DNA from: Sinomonas cyclohexanicum
GTDB taxonomy: Bacteria; Actinomycetota; Actinomycetes; Actinomycetales; Micrococcaceae
NCBI RefSeq assembly: GCF_020886775.1
Contig: NZ_AP024525.1
Coordinates: 3,100,001 to 3,164,000 of the forward strand
Length of the DNA: 64,000 bases
Direction: 5' to 3'
The translations under genes and the position numbers were made by a program. The notes beneath the pieces are model-generated. The model was not told the DNA's origin, made no database searches, and saw nothing but the letters and a program-made list of their open reading frames with translations. Positions 1 through 64,000 of the stretch are shown here, piece by piece (position 1 is the stretch's first letter; each line of letters opens with the position of its first letter).

Positions 1-804
1 CTTCACCTTCGCGACCATCAGGTCCGGCGTCCGCACCACGTCCCGGAAGGTGAACCGCACAGTGGGTATGCCGAGGGCCTGCGCGGCGGCGTCCCTCGCG
101 TAGTCATTTGCCCGCGCCGAAGGACGCTCATGCAGCTTCCCGTCGGTCTCCACATCCACGCATTCCTCGACCAACAGGTCCATTGGCCCCACGCCCTCCA
201 CATCCACCTGCGGCCGGACCCCGAGCCCCGCCTTCCGCAGGTAGTAGCGGGCCAGAGTCTCGACGAAGGAGTCGGCACCAGGATCGAGATGCCCGAGGAC
301 GGCGAGCGCGCTGCGGCTCCCCGGTCCTGTGAGGTAGCCTCTCAGCTCGCCGACGGTGACACGCTTCTGGTTCACCGCGGATTCCACGATCACCAGCGCC
401 TCCGGCTCGGGCAGGCACAGGAGCGCATGCATGACGGCGTCGAACGTTGACGCCAGGTGGCCGCCGCGCTCCGCCGAGATCCATGATCTGCGATGGATCA
501 CGGCCAGATCTGATCTGAAGGTGCCATCTGGGCGAAGCAGGTGAATCCTCTTCGGCTCCTCGACGACCCACAGACCCAGGCGCGATGCCGCGCTCGCGCA
601 AGTCAGCAGCGAGTTGGTCTCGGCGCATCGGCGAAGCAGTGGGTCCGCCGCGGGAATGGCGTAGAGCCCCGGGCGCACCCGCTCAATCAGGCCCACCGCC
701 GCCGCGGCCGAAATGCTGCGCCGCGTGAGGCCGGCTCCGGCGAGGTCCTTGGCCCGCGCGATCCCGCCAAGCTTCGTCATGACATCGATGACCTCGTCCA
801 CCAT
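1..804 (-). CDS. Winged-helix (AbiEi-like) / nuclease-like domain protein, 3' end cut by window edge
   Basis: I translated this frame directly. It is open from an ATG at 804 to the window edge (268 codons), so the last few residues are missing. The N-terminal 60 residues resemble the helix-turn-helix of AbiEi-type antitoxins (GGIARAKDLAGAGLTRRS). The C-terminal part carries the charged pattern of DUF559/Vsr-like restriction-endonuclease folds: DSFVETLAR near residue 178, VGPMDLL near 203, VDVETDGKLHE near 216, and an NDYARDAAAQALG helix. It is clearly paralogous to the plus-strand gene at 5025-5870 along its whole length. No nucleotidyltransferase toxin lies beside it, so a classical type IV toxin-antitoxin role is not supported. 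The nuclease function is inferred from the residue pattern only. It is transcribed away from the NYN gene at 916. Confidence 0.75.
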   Translation of the reverse strand, partial: MVDEVIDVMTKLGGIARAKDLAGAGLTRRSISAAAAVGLIERVRPGLYAIPAADPLLRRCAETNSLLTCASAASRLGLWVVEEPKRIHLLRPDGTFRSDLAVIHRRSWISAERGGHLASTFDAVMHALLCLPEPEALVIVESAVNQKRVTVGELRGYLTGPGSRSALAVLGHLDPGADSFVETLARYYLRKAGLGVRPQVDVEGVGPMDLLVEECVDVETDGKLHERPSARANDYARDAAAQALGIPTVRFTFRDVVRTPDLMVAKVK

Positions 805-882
805 GGCATCGTGGCCCGCCGCCCGCCACGTCGGCTGGCCCGTGGGACCTATGTGGACAACCCAGCGCGATGCGCGTGGAAG

Positions 883-901
883 AATTCCCCGAATAGGAAT
901 T
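883..901. promoter_or_regulatory. Palindrome AATTCC-N7-GGAATT between divergent genes
   Basis: An inverted repeat, AATTCC (883-888) and GGAATT (896-901) with seven bases between, sits just upstream of the Shine-Dalgarno sequence AGGGGG of the NYN gene. It lies in the 111-base gap between two divergent genes. The AT-rich AATAGGAAT inside it could also serve as a -10 region. A role as an operator is inferred from position and symmetry only. Confidence 0.35.
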
Positions 902-915
902 GTTCAGGGGGAAGC

Positions 916-2058
916 ATGACTGACGCGCGGGCCGCGACCGGAAACACTGCCGTTTTCATTGATCTGGAGAACCTGTTCGGAGGCTACGCCAAGGACGTCG
1001 CGTCCGTGCCACTCTCGGGATTGGCCAGGGAACTGAGGGGCCTGCTGCGCCGCGACGGCCGCACCAGGATCACGTCATTCCGCGCCTACGCGAACTGGGC
1101 ACGGCCCGCCATGATGGCCTACCAGAAGGACCTCATGTCCAATGGGATCGAAGCCATCCAGATCTTTTCCCATTCCCGCAACGTCAAGAACGCCGCGGAC
1201 ATCCAACTCGTGGTCGACGCTCTCGCAGAAGCCCAGGACCGCCCGGCGACGGACACCTTTGTCATCGTGACCGGCGACGGCGGCTTCGTTCCGCTCGCGA
1301 GGAGGCTGCGGCAACTCGACAAACATGTCATCGTGGCCTCGACTGACCTTCCGGAGGCCGGCACGGTCAGCGAGCTCCTGCGATCTGCCGCCGATGAGTA
1401 TCATGAGCTCGCCGTGACCCGCGGCGCCCCGGAACCACCCGCCGTCGCGCGTCCGGCCCAGCCTCCGGCGCCCCAGAAGAGCGCACCGCCGCAGCCCGCC
1501 GCCCCCACCCTCGAGCAGTACCGCGACGAGATCAAGGCCGCGGTCAAGCGGAAGCGTGAGCTGCTCGTGGACGGCGCAGTGGACGGCTCGCGGCTCGGCC
1601 AGCACCTGCGCACCAAGTGGCCGCGCACCACGTTCAAGGACTTCGGAGCAGCCACGCTCGGAGGCTTCGTGGAACAGCACTGCGGCCTGGCGATGCACCG
1701 ACCTGTCGCTGCAAAGCGGCCTGCCGCGGGCCCGCAAGCCGTGGCGCAGGCCCCGGCGGGCGCACCCGCAGAAGGCGCCGCGCCGCCGTCGTCCGGCGAG
1801 CCGTCCAAGACCCGGTACCTCCGTGCCGTTCGAGCGATCATGAAGACCGGGCCCCTCGCCGCCCAACTGCAGGAGAGCGGCCGGGCACCGCTGACCAGAC
1901 TCGGCGTTGCCCTCCGTGCAGAACTCCCTGAGCTCACCCACAAGGACGCCGGCTACCCCAAGCTCCTGCCGGCGGTCACGGACGCACTCGTCGGAACACC
2001 GTGGCGGGTCGAGAAGGAGGGCCTCGCGGCCTTCGTGGTCGCGCCGGGCCGCACCTAG
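916..2058 (+). CDS. NYN-domain putative RNase with two OST-HTH/LOTUS domains
   Basis: A 380-residue protein. Residues 1-150 form a NYN (PIN-like) ribonuclease domain with acidic motifs AVFIDLENLF (near 11), NAADIQLVVDAL and FVIVTGDGGFVPLARRL, as in the LabA/DUF88 family. After a proline/alanine-rich linker come two OST-HTH/LOTUS-type winged helices (about 195-260 and 295-378), a common RNA-binding partner of NYN domains. The open frame extends upstream to 541. I chose ATG 916 because AGGGGG sits about 5 bases before it and the NYN fold begins there; the upstream part overlaps the divergent gene. The stop TAG lies inside the CTAG hit by the neighbouring IS. It probably acts in the cytoplasm on RNA; the target is unknown. 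Confidence 0.85.
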   Translation: MTDARAATGNTAVFIDLENLFGGYAKDVASVPLSGLARELRGLLRRDGRTRITSFRAYANWARPAMMAYQKDLMSNGIEAIQIFSHSRNVKNAADIQLVVDALAEAQDRPATDTFVIVTGDGGFVPLARRLRQLDKHVIVASTDLPEAGTVSELLRSAADEYHELAVTRGAPEPPAVARPAQPPAPQKSAPPQPAAPTLEQYRDEIKAAVKRKRELLVDGAVDGSRLGQHLRTKWPRTTFKDFGAATLGGFVEQHCGLAMHRPVAAKRPAAGPQAVAQAPAGAPAEGAAPPSSGEPSKTRYLRAVRAIMKTGPLAAQLQESGRAPLTRLGVALRAELPELTHKDAGYPKLLPAVTDALVGTPWRVEKEGLAAFVVAPGRT

Positions 2059-2077
2059 GAGACCGCTGAAGAATTGG
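2059..2077 (+). repeat. Left terminal inverted repeat of the IS
   Basis: It starts GAGACCGCTGAAGAATTGG, directly after CTAG (2055-2058). It matches the reverse complement of 3840-3858 except at one position. Confidence 0.9.
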
Positions 2078-2132
2078 GGGCGGCGAGGCGTGCCCTGCGT
2101 GGTTCGGGCCGCGGGTGGTTAAGACTGGGTTC

Positions 2133-3692
2133 ATGCAGGGTCGCGATGACGGGCAGCGTGAGTTGTTGGATGTGGAGGCGCTGGCGGGGCATCTGCTGGT
2201 CCCCGGCAGCGTCTTCGCCTTCCTGGCCGCGCACCGCCGGGAGCTGTTTCCTCCGCAGATGTTCGAGGACCTGTTCCCCTCGGGCCGTGGCCGGCCCTCG
2301 ATCCCGCCGGAGGTGGTGGCAACTGTCCTGGTCCTGCAGGCGCTGAACGGGCTCTCGGACCGCGAGGCGGCCGAGGCGGTGACCTACGACCTGCGCTGGA
2401 AGGCTGCCTGCGGGTTCTCGGTCGCTGACCGGGCATTCCACCCGACCACGCTGACGTACTGGCGCCGTCGGCTCGCCGACAGCGCTCGGCCGCAGCGGGT
2501 CTTCGAGGCCGTCCAGACTGTGGTGGCCGAGACCGGGGTGCTCAAGGGCAGGACGCGCAGGGCCCTGGACTCGACTGTCCTGGACGATGCGGTCGCCCGG
2601 CAGGACACCGTCACCCAGCTGATCGCCGCGATCCGCCGGGTCGGACGCGAGGTGCCCGGCGCCGAGGCGCTGATCGCGCGGGTGTGCACCGGCCACGACT
2701 ATGCCCAGCCCGGCAAGCCGCGCATCGCCTGGGACGACCCGGCGGCCCGGGACGGATTGGTCTCGGCCCTGGTGTCCGACGCTCTGGCCCTGCTGGGGGT
2801 GATCGACGCCGAAGCGCTCGAGGGCAGGGCGGCCGAGGCTGTGGCCCTGCTGGCCCTGGTCGCCGGGCAGGACGTGGAACCGGCCGAGGGCTCCGACGGC
2901 ACCGACGGCAGGTGGCGGATTGCCCGGAAGGTCGCCCCTGACAGGATGATCTCCACCGTGGACCCCGAGGCTAGGCACGCCCACAAGACCAGGGAAAGGA
3001 GACAGGACGGGTTCAAGGCCCACATCGTCGCCGAGCCCGACACCGGGATCATCACCGTCCCGGCCCTGACCAAGGCCTCCGGGCCCGAGAACTCCGACGC
3101 GGCAGTGGGCGCCGGGCTCCTCGGAAGAGACGCCACGACCGCTGGGGAGCGCATCGAGGTCCTGGCCGACTCCGCCTACGGCACCGGGGAGATGCTCGCG
3201 GCCGTCGCCGCGGCCGGACACTCTCCGGTGATCAAGCCCTGGCCACTGCGCCCCGCGGTGCCCGAGGGATTCACCCTGGACGATTTCGAGGTCGACGAGG
3301 CCGCCGGAACCGCGACCTGCCCGAACGGCGTGACCAAGCCGATCAGCCCCAGACGGCACGTCACCTTCGGCGCAGCCTGCCGCGCCTGCCCACTCCGAGC
3401 CCGGTGCACCACCTCGGCCCGGGGCCGCAAGCTCGAACTCCATCAGCACGACCGGCTCCAGCGCGAACACCGCGCCCGCGCCTCGGGCCCGGAATTCCTC
3501 CAGATCTACCGGCGGCACCGGCCCATGGTCGAGCGCACGATCGCCTGGCTCACCCGCGGGGCCAGACGCGTGCCCTACATCGGAGTGGCCCGGAACAACG
3601 CCTGGCTCACCCTGCGGGCAGCCGGGCTGAACCTGCGACGGCTGCTCAACCTCGGCCTCGAGCGCCAGGACGGAGGCTGGGCCATCGCCTGA
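2133..3692 (+). CDS. IS1182-family transposase
   Basis: A 519-residue DDE transposase. The N-terminal region (LFPPQMFEDLFPSGRGRPS, then VVATVLVLQALNGLSDREA) is the DUF772-like domain seen in IS1182/IS5-related enzymes. Acidic positions likely to form the catalytic triad occur in RALDSTVLDDAV, VLADSAYGTGEM and the C-terminal RRHRPMVERTIAWL segment. A cysteine cluster (CPNG, CRACPLRARC) precedes the C-terminal part, as is common in this family. An upstream GTG at 2115 is in frame, but ATG 2133 is preferred by family-like start; neither has a strong Shine-Dalgarno sequence. There are no stops or frameshifts. Confidence 0.9.
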   Translation: MQGRDDGQRELLDVEALAGHLLVPGSVFAFLAAHRRELFPPQMFEDLFPSGRGRPSIPPEVVATVLVLQALNGLSDREAAEAVTYDLRWKAACGFSVADRAFHPTTLTYWRRRLADSARPQRVFEAVQTVVAETGVLKGRTRRALDSTVLDDAVARQDTVTQLIAAIRRVGREVPGAEALIARVCTGHDYAQPGKPRIAWDDPAARDGLVSALVSDALALLGVIDAEALEGRAAEAVALLALVAGQDVEPAEGSDGTDGRWRIARKVAPDRMISTVDPEARHAHKTRERRQDGFKAHIVAEPDTGIITVPALTKASGPENSDAAVGAGLLGRDATTAGERIEVLADSAYGTGEMLAAVAAAGHSPVIKPWPLRPAVPEGFTLDDFEVDEAAGTATCPNGVTKPISPRRHVTFGAACRACPLRARCTTSARGRKLELHQHDRLQREHRARASGPEFLQIYRRHRPMVERTIAWLTRGARRVPYIGVARNNAWLTLRAAGLNLRRLLNLGLERQDGGWAIA

Positions 3693-3839
3693 GAGGCCCA
3701 CGCCCCGGGGCCCCGGGCCCGGTCAGCGGCCCCGCACAGCAACACCCCGAAACCGAGCCGCCCACGAGCAACGACCGGAACCAAGCCGCGAGAGGCAATA
3801 GAGCCCACCTCCCGCGGACTCCCAGACCAAGCCCGAAAG

Positions 3840-3858
3840 CCACTTCTTCAGCGGTCTC
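3840..3858 (-). repeat. Right terminal inverted repeat of the IS
   Basis: It reads GAGACCGCTGAAGAAGTGG on the minus strand and is followed directly by CTAG (3859-3862). That CTAG contains the stop codon of the next minus-strand gene. Confidence 0.9.
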
Positions 3859-4767
3859 CTAGGCCTGAGGCACCTGCGCCTCAGCCGCCTCCTTGATCCG
3901 CTGCAGCAGCTCAGCCTGACCGCGCTCCGACATCTTCATCACCAGAGCGTCGACGGCCGCGTCCGCCCAATTGGACGGGACCACGTCGCACCGGTAGGTG
4001 AGCTTGGTGCCCTCGCCCTCGGGTTCCACCCGCAGGGTGAACACCGGGCCCAGCGCCGCCTTCGAGGTCAGATGCTCGTTCGGGACGTATTCGGTGTACT
4101 CATGCGTCGTCTTGAGGGGAATGCCGAGCACCCGCCACGCCACATCGAAGGTCGTCCCGACCCCCTCCGGCGTCTCCTTGATGTTCGAGACGTCAGCGCC
4201 CTCGCCGATCCAGACGTGGGGATCCTTGAGCATGGTGAAGACCCGCTCCACAGGAGCCGCGATGCTGACGCTCCCGGACCACACCAGCGGGTGAACGCCG
4301 GCGGGCGTCATGTCCGCGTCGGTGACGGCCTTCTGGCCGGTCTCGACGAGGCTCTTGATGTTGGCGAGCAGAGCGTCGATGTCGTCGTCGACCCACATCA
4401 CCCACAGGGTCTGGAGCGGCACGCGCACGAGCGGCGTCTCGAGGGCGAGTCTGGCCTCGATCGTCAAAGCCGTCCCTCCCTCGACCGGCTCGAACGAGAA
4501 GGTGATCACGGGGCCGGCCGAGACCGTTGAGACGATGCGCTGGTTGGGAACCACTTCGGTGTACTCGTGCGTCACGCCCATGTGGACCCCGAACATCTTC
4601 GCCGACATGCGCGCCGACGTTCCCACGCCGCCCGGCTTGATGTCGACGTGCGTGGCTTCGACCTCGCCAGCGTAGGCGTGCATCCACTTGCTCGGGTCGC
4701 TGACAAAGGCGAACACCGCATCCACGGGGGCATTGATCGTGACGCCCCGGACGAGGGTCTTCGTCAT
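3859..4767 (-). CDS. Tandem SRPBCC (START-like) domain protein
   Basis: A 302-residue soluble protein built from two copies of the SRPBCC/polyketide-cyclase fold. The first begins VRGVTINAPVDAVFAFVSDP and the second WSGSVSIAAPVERVFTMLKDP. Each has the paired signature HEYTEVVPNQRI / HEYTEYVPNEHL and a closing helix. These domains bind small hydrophobic ligands, but the ligand cannot be deduced. I chose ATG 4767 because AGGAG lies 9 bases upstream; an ATG at 4776 abuts that AGGAG and is less likely. Its stop codon lies in the CTAG copy at the right edge of the IS, so before insertion this gene and the NYN gene were convergent and shared that tetramer. Confidence 0.85.
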   Translation of the reverse strand: MTKTLVRGVTINAPVDAVFAFVSDPSKWMHAYAGEVEATHVDIKPGGVGTSARMSAKMFGVHMGVTHEYTEVVPNQRIVSTVSAGPVITFSFEPVEGGTALTIEARLALETPLVRVPLQTLWVMWVDDDIDALLANIKSLVETGQKAVTDADMTPAGVHPLVWSGSVSIAAPVERVFTMLKDPHVWIGEGADVSNIKETPEGVGTTFDVAWRVLGIPLKTTHEYTEYVPNEHLTSKAALGPVFTLRVEPEGEGTKLTYRCDVVPSNWADAAVDALVMKMSERGQAELLQRIKEAAEAQVPQA

Positions 4768-4880
4768 GATTCTCATCTCCTATGAGCCGGCGGCCGGGCC
4801 GCCTTCGGATCGGCTGCGATTCCAGTCAATCGGCCGGCAGGCGTTGTTCCCAGAGGAGAAGGTCCCCGGGCCGGGCCCAG

Positions 4881-4918
4881 GCGAGGGCTGGGCCGGGGCG
4901 AGGGCTGGGCCGGGGCGA
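4881..4918. repeat. Two tandem copies of a 17-bp GC-rich unit
   Basis: The 17-bp unit beginning GCGAGGGCTGGG repeats at 4881-4897 and 4898-4914 and starts again at 4915. It lies in the 257-base gap between the SRPBCC gene and the divergent gene at 5025. No function is apparent. Confidence 0.7.
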
Positions 4919-5024
4919 GAACTGGGCGCCCTGCATCGTCCTCCACAGCATCTGATCCCGGCGTGTCCTCCACGTAGGCGTCCTTGCACCTTCGGGATGC
5001 CGCCGGAGCCGCAACGATGACGGC

Positions 5025-5870
5025 ATGGATGACCTGCTGCTCGCACTCAGGGTCCGTGACGGCGTAGCTCGGACGCGTGAGCTTCTCGCCGTGGGAGTCA
5101 CGGAACGGACTCTCAGGGCGGCCATCTCAATGGGCCTGGTGCATCGCCTCGGCCGTGGTGTGATCGCCCTGCCCGACGCAGACCCGTTCCTCGCGCGAAC
5201 AATCGCGACCGGGTCCCTGCTGACGTGCGCCTCGGCGGCCAAGTCCCACGGGCTCTGGCTCATCCATGATCCGGCAAAAGTCCACATCCAGCGCAAGGAC
5301 GGGCACTACAAGTCCGAACGGTCGGTGGTGCACCGACGCACGTGGGTTCCGGCCCGCCCCGGAAGTATCGTCGCCTCCCTCGCCGACGTGGTGCTCCATT
5401 GCCTCGAGTGCCTGCCGGAATTCGAGGCTCTCGTGGTTGTCGAGTCGGCCATCCAGCAGGGCCTATCCATGGACTTCCTCAAGAGCAGGCTCGTCGGTCC
5501 CCGCAACGGCCGTGCCCGGGCCGTCCTGAACCTCGTGGACCGGGGCGCGGACTCACCGATCGAGACTCTGGCCAGGGAGCTCATGCGCAGGGCCGGCCTG
5601 CATGTCGAGGCCCAGGTCTATGTGGCCGGCGTCGGCTGGATGGACACGATCGTCGCGCACTGCGTCAACGTCGAACTCGATGGCAGGACCCACAAGAAGC
5701 CGGAGAGCAGGGCGAAGGACTACGCCCGTGACGCCGCCGCCCAGGCCCTCGGGTTCGGCGCCCTCCGGTTCGGCTACAACGACGTCGTGCACCACCCCGA
5801 GCGCTTTCTCGACCGAGTCACAGAGGTCGTGGCCCGCCGCCTGTCCCTCGGAGGCCTTCCGGTGTATTGA
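5025..5870 (+). CDS. Winged-helix (AbiEi-like) / nuclease-like domain protein
   Basis: A 281-residue full-length paralogue of the truncated gene at 1-804. The N-terminal winged helix (DGVARTRELLAVGVTERT) is followed by a middle region with LTCASAAKSHGLW and VHRRTWVPARPG. The C-terminal DUF559/Vsr-like part has DSPIETLARELMRRAG, VGWMDTIV, VNVELDGRTHKK and KDYARDAAAQALGFG. The acidic and lysine positions fit a PD-(D/E)XK-type nuclease fold, but activity is inferred. No toxin partner or operon partner is adjacent. The gene lies between the SRPBCC gene (divergent) and an IS-like repeat cluster. There is no strong Shine-Dalgarno sequence; ATG 5025 matches the paralogue's N-terminus. Confidence 0.8.
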   Translation: MDDLLLALRVRDGVARTRELLAVGVTERTLRAAISMGLVHRLGRGVIALPDADPFLARTIATGSLLTCASAAKSHGLWLIHDPAKVHIQRKDGHYKSERSVVHRRTWVPARPGSIVASLADVVLHCLECLPEFEALVVVESAIQQGLSMDFLKSRLVGPRNGRARAVLNLVDRGADSPIETLARELMRRAGLHVEAQVYVAGVGWMDTIVAHCVNVELDGRTHKKPESRAKDYARDAAAQALGFGALRFGYNDVVHHPERFLDRVTEVVARRLSLGGLPVY

Positions 5871-5886
5871 GCCCGGCCGGGTTGTA

Positions 5887-6001
5887 GGAATCTCCCCAGC
5901 TTTGGACACTCGCTCTGACCAGCCGAGCCAAGACATCCGCATGATTCCACGGGTCGATACCTAAAGCTGGGGAGTTCCCTACATCAAAGCCGGGGAGTTC
6001 C
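5887..6001. repeat. Repeat cluster resembling ends of a lost insertion element
   Basis: Two direct copies of AAAGCYGGGGAGTTCC occur at 5963-5978 and 5986-6001, with 7 bases between them. A diverged inverted copy, GGAATCTCCCCAGCTTT, lies at 5887-5903. Multiple short repeats at both ends are typical of IS21-type elements, so this may be a solo remnant or a small non-autonomous element. No transposase sequence remains between the arms. Confidence 0.5.
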
Positions 6002-6014
6002 CGACCGCCCACGC

Positions 6015-7034
6015 CTAGGGCACCGGGAAGGGCGCCCAGCTCCCGGCGGGCGTCGTCACCGGCGTCGCGGCACGCACCCCGTCCAGGATGGCGTCCCGGA
6101 CGGCCTGCGCGGCCGCGATCTGCACGGACATGAGCCCCACGACCCGCGCCGCGTCAATAGCCCGGTCGAACTCGACCGCCCCCGTCGACGCCGCGAAGAC
6201 GGTGTCCCCGTCCACGAGCGTGTGGCTCGGATCGAGGGCCCGCGCGAGCCCAGCGTGCGAGGCCGTCGCGAGCCGCTTGCACTCGGCCGGCGTGAGCGCC
6301 GCGTTCGTCGCCACCACCACGAGGGTCGTGTTGAGCCCCGCGGCCGCCGGCCCCTGCGGGACGCCCCCCAGCGTGGGGGCCCCGGGCTCGGGCGCCTCCG
6401 GGAAGACCGGCAGCCCCGCGGCGTTCACGACGGCGAGCGCACCCACCACGATCCCCTCGGGCACCGACACCGGATCGGCCCCGGGCGGGCCGGGCACGGG
6501 GCCGCCCGCAACGCGGACCGAGGCCATCCCGACCCCGCCCTTGTACTGCCCTCTGCCGAGCACCGCCCCGGTGCCGGCCCCGACGCAGCCGCGCAGACCG
6601 CCGTCGGGCGCGTCCTCGAGCCCCACGCAAGCCGCCGCAGCCTCGAAGCCCATCGCCGTGTCCGGCCGCGCGGAGAAGTCCCCGCCGCGCCCGAGGTCGA
6701 AGATCACGGCGCCCGGCACGATCGGGACCACGCCGCCCATCACGTGGTAGCCCTGGCCCTGCTGCTCGATCCAGCGCTGCACCCCGGTCGCCGCGGCGAG
6801 CCCGTACGCGCTCCCCCCGCACAGCGCGATGCCGTCCACGGTCTGGACGAGGGTCGCCGGGTCGAGGGCGTCGGTCTCGATGGTCCCGGGGCCGCCGCCC
6901 CGCACGTCCACCCCTCCGGAGCTGCCCGGCGGAAGCACGACGGCGGTCACCCCCGTGAGCCAGCCGTCCTCCGTGCGCTGTGCATGCCCCACCCGGATAC
7001 CGGGCACATCAAGAAGGGATCCCATGGGGAACAT
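6015..7034 (-). CDS. P1 family (DmpA-like) Ntn aminopeptidase
   Basis: A 339-residue protein of the P1/S58 peptidase family, N-terminal-nucleophile hydrolases that self-cleave and act as aminopeptidases. Family landmarks are the start LLDVPGIRVGHAQ, VTAVVLPPG, the glycine-rich IALCGGSAYGLAAATGV, GAVIFDLGRGGDF and NTTLVVVATNA, where a Thr in NTT would be the nucleophile released by cleavage. It has no signal peptide, so it is likely cytoplasmic. An alternative start is the in-frame ATG at 7025 (MGSLLDVPG); neither start has a clear Shine-Dalgarno sequence. It is divergent from the ABC importer operon across a 226-base gap. Confidence 0.85.
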   Translation of the reverse strand: MFPMGSLLDVPGIRVGHAQRTEDGWLTGVTAVVLPPGSSGGVDVRGGGPGTIETDALDPATLVQTVDGIALCGGSAYGLAAATGVQRWIEQQGQGYHVMGGVVPIVPGAVIFDLGRGGDFSARPDTAMGFEAAAACVGLEDAPDGGLRGCVGAGTGAVLGRGQYKGGVGMASVRVAGGPVPGPPGADPVSVPEGIVVGALAVVNAAGLPVFPEAPEPGAPTLGGVPQGPAAAGLNTTLVVVATNAALTPAECKRLATASHAGLARALDPSHTLVDGDTVFAASTGAVEFDRAIDAARVVGLMSVQIAAAQAVRDAILDGVRAATPVTTPAGSWAPFPVP

Positions 7035-7260
7035 TCAACGCGTGCCGCCGACGCGCCTCAACCATGTGGCGCACCTCACTGCCTACGCTAACCAAATGTG
7101 AACTCTTGGATACGGCCCGGGGAATTCCTCCGGGATCGCCCGGATTCCGCCCGGCCGGGCACGCACGACGTGGTGCACTACTGCCCGGGGGTTTACGGTC
7201 GCTACCCACACTCTGAAGGAAATGCTTGTCAATGTCCCAACCTCCTTGCAGGATTCACCC

Positions 7261-8208
7261 ATGAGCGAGACGACAATGGAGCGTCGCAAGGCGGCCTCCG
7301 CGCAGCAGCAGCAAGGAGGGCGCCGGAGGTTCTCCGGCCGCACGAGGCGCGACTTCTTCATCTTCCTCGCGTTCGCCCTTCCGAACCTCGTCCTCATCGC
7401 CGTCTTCACGTATCGGCCTCTGTTCGCGAACCTGCAGTACTCGTTCCTGGACTGGACGCTCGGCTCCAAGACCGCTCGGAACATCGGCTTCGAGAACTAC
7501 GTGACGTTCTTCGGCAGCGACGACGCCGGCCGCGTCCTCGGCACCACGGCTGTCTTCACAGTCTTCACCGTGGGCCTGTCCATGGTGCTGGGCCTGCTGA
7601 TCGCGCTCGCCCTGAACGCGAAGGTCAGCGGCACCACGTTCGCCCGGTCGGCGGTGTTCGCCCCCTACGTGCTCTCGGGCGTGGGCGTGGGCCTCGTGTG
7701 GATGTTCATCTTCGACCCGGGCTACGGCGTCCTCGCGTGGTTCCTGCGCGGGCTGGGCGTGGCGAGCCCGCAGTGGTTCAACGACCCCCAGCTCGCGCTG
7801 ACCATGGTGATCATCGTGTACGTCTGGAAGAACCTGGGCTACTGCGCCGTGGTGTACCTCGCGGGGCTGCAGTCGCTGCCGAGCGACATCATGGAGGCCG
7901 CAGCGCTCGACGGCGCCGGCGCGGCCCGCCGCTTCACGAGCATCAGCCTGCCGCTCCTCTCCCCCACCACGTTCTTCCTGCTCATCACCACGATCCTCTC
8001 GAGCCTCCAGGCTTTCGACCTCATCCGGATCATGACCCCGCTCGGCAATGGCACGAGCACCCTCATCTACGAGGCGTACCTGCAGGCGTTCGGCGCGTAC
8101 AACCGGGCCGGGTACTCGGCGGCCATCTCGGTGGTGCTGTTTGTGATCCTGCTCGTGGTCACGGTGATCCAGATCCGGTTCGTCGAGAAGAAGGTGCATT
8201 ACGCATGA
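7261..8208 (+). CDS. ugpA: ABC transporter permease (UgpA-like, CUT1 family)
   Basis: A 315-residue inner-membrane permease with about six transmembrane segments, the first at FFIFLAFALPNLVLIAVFTY. The cytoplasmic EAA loop is EAAALDGAGAARRFTSISLP, which contacts an ATPase. ATG 7261 has AGGA 7 bases upstream; an earlier in-frame ATG at 7222 is also possible but too close to its GAAGGA. The downstream permease starts within its stop codon (ATGA at 8205). It belongs to the CUT1 group, which imports sugars or glycerol-phosphate compounds. Similarity to the Ugp system is my reading of gene order and sequence, and the substrate is not proven. No ATPase gene is present, so a shared one such as UgpC/MsiK is presumably used. 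Confidence 0.85.
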   Translation: MSETTMERRKAASAQQQQGGRRRFSGRTRRDFFIFLAFALPNLVLIAVFTYRPLFANLQYSFLDWTLGSKTARNIGFENYVTFFGSDDAGRVLGTTAVFTVFTVGLSMVLGLLIALALNAKVSGTTFARSAVFAPYVLSGVGVGLVWMFIFDPGYGVLAWFLRGLGVASPQWFNDPQLALTMVIIVYVWKNLGYCAVVYLAGLQSLPSDIMEAAALDGAGAARRFTSISLPLLSPTTFFLLITTILSSLQAFDLIRIMTPLGNGTSTLIYEAYLQAFGAYNRAGYSAAISVVLFVILLVVTVIQIRFVEKKVHYA

Positions 8209-9104
8209 GCGCCCCCGCACCCGCCCCCGTCACTGAGAATGCCGGCGCCCCGATCCGAGAGCGCGCGTTCTCCTCGCAGAACCTCGTCCGCACCATCGTG
8301 GGCGGCTACGTCCCGCTCGTCGTCGCGACCCTCATCGTGGCCCTGCCGCTGCTGTGGATGGTGCTGAGCTCGTTCAAGACACCTGGCGAGATCGTCACGA
8401 CGGACCTCAGGGTCCTGCCCGAGTCCCTGAGCTTCGACAACTACCGCGAGGCCATGACGACTGTCCCGTTCGGGCGATTCTTCCTGAACTCGACGATCGT
8501 CACGGTGTCCGGGGCCGTCATCAAGGTCACGCTCGCGATCATGACGGCGTACGCCCTCGTGTTCGTCCGGTTCCCGTTCAAGAACGTGATCTTCATCCTC
8601 ATCCTCGTGGCCCTGATGGTGCCCTCGCAGGTCTCGATCCTGCCCAACTACGTGCTCATCGCGGGCATGGGCGGGAAGAACACCCTGTGGGGCATCATCC
8701 TCCCGGGCCTGGGCACGGCGTTCGGGACGTTCCTGCTGCGACAGCACTTCATGACGCTCCCGCCCTCGATCCTCGAGGCAGCGGAGATCGACGGCGCCGG
8801 GCACTGGAAGCGGCTCTGGAGCATCGTGGTGCCGGTCTCCGTCCCGTCCATCGCGACCGTGGCGCTCGTGACCATCGTGTCCGAGTGGAACGACTACATC
8901 TGGCCGCTCATCATCACCGACCGCCCGGAGGTCATGACCCTCCCCGTCGGCCTGACGCTCCTGCAGAACTCCGAGAGCGGGACCGGCTCGTGGGGCATCC
9001 TCATGGCCGGCGCCGTGCTCGTGATCGTGCCGGTCCTCATCGTGTTCGCGATGCTCCAGCGCTACATCGTGGCCGGCCTCACCCAGGGCTCGGTGACGGG
9101 CTGA
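8205..9104 (+). CDS. ugpE: ABC transporter permease (UgpE-like, CUT1 family)
   Basis: The second permease, 299 residues and about six transmembrane segments, beginning VPLVVATLIVALPLLWMVL. The EAA loop is EAAEIDGAGHWKRLWSIVVP. The start overlaps the preceding stop in ATGA, so translation is probably coupled. The same frame stays open far upstream through the previous gene, but that is coincidental. With the preceding permease it would form the heterodimeric channel fed by the binding protein that follows. Confidence 0.85.
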   Translation: MSAPAPAPVTENAGAPIRERAFSSQNLVRTIVGGYVPLVVATLIVALPLLWMVLSSFKTPGEIVTTDLRVLPESLSFDNYREAMTTVPFGRFFLNSTIVTVSGAVIKVTLAIMTAYALVFVRFPFKNVIFILILVALMVPSQVSILPNYVLIAGMGGKNTLWGIILPGLGTAFGTFLLRQHFMTLPPSILEAAEIDGAGHWKRLWSIVVPVSVPSIATVALVTIVSEWNDYIWPLIITDRPEVMTLPVGLTLLQNSESGTGSWGILMAGAVLVIVPVLIVFAMLQRYIVAGLTQGSVTG

Positions 9105-9160
9105 CCGGGCCCCACCATCCCCAAGACCCACCACCCCAAGCACCCAACGAAAGGCACACC

Positions 9161-10507
9161 ATGTCATTCCGACTCGACCGCCGACATTTCTTGGCCCTTG
9201 CCGGGGCCGGCACCGGCGCCGTGGCGCTGGCCGCGTGCGGCGGCCCGGACACGTCCGGCGCGAGCGCCACGTCTGCGGCCGCAGACATCGACTTCAAGGA
9301 CGTCAAGCCGGCCGGGACGATCGACTTCTGGTCCAACCACCCGGGCAAGTCCGAGGACGTCGAGAAGCAGATCATCGCCAAGTTCGAGGCCGCGAACCCG
9401 GGCATCAAGGTCAACCTCGTGACCGCGGGGGCGAACTACGAGGAGATCGCCCAGAAGTTCCAGACCGCGCAGGCCGCGAACTCGGGCCTGCCCGCCGTGG
9501 TCGTGCTCTCCGACGTGTGGTGGTTCCGCTACTACATCAACGGCAACATCATCTCGCTGGACTCGCTCATCAAGCAGCTGGATGTCCAGGTGAGCGACTA
9601 CCGCGACTCGCTCGTGCAGGACTACCAGTACGCGGGCAAGCAGTGGGCGCTGCCCTACGGCCGTTCCACGCCGCTGTTCTACTACAACAAGGACCACTTC
9701 AAGGCTGCCGGGCTTCCGGACCGCGCGCCCAAGACCTGGGCCGAGTTCGCCGAGTGGGCGCCCAAGCTCAAGGCCTCCTCCGGGGCCCAGTACGCGTACA
9801 TGTACCCCGCGCTGGCCGACTACGCGGGCTGGACCCTGCAGAACAACCTGTGGGGCTGGGGCTCCGGCTGGTCCAAGGGCTGGGACATCACGTGCGACTC
9901 GGACGACGCGGTCGCCGCCATGCAGTGGGTCCAGGACTCCGTGTACAAGGACAAGTGGGCCGGCGTGTCCTCGAAGGACTCCTCGGCGGACTTCGGCGGC
10001 GGGCTCACGTCCGCGACGATCTCCTCGACCGGCTCGCTCGTGGGCGTCCTGAAGACGGCGAAGTTCAACGTGGGCGTCGGCTTCCTCCCGGGCGGCCCGA
10101 AGTCGGAGAGCCCGGTCTGCCCCACGGGCGGTGCCGGCCTCGGCATCCCCGCGGGCATCCCGAAGGAGCAGCAGCTCGCGGCGGCGATGTTCATCAAGTT
10201 CATGGGCGAGCCCGAGAACACTGCGGCGTTCTCCGCCGCGACCGGCTACATGCCCCTGCGCAAGTCCGCGGACATGACGGCCGTGCTGGCCAAGACACCG
10301 CAGATCCAGACCGCGATCGACCAGCTCGCCGTCACGAAGGTCCAGGACAACGCGCGCGTGTTCCTCCCGGGCGCCGACCAGGAGATGGCCAAGTCCGTCG
10401 CCAAGATCGTCACCCAGCAGGCCGACGTCAACGCCACCATGGCCGACCTCAAGAAGACCCTCCAGGGCATCTACGACAAGGACGTCAAGCCGAAGCTCAA
10501 GGCGTAG
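9161..10507 (+). CDS. ugpB: Extracellular solute-binding lipoprotein (UgpB-like)
   Basis: A 448-residue binding protein. The N-terminus has a twin-arginine motif (DRRHFLAL) running into a lipobox (ALAAC, Cys near residue 27), so it is likely exported folded through Tat and anchored as a lipoprotein. The mature part matches CUT1 substrate-binding proteins: TIDFWSNHPGKSEDVEKQ, a WWFRYYINGN segment, and YGRSTPLFYYNKD. GAAAGG precedes ATG 9161. It is the third gene of the importer operon, 56 bases after the second permease. Glycerol-3-phosphate or a glycerophosphodiester is a plausible ligand by resemblance to UgpB, but another sugar cannot be excluded. Confidence 0.85.
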   Translation: MSFRLDRRHFLALAGAGTGAVALAACGGPDTSGASATSAAADIDFKDVKPAGTIDFWSNHPGKSEDVEKQIIAKFEAANPGIKVNLVTAGANYEEIAQKFQTAQAANSGLPAVVVLSDVWWFRYYINGNIISLDSLIKQLDVQVSDYRDSLVQDYQYAGKQWALPYGRSTPLFYYNKDHFKAAGLPDRAPKTWAEFAEWAPKLKASSGAQYAYMYPALADYAGWTLQNNLWGWGSGWSKGWDITCDSDDAVAAMQWVQDSVYKDKWAGVSSKDSSADFGGGLTSATISSTGSLVGVLKTAKFNVGVGFLPGGPKSESPVCPTGGAGLGIPAGIPKEQQLAAAMFIKFMGEPENTAAFSAATGYMPLRKSADMTAVLAKTPQIQTAIDQLAVTKVQDNARVFLPGADQEMAKSVAKIVTQQADVNATMADLKKTLQGIYDKDVKPKLKA

Positions 10508-10531
10508 CCTTCCGCGTCCCTAGACCGCGCA

Positions 10532-10582
10532 ACGCACGACGGCGCCGCTCACCTTCCTCAGGCGAGCGGCGCCGTCGTGCGT
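10532..10582. terminator. Bidirectional terminator hairpin, 19-bp perfect stem
   Basis: The arms at 10532-10550 and 10564-10582 pair perfectly over 19 bp with a 13-base loop. It lies between convergent ugpB (plus) and map (minus) and could end both transcripts. Each arm contains the recurrent core CGCCGTCGTGCG. Confidence 0.8.
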
Positions 10583-10606
10583 GGTTCCGACTTCTTTCAA
10601 CCGGCG

Positions 10607-11440
10607 CTACGCGGGGATCGGCACCGGGGTCACGCCGAGGGGCCCGAGCTCGGACGCGCCGCCGTCGGGCGCGGTGAGGACCCAGATGCCGCCCGGGTGG
10701 CGGGCCACGGAGTGCTCCCACTGCGAGGCACGGGAACCGTCCGTCGTCACGACGGTCCACTCGTCGTCGAGCGTCTTCGTGTCGATCGACCCGCGCACGA
10801 GCATCGGCTCGATCGCGAGGGCCATCCCCGGCTTGATCTTCGCGCCGCGGTGCCCGGTCCGGTAGTTGAGCACATCCGGCGCCATGTGCATGGCCGAGCC
10901 GATGCCGTGGCCCACATAGTCCTCGAGGATCCCGAGCGGCGCGCCGTCCTGCGCGGAGACGAAGTCATCGATCGCGTCGCCGATGTCCCCCACGAAGGAG
11001 CCCTTCGCGAACGCCGCGATGCCCCGCCACATGGCCTGCCTCGTGATCTCCGAGAGGCGCACGTCTTCAGGGTCCCCCTCCCCCACGATCACGGTCCGTG
11101 CCGAGTCGGCGTTCCAGCCGCGCACCACGCAGCCGCCGTCGATCGAGAGGATGTCCCCCTCCGCAAGCTTCCGCGGCCCGGGGATCCCGTGGACCACCTC
11201 GTCGTTGACGGAGACGCAGATGTGCTTCGGGTAGCCGTAGTAGCCGAGGAAGTTGTACTGGGCGCCCGCGGCGTCGACCACCTCGGCGAACGCGGCGTCG
11301 ATCTCATCCGTCGTCACGCCCGGCGCGACAGCGGCCACGGCGGCGTCGAGCGCCTCGCTCAGCAGCACGCCGGCCTGGGCCATGATCCGCAGCTGCCCGT
11401 TGTTCTTGTACTCGATCTTCCGCTGGCTGGCCACAGCCAT
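10607..11440 (-). CDS. map: Type I methionine aminopeptidase
   Basis: A 277-residue cytoplasmic enzyme that removes the initiator methionine from nascent proteins. The five metal ligands of the family are visible: Asp in LSIDGGCV, Asp in NADSART, His in GHGIG, Glu in IEPM and Glu in QWEHSV. It is the last gene of the spc-type cluster, after adk with a 101-base gap. Downstream it meets ugpB convergently rather than continuing into infA-rpmJ. The GGAAGGGATG context supports the ATG start. Confidence 0.95.
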   Translation of the reverse strand: MAVASQRKIEYKNNGQLRIMAQAGVLLSEALDAAVAAVAPGVTTDEIDAAFAEVVDAAGAQYNFLGYYGYPKHICVSVNDEVVHGIPGPRKLAEGDILSIDGGCVVRGWNADSARTVIVGEGDPEDVRLSEITRQAMWRGIAAFAKGSFVGDIGDAIDDFVSAQDGAPLGILEDYVGHGIGSAMHMAPDVLNYRTGHRGAKIKPGMALAIEPMLVRGSIDTKTLDDEWTVVTTDGSRASQWEHSVARHPGGIWVLTAPDGGASELGPLGVTPVPIPA

Positions 11441-11541
11441 CCCTTCCTCGTTCCGATCCCTCCGGGATCCAGTAGTGACAAAGCGCCGCCCGGAGGTTGC
11501 CCACCGGACGGCGCCACGCGTCGAAAGTGCCTGAGAAGCCC

Positions 11542-12123
11542 CTACGAGGCCGACTTGACCGACTCGATGGCCGCCAGCACACGGTCGGTGACCTCATCGA
11601 TGGCGCCGATGCCATCGACCTTGGTCAGCGTGCCGCGGTCCGCGTACTGGGACACGACGGCCTCCGTCTGCGTGTGGTACAGGTCGAGGCGGTGACGGAT
11701 CACGTCCTCCGTGTCGTCGCTGCGGCCCGTCTCCTGGGCACGGTTGAGCAGGCGAGCAACCAGCTCGTCGTCGTCCGCAGTCAGCTGCAGCACCACGTCG
11801 AGCTGCTGGCCCTTCTCCGCCAGGACGACGTCGAGGTACTCCACCTGCGCGACCGTGCGCGGGTAGCCGTCGAGGAGGAAGCCGTTCGCGGCGTCGTCCT
11901 CGGCGAGGCGCTCACGCACCATCTTGTTCGTGACCTCGTCCGGCACGAAGTCGCCGGCGTCCATGTACTTCTTGGCCTCGACCCCGAGCGGAGTCTGCTC
12001 CTTGACGTTGTAGCGGAAGATGTCGCCAGTGGAGATCGCGACGATACCGAGCCGGTCCGAGATTCGTTCCGCCTGGGTGCCCTTGCCGGAACCGGGAGGG
12101 CCAATAAGGAGCATTCTCGTCAT
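11542..12123 (-). CDS. adk: Adenylate kinase
   Basis: A 193-residue cytoplasmic enzyme converting ATP plus AMP to two ADP. The P-loop GPPGSGKGT lies at residues 8-16, the AMP-binding region has STGDIFR, and LLDGYPRT is the family signature. The lid is the short, zinc-free form (NRAQETGRSDDTEDVIRHRL), giving a total length below the 214 of E. coli Adk, as in other actinobacteria. Its ATG overlaps the secY stop (ATGA), indicating coupled expression. Confidence 0.97.
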   Translation of the reverse strand: MTRMLLIGPPGSGKGTQAERISDRLGIVAISTGDIFRYNVKEQTPLGVEAKKYMDAGDFVPDEVTNKMVRERLAEDDAANGFLLDGYPRTVAQVEYLDVVLAEKGQQLDVVLQLTADDDELVARLLNRAQETGRSDDTEDVIRHRLDLYHTQTEAVVSQYADRGTLTKVDGIGAIDEVTDRVLAAIESVKSAS

Positions 12124-13436
12124 CGCAGTAGTCCTTCGTAGTGTCGCTGTTGGAGCTGCGCATCGATCTGCTTGACCGTCTCCAGGCCCACGCCCACCAC
12201 GATCAGGATCGACGTGCCACCGAACGGGAAGTTCTGGTTCGCGTTGACGAGCACGAGCGCGATGAGGGGGATGAGAGCCACAATGCCGAGATACAGGGAG
12301 CCCGGCAGGGTGATGCGCGAAAGTACGTACTGCAGATAGTCCGCAGTGGGCTTGCCGGCACGGATGCCGGGAATGAACCCGCCGTACTTCTTCATGTTGT
12401 CGGAGACCTCTTCAGGGTTGAAGGTGATCGCCACATAGAAGTAGGTGAAGAAGATGATCAGCAGGAAGTACGCGATCATGTAGATCGGATGGTCCCCGCG
12501 GGTGAAGTTGTTGTTGATCCACTCGACCCAGCCGGCCGGAGCCGAACCGTCATGGGGTGTGTTGAACTGCGCCACGAGCGCCGGCAGGTACAGCATCGAC
12601 GAGGCGAAGATGACCGGGATGACACCCGCCATGTTCACCTTGATCGGAATGTACGTGCTCGTGCCGCCCACCGTGCGGCGGCCGATCATGCGCTTCGCGT
12701 ACTGCACCGGCACGCGCCGCTGCGACTGTTCCACGAAGATCACCAGCGCCATGGTGACGAGGCCGATCACGAGCACGATGAAGAACGTGCCCGGGCCCTT
12801 CGACGTCCAGATCGCGCCGAGAGAGGACGGGAACTGGGCGGCGATCGAAGTGAAGATCAGCAGCGACATGCCGTTGCCGATGCCCTTCTCGGTCACGAGC
12901 TCGCCGAGCCACATGATCAGGCCGGTGCCCGCCGTGAGTGTGATGACCACGAGGATCGTCGTGATGATCGACGTGTCCGGGATGATCGGCAGCTGGCAGT
13001 TCGGGAACAGCTGCCCCGACCGGACCAGCGAGACGAGCGTGGTCGCGTTCAGCAGGCCGAGCGCGATCGTGAGGTAGCGGGTGTACTGCGTGAGCTTGGT
13101 CTGCCCCGACTGGCCCTCGTCATACAGCTCCTGGAACCGCGGAATGACCACGCGGAGCAGCTGCACGATGATGCTGGCCGTGATGTACGGCATGATGCCC
13201 AGCGCGAAGATCGACACCTGGAGCAGCGCGCCGCCCGAGAACAGGTTCAGCATCTGGTAGATGCCGGTCTGCTGGCCCTGCACCTCCGGTGAGAGGCACA
13301 CCTTCACGTTGTGGTAGTTCACGCCGGGGCTGGGGATGAACGCACCCAGCCGGAAGATGGCGATGATGAACAGCGTGAACAGCAGCTTGCGCCGCAGGTC
13401 GGGCGTCCGGAATGCCCGGCCAATCGCAGAAAGCAC
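12120..13436 (-). CDS. secY: Preprotein translocase channel subunit SecY
   Basis: A 438-residue protein with ten transmembrane segments that forms the Sec channel with SecE and SecG. Typical stretches include RRKLLFTLFIIAIFRLGAF, GIMPYITASIIVQLL, QRRVPVQYAKRM and GTSILIVVGVGLETVKQ. The frame is open to 13592, but I place the start at GTG 13436 (VLSAIGRAFRTPDLRR), which has GGAGGAG about 5 bases upstream and matches the family N-terminus. The 3' end overlaps adk by four bases. A 261-base gap with strong palindromes separates it from rplO. Confidence 0.95.
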   Translation of the reverse strand: MLSAIGRAFRTPDLRRKLLFTLFIIAIFRLGAFIPSPGVNYHNVKVCLSPEVQGQQTGIYQMLNLFSGGALLQVSIFALGIMPYITASIIVQLLRVVIPRFQELYDEGQSGQTKLTQYTRYLTIALGLLNATTLVSLVRSGQLFPNCQLPIIPDTSIITTILVVITLTAGTGLIMWLGELVTEKGIGNGMSLLIFTSIAAQFPSSLGAIWTSKGPGTFFIVLVIGLVTMALVIFVEQSQRRVPVQYAKRMIGRRTVGGTSTYIPIKVNMAGVIPVIFASSMLYLPALVAQFNTPHDGSAPAGWVEWINNNFTRGDHPIYMIAYFLLIIFFTYFYVAITFNPEEVSDNMKKYGGFIPGIRAGKPTADYLQYVLSRITLPGSLYLGIVALIPLIALVLVNANQNFPFGGTSILIVVGVGLETVKQIDAQLQQRHYEGLLR

Positions 13437-13615
13437 GCTTCTCCTCCCCCGTGTCGAGGAATGTCGAGTCGTCGCTCCGAGACACGGGTCAGTGCTTCGG
13501 AGATGAGGTCCAGCTCTTGAGTCTAGCGCAAACAGGGGTGCGCTCTGACGCGAAGGGCCCCGGCCGGCGTCGTGCGCCCGCTCCCCCCGCACGCTTGGCG
13601 CGCCTTAACGCGAGG

Positions 13616-13660
13616 GGCCCCGGCCGCCGTCGTGCATGATGCACGACGGCGGCCGGGGCC
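13616..13660. terminator. 20-bp perfect stem with 5-base loop between rplO and secY
   Basis: Arms 13616-13635 and 13641-13660 are perfect complements (GGCCCCGGCCGCCGTCGTGC). There is no T-run on either side. A degenerate half copy of the arm occurs about 60 bases away at 13556-13578. It could attenuate secY transcription or protect the rplO transcript end. It carries the recurrent CGCCGTCGTGC core. Confidence 0.6.
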
Positions 13661-13697
13661 TGACGCTTGGATCGCGGCGAGGTGCCCGCTCCCGTCC

Positions 13698-14186
13698 TTA
13701 GAGGACGGTCGTGGAACCACCAGCGGCGGCGATCTTCTCCGACGCGGACGCCGAGAAGGCGTGCGCGGTGACATCGACCTTGACCGTGATGTCGCCGGAG
13801 CCGAGGACCTTGACCGGCTCGTTCTTGCGAACGGCGCCCTTGGCCACGAGATCCTCAACCGACACCGCGCCGCCCTCGGGGAACAGCTCAGAGATGCGGT
13901 CCAGGTTCACAACCTGGAACTCGACCCGGAACGGGTTCTTGAAGCCGCGCAGCTTCGGCAGACGCATGTGCAGCGGAAGCTGCCCGCCCGCGAAGCCGGC
14001 CTTGACCTGGTAGCGGGCCTTCGTGCCCTTGGTGCCACGGCCGGCGGTCTTGCCCTTGGAGCCCTCACCACGACCAACACGGGTCTTGGCGGTCTTGGCG
14101 CCAGCGGCGGGACGCAGGTGGTGGACCTTGAGAGCCGTCGACTTCTCGGCGGCCTCTGCCTTGGCGGGAGTGTTGTTCTCTGCCAT
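13698..14186 (-). CDS. rplO: 50S ribosomal protein L15
   Basis: A 162-residue large-subunit protein. Family markers are [39 protein letters not shown] and [17 protein letters not shown]. An N-terminal extension of about 18 residues, rich in Ala/Glu/Lys, precedes the conserved start. Its first base overlaps the rpmD stop, so the two are coupled. Confidence 0.97.
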
Positions 14187-14392
14187 TACTTCGCCTCCTC
14201 AACCTTCACGAGGTGCGGAACCGTGTTGACCATGCCGACCGTCACGGCGTCGGCCTTGCGGGTGACCGTGTGGCCGATCCGCTTGAGGCCGAGCGAGCGG
14301 AGCGTCTCACGCTGGTTCTGCTTGGCGCCGATGACGCCCTTGATCTGAGTGATCTCCAACGTGGCGTCGGAGGGAGCCAGGTTCTTCGCCAT
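14186..14392 (-). CDS. rpmD: 50S ribosomal protein L30
   Basis: A 68-residue protein, the usual size for bacterial L30, with [25 protein letters not shown] split across the conserved N-terminal strand and helix, and [10 protein letters not shown] at the end. It sits between rpsE and rplO with 3-base and 1-base junctions, as in standard spc operons. Confidence 0.97.
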
Positions 14393-14395
14393 GAC

Positions 14396-15094
14396 TCATG
14401 CACCTGCCTTCGTGTTCTGGAGGTTCCGCACGAGGGCGGCCGGGGCCACCTCGTCCAGAGGCAGGCCACGGCGGGCGGCCACAGCCTGCGGCTCCTCGAG
14501 GTTCTTCAGCGCCTGCACCGTCGCGTGGACGATGTTGATGGCGTTGGAGGACCCGAGGGACTTGGACAGGACGTCGTGGATGCCGACGCACTCGAGGACG
14601 GCGCGCACCGGACCGCCGGCGATCACACCGGTACCGGGGGCGGCCGGGCGGAGCAGGACCACACCAGCGGCGGCCTCACCCTGCACGAGGTGCGGGACGG
14701 TCGTGCCAACGCGCGGCACGCGGAAGAAGGACTTCTTGGCCTCCTCCACCCCCTTGGCGATGGCCGCGGGGACCTCCTTGGCCTTGCCGTAGCCGACGCC
14801 GACCATGCCGTTGCCGTCACCCACCACCACGAGGGCGGTGAAGCTGAAGCGACGGCCGCCCTTGACGACCTTGGCAACGCGGTTGATGGTCACGACGCGC
14901 TCGATGAACTGGTTCTTCTCGGCGTCACGGTCGCGGTTGTCGCGGCCGCCACGGCCGCCGCGATCGCCACGGCCCTGGCCGCGGCCCTCGCCACGACGGC
15001 CGCCGCGGCGGTCCTCGGTGGCGGGAGCGGCCTCAGCAGCCTCGGCTGCGTTCTGCTCGGTCACGTTAACCTTCTCGTTGTTCTCGGCGGTCAC
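14396..15094 (-). CDS. rpsE: 30S ribosomal protein S5 with RG-rich N-terminal extension
   Basis: A 232-residue small-subunit protein involved in decoding fidelity. The S5 core starts near residue 60 ([19 protein letters not shown]) and includes [15 protein letters not shown] and [10 protein letters not shown]. The first 60 residues are an acidic stretch followed by repeated RG, DR and GGR units, longer than in E. coli (167 residues). The start overlaps the rplR stop by four bases. Confidence 0.97.
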
Positions 15095-15474
15095 AGTGCC
15101 AGACCCCCTTCACGGGCGCCGTCCGCGATCGCGGCCACGCGGCCGTGGTACTTGTTGCCACCACGGTCGAACACGACGGCCTCGATGCCCGCGGCCTTGG
15201 CACGCTCGGCGATGAGCTCGCCCACGCGCCTGGCCTTGGCGGTCTTGTCGCCCTCGAAGGAGCGCAGGTCGGCCTCGAGGGTCGACGCGGAGACCAGCGT
15301 GATGCCCTTGGCGTCGTCGACGACCTGGACGAACACGTGACGCGAGGAGCGGTTCACCACGAGACGGGGACGCTCGGCAGAGCCGACGACCTTCTTGCGG
15401 AGGCGGAAGTGACGGCGAGCCCGAGCCTGCTGCTTGGACTTGGCGACGCGCTTCTTGTTGATGCCCAGAGCCAT
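15091..15474 (-). CDS. rplR: 50S ribosomal protein L18
   Basis: A 127-residue 5S rRNA-binding protein. It has a basic N-terminus ([19 protein letters not shown]), then [18 protein letters not shown] and a C-terminal [13 protein letters not shown] typical of L18. It lies 2 bases after rplF and overlaps rpsE. Confidence 0.97.
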
Positions 15475-15476
15475 GG

Positions 15477-16013
15477 TTACTTACCAGCCTTTCCGACCTT
15501 GCGGCGGACAACCTCGCCGGCGTACCGGATGCCCTTGCCCTTGTACGGGTCGGGCTTGCGCAGCTTGCGGATGTTGGCAGCCACCTCGCCCACCTGCTGC
15601 TTGTTGATGCCGGCGACCGAGAACTTCGTGGGGTTCTCGACTGCGAACGTGATGCCCTCGGGGGCCTCGACGTTCACCGGGTGGGAGAAGCCGAGCGCGA
15701 ACTCGAGGTTCGAGCCCTTGGCCTGCACGCGGTAACCGGTGCCGACGATCTCGAGCTTCTTCTCGTAGCCATTGGTCACGCCCTCGATCATGTTCGAGAT
15801 GAGGGTGCGGGTCAGGCCGTGCAGCGAACGCGAGAGGCGCTCGTCGTTGGGGCGCGTCACCGAGATGGTGGCGTCGTCGAGGGAGACCTCGATGGGGCTG
15901 GCCACGGTGTGGGTCAGCTCGCCCTTGGAGCCCTTCACGGTCACCACGGAGCCGTCGATCTTGACCTCGACGCCGGCCGGGACGGTGATGGGGAGACGTC
16001 CAATGCGGGACAT
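15477..16013 (-). CDS. rplF: 50S ribosomal protein L6
   Basis: A 178-residue protein with two L6 repeats. It starts [17 protein letters not shown] and ends in the L6 signature region [19 protein letters not shown] with a lysine-rich tail. The length matches the family. The GGAAGGAAG context lies upstream of ATG 16013. Confidence 0.97.
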
Positions 16014-16032
16014 ATCTTCTTCCTTCCTTCCC

Positions 16033-16431
16033 TTACCAGACGTACGCGAGGACTTCGCCGCCCACGCCCTTCTTGGCGGCCTGACGGTCGGTCAGGAGCC
16101 CAGAAGAGGTCGACAGGATGGCGATGCCGAGGCCGCCCAGCACGTGCGGGAGGTTCGTGGACTTCGCGTACACGCGGAGGCCCGGCTTGGAGATGCGGCG
16201 GACACCGGCGATCGAACGCTCGCGGTTCGGGCCGAACTTGAGGTCCAGGGTCAGCTTCTTGCCGACCTCGGCGTCCTCTTCCTTGTAGCCGGCGATGTAG
16301 CCCTCGGCCTTCAGGATGTCAGCAACCCGGACCTTGAGCTTCGACGACGGCATAGTCACCGTGTCGTGGTAGGCCGAGTTGGCGTTGCGCAGACGGGTAA
16401 GCATGTCTGCGACGGGATCAGTCATAGTCAT
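16033..16431 (-). CDS. rpsH: 30S ribosomal protein S8
   Basis: A 132-residue 16S rRNA-binding protein; in E. coli S8 also autoregulates its operon. It starts [17 protein letters not shown] and ends with the signature [20 protein letters not shown]. It follows rplE after an 84-base gap with no room for the zinc-type rpsN found there in many other actinobacteria. Confidence 0.97.
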
Positions 16432-16515
16432 TGTGGGCTCATGCCCTTCCTCGTGCCGGTTTCCGTCGCGGCCCTGGCTCAGCGCCGGGACCGTGCGGAC
16501 CTGTCACGTAGTGAT

Positions 16516-17094
16516 TCAGTCTTCGTTCTTGAACGGGAAGCCGAGGTGCTTCAGGAGCGCACGGCCCTCGTCGTCGGTCTTCGCGGTCGTGACAACCGTG
16601 ATGTCCATGCCGCGGAGGCGATCGATCTTGTCCTGGTCGATCTCGTGGAACATCACCTGCTCGGTCAGGCCGAACGTGTAGTTGCCGTTGCCGTCGAACT
16701 GCTTGCCCGAGAGGCCGCGGAAGTCGCGGATACGGGGCAGCGCGAGCGTGACGAGGCGGTCCACGAACTCCCACATGCGGTCGCCGCGAAGCGTCGCGAA
16801 GGCGCCGATCGGCATGCCCTCACGGAGCTTGAACTGGGCGATCGACTTGCGGGCCTTCGTGACCTGCGGCTTCTGGCCCGTGATGAGGGTCAGGTCGCGC
16901 ACAGCGCCCTCGATGATCTTGGAGTCCTTGGCGGCGTCGCCGACGCCCATGTTGACGACAACCTTGACCAGGCGCGGGACCTGGTTGACGTTCTCGTACT
17001 TGAACTCATCCTGGAGGGCAGACTTGATGGTCTCGGCGTACTTCGTCTTGAGACGAGGAACGACCTTCACGGGAGTCTCGACAGTCTCAGTCAT
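16516..17094 (-). CDS. rplE: 50S ribosomal protein L5
   Basis: A 192-residue 5S rRNA-binding protein of the central protuberance. Markers are [41 protein letters not shown] and [19 protein letters not shown]. Its ATG overlaps the rplX stop by one base. Confidence 0.97.
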
Positions 17095-17456
17095 CAGATG
17101 TCCTTCCCGGTGGCCTTGGAGAAGCGGACGCGCACGGTCTTCTTCACGCCGTCCTTCTCCACGGTCTCCACACGGAAGCCGACCTTGGTGGGCTTCTTGG
17201 TCTCGGGGTCCACGAGGGCCACGTTCGAGATGTGGATCGGAGCCTCGACCTGCTCGATGCCGCCGGTCTTGGTGCCGCGCTGCGACTGGCCGACCTTGGT
17301 GTGCTTGGTCACGCGGTTGATGCCCTCGACGAGGACACGGTTCTCAGCGACGAACACCTTCAGGACCTTGCCCTGCTTGCCCCTGTCGCCACCCTTGTCC
17401 TGCTTGGTGCCGGTGATGACCTGGACGAGGTCGCCCTTCTTGATCTTTGCGCCCAT
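17094..17456 (-). CDS. rplX: 50S ribosomal protein L24
   Basis: A 120-residue assembly-initiating protein. It begins with the KOW motif ([20 protein letters not shown]) and includes [15 protein letters not shown]. It is joined to rplN by 3 bases and to rplE by a 1-base overlap. Confidence 0.97.
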
Positions 17457-17459
17457 GAG

Positions 17460-17828
17460 TCAGAGCACCTCCGGAGCCAGCGAGACGATCTTCATGAACT
17501 TCTTGTCGCGCAGCTCGCGGCCCACCGGGCCGAAGATGCGCGTGCCACGGGGATCGCCGTCGTTCTTGAGGATGACGGCCGCGTTCTCATCGAACTTGAT
17601 GTAGGAGCCGTCCGCGCGGCGGCGCTCCTTCTTGGTGCGGACGACGACGGCCTTGACCACGTCGCCCTTCTTGACGTTTCCGCCAGGGATCGCGTCCTTG
17701 ACGGTGGCGACGATGACGTCGCCGATACCTGCGTAGCGGCGGCCGGATCCACCGAGAACGCGGATGGTGAGGATTTCCTTCGCACCCGTGTTGTCGGCGA
17801 CCTTGAGCCGCGACTCCTGCTGAATCAC
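17460..17828 (-). CDS. rplN: 50S ribosomal protein L14
   Basis: A 122-residue protein of exactly the family length, starting [19 protein letters not shown] and containing [21 protein letters not shown]. It is the first gene of the spc segment. Upstream lies a 510-base gap and an unrelated AbiEi-like gene, so it probably has its own promoter. AAGGAGT precedes the ATG. Confidence 0.97.
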
Positions 17829-18338
17829 TTCTACTCCTTACGTCTCGCCGGTTCTCGCGCTGCGGATCCTGCTGCAGGCGAGCCTTGCGGAACGGTTGAT
17901 GGGGCGTCTCTCGACCCGCCTGGATGTGGCCAGAACGGGCCTGAATCACCGTGCCGCACGCATCTGTCCCCTTCCTGCCCGAGGACAGCGCCGGGGCGCT
18001 CCCCTTCGGCAGAAGGGCATTATGCGGTGGCACGATGGTTCACGAGGTTTGTCACGGCATGGCGAAGCCAGCCGTACAAGCTCAATATCGTACCACGGCC
18101 GGCATGTCCACCCCGAATCCCTTCGCGCCACGCTCGGGCGGCCCGGCCGGCACACGCACGACGCCGCCGGGCTGGCCCTCACGAGGCGCGCACCCGCCGT
18201 CGTCCGCCCCACGCCGCGCAAAAGCCGCCTTCTCGCCATGTAGCGCTCCCGTCGCCGGCTCACCGGCGAAGAGCCGCCTTCTCGCCGCTGCGCCAGGTCC
18301 GCAAGTCCGGGTGCCAGAGTGCGCACGCACCGCGACCG
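17829..18338. other. Intergenic leader upstream of rplN; no gene seen
   Basis: This 510-base stretch has no convincing coding sequence. The part next to rplN is probably the spc leader. On the minus strand it contains CATAAT (18019-18024) as a possible -10 with no clear -35, and a small hairpin CCCTTC-GGCA-GAAGGG (18002-18017). The distal part (18217-18286) holds two copies of a REP-like repeat next to the end of the AbiEi-like gene. Confidence 0.5.
18217..18286. repeat. Two REP-like repeats downstream of the AbiEi-like gene
   Basis: Copies at 18217-18237 and 18265-18286 share the near-palindromic pattern GGCGAARAGCCGCCTTCTCGCC in two pieces (GGCGAA / TTCTCGCC arms). Related copies lie on the other side of the gene at 19529-19599. 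Together they bracket the only non-ribosomal gene of the S10-spc block. Confidence 0.65.
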
Positions 18339-19367
18339 CTAGATCGCAATGGCAGCACTCAGCTTCGGGCGAAGGCCGCCTTCAATAAGCCGAGCCCTCA
18401 GAAGAGCGGGGCGTTCGAGTTCGGCCCACGTCCACCGCAGCACGGGCCGACCGGATGCGAGGAGCCGATTCTCCCTCCGCTTCTCGCGCCGGATCACGGC
18501 CATCGCGTCTTCCCCCGGATGCAGCGCGGCATTGAAGTACTTCCCCCAGCCATCGAACTCGCCCACGCGCTCGAGGTTGAGCTCCTGCGCCACCTCGAGA
18601 CCGGGCGGCCATGTGAAGTCGGTCCGCCCGATGAATCCGGCTGCATCGGAGTGCTCCACTTGAAGCAACGGCTCCTGAAACCCGAACAGCAGCATGATCG
18701 CCCTGCTCACCGACTCCCCCGGCGACTCGGCTCCGACTCGTGCCAGCCTCGCGGTGGTCTCGACCCGCCGCCGATGAGTGGCGTACTGGAGGTTGTTGAT
18801 GGCTGAGGTAATCGGTGCCCTATCGAGTAACGGAACGCTCGGCTTCCGCCGCAGCAGTCCGTCCGCCACGGTGAGCGCCCGCGCGAACTTGCCGTGGATC
18901 AGGGTCTCCACCAGGGCCACCTCAGGTGCGACCGTGAGGTGTCCATCGGTGTCCACCGGATCGATCGAGGCGTGAAAGTGCCGTCGTACCGGCACGGAAG
19001 GAACCGACCGCGCTCGACGTGCCATGTCCGTCGAGCCGCGAACGTCGAAGGGCGAGGATGAAGCGCCCAGCCTGGACCGCGACGTCGTCGCCACATCGAT
19101 TGTGGTCGGCGCCTTGACCACCGGGATTCCGTCGAGGAAGAGTGCCGTCTCGCCGCAGAAGACGGCTCCCGGGTTCGCCCACGCAAACGCTTCGAGTGTC
19201 AGGCGGAAACGAGCCACGTCGTCCAGCGCGACCCATTGCTCTGTCGGGTAGTAGCTACCGCGTCGAATCCGGACAAGGTCTCCGGCCGCAAAGGGGCGGC
19301 GCGGGTCGTAGTCGCGCGACAGCGCACCGGAGATCGGGTCAACGGGATGTGCTCGAGGATCGCCCAT
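18339..19367 (-). CDS. AbiEi-like protein with nuclease-like C-terminus, between rpsQ and rplN
   Basis: A 342-residue protein of the large actinobacterial group annotated as type IV AbiEi-family antitoxin or DUF559-type proteins. An N-terminal region with ARFRLTLEAFAWANPGAVF and an IPVVKAPTTIDVA segment resembles the AbiEi family. The C-terminal half has ESPGESVSRAIML, GRTDFTWPPGLEVAQEL and VGEFDGWGKYF, in which the E, D and E-x-D-G-x2-K positions fit a restriction-endonuclease-like fold. I chose ATG 19367 for the GGAGG about 7 bases upstream; an in-frame ATG lies at 19403. It is only distantly similar to the genes at 1-804 and 5025-5870. No AbiEii-type toxin is adjacent. It is co-directional with, but probably separate from, the ribosomal genes. 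Confidence 0.75.
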   Translation of the reverse strand: MGDPRAHPVDPISGALSRDYDPRRPFAAGDLVRIRRGSYYPTEQWVALDDVARFRLTLEAFAWANPGAVFCGETALFLDGIPVVKAPTTIDVATTSRSRLGASSSPFDVRGSTDMARRARSVPSVPVRRHFHASIDPVDTDGHLTVAPEVALVETLIHGKFARALTVADGLLRRKPSVPLLDRAPITSAINNLQYATHRRRVETTARLARVGAESPGESVSRAIMLLFGFQEPLLQVEHSDAAGFIGRTDFTWPPGLEVAQELNLERVGEFDGWGKYFNAALHPGEDAMAVIRREKRRENRLLASGRPVLRWTWAELERPALLRARLIEGGLRPKLSAAIAI

Positions 19368-19528
19368 GCCACCATCCTCCGGACATCGAGGACCATCGTG
19401 CACCCTGCGGGCCCTCCATGTGGATACCCGGGATGATCGCCCGGAGGCGCTGCTCTCCGCCCAGGTGCCAGCCGACGCGGTGCCGGCCGCCCCCAGCGCC
19501 AGCCTCCCCAGTGCCGACCGCAGATCGC

Positions 19529-19599
19529 GGCGAAAACGCGGCTTCTCGCCCTCGAGCCGACGAAAAGCAGGCTACCCGGCGAAAAGGCGGCTTCTCGCC
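19529..19599. repeat. REP-like repeats upstream of the AbiEi-like gene
   Basis: GGCGAAAACGCGGCTTCTCGCC (broken here into GGCGAAAAC and GCGGCTTCTCGCC) occurs at 19529-19550, and a second copy differing at one position lies at 19578-19599. A degraded third copy sits between them (19556-19575). All are relatives of the repeats at 18217-18286. Confidence 0.65.
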
Positions 19600-19627
19600 C
19601 CGGACCCCCGCACCGTCCGGGAACGGC

Positions 19628-19661
19628 GGAAGGCCCGCCCCCATCAAAGGGGACGGGCCTT
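19628..19661 (-). terminator. Terminator hairpin after rpsQ
   Basis: Arms GAAGGCCCGTCCCC (read on minus) and GGGGACGGGCCTTC pair around a short AT-rich loop, just downstream of rpsQ on the minus strand. This would end the S10 transcript before the AbiEi-like gene. Boundaries are approximate. Confidence 0.6.
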
Positions 19662-19697
19662 CCGGCACGAAGCGGGAACCGCGAGGGCAGCGAGTAT

Positions 19698-19988
19698 TTA
19701 CTTCGCCTTCTCGAGGATCTCGACGAGGCGCCACCGCTTGGTGGCGGACAGCGGACGGGTCTCCGCGATGAGAACCAGGTCGCCGATGCCGGCGGTGTTG
19801 TTCTCGTCGTGGGCCTTGCGCTTCTCGGTGCGGCGGATGACCTTGCCGTACAGCGAGTGCTTCACGCGGTCCTCGACCTCGACCACGATCGTCTTGTCCA
19901 TCTTGTCGGACACGACGTAACCGCGGGCGGTCTTGCGGTATCCGCGCTGCTGGGCAGCGTTCTCCGTCACGTTCTTCTCTTCGCTCAC
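19698..19988 (-). CDS. rpsQ: 30S ribosomal protein S17
   Basis: A 96-residue 16S rRNA-binding protein with the OB-fold core [36 protein letters not shown] and [19 protein letters not shown] short acidic N-terminal extension is present. The start overlaps the rpmC stop by four bases. It is the last gene of the S10 segment here, followed by a hairpin rather than directly by rplN. Confidence 0.97.
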
Positions 19989-20320
19989 TTGGCGTCCTCC
20001 TCGGCGGCCTCAGCCTGGTCAGCCTCAGCCGACTCAGCCTTGGCAGCCTTCTTAGCCGCCTTCTTCGAATCCTTCGTCTCGACGACCACGGGGGCAACGT
20101 CGGCACGGATGCCGAGCTCGCGCTCGCGCAGGATCGTGTAGATGCGGGCGATGTCCTTCTTGACCGCGCGGAGGCGGCCGTGGTTCTCGAGCTGGCCGGT
20201 GGCCGACTGGAAGCGCAGGTTGAACAGCTCTTCCTTGGCCTTCTTGAGCTCCTCGAAGAGGCGCTCGTTGTCCAGCTGGTCGAGCTTCTCAGCCGTCATG
20301 TCCTTCGAACCGACTGCCAT
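19985..20320 (-). CDS. rpmC: 50S ribosomal protein L29 with long C-terminal tail
   Basis: A 111-residue protein. The L29 core ([20 protein letters not shown], then [19 protein letters not shown] and [14 protein letters not shown]) fills the first 72 residues. The last 40 are rich in Lys, Ala and Glu, making it longer than E. coli L29 (63). I chose ATG 20320 (MAVGSKD) as in related actinobacteria; an ATG at 20326 overlapping the rplP stop is also possible. Confidence 0.95.
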
Positions 20321-20322
20321 TC

Positions 20323-20739
20323 TCATTCACCACCTTCGCGGCGCACGATGCGCGCCTTCAACGGGAGCTTGTGGATGGCGAGGCGGAGGGCCTCGCGGGC
20401 CACCTCGTCAGAGACACCGGAGAGCTCGAAGAGCACGCGGCCGGGCTTGACGTTGGCGATCCACCACTCCGGCGAACCCTTACCGGAACCCATGCGGGTC
20501 TCGGCAGGCTTCTTGGTCAGCGGACGGTCCGGGTAGATGTTGATCCACACCTTGCCGCCACGCTTGATGTGACGAGTCATGGCGATACGAGCGGACTCGA
20601 TCTGACGGTTGGTCACGTAGGCAGGCGTGAGGGCCTGGATGCCGTACTCGCCGAAGGTGACCTTGGTGCCACCGGTCGCAGCGCCGGAACGACCCGGGTG
20701 GTGCTGCTTGCGGTGCTTCACACGACGCGGGATAAGCAT
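20323..20739 (-). CDS. rplP: 50S ribosomal protein L16
   Basis: A 138-residue protein near the peptidyl-transferase and A-site tRNA region. It has [19 protein letters not shown], the signature region [16 protein letters not shown] and [17 protein letters not shown]. It abuts rpsC directly (stop of rpsC at 20740). Confidence 0.97.
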
Positions 20740-21567
20740 TTAAGCCTCTCCTCCTTCTGCTGCCGGGGCAGCGGTCTCAGCGGCCGGGGCAGCAGCCTCG
20801 GCCGGAGCCTGCTGCTGGCGGTCGCCAGACGGACGACGGCGGCGCTCGCCACCGGGGCGACCCGGACGGTCGCCACGGTCGCCACGGCCGCGGGACGGAG
20901 CGGCAGCGGCCTGGGCCGCGAGCTCCTTGGAGGTCACATCGCCCTTGTAGATCCAGACCTTCACGCCGATGCGGCCGAAGGTGGTCTTGGCCTCGTAGAA
21001 GCCGTAGTCGATGTTCGCGCGGAGCGTGTGCAGCGGCACACGGCCCTCGCGGTAGAACTCCGAACGGGACATCTCGGCGCCGCCGAGGCGACCCGAGCAG
21101 GCGATGCGGATGCCCTTGGCGCCGGCGCGCTGCGCCGACTGCATGGCCTTCTTCATGGCACGGCGGAACGCGACGCGGCTCGAGAGCTGCTCCGCGACGC
21201 CCTGGGCGACGAGCTGGGCCTCGACCTCGGGGTTCTTGACCTCGAGGATGTTTAGCTGGACCTGCTTGCCGGTGAGCTTCTCGAGCTCGCCGCGGATGCG
21301 ATCGGCCTCGGCGCCGCGGCGGCCGATGACGATGCCCGGGCGGGCCGTGTGGATGTCCACGCGGACGCGGTCACGGGTGCGCTCGATCTCGACCTTGGCG
21401 ATGCCTGCGCGCTCCATGCCGTTGGTCATGAGCTGGCGGATCTTGACGTCCTCGCGGACGAAGTCCTTGTAGCGCTGACCGGGCTTGTTGCTGTCGGCAA
21501 ACCAGTGCGAGACGTGGTCGGTGGTGATGCCGAGGCGGAACCCGTGCGGGTTGACCTTCTGTCCCAT
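20740..21567 (-). CDS. rpsC: 30S ribosomal protein S3 with disordered C-terminal tail
   Basis: A 275-residue mRNA-entry protein. It starts [20 protein letters not shown], has the KH domain ([20 protein letters not shown]) and the C-terminal S3 signature around [16 protein letters not shown] and [11 protein letters not shown]. The last 60 residues are an RG/RP-rich stretch followed by Ala/Pro/Glu-rich sequence not found in E. coli S3. Confidence 0.97.
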
Positions 21568-21933
21568 TTAGCGGGCCTCCTCCTTCTCGGGCGTCGCGAC
21601 GACCACGGTGATGTGGCTGGTGCGCTTCTTGATGCGGTAGGCGCGGCCCTGGGCGCGCGGCTGGAACCGCTTCATGGTCGGACCCTCGTCGACGAACGCC
21701 TCAGAGATGTAGAGGTCGCTCTCGTCGAACGCGACACCGTCGCGGTCGGCGAGGACACGGGCGTTGGCCACCGCCGAGGCGAGGACCTTGTACACCGGCT
21801 CCGAAGCCGCCTGCTGGGCGAACTTCAGGATCGCCAGAGCCTCATTCGCCTGCTTGCCACGAACAAGGTTGACGACGCGCCGGGCCTTCATCGGCGTTAC
21901 GCGGATGTGGCGCGCAATTGCCTTGGCTTCCAT
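21568..21933 (-). CDS. rplV: 50S ribosomal protein L22
   Basis: A 121-residue exit-tunnel protein. Markers are [35 protein letters not shown] and the C-terminal [19 protein letters not shown], the hairpin that reaches the tunnel constriction. Standard S10-operon position. Confidence 0.97.
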
Positions 21934-21986
21934 TGCTTTCCTTCTCTTTCTCAGAGCTCAGCGCTGCTGCTGCCTTGCGGCAGTGA

Positions 21987-22268
21987 TCAGCGGCGCTTGC
22001 CCTTCTTGTCGTCCTTCACGTGGCCGCGGAAAGTCCGCGTCGGGGCGAATTCGCCGAGCTTGTGCCCGACCATCGACTCGGTGACGAAGACCGGGATGTG
22101 CTTGCGCCCGTCGTGCACGGCGATCGTGTGCCCGAGCATGTCGGGGACGATCATCGAGCGGCGGGACCAGGTCTTGATGACGTTCTTGGTGCCCTTGTCG
22201 TTTTCCCTGGCGACCTTCACAAAGAGGTGCTGGTCAACGAAAGGACCCTTCTTCAGGCTGCGTGGCAT
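21987..22268 (-). CDS. rpsS: 30S ribosomal protein S19
   Basis: A 93-residue protein of family length, starting [16 protein letters not shown], with [20 protein letters not shown] and the signature [19 protein letters not shown]. It lies between rplB (12 bases) and rplV (53 bases). Confidence 0.97.
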
Positions 22269-22280
22269 GTCTCCAGGCTC

Positions 22281-23120
<840 letters not shown>

Positions 23121-23150
23121 TTACCTGTTCCTCGTTAAAGTGGTCTCCGC

Positions 23151-23459
23151 TCAGGCGAGCGGACCGCCGAAGATGTCGATCGTGCTGCCGTCCTTGAGAG
23201 TGACGATGGCACGCTTGGTGCTCTTGCGCTCTCCCCAGCCGAACTTGGTGCGCTTGCGCTTGCCCGGGCGGTTGAGCGTGTTGATCGAGTCGACCTTGAC
23301 CGAGAAGATGCGCTCGATCGCGATCTTGATCTCGGTCTTGTTCGAGCGGGGGTCCACCAGGAAGGTGTACTTGCCCTCGTCGATCAGGCCGTAGCTCTTC
23401 TCGGAGACGACCGGCGCGAGGATGATGTCGCGCGGATCCTTGTAGCTGGATGCGTTCAC
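23151..23459 (-). CDS. rplW: 50S ribosomal protein L23
   Basis: A 102-residue protein at the tunnel exit, where trigger factor and SRP dock. The core reads [19 protein letters not shown], then [20 protein letters not shown] and [20 protein letters not shown]. The start is GTG 23459, which overlaps the rplD stop as GTGA. As written, the same frame is also open upstream into the 5' part of rplD because of the rplD frameshift; this is not a genuine L4-L23 fusion. Confidence 0.93.
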
Positions 23460-24086
23460 TTGGAAGCCTCCTCGTTCACTGTGCCCTGTGCCTGGGACTT
23501 GGAAGCCACGAACGCGTCGAACGCCGCCTTCGTGAAGACCACGTCGTCGGAGACCAGAACGTCGTACGTGTTGAGCTGGTCGGCGTAGATCGCGTGCACC
23601 TCGGGGAGGTTGCGGAGCGACAGGGCCCCGGCCTCGTCCGCGCGGTCGATCACGACGAGCAGGTTCTTGCGGTCGGAGACCGCACGCAGCGCGGCGATCG
23701 CACCCTTCGTGCTCGGCTTCTCGCCGGCCACGAGGGACTCGAGGACGTGGATGCGGCCGTTGCGGGCACGATCCGACAGGGCGCCACGGAGGGCGGCGGC
23801 CTTCATCTTCTTGGGGGTGCGCTGGCTGTAGTCGCGCGGCACCGGGCCGTGCACGACGCCCACCGGTCATGTGCGGAGCGCGGATCGAACCCTGGCGGGC
23901 GCGGCCCGTGCCCTTCTGCTTGAACGGCTTGCGGCCGGCGCCGGACACCTCGCCGCGGTTCTTCACCTTGTGCGTGCCCTGGCGTGCAGCGGCCAGCTGG
24001 GCGACGACGACCTGGTGCAGCAGCGGGACGTTCGTCTGGACGTCGAAGATCTCGGCGGGGAGATCGACCTTGACAGTGTTAGCCAT
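23456..24086 (-). CDS. rplD: 50S ribosomal protein L4, frameshifted as written
   Basis: L4 is split over two frames. The first frame (24086 down to about 23862) gives the L4 N-terminus to [10 protein letters not shown] (75 residues). The second frame (about 23860 down to the stop at 23456) resumes with [20 protein letters not shown] and runs 134 residues to the end. Family members read TGGGVVHGP across the junction. Restoring two bases at 23858-23864 (for example GGTGGCGGCGTC collapsed to GGTGGGCGTC) rebuilds a normal protein of about 210 residues. L4 is essential in most bacteria and the rest is well conserved, so a 2-base sequencing or assembly deletion is the likeliest cause. A real mutation or programmed shift is the alternative. 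Confidence 0.9.
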
Positions 24087-24090
24087 GAGT

Positions 24091-24741
24091 TCAGGCTCCC
24101 TTCACGGCGGTGCGGACGAGGACGACCGAGCCGCGGGCACCCGGGAGGGCGCCCTTGATGAGGAGCAGCGAGTTCTCGGCATCCACCGCGTGGACGGTGA
24201 GGTTGAGGGTCGTCTGGCGCACGTTGCCCATGCGGCCGGCCATGCGGAGGCCCTTGAAGACGCGGCCCGGGGTGGCGCAGGCACCGATGGAACCGGGCTT
24301 GCGGTGGTTCTTGTGCGCACCGTGGGAGGCACCGACGCCGGAGAAGCCGTGACGCTTCATGACACCGGCGAAGCCCTTGCCCTTGGTGGTGCCGACGATG
24401 TCGATCTTCTGGCCGGCCTCGAAGGTCTCCACGGAGAGCTCCTGGCCCAGCTCATAGGCATCGGCGTCAGCGGTACGGACCTCGACAAGGTGGCGGCGGG
24501 GGGTCACGCCGGCCTTCTCGAAGTGGCCGGTGAGCGGCTTGTTGACCTTGCGCGGGTCAATCTGGCCGTAGCCGATCTGGACCGCGGTGTAGCCATCGGT
24601 CTCGGCGTTGCGCAGCTGGGTGACGACGTTGGAGTCGGCCTTAACGACAGTGACGGGGATGAGCTTGTTGTTCTCGTCCCAGACCTGGGTCATGCCGAGC
24701 TTCGTGCCCAGCAGGCCCTTCACATTGCGGGTAGCGGTCAT
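24091..24741 (-). CDS. rplC: 50S ribosomal protein L3
   Basis: A 216-residue protein that reaches the peptidyl-transferase centre. It has [39 protein letters not shown] and [20 protein letters not shown]. It follows rpsJ by 21 bases and precedes rplD by 4. Confidence 0.97.
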
Positions 24742-24762
24742 AGTTCTCTCAGCACCTCCCTC

Positions 24763-25071
24763 TTAGAGCTTGATTTCGATGTTGACGTCTGCCGGCAGGT
24801 CGAGACGCATGAGCGAGTCGACGGCCTTGGGCGTCGGGTCGATGATGTCGATCAGCCGCTTGTGCGTGCGCATCTCGAAATGCTCGCGGCTGTCCTTGTA
24901 CTTGTGCGGAGAGCGGATGACGCAGTACACGTTCTTCTCCGTGGGCAGCGGGACGGGTCCCACCACCGTTGCGCCTGCGCGCGTGACCGTCTCAACGATC
25001 TTCCGAGCCGAAGTGTCGATGACCTCGTGGTCGTACGACTTCAGCCGGATGCGGATCTTCTGTCCCGCCAT
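24763..25071 (-). CDS. rpsJ: 30S ribosomal protein S10 / NusE
   Basis: A 102-residue protein, first gene of the S10 segment. It also serves as NusE, the NusB/NusG partner in antitermination and transcription-translation coupling. It has [39 protein letters not shown] and [15 protein letters not shown]. The candidate promoter lies 22 bases upstream. Confidence 0.97.
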
Positions 25072-25425
25072 ATCGCCTGATCTCGCTTTCGTCTGTCTAA
25101 CACTGCACTGTTTTTTGTCACTATTTTGTTGGCTGTGGCTGCCGAGGCATTCAAGGTCGAGACCACCACAGGCCGCGCTGCCTGAATCCGGGACTCCCGG
25201 GTTCCTCAGACAGCCGGCCCTCTCCGACCCCCGCGGTCGGGCGTGTCGCGCCGCTGGCGCACACGATCCCCTAGCCTTGTTCGCGAAGGTGGGTCATATT
25301 TGGTCTCCAACTTGGACCCTGCACCCGGCATTATCCGGGTCGGGACACGAAGGAGCGCTTGAACAACCCTTCAAGTGTGCCAGAGATCTGGCCGTGACGC
25401 CAATCGGGCGACTGCCGCCCGCAGA
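25072..25425. other. S10 operon upstream region; no gene seen
   Basis: 354 bases without a supported gene. Near rpsJ lies a candidate promoter (25094-25121). Farther up are a hairpin ACCCGG-CATTAT-CCGGGT (about 25322-25339), which could end the small upstream gene, and an inverted repeat CTTGAA-N6-TTCAAG (25358-25375). Confidence 0.5.
25094..25121 (-). promoter_or_regulatory. Candidate S10 operon promoter
   Basis: On the minus strand GTGACA (25116-25121) and TAGACA (25094-25099) are separated by 16 bases and lie just before rpsJ. GTGACA matches 5 of 6 of the housekeeping -35 consensus; the -10 match is weak. The preceding CACAGCCAACA is shared with the tuf leader. Confidence 0.35.
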
Positions 25426-25551
25426 TCACTCGCCGCGGTTGGAGCGGCGGATCCGGCGGTAGCGCTCGATCTCGTTCTTGAAGTTCTTCCGGATCCAGAA
25501 GTAGCCCGCCACGACGATGGTGATGAGCACGATCACGATGAGCCAGTTCAC
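25426..25551 (-). CDS. Small single-pass membrane protein (41 aa)
   Basis: A 41-residue frame from GTG 25551 to TGA 25426, preceded by GGAAGGAG about 8 bases upstream. Residues 2-19 (NWLIVIVLITIVVAGYFW) form one clear transmembrane helix, followed by a strongly basic, hydrophilic tail (RKNFKNEIERYRRIRRSNR). This positive-inside layout suggests a small inner-membrane protein with a cytoplasmic C-terminus. It lies 64 bases after the 1372-residue membrane protein and may be cotranscribed with it. I do not recognise a family. Confidence 0.65.
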   Translation of the reverse strand: MNWLIVIVLITIVVAGYFWIRKNFKNEIERYRRIRRSNRGE

Positions 25552-25615
25552 GGGCGAAACTCCTTCCCTCCGGACGTCCGAGCGGGCCCCGGCCGGTCCT
25601 GCCGCGGCCCCGCCC

Positions 25616-28600
25616 CTACCCTAGCAGGGTGCTCTTGGGCCGGCGCGCGAGCCACCAGACGGCGGCCGCGATGATCGCGAGGCCGAGGACGGCCAGGAGC
25701 GCGTAGACGTAGGCCCGGACCGACCACAGCACGCAGGCCACCACCCCGGCCGCACCCCAAACCGTGAAGCGCCGCTCGTTCAGCACGACCCCCGCGAGCG
25801 TGAGCACCGCAAACGCCACGAGCAGCCAGACCTGTTGGGCATTGTCTCCCGAGAAGAGGGTCCACAGCCCCGTGAGGCTGAGGAGCCCTGCCGAGCCCTC
25901 GAGCCACGCCCTGCCGAACACGGCGGACCGCCGGACGTAGTAGCGCAGGAGTGCTACGACCGCAGCCAGCACCACGTACCACTGCGCGAGCCAGAATGCG
26001 CTCACCTCGATAGCGTCTGCGAAGATGGCACGCTGCAGGGAGCCAGCGACAACGACGGCCCCGACCTCGACGCCGAGCCGCCGGAACCGGCGGGGCAGCT
26101 CCGCGGCCACTGCGGCGACGAGTGCGGCGGCGAGGTAGGGCAGGACGACGGCTGCGGGCGGCTCCCAGCACGCTACCGCCGAGGCCGCGAGGCCAGCGGC
26201 GGCAGCCCCGAGGAGCGGCCAACGGCGCGCCGGTGCGGCCTCGAGCCTGGCCACCGCTTCGACGCGCTTGCCCCACGTCCCGGGCCAGCGGGCAGACCAC
26301 CGGAGGGCGAGACCCACCGAGGCCGGCACGAGCGTTCCCGCCATGAACTGCACGGGGGTCTGCCACAGGCGGGGCAGGCCGTCCACGAGGTCGCGGGCAA
26401 TGTCGACACCGGCAGGCAGGGCCAGCAGGACACCCATCGGGAACGTGATCGCCACGGTGATCGCGGCACGCCAGACGTAGCCAGCGGCGAGAAGGACGGC
26501 TGCGCAGGACGCGAGGGCCGCACCCAGGACCCACGAGCACTCCGGAACCGCCGCCACAACGGACGACGCCGCGAAGGCCCCCGCACCGGCCGTCCATGCC
26601 CAGCGCCACAGGCCCGCGCTCCGACGTTCAGGCGATTCCCACAGTGCCATGCCCGCAACGTGGGCCGCCGCGATCGCGACGAGCAGGAGCGCGACAGCCT
26701 GGCCCCCGATCAGCGGGGCCGCGAGGAACTGCCCCAAGTGGAACCGGAAGAACGGGCCGAGCGCCACCACTCCGAGCAGGAGTCCCGCGACGCCGACGTA
26801 CCCCGCCGCGGGACGCCCCTTGAGCGTCGCCAGGACGCTCACGACGACGAGGATCGCCTCGAGCACGACGACCCACCGGCCGCCCTCGGGGCCCTGCCGG
26901 GCAAAGGCGAGGTACCCGAGCGGCAGCGCTAGCTGGCCCGCGAGCCCGGTCCAGTACGCGACGTCCTGGAACGGGAGGTCCGAGGCAGTGCGCGTGAGGA
27001 GACGGCGCACCGGGTGCTGGGCCACCAAGGACACGGCGAGCACTACGCTCACCCACGTGTCCGACGCCGTCGCGTCCTGCGCCACGAGCACAGCGAGCGC
27101 CACCGGCAGCGCTCTCGCGGCGACGAGGTGGGCGCCCTTGGAGGCAGTCTGGGGGGCCAGGAACACCATGGAGGCCGAGTACACCGCGAACAGGCCCGCG
27201 AGGATCTCAAGCACCCGCAGGTCGCGCGACGCGGTGAACGCCATCAGGACCAGGGCGGCCGGGGCGACGGCCACCGAGCCCGGCCACGGCCGCAACACCA
27301 CGCCGACGAGGGCAGCCGCGGCGGCGAAGGCGACCACGAGGATGGCCCCCAGCGGCTGGAGCCGGTCCGTCGGCCCGGCGACGTAGCTGATCTCGGCTCC
27401 CGCCGCAAAGGTGAACGGCATAGCGATGGCCAGGACAGCGGCGGCGTCCCCGAAGCTCCACGGCAGGGGCCGTCCCCTGCGTCCACTCAGCAACTCGACC
27501 GCGAGCGGCACCACGATCTGGGCCAGGACCACGGCCGCGAACACGTGCGCGCCCGACACGGGCTGGCCGAGGACGACGGGACGCCAGCCGTCCTCCAGGA
27601 GTTCGCGGAACAGCCCCATCGCCAAGGCCGTGGCAGCGGCCCGCGCGAGCCAGATGTACACCCACCTGCGGAGGCGGACCGGCGAGAGCCATGCGGAGCC
27701 GCCCAGGACGGCAATCACGAGAACCAGCACGGCATTGGACAGCGCGCCCTCCCCGAACCACAGGGACTCGAGGGCAAGGAGCGCGAGCAGCACGTTCGGC
27801 GCGACCTCACCTACGGAGGACACGGGACCAAAGCCGTCCGGCCGGGCAAGGAACAGCCCGGCCCAGAGCGCCCCGGCCCCAGCACACAGGATGAAGACTG
27901 CCGGGCCGAACAGTGGCGAGACGAAGCCACCCGGGCGCGCAGACGAGGGGTCAGCGAGCCCCACGACGGCGACGGCGAGGACGCCCACCGCCACGAGGGT
28001 CCATGCCATCGCCGCCCGCGCGAACTCCGCGTGACGCAGGGCACCGAGGCCGCCCGTCACCGCCAGCGCGACGCCGCGACGCGACGGCGAGCCCGAGCGC
28101 AACGGCGCCGCCCGGGCTCCCGGCCCCGTCGACGGCGGCAGCGCCGCCGACACAACCGCCGGAACCACCAGAAGGGACGCGGCTCGCGCTGCCGCGACGA
28201 AGTGGGGCCTCCGCCACGTCCAGCGAGGCCCGTCCTCCGCCGGTGAGGGCGGCCAGACCGCCCGGGCCGCGAAGTAGAGCAGCCCCTCGACGGCGAGGAA
28301 CGCCAGCGGCCATCGTTCCAGGTCGATGAACGGAAGCACCGCGAACGCGAGGACGGGGAGCCAATTCGTGTGGGCGCCCCAGCGCCACGCCGTGAACTGC
28401 GCCGTGAGGACGAAGGCCGCGACCGCGAGGAACAGTGACCCCTGCGCTGCGGGCACGGAGGCCACCGAGGCGGCGGCCACGAGCACCGCCTGCACGAACA
28501 CGGCGGTGCCCTGCTCCGCGAGGGCGACACGGCGCGACATGCCGAGCTCGTCCTCCCGGCGCCGGCCGAGGACGGCCGAGGCGAGAGTCCCGACCGCCAC

Positions 28601-29734
28601 GGCAAGCACACCCGCAAGGGTCCACGCGGAGCGCTGAGTAGGGCCGAGGGACGGAAGGCCGGCGTCCACCGCCTGCGCCGCGGCGACTGCACTGGCGAGC
28701 ACCGCCGTCGTGCGTGCGCCCCACCATGAGAGCCTGCGTGCCAGCGCGGGGCCGGGGAGGAACGAGGACCCGACGAGGTAGAGGCTCATGGCCGCGACGA
28801 GGGCGGGATACTGCCAGCGGTCCAGGGCGCCCGCCGTGAGCGTCGCGGCCACAAAGGTCGCAGGGACGACGAATGGATGGAGCCGTGCGACGGGCCTCAG
28901 GAAGAGCGGCGGAACCCATCGCGGTTGGAGCGCGGCGATCACGGTGAGCACCGAGGCAACCCCGATGAGCGCGGCGTAGTCGGCCGCGAGGGCACCACTG
29001 AGCACTTCCGTGCCGGACCACGCCGCGGAGAAAACGAAGGTCAGGCTCAGGAAGACGAGGACCCGGCTCTCGATGCGCAGTGCGGCGAAGCCGAACGCGA
29101 CGAGCCCGACCAGGCTCGTGATGAGCCAGGAAAGGTCCGGACGGTGCAGGACCACGATGTCGAGGCCGAGGCCCGCGACGGGCAGCAGCGCCAGGCCTGT
29201 CCCCGCGAAGGCCACGGCCGCCGGGCGCAGCCTCGGGAACCTCGCATGGACCACGAGGCCAGCCGCGTAGAACAGTGCGGTGACACCGACGAGGCCCGTG
29301 AGGCGCACGCCGTCGTCCACGCTGCCGTTCGTGAGGAACAGTGCGGCCGCCGCGACGATCAGGAGCGCGGCAAGGTAGAGCGAGATGTTGGCGCTCTGGA
29401 TCCCGCGCCTCTCCTTTCGGCGAGCGGCCTCCCGCGCGAGCTCCTCCCGCGACTTCGGCGGCGTCTGCACGCGCATAGGGACGGCCGGTGCCGCCGCTTG
29501 TGCTGCCACGGCGCGTGGTGGCGCCAGGATCGGCGCGGGGGCGGCCGCCGGGATCCGCCGTGGCGCTGCCACCGGTGAGACCACCGGCGCGCCCGCCGAA
29601 CGCATGGCCTCGTCCCACCCGATGCGGTGCCCCGCGAGGAATCCCGCGCGGTGCCCCTCGAGATAGCCCTCATGGTGGCCGGCCGCATAACCCGCGTCGT
29701 ACCCGCCGCCCTGTCCCGCTGACATCGTGTCCAC
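25616..29734 (-). CDS. Giant polytopic membrane protein, function unknown (1372 aa)
   Basis: A 1372-residue protein that is almost entirely hydrophobic after residue 110, with dozens of predicted transmembrane stretches such as ISLYLAALLIVAAAALFL and LYLVGSSFLPG. The N-terminus is a soluble Gly/Tyr/His repeat region (YDAGYAAGHHEGYLEGHRAG), then a Pro/Ala linker and a charged SREELAREAARRKERRG segment. This resembles the very large SCO7613/DUF2157-like membrane proteins annotated in other actinobacteria. The relationship is an impression, and no catalytic motif is seen. GTG 29734 has GGAGG about 8 bases upstream; ATG 29725 is the alternative. It stands between tuf and the S10 cluster, co-directional with both. 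Confidence 0.8.
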   Translation of the reverse strand: MDTMSAGQGGGYDAGYAAGHHEGYLEGHRAGFLAGHRIGWDEAMRSAGAPVVSPVAAPRRIPAAAPAPILAPPRAVAAQAAAPAVPMRVQTPPKSREELAREAARRKERRGIQSANISLYLAALLIVAAAALFLTNGSVDDGVRLTGLVGVTALFYAAGLVVHARFPRLRPAAVAFAGTGLALLPVAGLGLDIVVLHRPDLSWLITSLVGLVAFGFAALRIESRVLVFLSLTFVFSAAWSGTEVLSGALAADYAALIGVASVLTVIAALQPRWVPPLFLRPVARLHPFVVPATFVAATLTAGALDRWQYPALVAAMSLYLVGSSFLPGPALARRLSWWGARTTAVLASAVAAAQAVDAGLPSLGPTQRSAWTLAGVLAVAVGTLASAVLGRRREDELGMSRRVALAEQGTAVFVQAVLVAAASVASVPAAQGSLFLAVAAFVLTAQFTAWRWGAHTNWLPVLAFAVLPFIDLERWPLAFLAVEGLLYFAARAVWPPSPAEDGPRWTWRRPHFVAAARAASLLVVPAVVSAALPPSTGPGARAAPLRSGSPSRRGVALAVTGGLGALRHAEFARAAMAWTLVAVGVLAVAVVGLADPSSARPGGFVSPLFGPAVFILCAGAGALWAGLFLARPDGFGPVSSVGEVAPNVLLALLALESLWFGEGALSNAVLVLVIAVLGGSAWLSPVRLRRWVYIWLARAAATALAMGLFRELLEDGWRPVVLGQPVSGAHVFAAVVLAQIVVPLAVELLSGRRGRPLPWSFGDAAAVLAIAMPFTFAAGAEISYVAGPTDRLQPLGAILVVAFAAAAALVGVVLRPWPGSVAVAPAALVLMAFTASRDLRVLEILAGLFAVYSASMVFLAPQTASKGAHLVAARALPVALAVLVAQDATASDTWVSVVLAVSLVAQHPVRRLLTRTASDLPFQDVAYWTGLAGQLALPLGYLAFARQGPEGGRWVVVLEAILVVVSVLATLKGRPAAGYVGVAGLLLGVVALGPFFRFHLGQFLAAPLIGGQAVALLLVAIAAAHVAGMALWESPERRSAGLWRWAWTAGAGAFAASSVVAAVPECSWVLGAALASCAAVLLAAGYVWRAAITVAITFPMGVLLALPAGVDIARDLVDGLPRLWQTPVQFMAGTLVPASVGLALRWSARWPGTWGKRVEAVARLEAAPARRWPLLGAAAAGLAASAVACWEPPAAVVLPYLAAALVAAVAAELPRRFRRLGVEVGAVVVAGSLQRAIFADAIEVSAFWLAQWYVVLAAVVALLRYYVRRSAVFGRAWLEGSAGLLSLTGLWTLFSGDNAQQVWLLVAFAVLTLAGVVLNERRFTVWGAAGVVACVLWSVRAYVYALLAVLGLAIIAAAVWWLARRPKSTLLG

Positions 29735-29834
29735 GACCCGCCTCCGCCGTGTGGGCCGACCCGGCCCCCCCGATTACTCCATTGACTGGAGTTATCCTAG
29801 CTGGCCCGCGTCCGCCCCCGATAGAGCACAAAGA

Positions 29835-29861
29835 ACCCCGCTGCACAGTGTGCAGCGGGGT
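29835..29861 (-). terminator. Rho-independent terminator of tuf
   Basis: Arms 29835-29846 and 29850-29861 (ACCCCGCTGCAC / GTGCAGCGGGGT) form a 12-bp stem with a 3-base loop. On the minus strand it is followed by TTCTTTGT. It lies 56 bases downstream of the tuf stop and separates tuf from the giant membrane protein gene. Confidence 0.85.
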
Positions 29862-29916
29862 CCTTGTCAGATCCGGCCCCGATCCGAGGACCCGGGCCAG
29901 CAGCTCCGGAAGGAGA

Positions 29917-31107
29917 CTACTTGATGATCTTGGTCACGCGGCCCGAGCCAACGGTGCGGCCACCCTCACGGATAGCGAAGCCGAGGCCCTCCTCCATGGC
30001 GATGGGCTGGATGAGCTGAACAGTCATCTCAGTGTTGTCGCCGGGCATGACCATCTCGGTGCCCTCGGGGAGGGTGATGACGCCGGTCACGTCCGTGGTA
30101 CGGAAGTAGAACTGCGGGCGGTAGTTCGAGTAGAACGGGTTGTGACGGCCGCCCTCGTCCTTGGAGAGGATGTAGACGTTCGCCTCGAAGTCGGTGTGCG
30201 GGGTGATGGAACCCGGCTTCACGACGACCTGGCCACGCTCGACGTCCTCGCGCTTGATGCCGCGGAGCAGGAGGCCACAGTTCTCGCCGGCCCACGCCTC
30301 GTCGAGCTGCTTGTGGAACATCTCGATACCAGTGACCGTGGTCTTCTGGATCGGGCGGATGCCGACGATCTCGACCTCGGAGTTCAGGGCGAGGGTACCG
30401 CGCTCGGCGCGGCCGGTGACGACGGTGCCACGACCGGTGATCGTGAAGACGTCCTCGATCGGCATGAGGAACGGCTTGTCGCGGTCACGGACCGGGTCCG
30501 GAACGTTCTCGTCGACGGCCTCCATGAGCTCCTCGACCGACTTGACCCACTTGGGATCGCCCTCGAGAGCCTTGAGGCCCGAGACGCGGATCACCGGGGC
30601 GTTGTCGCCGTCGAAGCCCTGCGAGGAGAGGAGCTCGCGCACCTCCATCTCGACGAGGTCAAGGAGCTCCTCGTCGTCGACCATGTCGGCCTTGTTCAGA
30701 GCCACGAGCAGGTAGGGGACACCAACCTGGCGGGCGAGCAGAACGTGCTCGCGGGTCTGGGCCATCGGGCCGTCAGTCGCGGCAACCACGAGGATGGCGC
30801 CGTCCATCTGCGCCGCACCCGTGATCATGTTCTTGATGTAGTCAGCGTGGCCCGGAGCGTCGACGTGAGCGTAGTGGCGCTTCTCCGTCTGGTACTCGAT
30901 GTGAGAGATGTTGATGGTGATGCCGCGCTGGCGCTCCTCCGGAGCGGAGTCGATCTGCGCGAAGTCACGCTGCTCGTTGAGATCCGGGTACTTGTCAGCA
31001 AGCACCTTCGAGATGGCAGCAGTCAGCGTCGTCTTGCCGTGGTCAACGTGGCCGATGGTGCCGATGTTGACGTGCGGCTTGGTCCGCTCGAACTTTGCCT
31101 TCGCCAC
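29917..31107 (-). CDS. tuf: Elongation factor Tu
   Basis: A 396-residue GTPase that carries aminoacyl-tRNA to the ribosome. G1 [10 protein letters not shown]3 DAPGHADYI and G4 NKADM are intact, and the threonine of the switch region RGITINISH is present. It starts at GTG 31107, with AGGAGGAA upstream. It is the last gene of the str operon with a hairpin terminator after it, and has its own candidate promoter in the 200-base gap after fusA. Confidence 0.98.
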
Positions 31108-31174
31108 TTGTTCCTCCTAGAACTGATTCAGAAGACTGCTCCCAGCCGCGACTGTCGCAGCTGAAACTCTCGCA

Positions 31175-31204
31175 AGTCTACTGTTGGCTGTGTTTTTTCG
31201 TGAA
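31175..31204 (-). promoter_or_regulatory. Candidate tuf promoter
   Basis: On the minus strand TTCACG (31199-31204) and TAGACT (31175-31180) are 18 bases apart in the fusA-tuf gap, leaving a leader of about 65 bases. The spacer contains CACAGCCAACA, also present in the S10 leader. The match to the housekeeping consensus is moderate. Confidence 0.35.
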
Positions 31205-31307
31205 ATCACGCGGGAGGTGGCCCCCGCGCGGATGGCGACCCGCCGCCGTCGTGCGCTCCCCGCCCGAGAGAGGGGCACCCACAGCGGCGGCGAGCCGCAC
31301 TCCAGAA

Positions 31308-33422
31308 CTACTCGCCGCGCGACTTCTGGATGATCTCGTCGGCGACGGCCTTCGGGACCTCGGAGTAGCTGTCGAACTGCATCGAGTAGACAGCGCGGCC
31401 CTGGGTCTTCGAGCGAAGGTCGCCGATGTAGCCGAACATCTCGGACAGCGGCACGAGGGCACGCACAACCTTGACGCCGACAGCGTCCTCCATGGCCTGG
31501 ATCTGGCCACGGCGGGAGTTGAGGTCGCCGATCACGTCGCCCATGTACTCCTCGGGCGTGCGGACCTCGACGGCCATGAGCGGCTCGAGGAGCACAGGGT
31601 TGGCGCGGCGAGCGCCCTCCTTGAACACCTGCGAACCGGCGATCTTGAACGCCATCTCCGAGGAGTCGACGTCGTGGTAGGCACCATCGACGAGGGTCGC
31701 CTTCACGCCCACCATCGGGTAGCCGGCCAGGATGCCGAACTGCATGGCGTCCTGGATGCCGTGGTCCACGCTCGGGATGTACTCGCGCGGCACGCGGCCG
31801 CCGGTGACGCCGTTCACGAACTCGTAGAACGTGCCCTCGGTGGTCTCGAGCGGCTCGAAAGTGACCTGCACCTTCGCGAACTGGCCGGAACCGCCAGTCT
31901 GCTTCTTGTGCGTGTAGTCGACCTTCTCGACCTTCTTCTTGATGGTCTCGCGGTAGGCGACCTGCGGCTTGCCCACGTTGGCCTCGACCTTGAACTCGCG
32001 GCGCATGCGGTCCACGAGGATGTCGAGGTGAAGCTCGCCCATGCCGCCGATCTCGGTCTGGCCGGTCTCCTCGTTGAGGGAGACGGTGAACGTCGGATCC
32101 TCAGCGGAGAGCTTCTGGATGGCGGTGGAGAGCTTCTCCTGGTCGCCCTTGGTCTTCGGCTCGATGGCCACGAAGATCACGGGATCCGGGAAGGTCATCG
32201 ACTCGAGCACGATCGGGTTGTTGATGTCGCAGAGCGTATCGCCGGTCGTGGTGTCCTTGAGGCCGATCACCGCGTAGATGTGGCCGGCGTGGACCTCATC
32301 GACCGGGTTCTCCTTGTTGGCGTGCATCTGGAAGAGCTTCCCGATGCGCTCCTTCTTGCCCTTCGTCGAGTTCAGGACCTGGATGCCCGAGGTCGCCTTG
32401 CCCGAGTAGACGCGAATGAAGTTGAGCTGGCCGAAGAACGGGTGCGCCGCAATCTTGAACGCGAGAGCCGAGAACGGCTCGTCCTCGCTCGGCTTGCGGG
32501 ACAGCTCGATCGTCTCGTCCTTGGGGTCGTGGCCGATCATGGCCGGGACATCCAGCGGGGACGGGAGGAAGTCGATGACCGCATCCAGCATCGGCTGCAC
32601 GCCACGGTTCTTGAACGCGGAGCCACAGAAGACCGGGTAGATCTCGGAGTTCACCGTGAGCTTGCGGATGCCCGCCTTGAGCTCATCGATCGTGAGCTCT
32701 TCGCCCTCGAGGTACTTCTCCATGAGTTCCTCGGACGCCTCGGCGACCGTCTCGACGAGGTCGTGGCGGTACTGCTCGGCCTTCTCCTGAAGGTCGGCCG
32801 GGATGTCCTGGGTCTCGTAGGAGGCGCCCATGGTCACGTCGCCCTTGGCGTCGCCGGGCCACACGAGGGCCTTCATGGTGAGCAGGTCGACGACGCCGAC
32901 GAACTCGCTCTCGGCACCGATCGGCAGCTGCATGACGAGCGGCTTGGCGCCGAGGCGCTTGACGATCGTGTCCACGGTGAAGTAGAAGTCCGCGCCGAGC
33001 TTGTCCATCTTGTTGACGAAGCAGATGCGCGGGACGTTGTACTTGTCCGCCTGGCGCCAGACGGTCTCGGACTGCGGCTCCACGCCCTCCTTGCCGTCGA
33101 AGACGGCGACGGCGCCGTCGAGCACGCGCAGGGAGCGCTCGACCTCGACCGTGAAGTCCACGTGACCGGGGGTGTCGATGATGTTGATCTGGTTCTGGTT
33201 CCAGAAGCAGGTCACGGCCGCGGACGTGATGGTGATGCCGCGCTCCTTCTCCTGCTCCATCCAGTCGGTCGTCGAAGCGCCGTCGTGCGTCTCGCCGATC
33301 TTGTGGCTCACACCCGTGTAGAACAGGATGCGCTCCGTGGTAGTGGTCTTGCCGGCATCGATGTGCGCCATGATGCCGATGTTTCGGACCTTGCTGAGGT
33401 CGGTAAGCACGTCGAGTGCCAC
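31308..33422 (-). CDS. fusA: Elongation factor G
   Basis: A 704-residue translocase GTPase. G1 [16 protein letters not shown]3 DTPGHVDFT and G4 NKMDK are intact, and all five domains are present by length. It starts at GTG 33422 ([16 protein letters not shown]) after GGGAGAC. It is preceded by a strong hairpin between rpsG and fusA and followed by the tuf promoter region. Confidence 0.98.
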
Positions 33423-33456
33423 GGTGTCTCCCTGTTTGTCCCTAATTGGCTGCGCA

Positions 33457-33489
33457 TTCGCCGCCGGCCCTCGTGGGGCCGGCGGCGAA
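33457..33489. terminator. 14-bp GC-rich hairpin between rpsG and fusA
   Basis: Arms 33457-33470 and 33476-33489 (TTCGCCGCCGGCCC / GGGCCGGCGGCGAA) pair perfectly with a TCGTG loop. No T-run follows. It lies within an operon that is normally cotranscribed, so it may be an attenuator or mRNA-processing site rather than a full terminator. Confidence 0.55.
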
Positions 33490-33497
33490 CCCTGGTT

Positions 33498-33968
33498 CTA
33501 CCAGCGGTAGTGTGCGAAGGCCTTGTTCGACTCGGCCATCTTGTGGGTGTCCTCGCGGCGCTTGACCGCGGCACCGAGGCCGTTCGAAGCGTCGAGGATC
33601 TCGTTCTGGAGACGCTCGGTCATCGTCTTCTCGCGGCGGGCCTTCGAGTAGCCCACGAGCCAGCGGAGGGCCAGCGCGGTGGCGCGGCCCGGCTTGACCT
33701 CGACCGGAACCTGGTAGGTGGCGCCGCCGACGCGGCGCGAGCGGACCTCAAGGGTCGGGCGGACGTTGTCCATGGCCTTCTTGAGGGCGGCAACCGGGTC
33801 GCCGCCCGTCTTCTGGCGGGCACCCTCGAGAGCGCCGTAGACGATGCGCTCGGCCGTGGACTTCTTGCCGTCCACGAGAACCTTGTTGATGAGCTGCGTC
33901 ACGAGCGGCGAACCGTAGACCGGGTCGACGACGAGAGGACGCTTCGGGGCAGGGCCCTTACGAGGCAT
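33498..33968 (-). CDS. rpsG: 30S ribosomal protein S7
   Basis: A 156-residue 16S rRNA-binding protein that nucleates the small-subunit head. It begins [20 protein letters not shown], has [15 protein letters not shown] and ends NKAFAHYRW. The ATG overlaps the rpsL stop as TAATG. The frame is open far upstream through rpsL, but the S7 N-terminus fixes the start. Confidence 0.97.
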
Positions 33969-34342
33969 TACTTCTTCTCCTTCTTGGCGCCGTAGCGGCT
34001 GCGGGCCTGCTGGCGGTTCTTGACACCCTGGGTGTCGAGAGCGCCACGGACGATCTTGTAGCGGACACCCGGAAGGTCCTTCACACGACCGCCGCGGACG
34101 AGCACGATCGAGTGCTCCTGGAGGTTGTGGCCGACGCCCGGGATGTAGGCCGTGACCTCGACGCCGCCGTTGAGGCGGACACGCGCGACCTTGCGGAGGG
34201 CGGAGTTCGGCTTCTTCGGGGTCGTGGTGTACACACGGGTGCACACGCCGCGACGCATGGGGCTGCCCTTGAGGGCAGGAGCCTTGGTCTTGGAGACCTT
34301 CGGCGTGCGGCCCTTGCGGACCAGCTGCTGAATAGTAGGCAC
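33968..34342 (-). CDS. rpsL: 30S ribosomal protein S12
   Basis: A 124-residue decoding-centre protein, exactly the family length. It starts at GTG 34342 ([11 protein letters not shown]) with GGAG upstream. The streptomycin-relevant lysines are wild-type: [11 protein letters not shown] around position 43 and [12 protein letters not shown] around 88. It is the first gene of the str operon and overlaps rpsG. Confidence 0.97.
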
Positions 34343-34773
34343 TTTCGCTCCGTCTTTGTACTTGCGTACTTCGTTTGGAATTCCGCCCACGTGACCCCTG
34401 CAACGGGGATCGGTAGACGCTGTCGGTTGCTTCACACTTCCGCGGGCAACCGACCGTAGGCGTGCAAAAGTGTGGCATCCGTTGCGCACCAACCCCGCAA
34501 CCCGGAAACAGGCCCCGCCAGAGCAGCGCTTTAGCACCCGATCTGACGGCCTTCATCCACTGCCACACAGAAACAATCGAAGAAAGCTTATCACGGCGCG
34601 GGGAGCGGCCACGAATCGCCCGCCCGGCGCCCCTCCGAGATGGGGGTCCTGACCGCCAAGGCCGGGGGGACACGACGGAAGCGGCCAGCTCCCCCGCGAA
34701 GGGGAGCCGGCCGCCCGTGGTGCGTGACGCCGTCGTGCGCTGGACTACGCGAGCGCAGCCTCAGACGAGGGCA
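34343..34773. other. str operon leader and rpoC 3' region; no gene seen
   Basis: 431 bases without a supported gene. The part next to rpsL contains a 9-bp stem GTCGGTTGC / GCAACCGAC (34422-34430, 34446-34454), about 80 bases before the start, and a small CCCC-GGGG stem (about 34395-34408). Next to rpoC lies GCTCCCC-N7-GGGGAGC (about 34687-34707), likely its terminator, and a copy of CGCCGTCGTGCG (34728-34739). I could not assign a convincing str promoter. Confidence 0.5.
34422..34454. promoter_or_regulatory. Stem-loop in the rpsL leader
   Basis: Arms GTCGGTTGC (34422-34430) and GCAACCGAC (34446-34454) with a 15-base loop, in the transcript region ahead of rpsL. It may be a leader structure for regulation of the str operon, by analogy with other ribosomal operons only. 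Confidence 0.4.
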
Positions 34774-38673
<3,900 letters not shown>

Positions 38674-38732
38674 TGTGGTCCCTTATCTCTCGTGTCTCTA
38701 AAGTCTTGCTGCTGCCGGTGGCGGTGGAGGGA

Positions 38733-42233
<3,501 letters not shown>

Positions 42234-42315
42234 GAGGGATCCTTCCACAGACCTTCAGGATTGTCCGCACCCTCCCCCGACAAGGCATGACCCACCGAAC
42301 GTGTTCAGTTGAGGC

Positions 42316-42371
42316 GGGACAGACTGTCCCGAAGAGCCCACCGCTATATGAAGGCACCGCAGTCGTTAAAA
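42316..42371 (-). promoter_or_regulatory. Candidate rpoB promoter and leader palindrome
   Basis: On the minus strand TTTTAA (42366-42371) and TATAGC (42343-42348) are 17 bases apart, about 110 bases before rpoB. Just downstream a palindrome GGGACA-GAC-TGTCCC (42316-42330) would lie in the early transcript. Assignment is by position and partial consensus match. Confidence 0.3.
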
Positions 42372-42557
42372 GGGAGAACGCAAAGAACTACCTTACCTCA
42401 GGAAGGCGCGCGTGTCTACCGCAGACTCAGCCCGGGGTCAAGTGCCACCGGATCCCTCACGGGCCGCCGCGGGCAATACTGTACACCCAGCTCCCCGCGG
42501 CAATCAGCTTCTCTGGCGGTAGCCTGATGCACAGGAGAGATGAAGGAGCGGACGCAC

Positions 42558-43775
42558 GTGAGCACCAACCCAGTGAGCAACAACACCACCGGCAACGACG
42601 ACGTTGTCATCCTGTCCGCCGCGCGCACACCGCAGGGACGCCTCAACGGGCAGCTGGTCTCGTTCACCGCCGTGGACCTGGGCGCGCATGCGATCACCGC
42701 CGCGCTGAAGCAGGCCGGGGTCGGCGCTGACGCCGTGGACGCCGTCGTGATGGGCCAGGTCCTGCAGGCCGGCGCCGGCCAGAACCCCGCGCGCCAGAGC
42801 GCGATCGCCGCGGGCGTGGGCTGGGGCGTGCCGTGCGTGACGATCAACAAGGTGTGCCTCTCCGGCCTCACCGCGGTGATCGACGCCGCGCGCCTGATCC
42901 GGGCGGGCGACGCGACCGTCGTCGTGGCGGGCGGCCAGGAGTCGATGTCCCGCGCGCCGCACGTGCTCCCGGGATCCCGCCAGGGCTGGACGTACGGGAC
43001 CGTCGGCGCCCTCGACGTCGCCGCCCACGACGGCCTCACGGACGCCTTCGACGGGCAGTCCATGGGCCTGTCCACGGAGTCGAAGAACCTGACCCTCGGC
43101 ATCGACCGCAAGTCCCAGGACGAGGTCGCCGCCGCCTCGCACGTGCGTGCGGCGATCGCGCAGAAGGAGGGCGTGTTCGAGGGCGAGATCGCCCCGATCC
43201 AGGTCAAGCAGCGCAAGGGCGACCCGATCACGCTCACCCAGGACGAGGGCGTGCGGCCGGGCACATCGGTCGAGACGCTCGCCCCGCTGCGGCCCGCGTT
43301 CGCCTCGGACGGCACCATCACCGCCGGCAACTCCTCTCCCCTGTCCGACGGCGCCGCGGCCCTCGTGCTGACGTCCCGCGCGTACGCCGAGGAGCACGGG
43401 CTGGCCTGGCTCGCCGTCGTGGGCAAGCCGGGACAGGTTGCCGGCCCCGACAACTCGCTGCACTCGCAGCCCTCGCACGCCATCCAGAAGGCCCTCTCGC
43501 GGGCGGGCTGGACCACCGCGGACCTGGACTTCATCGAGATCAACGAGGCCTTCGGCTCCGTGGCCGTCCAGTCCCTCAAGGACCTCAACTACCCGCTCGA
43601 GAAGTGCAACATCCACGGCGGTGCGATCGCTCTCGGCCATCCGATCGGCGCCTCCGGCGCCCGCCTCGCCGGGCACGCCGCCCATGAGCTCGCCCGCCGC
43701 GGCTCGGGCAAGGCGGCCGTCTCGCTGTGCGGTGGCGGCGGTCAGGGCGAGGCACTCCTCCTCTACAGGGACTGA
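42558..43775 (+). CDS. Acetyl-CoA C-acyltransferase (thiolase)
   Basis: A 405-residue thiolase that condenses or cleaves acyl-CoA, probably acetyl-CoA acetyltransferase. The nucleophilic Cys is in [11 protein letters not shown], the acid-base His in [16 protein letters not shown] and the second Cys in [11 protein letters not shown], so all catalytic residues are present. GTG 42558 has AAGGAG 9 bases upstream; ATG 42540 is possible but its AGGAG is only about 3 bases away. It is divergent from rpoB and followed 4 bases later by the YbaK-type gene. Whether it serves fatty-acid breakdown or acetoacetyl-CoA synthesis cannot be told. Confidence 0.9.
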
Positions 43776-43779
43776 CGCC

Positions 43780-44364
43780 GTGGCCCAGAACGGGGAGACG
43801 CACGACGGCGCCGGGCCGGGTCACGCTCGGGGAGCCGGTCCCGCGCGGGGCGACGGCGCGCCGTCGGGCGCCCCTGACGGCGGCGACGCCGGATCAGTCG
43901 GCGACGGCCACGCGAGGTTCCTCGCCGACGCGCGCGCACGCGGTGTGGCGGTCGAGGTGGCCGAACGCGGGCGTGCGCGGAGCCTCGAGGAGGCCGCGGC
44001 CAACCTCGGGATCGAGCCCCGCGAGATTGTGAAGTCGCTCGTGGTGAAGCACCCGGACGGCTCGTTCCTGTTCGCGCTCATCCCGGGCGACCGGCAGATC
44101 TCCTGGCCGAAGCTTCGCAAGCTGCTGGAGGTCAACCGACTCTCGATGCCCCCGGCCGACGTCGCGCTCGCGGCGACCGGGTACGAGCGCGGCACGATCA
44201 CGCCCCTCGGGTCCACGACGCCGTGGCCGGTGTGGGCGGACGAGTCGATCGCTGGGCGCATTTCGCTGGGCGCGGGGGCACATGGTCTCAGTGCGTTCGT
44301 CGACGCGGGCTCCCTGTTCGCCGCGCTCGGCGCCTCGGTCGCGGACATCAGCGACCCCGCCTGA
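43780..44364 (+). CDS. YbaK/EbsC-type aminoacyl-tRNA deacylase
   Basis: A 194-residue protein. Residues 45-190 form a YbaK/ProX editing domain (EVAERGRARSLEEAAANLGI, IVKSLVVKHPDGSFLFALIPG, the catalytic-type Lys in IVKSL, and ISLGAGAHGLSAFVD). Such proteins hydrolyse mischarged Cys- or Pro-tRNA. The first 45 residues are Gly/Ala/Asp-rich and probably disordered. The true start may therefore be further in, but GTG 43780 lies 4 bases after the thiolase stop with AGGGA upstream. It is likely cotranscribed with the thiolase. Confidence 0.85.
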   Translation: MAQNGETHDGAGPGHARGAGPARGDGAPSGAPDGGDAGSVGDGHARFLADARARGVAVEVAERGRARSLEEAAANLGIEPREIVKSLVVKHPDGSFLFALIPGDRQISWPKLRKLLEVNRLSMPPADVALAATGYERGTITPLGSTTPWPVWADESIAGRISLGAGAHGLSAFVDAGSLFAALGASVADISDPA

Positions 44365-44522
44365 CGCGGTTCGGCGAGGGCGCCTGAAGCGCGCGCGAAG
44401 ATTTCGTGAACGGTTTCTTTCAGAGGGCGTGTCGGCGGGGGCGGGGCGCCCTGCTGCTCCTAGCCTGTCGCGGGTAGCCGCATCGGCAAGCACCCGCCGC
44501 GGCACGCGACCTGAGGAGACCT

Positions 44523-46334
44523 GTGAGCACCGACCTGAACCATCCCATCTCCCGCCGCTCCGTCCTGACCGGCGCCCTCGTCGGCGGCACCCTCGCGCTC
44601 GGCGCGGGGCCCGCCGAGGCCAGCAGCGGCAAGACCTACCGCCTCACCGTGATCGGCACGGCCGACCTCCACTCCAACGTCCTGAACTGGGACTACTTCA
44701 AGAACAAGGCCTACACGGACGCCAAGGGCAACAACATCGGCCTCGCGCAGGCGGCCACCCTCATCCGCCACGTGCGCGCCGAACGCGGCGCAGAGAACAC
44801 CATCACCCTCGACGCCGGGGACACCATCCAGGGCACCCCGCTCGCCTACTACTTCGCGAAGGTCCAGCCCGCGGTGGACGGCCCCGTGCACCCGATGGCC
44901 GCAGCGATGAACGCGGTCGGCTACGACGCCGCGGCCCTCGGCAACCACGAGTTCAACTACGGCATCCCGCTCCTGCGGGCCTGGGAGTCGCAGCTCGACT
45001 TCCCGCTCCTCGGCGCGAACGTCCACGACCATGCCACCGGCGGGCACGCCTTCAAGCCGTTCGTGATCAAGAAGGTCAAGACGGACAACGGCGTGGTCCG
45101 GGTCGGCATGGTGGGCTTCGTGACCCCCGGATGCGCCATCTGGGACCGCGCGAACGTGGAGGGCAAGCTCGACTTCAATGGCATCGTCGAGGAGGCCAAG
45201 GCCGTCATCCCGCAGGTCCGGGCGGCGGGGGCGGACATCGTGGTCGTCTCGTGCCACTCCGGCATGGTTCCCGGCTCGTCCTACGGCGACTCCCTCCCCT
45301 TCCCCGAGAACGCGTCACAGCAGCTCGCCGAGGAGGTGCCGGGCATCGACGCCATTCTCGTGGGCCACGCGCACTCCGAGATCCCCGAGCGCCTCGTGAC
45401 GAACAAGGCCACCGGCAAGCAGGTGCTGCTGTCCGAGCCGATGTACTGGGGCATGCGCGTCACCGTCATGGACCTCGACCTGCAGAAGGTCGAGGGGACG
45501 TGGACCGTCTCCTCGGCGAGCGCCGCGCTGCTCGACGCCAAGACGGCGACTCCCGACGACGCCGTCGTGCGTGCCGTCGACGCCGCGCACCGGCGCGTGG
45601 TGACGTACGTCAATCAGGTGATCGGCACGTCCACCACCCCGCTGAGAACGGCCACCGGCTGCTGGGAGGATGTCGCGGCCATCGACGCGATCAACTACAT
45701 CCAGGCGCACACGATCAAGGGCGAGCTCGCCGGGACGGCCTCGGCGGGACTGCCCGTGCTCTCGATCGCGGCCGCGTTCTCCCGGGCCGTCGACGTCCCG
45801 GCCGGACCCCTGACCGTGCGCGACGTCGCGGGCCTGTACATCTACGACAACACCCTCATGTCCGTGAAGGTCACCGGCGCACAGGTCAAGGACTACCTCG
45901 AGTGGTCGGCCCAGTACTACAAGGCCGTCACCACGACGACCGTCGCGGCCGCAGACCTCACCAATGCCGTGACGCCCATCGCCCCGACCGGCACGCCCGA
46001 CTACAACTACGACGTCGTGTTCGGCCTGGACGCTCCGCTCACGTACACGATCGACGTCGCCAAGCCCGTCGGGCAGCGGATTGTGGGGCTCTCCTACAAC
46101 GGGTCCCCGATCGACCCCGCGCAGGAGTTCGCGATGGCGATCAACAACTACCGCCAGAGCGGGGGCGGCAACTTCCCGCACGTGAAGGCCGCGCCGGTCC
46201 TGACCAACAGCCAGCAGGAGATCCGCCAGCGGATCATCGACTACGTGACGCAGACGGGGGTGCTGGACGCCGCCGTGTTCGCACGCGTCGACTGGTCGCT
46301 GACCGTCAACGGGGCGCCGCTGACTGTCGTGTAG
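44523..46334 (+). CDS. Exported bifunctional metallophosphatase/5'-nucleotidase
   Basis: A 603-residue protein. The Tat signal SRRSVLTGALVGG is followed by an alanine-rich export region. The N-terminal calcineurin-like metallophosphatase domain shows the two-metal site: GTADLHSNV, TLDAGDTIQGT, LGNHEFNYG and CHSGMVPG/VGHAHSEIP. The C-terminal nucleotidase domain starts near residue 365 (CWEDVAAIDAINYIQ). It probably dephosphorylates nucleotides or 2',3'-cyclic nucleotides outside the membrane for phosphate or nucleoside scavenging. It starts at GTG 44523 after GAGGAG. It is followed by a bidirectional terminator. Confidence 0.9.
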   Translation: MSTDLNHPISRRSVLTGALVGGTLALGAGPAEASSGKTYRLTVIGTADLHSNVLNWDYFKNKAYTDAKGNNIGLAQAATLIRHVRAERGAENTITLDAGDTIQGTPLAYYFAKVQPAVDGPVHPMAAAMNAVGYDAAALGNHEFNYGIPLLRAWESQLDFPLLGANVHDHATGGHAFKPFVIKKVKTDNGVVRVGMVGFVTPGCAIWDRANVEGKLDFNGIVEEAKAVIPQVRAAGADIVVVSCHSGMVPGSSYGDSLPFPENASQQLAEEVPGIDAILVGHAHSEIPERLVTNKATGKQVLLSEPMYWGMRVTVMDLDLQKVEGTWTVSSASAALLDAKTATPDDAVVRAVDAAHRRVVTYVNQVIGTSTTPLRTATGCWEDVAAIDAINYIQAHTIKGELAGTASAGLPVLSIAAAFSRAVDVPAGPLTVRDVAGLYIYDNTLMSVKVTGAQVKDYLEWSAQYYKAVTTTTVAAADLTNAVTPIAPTGTPDYNYDVVFGLDAPLTYTIDVAKPVGQRIVGLSYNGSPIDPAQEFAMAINNYRQSGGGNFPHVKAAPVLTNSQQEIRQRIIDYVTQTGVLDAAVFARVDWSLTVNGAPLTVV

Positions 46335-46363
46335 CGGCCAGCCCGGCGCGGCCGGGACGCGGA

Positions 46364-46397
46364 AGGGCCCCGCCGTCCTTGCGGACTGCGGGGCCCT
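46364..46397. terminator. Bidirectional terminator between the 5'-nucleotidase and rplL
   Basis: Arms AGGGCCCCGC (46364-46373) and GCGGGGCCCT (46388-46397) form a 10-bp stem. It lies in the 114-base gap between convergent genes. Confidence 0.75.
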
Positions 46398-46448
46398 GGT
46401 GCGGAGCCGGGACATGCCCGGCAACGCTGGGTGAAGCTGGAGAGCCTA

Positions 46449-46826
46449 CTACTTGAGGGTGACCGTGGCGCCGGCGGCCTCGAGGACCTCCTTGGCCTTG
46501 TCGGCAGCTTCCTTGGTAGCGCCCTCGAGGACGGCCTTCGGAGCGGCGTCGACGAGGTCCTTGGCCTCCTTGAGGCCGAGCGACGTGAGGGCGCGGACCT
46601 CCTTGATGACCGCGATCTTCTTGTCGCCAGCGGCCTCGAGGATGACGTCGAACGCCGTCTTCTCCTCTTCGGCAGCGGCCTCGGCACCGCCGGCCGGGCC
46701 CGCGACGGCGACCGCAGCAGCGGTGACCTCGAAGACCTCCTCGAACTTCTTCACGAACTCGGAGAGCTCGATGATGGTGAGCTCCTTGAAGGCCTCGATC
46801 AGCTCGTCCTGGGTGAGCTTCGCCAT
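46449..46826 (-). CDS. rplL: 50S ribosomal protein L7/L12
   Basis: A 125-residue stalk protein that recruits EF-G and EF-Tu. It has an N-terminal dimerisation part ([20 protein letters not shown]), an Ala/Gly hinge and the C-terminal domain [20 protein letters not shown]. It follows rplJ by 78 bases. Confidence 0.98.
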
Positions 46827-46904
46827 GGTTGGCGTCCTTTCGCTAGATGGCGCTCCGCCGGCTGTTCGCCGCGGTGCGCCGGAGTTTTGGGGTGGGGAAG
46901 AGAA

Positions 46905-47489
46905 TCAGTTCTCTTCGGCGGGAGCCTCGGCCGGAGCCGCGGCTTCCTCGGCGGGCGCCTCGGCGGCCTCAGCGGCGGGAGCGTCGGCGGCAGCCGGGGC
47001 GCCGCCCTCCTCCTCGAGCTTGAGACGCAGGGCGTCGATGATGCGCGCGGCCGCGGCCATGGGCGCCTTGAGGACGCCGGCAACCTTGGCGAGCTGCAGC
47101 TCGCGGGACTCCAGGGCCGCCAGTGCGGCGACCTCGTTCGCGTCGAGCGCCTTGCCCTCGAAGAAGCCCGTCTTGATGATGAGCTGCTTGTTTTCCTTGG
47201 CAAAGTCGGTCAGGCTCTTGGCAGCCGAGACGGCGTCACCCTTGATGAACGCGATCGCGGTGGGGCCGGCGAGCTGGCCGTCGAACGCGTCGACTCCCGC
47301 TTCCTTGGCAGCGATGGCGGTCAGGGAGTTCTTGACGACCGAGAACTTGTTCTCGGTGCCGAGCGAGCGACGCAGCTTCTTGAGCTGGGCGACGGAGAGC
47401 CCACGGTATTCGGTCAGGACTGCGGCGGTCGACTCCTGGAAATCCTTCGTGATCTCCTCGACAGCTGCCACCTTGGTAGGCGTTGCCAT
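46905..47489 (-). CDS. rplJ: 50S ribosomal protein L10
   Basis: A 194-residue stalk base protein that anchors L12 dimers and, in many bacteria, represses its own leader. It has VEEITKDFQESTAAVLTEYR, LKKLRRSLG and IIDALRLKLEEEG; the last 25 residues are an Ala/Glu/Pro tail. AAGGAGG precedes the ATG. The gene pair is separated from rplK-rplA by about 12 kb. Confidence 0.97.
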   Translation of the reverse strand: MATPTKVAAVEEITKDFQESTAAVLTEYRGLSVAQLKKLRRSLGTENKFSVVKNSLTAIAAKEAGVDAFDGQLAGPTAIAFIKGDAVSAAKSLTDFAKENKQLIIKTGFFEGKALDANEVAALAALESRELQLAKVAGVLKAPMAAAARIIDALRLKLEEEGGAPAAADAPAAEAAEAPAEEAAAPAEAPAEEN

Positions 47490-47813
47490 AACCCTCCTTC
47501 CGGGGAACAGTGCCGGTGGGGGCGGCCCCTACAACGCAAGAACGCCCCGCGCAGATGCACGGGGCGTGGCATTCGGGCTTATGGCCGCGAGCGTTCGCTC
47601 TGTATCACCTGCGCAGGCCGCCCCGATGTCGGGGACCTTCGGTGGAGATGAGCACCGCTTCTCGGCGCACAGCATCCATCGACCGGCGGTCTTTGGTCCT
47701 TCCACTGTACGGGAGATCGCCGGGCGGGCAAAATCGGCGCCGTCGCGGGCACGCAGCGCACGACGCCGGCCGCTCGCCTCGCGCCGCCGGCTCGCCGCCC
47801 GCTTCAGGGATTC
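47490..47813. other. rplJ leader region; no gene seen
   Basis: 324 bases without a supported gene between the ligase stop and rplJ. It contains a candidate promoter (47704-47731), and in the predicted transcript a hairpin CGCCCCG-N9-CGGGGCG (about 47542-47565). This is the place where L10-binding leaders occur in other bacteria. Confidence 0.5.
47704..47731 (-). promoter_or_regulatory. Candidate rplJ promoter
   Basis: On the minus strand TTGCCC (47726-47731) and TACAGT (47704-47709) are separated by 16 bases, with a leader of about 210 bases before rplJ. Both hexamers match 4 of 6 of the housekeeping consensus. Confidence 0.45.
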
Positions 47814-49349
47814 CTAGCGCAGCAGCGCCCGCAGCGTCTGGATGGTATCGGCGTCGTCGCGGCCCTTGTCCTCACGGTACCGCTTGACCCGCGCGAAGCG
47901 CAGCGCGATGCCGCCCGGGTAGCGGCTGGACCTCTGCACGCCGTCGATGGCGATCTCGACGACCGTGACGGGGTACAGGTAGACGGTATGCGCGTCGCGG
48001 CGCGCCTCGATCTGGGGGAAGTGCTCGGTCTGCCAGCGCAGGAGGTCGTCGGTGAGTCCCTTGAACGTCTTCCCGACCATCACCAGCCCGCCGGGCTCGC
48101 CGAACTCGCCAACCGGGTCGTACGCCCCGAGGTGGAGGTTCGACAGCCAGCCCTGCCGGCGGCCGCTGCCCCACTCGGCCGCGAGCACCACGAGGTCGTA
48201 CGTGTGGACGGGCTTGACCTTGATCCAGCTCGAGCCTCGACGACCTGCGGCGTACGGAGACCCGATGGCCTTGACGACGACGCCCTCGTGGCCCGCCGCG
48301 AGCGCCTCATTCGAGATCCGCTCCGCCGCCGCGGGATCCGCAGTCACCTCGCCCGGGACGATGTGGTCCGGTGCGATCCTTGCGAGCTCGGCGCGGCGCA
48401 CGGCGAGCGGCTCGTCGAGCAGGTCCCGCCCGTCCACGTGCAGGATGTCGAAGAACCAGGGCCGCAGCACGGCGTCCCGGGCGCGCTCGGCGCCGAACCG
48501 GGACATCGTCTCCTGGAAGGGCCTCGGAGCCCCGCCCTCGTCGAGGGTGAGCGTCTCGCCGTCGAGGATGACGTCCCGCGCGGGCACGCCCGACACGGCC
48601 TCGACGACCTCCGGCACCCGGTGGGTGATATCGGCAAGGCTGCGGGTGAAGACGCGCACGTCGTCCCCGATCCGGTGAACCTGGATCCGCGCGCCGTCGA
48701 GCTTGAACTCGACCGACGCCTCGCCGGTGGAGGCAAGCGCCTCGGTGGGGGTTGCCGCCGAGGCGGCGAGCATGGGCAGCACCGGACGGCCGACGACGAG
48801 CCCGACAGCCGCCAGCTCGTCCTCGGTCTTGAGGATGGTGGTCCGCGCCGTCTCGCCGAGGTCCCCGGAGAGCATCGCCGCGCGGCGCACGAGGGCCACC
48901 GGCCTGCCGGCCGCTGCCGCGAGCGCGTCCACGAGGACGCCCTCGAGGGCGCCCGTGCGGAGCTCGCCGAGCAGTACCCCGACGATGAACCGCTGCTCGC
49001 GCTCGGTGGCACGCCCCATGAAGCTGGCGAGCAGCCCGGCGCGGACCGCTCCCGAGCGCGCCCCGGACGTCACGGCGAGCTGGTCGAGCAAGGCGTCGAA
49101 CTCGCCGACCGTGAGCGACGGCTCGGACGACGGCGGCATGTCGCCTCGCGCGCCGGAAAGCCCCCGCCAGCCGACCCCGACCCGGCCCTGCCGGGGCTTC
49201 GCGACGAGCATGCCGACGGCGGTCCCCAACTCCTCGGGCGACTCCGCTGCGAGGCGGCGCAGCAGCTGCGCGAGTGCCTCGACCTTCGCGAGCCGAGACC
49301 GGGTGGACGCTACCGTCTCGGCGGTGGAGACGAGCTCGTCGAGCAGCAT
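47814..49349 (-). CDS. ATP-dependent DNA ligase
   Basis: A 511-residue ligase of the LigB/archaeal-like class. The catalytic lysine motif is EFKLDGARIQVH (KxDG), followed by DGETLTLD, PWFFDILHVDG, EGVVVKAIGS and WIKVKP, the conserved nucleotidyltransferase motifs, and a C-terminal OB fold. The N-terminal 200 residues form the DNA-binding domain. It seals nicks using ATP; the NAD-dependent LigA would be elsewhere. It lies 13 bases after narK in the same direction, so read-through from the nar operon is likely. Confidence 0.93.
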   Translation of the reverse strand: MLLDELVSTAETVASTRSRLAKVEALAQLLRRLAAESPEELGTAVGMLVAKPRQGRVGVGWRGLSGARGDMPPSSEPSLTVGEFDALLDQLAVTSGARSGAVRAGLLASFMGRATEREQRFIVGVLLGELRTGALEGVLVDALAAAAGRPVALVRRAAMLSGDLGETARTTILKTEDELAAVGLVVGRPVLPMLAASAATPTEALASTGEASVEFKLDGARIQVHRIGDDVRVFTRSLADITHRVPEVVEAVSGVPARDVILDGETLTLDEGGAPRPFQETMSRFGAERARDAVLRPWFFDILHVDGRDLLDEPLAVRRAELARIAPDHIVPGEVTADPAAAERISNEALAAGHEGVVVKAIGSPYAAGRRGSSWIKVKPVHTYDLVVLAAEWGSGRRQGWLSNLHLGAYDPVGEFGEPGGLVMVGKTFKGLTDDLLRWQTEHFPQIEARRDAHTVYLYPVTVVEIAIDGVQRSSRYPGGIALRFARVKRYREDKGRDDADTIQTLRALLR

Positions 49350-49362
49350 GGGCCCGGTACCG

Positions 49363-50601
49363 CTACCCCGCTGCCTTCCTGCGGCCCATGAAGATCGCCA
49401 GGACGAGCGCTAGGAGGGCGGTGGCCACGAGGAGCAGCAGCCCGATCGCGTACGAGTGCTGCGCGGCGTTGTACGTGGCGCCCATGACGAGCGGCGGGAA
49501 GTAGCCGCCCAGGCCGCCGGCGGCGCTGACCACACCGGTGACCGCACCGACGGTCCCGGGAGGGGCCTGCTTGCCGAGCCACGCGAACACGCCGCCGGTG
49601 CCCAGTCCGAGCGCGGCGGCCATGGCCAGGAAGGTCAGGCCCGTGGCCACCTCGCCCGATGGTTGGAGGTTCACGACGAAGGCGAGGACCGCGACGCCCG
49701 TGAGCGAGACGATGACCACCGGCTTCGACCCGATCCGGTCCGCGATGATCCCGCCGATCGGCCGGGCGATGACGGCGGCAAGTGCGAAGCCCGCGGTGCG
49801 CGTGCCCGCCGAGGTGAGGTCGAAGTTGTAGATGTCCCTCAAGTAGGTGGGCAGGTACGTGCTGAACGAGACGAAGCCGCCGAACACCACGGCGTAGAGG
49901 AAGCACAGCTGCCACGTCACGGGCATCTTCGCGGCGTTCAACAGCTTGCCGAAGCTGCCCGAGGCCACCGGCGTCCACGTGGGCGACTCGCGCATGAAGA
50001 AGAACACGACCGCCGCCATGACCAGAAGCAGGACGGCGATGATGACGTGCGTGGGCCAATAGCCGAACCACGTGACAAACCGCGGCGTGAGGAACGCCGA
50101 GAGGGCGGTGCCGCCCATGCCCATCCCGAAGATGCCTGTCGCGAACCCCTGCCGGGCCTTCGGGTACCACGCGGCCGAGAACGGGATGCCCGCGGTGAAC
50201 ACCGTGCCCGCGACGCCGAGGAAGAACCCGACCACGAGCAGGAGGGCGTAGGACTTCAGGCTGCCGGCGAGCGCGACGAGCAGGACGAGCGGCGCCGTCA
50301 CCACGAGGATGAGGATCAGGAGGCGCCTGCCGCCGAACTTGTCGGTCAGCACGCCCACGGGTACTCGTCCGAGGGCGCCGACGAGCACGGGCATCGCGAC
50401 GAGCGCTCCCGTCTGCGCTGCGTTGAGTCCCAGGTCGTGCGCATAGCGCGTGCCGAGGGGCGCGATGACCGTCCAGCCCCAGAAGCCCACTACGGAGGCC
50501 AACGTGGCCAAGGTCAGGTTCCGTGCCGCGCCGGGCCGGGCCGCGGTGGTATTGGCCGCCGGGGCGGCGGTGGGTCGGGGGGTCGGATCGGGTGTGCTCA
50601 C
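49363..50601 (-). CDS. narK: Nitrate/nitrite transporter (MFS, NarK-type)
   Basis: A 412-residue major facilitator with about twelve transmembrane helices. Family features include GRVPVGVLTDKFGGRR after helix 2 and FGMGMGGTALSAF, and the C-terminal IGGIIADRIGSKP repeat of the loop motif. It probably brings in nitrate and exports nitrite for the adjacent nitrate reductase. The start is GTG 50601 with AGGAGG upstream, 24 bases after narI. The first 30 residues are Pro/Ala-rich. Confidence 0.9.
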   Translation of the reverse strand: MSTPDPTPRPTAAPAANTTAARPGAARNLTLATLASVVGFWGWTVIAPLGTRYAHDLGLNAAQTGALVAMPVLVGALGRVPVGVLTDKFGGRRLLILILVVTAPLVLLVALAGSLKSYALLLVVGFFLGVAGTVFTAGIPFSAAWYPKARQGFATGIFGMGMGGTALSAFLTPRFVTWFGYWPTHVIIAVLLLVMAAVVFFFMRESPTWTPVASGSFGKLLNAAKMPVTWQLCFLYAVVFGGFVSFSTYLPTYLRDIYNFDLTSAGTRTAGFALAAVIARPIGGIIADRIGSKPVVIVSLTGVAVLAFVVNLQPSGEVATGLTFLAMAAALGLGTGGVFAWLGKQAPPGTVGAVTGVVSAAGGLGGYFPPLVMGATYNAAQHSYAIGLLLLVATALLALVLAIFMGRRKAAG

Positions 50602-50625
50602 GGCTCCTCCTGGCTCTCGCTGGGG

Positions 50626-51381
50626 CTATCCTCGGCGGTCCCGGTCACGGGTACCGGTGGTCTCCCAGCCGCGGCGGACCTCGCGGGCACCGGGGGCCGG
50701 TCCCTCGTCGCGGGTGCGGTAGACGATGTACGGGCGGAACAGGTAGTGGAACGGGGCCGTGAGGGCGTGCACAAGGCGCGTGAACGGCCAGATAGCGAAC
50801 AGGATCATGCCCACGATGGTGTGGAGCTGGAACTCCCACGGAGCTGCCGCCATCGATGCGACGTCAGGCTGGAACACGAAGAGCGAGCGGAACCACGGGC
50901 TCACCGTCTCGCGATAGTCGAAGGCGTGCGAGGTCGGCTGGGTGACGCTCACGAGCGTGGTCCACACCCCGAGGGCAATGGCGCCGACAAGGAAGATGTA
51001 CATCGCCTTGTCGTTGCGCGTGGTGGCCATGAACACCGGACCGGTGGTGCGGCGCCGGATGATGAGCAGCACGATTCCCAGCAGGGTGGAGACGCCCGCA
51101 ATGAGACCCACGGAGAGCGCGAGGGCGTGGTACAGCCCCTCTGTGACCCCGACGGCCTCGGTCCACGTCTTCGGGATGACGAGGCCCACGAAGTGGCCTG
51201 CGATGACGAACACGAGCCCGTAGTGGAACACCGGAGAGCCGATCCGCAGGAGCCTGGACTCGTACAGCTGCGACGAACGGGTGGTCCATCCGAACTGGTC
51301 ATAGCGGTACCGCCAGATGCTCCCCCCGACCAGGATCAGCACCATGAGGTATGGGGCGACGCCCCAGAGCAGGACGTCCAT
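50626..51381 (-). CDS. narI: Respiratory nitrate reductase gamma subunit (cytochrome b)
   Basis: A 251-residue membrane protein with five transmembrane helices that oxidises quinol and passes electrons to NarH via two b hemes. Candidate heme-ligand histidines occur in GSPVFHYGLVFVIAGHFVG and in FQLHTIVGMILF and TRLVHALTAP. It has a 25-residue charged C-terminal tail. The start overlaps the narJ stop by one base. Confidence 0.95.
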   Translation of the reverse strand: MDVLLWGVAPYLMVLILVGGSIWRYRYDQFGWTTRSSQLYESRLLRIGSPVFHYGLVFVIAGHFVGLVIPKTWTEAVGVTEGLYHALALSVGLIAGVSTLLGIVLLIIRRRTTGPVFMATTRNDKAMYIFLVGAIALGVWTTLVSVTQPTSHAFDYRETVSPWFRSLFVFQPDVASMAAAPWEFQLHTIVGMILFAIWPFTRLVHALTAPFHYLFRPYIVYRTRDEGPAPGAREVRRGWETTGTRDRDRRG

Positions 51382-52055
51382 CAGCGCACTCCTCCTGTGG
51401 TGTAGCGCGGGCTGTCATGGTGCTCGGCAAGCGGCAGGAGCCGTGGATCGAACGGCTCCAGTCCCACCTGCTCGACTGGCGGCCCCGCGAGGGCCATGGC
51501 CTCGGCCCGGTTGGTGGGGGACGGTCCGGGAAGCGTCGCGCAGATCGCCTCCAGGACTGGCGCGTACATCGAGGAGTCGGCGGCGAGCTCGATGCGCAGC
51601 AGCTCGAGGCTCGCCCGGTACTCGGAGAGGATCGATCGGCCAGCGGCGAAGTCGACGCGCGCCGCGAACTCGAGGACGAGGGGCAGGAAGTCCGGCAGCT
51701 CCCCGTCGAGGTTCACGAGCCAGCCGCTGTCCCGATACCGCTGCTTGAACGCCGCGAGCGCCTCGCCGCGGCGCCGCGTGTCCCCATCCGTCCAGTACGA
51801 AAGGTGCAGCGCGTGGCGCCGGGATAGGTCGAACGTGTCGACGTAGCGGCGGCAGGCGACCGGCTCGTCGTCGTGCGCGAGCTGTTCCGCAGCCGATTCG
51901 AGGAGCCGCGGCAGCGGCCCCGGCAGCTCCGCCAGCGCCCCGCGGAGCGTGGGGAGCATCGCTTGGACGCGCTCGCCCGGGTAGTCCAGCAGCGCCGCGG
52001 CGGCCGCGTACAGCACCCGCTCGTGGGACTCGCTCTCCTTGCCCCTACTGGCCAC
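51381..52055 (-). CDS. narJ: Nitrate reductase assembly chaperone NarJ
   Basis: A 224-residue soluble chaperone of the TorD-like family needed to insert the molybdenum cofactor into NarG. It has AAAALLDYPGERVQAML, YVDTFDLSRRHALHLSYWTDG and DFLPLVLEFAA. It overlaps narH by 11 bases and narI by one, implying tight co-translation. Confidence 0.93.
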   Translation of the reverse strand: MASRGKESESHERVLYAAAAALLDYPGERVQAMLPTLRGALAELPGPLPRLLESAAEQLAHDDEPVACRRYVDTFDLSRRHALHLSYWTDGDTRRRGEALAAFKQRYRDSGWLVNLDGELPDFLPLVLEFAARVDFAAGRSILSEYRASLELLRIELAADSSMYAPVLEAICATLPGPSPTNRAEAMALAGPPVEQVGLEPFDPRLLPLAEHHDSPRYTTGGVR

Positions 52056-53727
52056 TGCCGTCCCCCTTCGGCGGGAAGAGCCCCTCAGGGGCCCCGCGGC
52101 CGTCCCAGTTGAGCAGGTTCACCCGCCCGCGGAGCGAGCCCGGCTGGGTCTCGGCGTCCGTGGTCTGCCGTTCCTTGAGCGCGTAGAACGTCTCGACGGC
52201 CACCGGCACGGGCTTGCCGCTGCCCTCTCCGAACACGTCCGAGGGGTACATCCCCGGCCCTTCCTCGTAGTCGAGGGAGCAGCCCATCTCCTCGAGGTTG
52301 TGCGCTTGCTCAACGTGGGCCTTCGGGATGACGTACCGCTCGTTGTACTTCGCGATCGCCATGAGCCGGTACATCTCCTGGACGGTCTGCCCGTCCATGC
52401 CCACACGCTCGGCGATCGACTCGTCGGCGCCAGTGCCCAGCGAGATCCCCCGCATGTAGGCACGCATCGCGGCGAGGCGCCTCAGGACGCCGTCGATGAT
52501 GGTGGTGTCGCCAGCCGTGAACAGCTCCGCAAGGTACTCCGAGGGGATACGGAGCGAATCGATGGCGCCGAACAGCGTGCCGGCGTTCTCGGCGTCGTGC
52601 CCCTGGCTCGAGAGCAGGTCCACGATCGGCGAGAGCGGCGGGACGTACCAGACCATCGGCATGGTCCGGTACTCGGGGTGCAGCGGCAGGGCCACCTGAT
52701 AGACCTTGGCGAGCTTGTAGATCGGTGAGCGCCGAGCGGCGTCCAGCCAGTCCTCCGGGATGCCGTCGCGACGGGCCGCCGCGATCACCTCGGGGTCGAA
52801 CGGGTCCAGCAGGAGGTCGAGTTGGGCCTTGTACAGGTCCTGGGGATCGGGGGTCGACGCGGCTGCGGTGACCGCATCGACGTCGTACAGGAAGATTCCG
52901 AGGTACCTCAGGCGCCCCACGCACGTCTCCGAGCACACGGTGGGGAGGCCGATCTCGATGCGGGGATAGCAGAACGTGCACTTCTCTGCCTTGCCGCTCT
53001 TGTGGTTGAAGTACATCTTCTTGTAAGGGCAGCCCGTGATGCACTGCCGCCAGCCGCGGCAGCGGTCCTGGTCCACGAGCACTATTCCGTCCTCGGCGCG
53101 CTTGTAGATCGCGCCGGAGGGGCACGAGGCCATGCACGAGGGGTTGAGGCAGTGCTCGCAGATGCGCGGCAGGTAGAACATGAACGTCTGCTCGAACTCG
53201 AACTTGATCTTCTCGTTCGCATCGGCCCTCTGCTGCTCACGCAGCTTCGCGACGATCGGGTCCAGCTCCCCCTGCTGCGGAGCCCCTCCGAGGTCGTCGT
53301 CCCAGTTGGCGCTCCACGTGACCTTCGTGTCCTCGCCCGTGATGAGCGACTTGGGCCGCGCGACCGGGAAGTCGTCGCCGAGGGGCGCCTCGACGAGCGT
53401 CTTGTAGTCGTAGGTCCACGGCTCGTAGTAGTCCTTGAGCTCGGGCTGGACGGGGCTCGCGAAGATCCCGAGGAGCTTCTTGACGCGCCCGCCGCCCTTG
53501 AGCCGCAGCCGGCCGCGCTTGTTGAGCTCCCAGCCGCCGCGCCAGCGCTCCTGGTCCTCGTACTGCCTGGGATAGCCCTGGCCTGGCCGGGTCTCGACGT
53601 TGTTAAACCAGACGTACTCGGTCCCGGCCCGATTGGTCCACGCCTGCTTGCACGTGACCGAGCACGTGTGGCACCCGATGCACTTGTCCAGGTTCATCAC
53701 CATGCCCACTTGGGCCATGACCCTCAT
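52045..53727 (-). CDS. narH: Respiratory nitrate reductase beta subunit (iron-sulfur)
   Basis: A 560-residue electron-transfer subunit with four cysteine clusters: CIGCHTCSVTC, CEHCLNPSCMASCPSG, CRGWRQCITGCPYKK and CTFCYPRIEIGLPTVCSETC. The Trp in CRGWRQC is typical of NarH, where one cluster is a 3Fe-4S centre. The start is ATG 53727 (MRVMAQVGMVMNLDKCIGC); the frame is open upstream but overlaps narG. It follows narG by 37 bases. Confidence 0.96.
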   Translation of the reverse strand: MRVMAQVGMVMNLDKCIGCHTCSVTCKQAWTNRAGTEYVWFNNVETRPGQGYPRQYEDQERWRGGWELNKRGRLRLKGGGRVKKLLGIFASPVQPELKDYYEPWTYDYKTLVEAPLGDDFPVARPKSLITGEDTKVTWSANWDDDLGGAPQQGELDPIVAKLREQQRADANEKIKFEFEQTFMFYLPRICEHCLNPSCMASCPSGAIYKRAEDGIVLVDQDRCRGWRQCITGCPYKKMYFNHKSGKAEKCTFCYPRIEIGLPTVCSETCVGRLRYLGIFLYDVDAVTAAASTPDPQDLYKAQLDLLLDPFDPEVIAAARRDGIPEDWLDAARRSPIYKLAKVYQVALPLHPEYRTMPMVWYVPPLSPIVDLLSSQGHDAENAGTLFGAIDSLRIPSEYLAELFTAGDTTIIDGVLRRLAAMRAYMRGISLGTGADESIAERVGMDGQTVQEMYRLMAIAKYNERYVIPKAHVEQAHNLEEMGCSLDYEEGPGMYPSDVFGEGSGKPVPVAVETFYALKERQTTDAETQPGSLRGRVNLLNWDGRGAPEGLFPPKGDGSGQ

Positions 53728-53764
53728 GACGCTGCCTTTCCCTGCTCTTCGAGAAGCGGTGCCA

Positions 53765-56700
53765 TCAGTACGTGACCTCCTGGGAGCGCTTGCGGATCGT
53801 CGAGACCATGTCCCGCTGGTTGCCCGTCGGTCCGAGGTAGTTGAACGCATACGCCAGATGGGCGTAGCCGCCGATGAGGTGGGTGGGCTTGACCAGGAGC
53901 CGCGTGGCCGAGTTGTGGATGCCGCCGCGGCGGCCGGTTGCCTCGGACTTCGGCACGTCGATCGTGCGCTCCTGCGCGTGGTAGACGTATACGACGCCGG
54001 CCGGCATGCGGTGGCTCACGATCGCACGGCCCACGAACACGCCGTTGGCGTTGACGCACTCGATCCAGTCGTTGTCCGCCAGATCGAGCGCCGCCGCGTC
54101 CTCGGCGCTGATCCACACGGTGGGGCCGCCGCGCGAGAGGGAGAGCATGAGCAGGTTGTCCTGGTACTCCGAGTGGATGGACCACTTGCTGTGCGGGGTG
54201 AGGAACCGGACCGTGACCTCCATGCCGTTCTGCCCGAGGCGGGGCTCGCCGAACAGCCGATGCATGTCCAGCGGCGGACGGTAGATGGGCAGCGTCTCGC
54301 CGAGGTCCCGGATCCAGTCGTGGTCGAGGAAGAAGTGCATGCGGCCGGTCAGCGTGTGCCACGGCTTGAGCCGCTCGACATTGATGGTGAAGGGCGCGTA
54401 CCGGCGGCCGCCCGTCTCAGAGCCGGACCACTCCGGCGAGGTGATGACGGGGACCGGGCCGGCCTGCGTGTCCGCGAAGCGGATGGCCTTCTCCTCGGAG
54501 CCCTCGGCCAGATCGGCCAGATGGCGCCCGGTGCGCTTCTCGAGCTGTCGGAAGCCCTGCACCGCGAGTTCGCCGTTGGTGGTGCCGGAGAACGTGAGGA
54601 TCGCTTCGGCGAGCTTGGCGTCTGTGTCGATCGCGGGCATACCCGCGGCGACGCCGCTGGACATCACGCCGTTCGCCCCCGCCAGCCTGTCAAGCGCGTG
54701 CCCTAGCTCGAACGTGACGCCCTTGACCGTGAAGCCCTTCTCACGGGCCAGCGGTCCGATCGCAGCGATCTTCTCGCCGATCGCGGTGTAGTCCCGCTCC
54801 ACGACCGTGACCGACGGCATCGTCACGCCCGGCACCGCCGGCACTTCCGGGTCGCGCCAGTCGCGCACGACGCCGCCGGGCTGGGCGATCTGGCCCGGGG
54901 TGTCGTGCTGGAGCGGCACCGTGACGAGGTCGCGACGGGTCCCGAGGTGCTTCCGCGCCTGCCGGGACAGCTCCTGGGCCAGCAGGTGGAACATCTCGAA
55001 GTCGGTCTTCGTCTCCCACGGCGGGTCGATCGCCGGGCTGAACGCGTGCACGTACGGGTGCATGTCCGTCGAGGAGAGGTCGTGCTTCTCGTACCAGGTC
55101 GCGGCTGGGAACACGATGTCCGAGAGCAGGGTCGTGGACGTCATCCGGAAATCGGCGGACATGAGCAGGTCGAGCTTGCCCTCCGGTGTGTCCTCGCGCC
55201 ACGCCACGTCCCTCGGGCGGGGCATCTCGGACTCGAGTGCGGTTCCCATGACGTTGTTGTGGGTGCCGAGGAGGTTCTTGAGGAAGTACTCGTTGCCCTT
55301 TGCCGAGGAGCCGAGGAGGTTCGAGCGCCACAGGACGAGCGTGCGGGGCCAGTTCTCGGGGGCGTCGACATCGTCGATCGCAGGGCGGAGCGTCCCAGAC
55401 TTCAGCTGGGCCGCAATGTACGCGGCCTCGGAGTCCGCGACCCCGGCCTGGACGGCCTCGCGGGCCTCGTCCGCGATGTCCAGGGGGCTTCGGTCGAACT
55501 GCGGGTAGAACGGCATCCAGCCGAGCCTCGCGGACTGCGCGATCGCGTCGGCCGTGTGCATCCCCTCGAGGTTCCCCTCCGCGAGGGGCGAGGCGAGCAA
55601 TGCCGCGGAGTAGCCGTCGTTGCGCCACTGGCCGGTGTGCATGTACCAGTAGGACGTGCCGGTCATGGTCCGCGGCGGGCGCGACCAGTCCAGGCCGTTG
55701 GCGAGGGAGACCCAGCCCGTGAGCGGGCGCGTCTTCTCCTGGCCCACATAGTGCGCCCACCCCCCGCCGTTGCGGCCCATCGAGCCGGTCAGGAGCAGGA
55801 GCGCGAGCACCGAGCGGTACGTGACGTCGCCGTGGAACCACTGGCAGATGCCTGCCCCCATGATCACCATGGACCGGCCCTTGGACTCCTCGGCGTTGCG
55901 GGCGAACTCCCGCGCGATGCGCAGGCACTGGGCCATCGGAACGTTGGTGATGCCCTCCTGCCACGCGGGCGTGTACGGCACCGTCGCGTCGTCGTACCCC
56001 GAGGGCCACTCCCCCGGCAGGCCCGGCCGGGACACGCCGTACTGGGCCAGCATGAGGTCGAACACCGTGGTGACCGTCTTGCCGGCCACCGTGCGCACGG
56101 GCACGCCGCGGCGCAGGACGGATCCCGAGCCGTCCGCCGCCTCGAAGCACGGGAGCAGCACCTCGGCGACCTGCGACGGCGGGGCGACCCCGCCGCCGTC
56201 GTTCGCGGAGAGCAGCGGGTCCACGTCACCGAGGTCGAGGTTCCAGCGGCCCTCGTCGGCCGTGTTGTAGCGGAAGCCGATCGACCCGTTCGGCACGACG
56301 GGCTCACCGTTGGCCGAGTCGAGGAGGACGGTCTTCCACGCAGCGTCCGCCTGGGCCTCCTGACCCGGCAGGTCCGCCGCGGTGAGGAACTTGCCCGGAA
56401 CGAGCCCGGCGCCGTCGGGCGAGGGGACGAGGGTGATGAGGAACGGCAGGTCCGTGTACCGCTTGGCGAAGTCCGTGAAGAACGGCACCTCGCGGTCGAG
56501 ATAGAACTCCTTGAGCATCACGTGCCCCATGGCCATCGCGAGCGCGGCGTCCGTGCCCGCCTGCGGGGCCATCCACTCGTCCGCGAACTTCGTGTTGTCC
56601 GCATAGTCCGGGCTCACCACCACGACCTTGGTGCCCCGGTAGCGCACCTCCGTCATCCAGTGTGCGTCCGGGGTCCGGGTCACCGGGACGTTCGAGCCCC

Positions 56701-57496
56701 ACATCATGAGGTACGTCGAGTCCCACCAGTCGCCCGACTCCGGCACGTCCGTCTGGTCCCCGAACACCTGCGGGCTCGCCACCGGGAGGTCCGCGTACCA
56801 GTCGTAGAAGCTCGTCATGACGCCGCCGATGAGCTGGATGAACCGCGTTCCGACGCAGTGGCTCACAATCGACATCGCTGGGATCGGGGAGAAGCCGGAG
56901 CAGCGGTCCGGGCCGTACTTCCTGATCGTGTGGACGTGGGCCGCCGCGGCGATCTCGATGGCCTCGTTCCAGGTCGCCCGGACCAGTCCGCCCTTGCCGC
57001 GCGCCTGCTGGTACTGCCGGCGGCGCTCGGGATCGGAGACGACGTCCGCCCACGCCTCGACGGGGTCCCCGAGGCGGTGCTTCGCCTCCCGGTACATCTG
57101 AAGCAGCGGGCCGCGGATGTATGGGTACCGCACGCGCGTCGGCGAGTAGGTGTACCACGAGAAGGCCGCTCCGCGGGGGCAGCCGCGCGGCTCGTACTCG
57201 GGCCGGTCCGGCCCCACGGACGGATAATCGGTCTGCTGGGACTCCCACGTGATGATGCCGTCCTTGACGTACACCTTCCACGAGCACGAGCCCGTGCAGT
57301 TCACCCCGTGGGTGGAGCGGACCACCTTGTCGTGGCTCCACCGGTCCCGGTAGAACACGTCCCCGGCGCGGCCGCCCTCGCGGAACACCGCCCTGCCGTC
57401 CTCCGTCTCGTCCCACCGCGTGAAGAAGCGCCCCATCGCAAGCATCGCGTCGGAAGCACTGCCGTCCAGTCCCGTATTGCTCGGTCCAGCTGCCAT
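53765..57496 (-). CDS. narG: Respiratory nitrate reductase alpha subunit
   Basis: A 1243-residue molybdoenzyme that reduces nitrate to nitrite. The N-terminal cluster ligands follow the NarG His-Cys pattern (THGVNCTGSCSWKVYV, then RGCPRG). YTYSPTRVRYPYIRG and the molybdopterin-binding regions are intact, and the C-terminus SATRLLVKPTHLIGGYAHLA is conserved. There is no Tat signal, so the active site faces the cytoplasm. ATG 57496 is chosen; GTG 57502 is possible and no strong Shine-Dalgarno sequence is seen. It is the first gene of narGHJI-narK. Confidence 0.96.
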   Translation of the reverse strand: MAAGPSNTGLDGSASDAMLAMGRFFTRWDETEDGRAVFREGGRAGDVFYRDRWSHDKVVRSTHGVNCTGSCSWKVYVKDGIITWESQQTDYPSVGPDRPEYEPRGCPRGAAFSWYTYSPTRVRYPYIRGPLLQMYREAKHRLGDPVEAWADVVSDPERRRQYQQARGKGGLVRATWNEAIEIAAAAHVHTIRKYGPDRCSGFSPIPAMSIVSHCVGTRFIQLIGGVMTSFYDWYADLPVASPQVFGDQTDVPESGDWWDSTYLMMWGSNVPVTRTPDAHWMTEVRYRGTKVVVVSPDYADNTKFADEWMAPQAGTDAALAMAMGHVMLKEFYLDREVPFFTDFAKRYTDLPFLITLVPSPDGAGLVPGKFLTAADLPGQEAQADAAWKTVLLDSANGEPVVPNGSIGFRYNTADEGRWNLDLGDVDPLLSANDGGGVAPPSQVAEVLLPCFEAADGSGSVLRRGVPVRTVAGKTVTTVFDLMLAQYGVSRPGLPGEWPSGYDDATVPYTPAWQEGITNVPMAQCLRIAREFARNAEESKGRSMVIMGAGICQWFHGDVTYRSVLALLLLTGSMGRNGGGWAHYVGQEKTRPLTGWVSLANGLDWSRPPRTMTGTSYWYMHTGQWRNDGYSAALLASPLAEGNLEGMHTADAIAQSARLGWMPFYPQFDRSPLDIADEAREAVQAGVADSEAAYIAAQLKSGTLRPAIDDVDAPENWPRTLVLWRSNLLGSSAKGNEYFLKNLLGTHNNVMGTALESEMPRPRDVAWREDTPEGKLDLLMSADFRMTSTTLLSDIVFPAATWYEKHDLSSTDMHPYVHAFSPAIDPPWETKTDFEMFHLLAQELSRQARKHLGTRRDLVTVPLQHDTPGQIAQPGGVVRDWRDPEVPAVPGVTMPSVTVVERDYTAIGEKIAAIGPLAREKGFTVKGVTFELGHALDRLAGANGVMSSGVAAGMPAIDTDAKLAEAILTFSGTTNGELAVQGFRQLEKRTGRHLADLAEGSEEKAIRFADTQAGPVPVITSPEWSGSETGGRRYAPFTINVERLKPWHTLTGRMHFFLDHDWIRDLGETLPIYRPPLDMHRLFGEPRLGQNGMEVTVRFLTPHSKWSIHSEYQDNLLMLSLSRGGPTVWISAEDAAALDLADNDWIECVNANGVFVGRAIVSHRMPAGVVYVYHAQERTIDVPKSEATGRRGGIHNSATRLLVKPTHLIGGYAHLAYAFNYLGPTGNQRDMVSTIRKRSQEVTY

Positions 57497-57548
57497 GGCC
57501 ACACTCTATGGAGGCCGTGATCAGCGCGGGAAGGCCCGACGTCCTAGG

Positions 57549-57562
57549 GCACACAAATGTGC
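57549..57562. promoter_or_regulatory. Palindrome GCACA-N4-TGTGC upstream of narG
   Basis: On the minus strand GCACATTTGTGTGC lies 52 bases ahead of narG in the 85-base gap. It is adjacent to an AT-rich TAGAAATAG that could be part of the promoter. It could be an operator for a nitrate or redox regulator; it does not match the classical FNR/CRP consensus. Confidence 0.35.
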
Positions 57563-57581
57563 GCTATTTCTATGCGAGTTT

Positions 57582-58715
57582 TCAGGAGAGCGCATCCCCG
57601 AGGCTCCGGGCGTCCTCGAGCGCCGCCGCGACATTCCGCGTGAACAGGACCAGCCACGCGAGGATCACGCCCGCGACGACGAGCTCCATCGCCGTCATGT
57701 TGTAGTATCCGAGCGGCCACCACAGCATCACCGAGACCACCGCGGCGCCGAGCATCGCGAACCCCGCGGCGTAGAACGTCCGGCTCAGCCCGGGCAGCCA
57801 CGCCGGGGCCCGGAGGACCAGGAGCGTGTAGGCCGCGGTCATCGACGTGGCCAAGGTGTTGTGCGCCGGCATGAACACGTCCACGGGGATGAGTCCGGTG
57901 GCCGCGAGGAACCCTCCCACGAGCACGAGGCACGTGAGGATGGCGCGCTCCCGGCTCGGCGGCCTGCCGCTGCCGGCGCGGGCGCTGTGGAGGTCGAGCG
58001 CGTGAAGGTCGCGGGTCATGTACTCGGCCAGGAGCGCGATCACCGCGCCCGCCGTCATGAGCGTGCCGTTGAAGGCCAGCGCCACGCCGTAGTCCTCGGA
58101 GCCGAGGATACTGAAGTTGACCTCCCACCAGTCGGCCCGGTTGGTCGTGACCATCGAGGTCATGACCCCTGCCGCAAGGAACGTGGCCAGGACGTTGGAC
58201 AGGGAGTAACTGTCCATGCGGGAGCCGGACTGGTATGAGCCGAACGAGGCGAGGGCCGCCGCGACCGCGGTGAGCAGCGCCGCAGCGAACGCATCGAGCG
58301 TGAGCCCCGTGAACGCCCGCTGGAAGATCTGGAAGCTCGCCCACGTGACCATGAACGCGATCGCGGCGTGGGCGAAGGACAGGGCCACGAGGCCCAGGAT
58401 GCGGCGCCACAGCGGCCGCTCCGCGAGCCAGCTCCGGTCCGGGTCCGCGTATGAACGCCGATACGCGACCGCGAACGCCGCGAGGCCGGCCGCGCCCGCG
58501 ACGAGCGCCGCGACGTCGCCCACGCCCTGATCGCCGGAGAGCGCCGGGCGGCGGCCCGCGAAGACCGCAAGCGCGACGGCGAGGCCGACGACGGCGGCGG
58601 CGAACCCAGCGACGAGGGCGCGCGCCTCGATCGCCGTCGCGGACGACGGCGCGCGGTACCTTTCGCGCGGCCCGCGCCCCGGGCGCCCGGTCGATTCGGT
58701 CGCGTCCCGGCTCAT
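57582..58715 (-). CDS. Polytopic membrane protein, function unknown
   Basis: A 377-residue protein with roughly nine to ten transmembrane stretches (for example ALVAGFAAAVVGLAVALAVF, AAIAFMVTWASFQIF, TLMTAGAVIALLAEYM and AWLPGLSRTFYAAGFAML). The overall pattern with WWEVNFSILGSEDYG resembles DUF998-like proteins, but I am not certain. The ATG overlaps the stop of the acetyltransferase gene as ATGA, so the two form an operon. It ends 85 bases before narG. Confidence 0.75.
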   Translation of the reverse strand: MSRDATESTGRPGRGPRERYRAPSSATAIEARALVAGFAAAVVGLAVALAVFAGRRPALSGDQGVGDVAALVAGAAGLAAFAVAYRRSYADPDRSWLAERPLWRRILGLVALSFAHAAIAFMVTWASFQIFQRAFTGLTLDAFAAALLTAVAAALASFGSYQSGSRMDSYSLSNVLATFLAAGVMTSMVTTNRADWWEVNFSILGSEDYGVALAFNGTLMTAGAVIALLAEYMTRDLHALDLHSARAGSGRPPSRERAILTCLVLVGGFLAATGLIPVDVFMPAHNTLATSMTAAYTLLVLRAPAWLPGLSRTFYAAGFAMLGAAVVSVMLWWPLGYYNMTAMELVVAGVILAWLVLFTRNVAAALEDARSLGDALS

Positions 58716-59842
58716 GCGAGCCTTCTGTACCACTCGCCGTCGTACCCCGCCGGCCTGAACCCGAGGGCGAGATTGATGGCGAGCATGTGGGCGTTCTCCT
58801 CGGCGTTGAACGTGATGACCTTCCGCGCGGCCGGATACCCAGCACGGTACTGCGCGAGGTTGGCGAGCTTGACGCGCATCCCGAGCGAGTGGCCGCGATG
58901 CCCGATCCGCACGAGCGTGTCGTCCTGGTCCCCCACGTCCTCCTTGCCGCGGCGGATCCACAGGGCCGTGTACGCGGCGAACTGGCCGGTGTCCCGGTGC
59001 CGCGCGACGGCGTAGAGCGGCACCGTCCCGGCCGCGGCGAGCATGCTCTCGAGCGCCTCGACGCGGGCAGCGTCCCACACTGCCGGCTCGTAGTGGTCCT
59101 CCCCCTGCGGCGCGTCCACCGACATCCGGGCGAAGAGCTCGGCCATGCTCGCGCGATGCTCCGCCGGGACGCCCTCCCACGTGAGCAGCTCGTAGTCTCC
59201 CGAGGCCTCCGCCGAGGCGGCCTCGAGCGCGGGCCACGCCCCGCAGTGCTCCGCGAGGTCCAGCTCGCTCGAGCGCACCACCTGGCTGAGCGCGAAGCCC
59301 GCGGCCCTCGCGAACCTCACGGCGCGGTCCGCGGCCGGGAGCGCACCGGTGCCGGTGGAGGGCACGACGGCGGTCTGGTCGCGGGCGGCGGCTCGGGCGC
59401 CGCCGGCGGGCTGAGCGGCAGGTCCCTGCGCCGCGGCCGCTCGCACGGCTGCCGCCGGATGCTCGGTGAACGTGTTCAGGACGGTGCGCCCGCGCCGTCG
59501 TGCCTCCTCGGTGGCGGCAGCGAGCAGCAGGCGGCCGATCCCGCGGCCGGTGCAGTCCTGCCGGACCTCGGCCCGGACCGTCGCCCGGTCCTGGTCCTCC
59601 TTGAGGGGGACCTGGCAGACCGCCCGGCCCACCATGCGCCCGCCGTCCCGGACAAAGAACAGGGCGGTGGAGTCGTAGGCGCTGTCCCGCCACACCCGCA
59701 ACCGGTACTCCGGCGGCGAGCAGCGGTCCTCGTGGCCCCAGATCTGCCGCTGCACGGCATCCGTGAGCGCGGAGAACTCGAGGAAGTCCTCGGCACCCGG
59801 GCCGCTCAGCCCCTCAGGCAGGCGCAGCCGCTCGACGTCCAT
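58712..59842 (-). CDS. GNAT-family N-acetyltransferase with two GNAT-like halves
   Basis: A 376-residue protein. The N-terminal GNAT domain has the acetyl-CoA loop CTGRGIGRLLLAAATEEA. The C-terminal half repeats the fold with IGHRGHSLGMRVKLANL and NAEENAHMLAINLALGF. This tandem layout is seen in mycothiol synthase-like and other actinobacterial GNATs; the substrate is unknown. ATG 59842 is chosen; GTG 59866 is also in frame. An Ala/Gly/Pro linker separates the halves. It lies downstream of rplA behind a terminator. Confidence 0.82.
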   Translation of the reverse strand: MDVERLRLPEGLSGPGAEDFLEFSALTDAVQRQIWGHEDRCSPPEYRLRVWRDSAYDSTALFFVRDGGRMVGRAVCQVPLKEDQDRATVRAEVRQDCTGRGIGRLLLAAATEEARRRGRTVLNTFTEHPAAAVRAAAAQGPAAQPAGGARAAARDQTAVVPSTGTGALPAADRAVRFARAAGFALSQVVRSSELDLAEHCGAWPALEAASAEASGDYELLTWEGVPAEHRASMAELFARMSVDAPQGEDHYEPAVWDAARVEALESMLAAAGTVPLYAVARHRDTGQFAAYTALWIRRGKEDVGDQDDTLVRIGHRGHSLGMRVKLANLAQYRAGYPAARKVITFNAEENAHMLAINLALGFRPAGYDGEWYRRLA

Positions 59843-59900
59843 GGGCGCCAGTCTAGTCAGGCGCACCCGGCGGGCGGCCCGGACAGCACGCGGAGACGAC

Positions 59901-59935
59901 GAAGGGCCCCCTCCCTTGGCGGGAAGAGGCCCTTC
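59901..59935 (-). terminator. Terminator hairpin after rplA
   Basis: Outer arms GAAGGGCC (59901-59908) and GGCCCTTC (59928-59935) pair, with a partly paired interior. It is located 20 bases downstream of the rplA stop. Confidence 0.6.
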
Positions 59936-59955
59936 GGGACAGCCGGTGGGCTCGA

Positions 59956-60663
59956 TCAGCCCTCGAGGATGACCTTCGTCGCGTTCGGGTCGAGCTGGAT
60001 GCCCGGGCCGAACGTCGTGGCGACGGTCGCCTTGGTGATGTAGCGGCCCTTGGAAGCCGACGGCTTCAGGCGGAGCACCTCTTCGAGCGCAGCCGCGTAG
60101 TTCTCGGCCAGCTGGCGGGCGTCGAACGAGGTCTTGCCGATGATGAAGTGCAGGTTCGAGTGCTTGTCGACGCGGAAGTCGATCTTGCCGCCCTTGATGT
60201 CCGTGACCGCCTTCGCGACGTCCGGGGTCACCGTGCCGGTCTTCGGGTTCGGCATGAGGTTGCGGGGGCCGAGGATCTTGCCGAGGCGGCCGACCTTGCC
60301 CATGAGCTCCGGGGTGGCGACGGCGGCGTCGAAGTCCGTCCAGCCGCCCTGGATGCGCTCGATCAGGTCGTCCGAGCCGACGACGTCGGCGCCGGCGGCC
60401 TCGGCCGCGGCGGCCTTGTCACCGGTCGCGAACACGACGACCCGGGCGGTCTTGCCCGTGCCGTGCGGGAGGTTGACCGTGCCGCGGACCATCTGGTCCG
60501 CCTTGCGGGGGTCGACGCCGAGCCGGAACGCGACCTCAACGGTGGCGTCCGTCTTCGACGGGTTGGTCTCCTTGGCGAGGGCGACGCCCTCGGCCGGAGC
60601 GTACAGCTTCCCGTCCTCGATCTTCGCGACCGCTGCCTCGTATGCCTTGCTGCGCTTTGCCAT
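59956..60663 (-). CDS. rplA: 50S ribosomal protein L1
   Basis: A 235-residue stalk protein for E-site tRNA release; in E. coli it also represses the L11 operon. It has the L1 signature region [20 protein letters not shown] and [15 protein letters not shown]. The length is normal. Confidence 0.97.
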
Positions 60664-60754
60664 GCTGCTCTTGATCTCCTTGTGCAGGTGTGGTCATGTG
60701 GGCCGCGCTCGGCCCTGCCACGTACTTCTCAGTGGGACGCGGGTCCCCGGTGGT

Positions 60755-60778
60755 TGAGCGGAGTCGAGACTCCGCTCA
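60755..60778. repeat. Extragenic palindrome between rplK and rplA
   Basis: TGAGCGGAGTC (60755-60765) and GACTCCGCTCA (60768-60778) form an 11-bp stem with almost no loop. The flank GTGGTTGAGCGGAGTCGAGA resembles a dispersed repeat seen in many actinobacterial genomes. Here it lies inside an operon, in the 145-base gap. Confidence 0.65.
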
Positions 60779-60808
60779 GTGAGTGGTCTCAGCCCTCGAG
60801 TGCGTTGC

Positions 60809-61240
60809 TCAGCCCTCGACGGTGATGCCCATGCTGCGGGCAGTACCGGCGATGATCTTCTTCGCGGCCTCGACGTCGTTGGCGTTGAGGTCCTCGAGCT
60901 TGGTCTTGGCGATCTCCTCGACCTGGGCGTCGGTGAGCTTGGCGACCTTGACGGTGTGCGGCGTGGCCGAGCCCTTCTGCACGCCCGCAGCCTTCTTGAT
61001 CAGCTCAGCGGCCGGCGGGGTCTTCGTGATGAAGGTGAAGGAACGATCCTCGTAGACCGTGATCTCGACGGGGATGACGTTGCCACGCTGGGATTCCGTC
61101 GCGGCGTTGTACGCCTTGCAGAACTCCATGATGTTGACACCGTGCTGACCGAGCGCAGGACCGATCGGCGGGGCCGGGTTGGCGGCGCCTGCCTGAATCT
61201 GCAGCTTGATGAGGCCGGTGACCTTCTTCTTGGGAGCCAA
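60809..61240 (-). CDS. rplK: 50S ribosomal protein L11
   Basis: A 143-residue GTPase-centre protein and thiopeptide target. It has [35 protein letters not shown] and the C-terminal signature around [18 protein letters not shown]. Residues of the Pro-rich hinge are intact. Confidence 0.98.
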
Positions 61241-61405
61241 TGTAGGGTCCTTTTCTTCCTTGCGTTTCCTGGAGCAGCAGGAGCGCCGCCCAGGTGATGA
61301 CTGCCCTGGCCAGGCAGTCTGCCGCCCCGGGGGCGGAAGGCGTCCGGACCCGGGGCGAAGTCTTCAGTTGTGGGCACCGCAGGCTGTGCGCCGCTGGGCG
61401 CCTCG

Positions 61406-62341
61406 CTAGATCTTCGAGACCTGGTTGAACGCGAGCGTTACGGGCGTCTCGCGCTCGAAGATCGAGACGAGCACCACGAGGGTCTGCGACTCCGGCTTGA
61501 TCTCCGAGATCGTGGCCGGAAGGGTCTCGAACGGGCCCTCCTTGACGATCACGGACTCGCCGACCTCGAAGTCGACCGCGACCGGGGCGGCCTGGGCCTT
61601 CTGGCCCGCCCTGCCGGCTGCCTTCGCCTCGGCGGCCTGCTCGGCCTCGAACACCGGGGCGAGCATCGAGAAGACCTCGTCCAGGGTCAGCGGAACGGGG
61701 TTGTGGGCGTTGCCCACGAAGCCCGTGACACCGGGGGTGTGGCGGACGGCGCCCCATGAGGCGTCCGTGAGGTCCATGCGCACGAGCACGTAGCCCGGGA
61801 TGCGGACCCGGTTGACGACCTTGCGCTGGGCGTTCTTGATCTCGACGACTTCCTCCATCGGGACCTGGATCTCGAAGATGTAGTCTTCCATGTCCAGCGT
61901 CTGGATGCGGGTCTCGAGGTTGGCCTTCACGCGGTTCTCGTAGCCGGCGTAGGAGTGGATCACGTACCAGTCGCCCGGCTGCCGGCGCAGCTTTGCGCGG
62001 AAGTCCTCCGCGGCCTTCGCCGCAGCCTCGGCCGGGTCGATCGCCTCGGCGGGCTCGGCCACCTCCTCAGCACCGGCCTCGGCGGGCGCACCCTCGTCTG
62101 CGCCGAGGTCCTCATCGCCAAGGTCCTCATCGGCGACGTCCGCACCCACGGAGGGCTCGTCGTCGTGCGCCGCCTCGTCCTCGGGCTCCGCCTCTGCGGA
62201 ATCGGCGATTGCCTGATCGACGTCTTCCTTGTCGAGGGGAACGGCAGGCGCAGCGGGGGCAGCGGCGACGTCGGAGAAGGCAGGCTCGAACGCCGACTCC
62301 TCGTGCTCGTTCCCGCGATCCTCGAGCTCGTGCTCAGACAC
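61406..62341 (-). CDS. nusG: Transcription termination/antitermination factor NusG
   Basis: A 311-residue protein. The first 130 residues are an acidic, Ala/Glu-rich extension common in actinobacteria. The NGN domain follows ([29 protein letters not shown] and GVTGFVG), and the C-terminal KOW domain is [20 protein letters not shown]. It couples RNA polymerase to ribosomes via S10 and to Rho. It follows secE. Confidence 0.97.
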
Positions 62342-62454
62342 TTAGTCTCCTGCTTTCCTCGTACGTCTTACTCGCTTGCGTTCTTAAATGGCTTATCCGC
62401 ACACCCTGTCCCGGCCCCGGTCTCCCGGCGCGGGCCACGGTCTGCGGACCAGTC

Positions 62455-62715
62455 CTAGTTCGACGTGGACGTCCCGCCGAAGACCCAGCCAACGCCGGTC
62501 CCGAAGAGGAAGTCGAGGACGAACACGACCGCCATCATGACGACGACGAACCCCAGCACCACGAGCGTGTAGTTCAGGAGCTCCTGCCGGGTCGGCGTGA
62601 CGACCTTGCGGAGCTCGCCGATCACCTGCCGGACGAAGAGTGCGATCCGGCCGAAGAAGCCAAGCTTCCTGGCCTGCTTGGGGCGGCCCGAACTGCTTGA
62701 AGCCGTCTCGGTCAA
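62455..62715 (-). CDS. secE: Preprotein translocase subunit SecE
   Basis: An 86-residue protein with one C-terminal transmembrane helix (VVLGFVVVMMAVVFVLDFLF) preceded by the conserved amphipathic segment FVRQVIGELRKVVTPTRQEL. It clamps SecY. It sits directly between tRNA-Trp and nusG, the standard bacterial order. Confidence 0.96.
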   Translation of the reverse strand: MTETASSSSGRPKQARKLGFFGRIALFVRQVIGELRKVVTPTRQELLNYTLVVLGFVVVMMAVVFVLDFLFGTGVGWVFGGTSTSN

Positions 62716-62784
62716 CCGATTCCTCGCTCACTCGCTACTTCCCGCAGGACTTCCCCGCCGGATCCGTTCTGTGGGTGCTGGAAA

Positions 62785-62806
62785 AGCCCGGAACGCGTTC
62801 CGGGCT
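62785..62806 (-). terminator. Terminator of tRNA-Trp
   Basis: AGCCCGGAACG / CGTTCCGGGCT is a perfect 22-base palindrome followed on the minus strand by TTTTCC, 11 bases downstream of the tRNA. Confidence 0.8.
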
Positions 62807-62816
62807 GGTTCCTGCG

Positions 62817-62889
62817 CAGGGCAGACAGGACTCGAACCTGCAACCTGCGGTTTTGGAGACCGCTGCGCTACCAATTGCGCCACTGCCCT
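62817..62889 (-). tRNA. tRNA-Trp (anticodon CCA)
   Basis: A 73-nt tRNA on the minus strand. Acceptor arms AGGGCAG and CTGCCCT pair over 7 bp, the anticodon loop reads TCTCCAAAA with CCA in the anticodon position, and the T arm has GGTTCGAGTCC. The discriminator base is G, as expected for Trp. The CCA tail is not encoded. Confidence 0.95.
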
Positions 62890-63011
62890 TCGGTGGCAAA
62901 CCACCTGACACGCCGATTCACCGTGGACTACCTTACCAAGGATCCACAGCGGCTTGTGCCATCGGGACCCGGCAGGACAGAACCACTCGCGGGATCCGGC
63001 GCCGAGGATCA

Positions 63012-63017
63012 AGTTTA
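63012..63017 (-). promoter_or_regulatory. Possible -10 element upstream of tRNA-Trp
   Basis: TAAACT on the minus strand lies about 120 bases before tRNA-Trp in the gap to the divergent aminotransferase. The -35 is not convincing. The region 62890-63139 otherwise holds no supported gene. Confidence 0.25.
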
Positions 63018-63139
63018 CGCATATTCCGCGCGGACGTCGAACCGACGCCCCGCGGGCCGGGTCCGGGGGGCCTCGAGCGCCTAGAGTAGGTAGCACGAGT
63101 CAGGCCCACGCTCGAAGACCACAACGAAGGGAATGCCCC

Positions 63140-64000
63140 ATGACCTCCGCCCGCGTGTCCCAGCGCATCGGATCCATCGCAGAGTCCGCCACCCTGGCCG
63201 TCGACGCGAAGGCGAAGGCGCTCAAGGCCGCGGGCCGGCCCGTGATCGGCTTCGGCGCCGGCGAGCCGGACTTCCCGACCCCGGACTACATCGTGGAGGC
63301 GGCCATCGCAGCCGCCCGCCAGCCGCGCTTCCACCGGTACTCCCCCGCCGGCGGCCTCCCGGAGCTCAAGGAGGCGATCGCCGCGAAGACCAAGCGCGAC
63401 TCCGGCTACGAGGCCGCGGCGTCCCAGGTCCTCGTGACGAACGGCGGCAAGCAGGCCGTCTACAACACCTTCGCCACACTCCTGGACCCGGGCGACGAGG
63501 TCCTCCTCCCGACCCCCTACTGGACCACGTACCCCGAGGCGATCCGCCTCGCGGGCGGCGTCCCGGTCGAGGTCTTCGCGGGCCCGGAGCAGGGCTACCT
63601 CGTCACGGTCGACCAGCTCGAGGCCGCACTCACCGAGCGCACCAAGATCCTCCTGTTCGTCTCGCCGTCCAACCCCACCGGCGCCGTGTACTCGCCCGAG
63701 CAGACCAAGGAGATCGGCCAGTGGGCCGCGTCCAAGGGCCTGTGGGTCGTGACCGACGAGATCTACGAGCACCTCACGTACGACGGCGTGCCCTTCACCT
63801 CGATCGCGACCGCCGCCCCGGAGCTCGGAGACAGGGTCGTGATCCTCAACGGCGTGGCCAAGACGTACGCGATGACCGGCTGGCGGGTGGGCTGGATGAT
63901 CGGTCCCGCGGACGTCATCAAGGCCGCCACGAACCTCCAGTCCCACGCGACGTCCAACGTTGCCAACGTCTCTCAGATGGCCGCCCTCGCCGCGGTCTCC
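63140..64000 (+). CDS. PLP-dependent aminotransferase (aspartate aminotransferase type), 3' end cut
   Basis: Open from ATG 63140 to the window edge (287 codons); I translated it directly. It is a fold-type I class I/II aminotransferase: [40 protein letters not shown] and [13 protein letters not shown]. The PLP-binding lysine lies at residue 241 in [16 protein letters not shown]. It probably transfers amino groups between aspartate or a similar amino acid and 2-oxoglutarate. AAGGGA lies 8 bases before the start. It is divergent from tRNA-Trp, an arrangement common in related genomes. About 110 residues are missing at the right edge. Confidence 0.92.

Follow-up and report, generated by a model that had tools for sequence, protein, structure and literature searches.

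The rplD locus of Sinomonas cyclohexanicum raises the question of how a cell could obtain ribosomal protein L4, which is required in most bacteria, from a gene whose deposited sequence passes from one reading frame into another. The window analysed here, 64,000 nucleotides in length, covers positions 3,100,001–3,164,000 of a genome assembled as a single contig of 4,413,566 bases (4.41 Mb), and the coordinates given for rplD and its surroundings are those of the window.

The rplD locus and its reading frames

The gene lies on the minus strand between rplC and rplW in the usual ribosomal cluster, the neighbours having been named by eye. The L4 frame opens with the ATG at 24086 and can be followed as far as HMTGG, with codon 76 ending at 23859, while from 23860 the L4 sequence carries on in a different frame until the stop at 23456–23458. 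The relevant features are the following.

23859..24086, minus strand: rplD part 1, L4 residues 1 to about 76, in frame with the ATG start at 24086
23858..23867, minus strand: the frame change, with 2 bases fewer than in all 14 same-genus genomes, inside a GCC/GGC run
23456..23860, minus strand: rplD part 2, 134 codons and the stop at 23456–23458, in the other frame
23151..24086, minus strand: a mechanical open reading frame of 311 aa, L4 frame 1 followed by rplW (L23)

The original prediction of an L4 split over two frames holds: the Ribosomal_L4 profile of Pfam (PF00573, 190 positions) is matched at positions 1–67 by part 1 (E 3.8e-26) and at positions 71–187 by part 2 (E 8.2e-30), and the genomes of the genus place a gap of two bases between the two. 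Searching solved structures with the first half of the protein returned the L4 chains of known ribosomes (73 sequences).

In the 311-aa open reading frame, the first L4 frame continues out of frame across the remaining part of rplD and enters rplW in the frame proper to that gene; its L23 part was recognised by eye. We saw no sign of this L4–L23 reading frame being a real product, although automatic pipelines might annotate it as a fusion. Adjoining the ribosomal cluster, also on the minus strand, is an open reading frame of 1372 aa (25616–29734), rich in Ala, Leu and Val, which by eye is apparently a large membrane protein. An Rfam scan of window positions 20000–28000 gave no matches.

L4 in related genomes

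Compared with each of the 14 other genomes of the genus, rplD here is two bases short, the gap being placed at 23861 in 12 alignments and at 23860 in the other two, and no further gap occurs over 23780–23940 in any of them. The L4 open frames of these 14 relatives are 211–216 aa long, in agreement with the total of about 210 residues predicted for the repaired gene. It had also been proposed that the missing bases belong at GGTGG[CG]GCGTC. That two are missing agrees with the alignments; the exact letters are not fixed by them, as the relatives carry GGC or GGT at this site and the identity of the two letters cannot be told from sequence alone.

Both halves of the protein resemble those of the relatives, with identities to the L4 of the 14 same-genus genomes of 92–97% for part 1 and 78–89% for part 2. 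Among the best 80 of at least 567 stretches matching the second half, the closest named relatives are Sinomonas cellulolyticus (93%), S. mesophila (83%) and S. gamaensis (79%). Set against the same 14 genomes, amino acids unique to this genome occupy none of 74 positions in the first half (0–1 in the other taxa) and 3 of 129 in the second (0–3 in the other taxa). Given so few unique residues, the lack of an internal stop in the second half and the likeness of both halves to those of relatives, this second half does not appear to be decaying, as would be expected if the event is very recent or if the living cell has undergone none.

In a search of 58 genomes including this one, 56 of the 57 others have a single L4 match without an inner stop; the remaining relative is a fragmented genome in which L4 was not matched. 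Extending the search to 395 genomes of the family, again with this one included, gave an L4 match in 385, which is a single match with E about 1e-60 or better in 384 and two pieces, the better with E 9.2e-30, in this genome only. This family-wide uniqueness is a matter of match counts and E-values, inner stops having been seen for part of the 395 genomes only. Nine of the 10 family genomes without an L4 match are in 160 contigs or more. With a single intact match in 56 of 57 relatives and in 384 of the 394 other family genomes, the break is not due to chance. It is unique among the genomes searched, and it affects a gene found once.

A second copy is the standard reason for a genome to tolerate such a break, and in that case the gene described here could be a pseudogene while another, intact rplD serves the cell. 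Both a Pfam search and a DNA search of the one-contig genome, a scope outside which an unassembled plasmid would fall, found rplD at this locus only. The original prediction had already rated a second copy as less likely, and we now regard it as exceedingly improbable.

Frame changes elsewhere in the assembly

We scanned the window with the predicted genes of four relatives (referred to as G002, G003, G008 and G013) as probes. The rplD break was the only frame change found, and it was detected by all four. When the same test was applied to the corresponding region of the relatives, G002, G003 and G008 gave no frame changes and G013 gave two, each detected with a single relative. With a rated completeness of 99.93% and with rplD as the sole frame change in the window, the error rate of the assembly is not high.

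A wider sample of 864 kb, consisting of the window and a further 800 kb of this genome (G000), was compared with one sister genome, G002. It yielded 11 candidate frame changes here versus 6 in G002. Five of the former and four of the latter (14959, 96710, 2408105 and 3195559) were set aside as over-extended gene starts, and the other two G002 candidates mirror the RNase E and 6-phosphogluconate dehydrogenase (6PGD) breaks of this genome. After this sorting, which involves judgement, credible frame changes number 6 here versus 0 in G002, a small contrast (two-sided p 0.03). Extrapolation gives a load of about 31 frame changes per genome, with a 95% interval of 11–67. The six genes kept are rplD, RNase E/G, 6PGD, a lipoate-ligase-like gene, an MFS transporter and treY.

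Besides rplD, two of these, both outside the window, were followed further. The RNase E/G frame change (G000 2393352) lies near the end of the catalytic domain; no more than profile positions 1–251 of 270 can be read in one frame here, and the domain is whole (1–270) in all 14 same-genus genomes. The full-length 6PGD (G000 2442107) is split into 1–242 and 238–290, and is whole (1–290) in the same 14; shorter 6PGD-like matches are present both here and in the relatives. In DNA alignments with G002, each of the two genes has one extra base in a run of G residues. RNase E is essential in some actinobacteria, and its break is probably another assembly error.

The MFS transporter (168583), the lipoate-ligase-like gene (2324232) and treY (2986404) are based on comparison with G002 alone and are less certain. 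The gene that we take to be treY, resembling maltooligosyltrehalose synthase and assigned by Pfam only to alpha-amylase, changes frame relative to G002 in a variable GC-rich linker and gives no event with G013; here the frame change may be a true difference rather than an error. A further candidate at 3251282 was seen by G013 only and is absent from the events of the comparison with G002 alone.

Over 466 kb, each genome could be tested against two comparators. Five candidates were found in this genome, one of which (rplD) was seen by both comparators; G002 had five, with none seen by both; and G013, which is likewise in long contigs, had six, with three seen by both. The G013 candidates seen by both G000 and G002 include those at C1 3397849 and 3072088–3072237. 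Because G013 also shows candidates, the excess of frame changes is claimed over G002 only and not over every relative.

Explanations for the break

From the comparisons above we think it highly probable that the rplD break is an error in the deposited sequence and that the cell makes a normal, full-length L4. The deposited sequence would lack two bases of the rplD GCC/GGC run which the living cell has, and the intact gene in the cell would then give the complete protein. Small indel errors remaining in the assembly would number a few tens by our estimate, the break being one of them; such errors are common in GC-rich long-read consensus that has not been fully polished. That long reads were used is suggested by the assembly being a single contig. 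What one would look for in an indel error is present at this locus: the break is confined to one genome while relatives are intact (14 of 14 in the genus and 384 of 385 in the family), it sits in a low-complexity, GC-rich run, and further indels affect conserved genes of the same assembly, namely RNase E/G, 6PGD and the three less certain cases. A joint loss of the functions of L4, RNase E and Gnd to indels of 1–2 bases in GC-rich runs is implausible in a growing culture, which points to an imperfectly polished assembly. Counting against an assembly error are the modest error rate and the size of the gap, since the loss of two bases is not the commonest type of error and is less usual than a one-base homopolymer error. 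Consensus errors rather than mutations are thus a strong inference and not a proof, and it is at this strength that the assembly deletion favoured by the original prediction is supported, with other housekeeping genes broken and all 14 relatives intact.

Similar cases have been described. The GeneTack survey (PMC3711429) deals with singleton frame changes that are confirmed by homology and, like the present one, also by Pfam and found in one genome only; its authors expect sequencing error, not true insertion or deletion, to be the cause of such cases. Our case differs from those singletons in that the gene affected encodes a ribosomal protein, is present once and is needed by most bacteria, so that a true mutation is less likely still. 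The Kastor study (PMC12007338) describes contiguous long-read assemblies in which small indels break up conserved genes, as we see; such indels are apparently far rarer in this genome. In programmed or compensatory ribosomal frameshifting, as described in another paper (PMC5009743), two overlapping frames jointly encode one protein, as would be the case for rplD, where we found, unlike in those systems, neither a conserved site nor a stimulator, nor a second broken case in the genus and family genomes searched.

Could the loss of two bases nevertheless be real? That it is, and that L4 is made by efficient frameshifting in codons of its loop or as two chains, seems very improbable to us. Equally improbable is a genuine deletion that arose recently in the sequenced culture, in a mutant or a subpopulation surviving on the full-length L4 that frequent slippage of the ribosome or of RNA polymerase would yield. 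The position would be a favourable one, as the break falls near the tip of the L4 loop, where changes are tolerated. Judging from the sequence, a −2 slip at the junction would restore the L4 length of the family, and a +1 slip at GGG_C would allow the glycine tRNA to re-pair and would give an L4 one glycine short. Against slippage stands the need for L4 in large amounts. Moreover, only three G residues follow one another at the junction; a slippage site often consists of eight or more identical residues or of a pair of shorter runs, according to the GeneTack survey (PMC3711429), in which the frameshift clusters regarded as programmed have conserved motifs. Neither the 14 same-genus genomes nor the family genomes with a match have the shift site conserved: the gap occurs in none of the former, and by match counts no other of the latter has a broken L4. 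The 66 nt downstream of the junction show no unusual fold (z 0.16, in a test of folds free of pseudoknots), and an enlarged anticodon loop was found in none of the four tRNA-Gly genes detected (anticodons GCC twice, UCC and CCC), all of which have loops of 7 bases. The lower rank given to a −2 translational shift in the original prediction is therefore in keeping with the lack of a conserved site, an unusual tRNA or a structure. A literature search returned no papers on frameshifting in rplD. Translational correction of indels is known, mostly from mitochondria (PMC5009743). Any reading in which the deletion is real must, however, also account for the RNase E and 6PGD breaks.

The junction GGG codon is read by tRNA-Gly(CCC), encoded at G000 3784809–3784879, which has a C–C mismatch in its anticodon stem. 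As a candidate suppressor this tRNA was rejected: G003, G008 and G012 share its full-length sequence at 100% identity, and all three have an intact rplD.

It is exceedingly improbable that L4 is produced in two separate chains, joined only on assembly into the ribosome, with translation of the second beginning at the GTG at 23863. This GTG opens the second frame right at the junction, and the cut falls in the loop and not in the globular domain. The loop itself is described in PMC10931766. By eye, however, no Shine–Dalgarno-like stretch is found upstream of the GTG, and the first frame passes the junction without a nearby stop and stays open as far as the end of rplW, so that re-initiation is not set up. 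Among the family genomes with an L4 match, this one alone has two pieces.

An error in the deposited sequence thus remains our preferred explanation, and the split of L4 is very probably not a biological feature. As an error it would matter for annotation only: L4 of this genome will probably be overlooked or labelled a pseudogene, and the taxon may drop out of, or be distorted in, trees built from marker genes that include L4. Similar breaks, a few tens of them (11–67 by extrapolation), may be present elsewhere in the sequence, and for this reason genes that seem to have been lost from this genome should be verified. Were the deletion true, rplD of S. cyclohexanicum would offer a rare example, in a free-living bacterium, of a universal ribosomal protein that is recoded or split.
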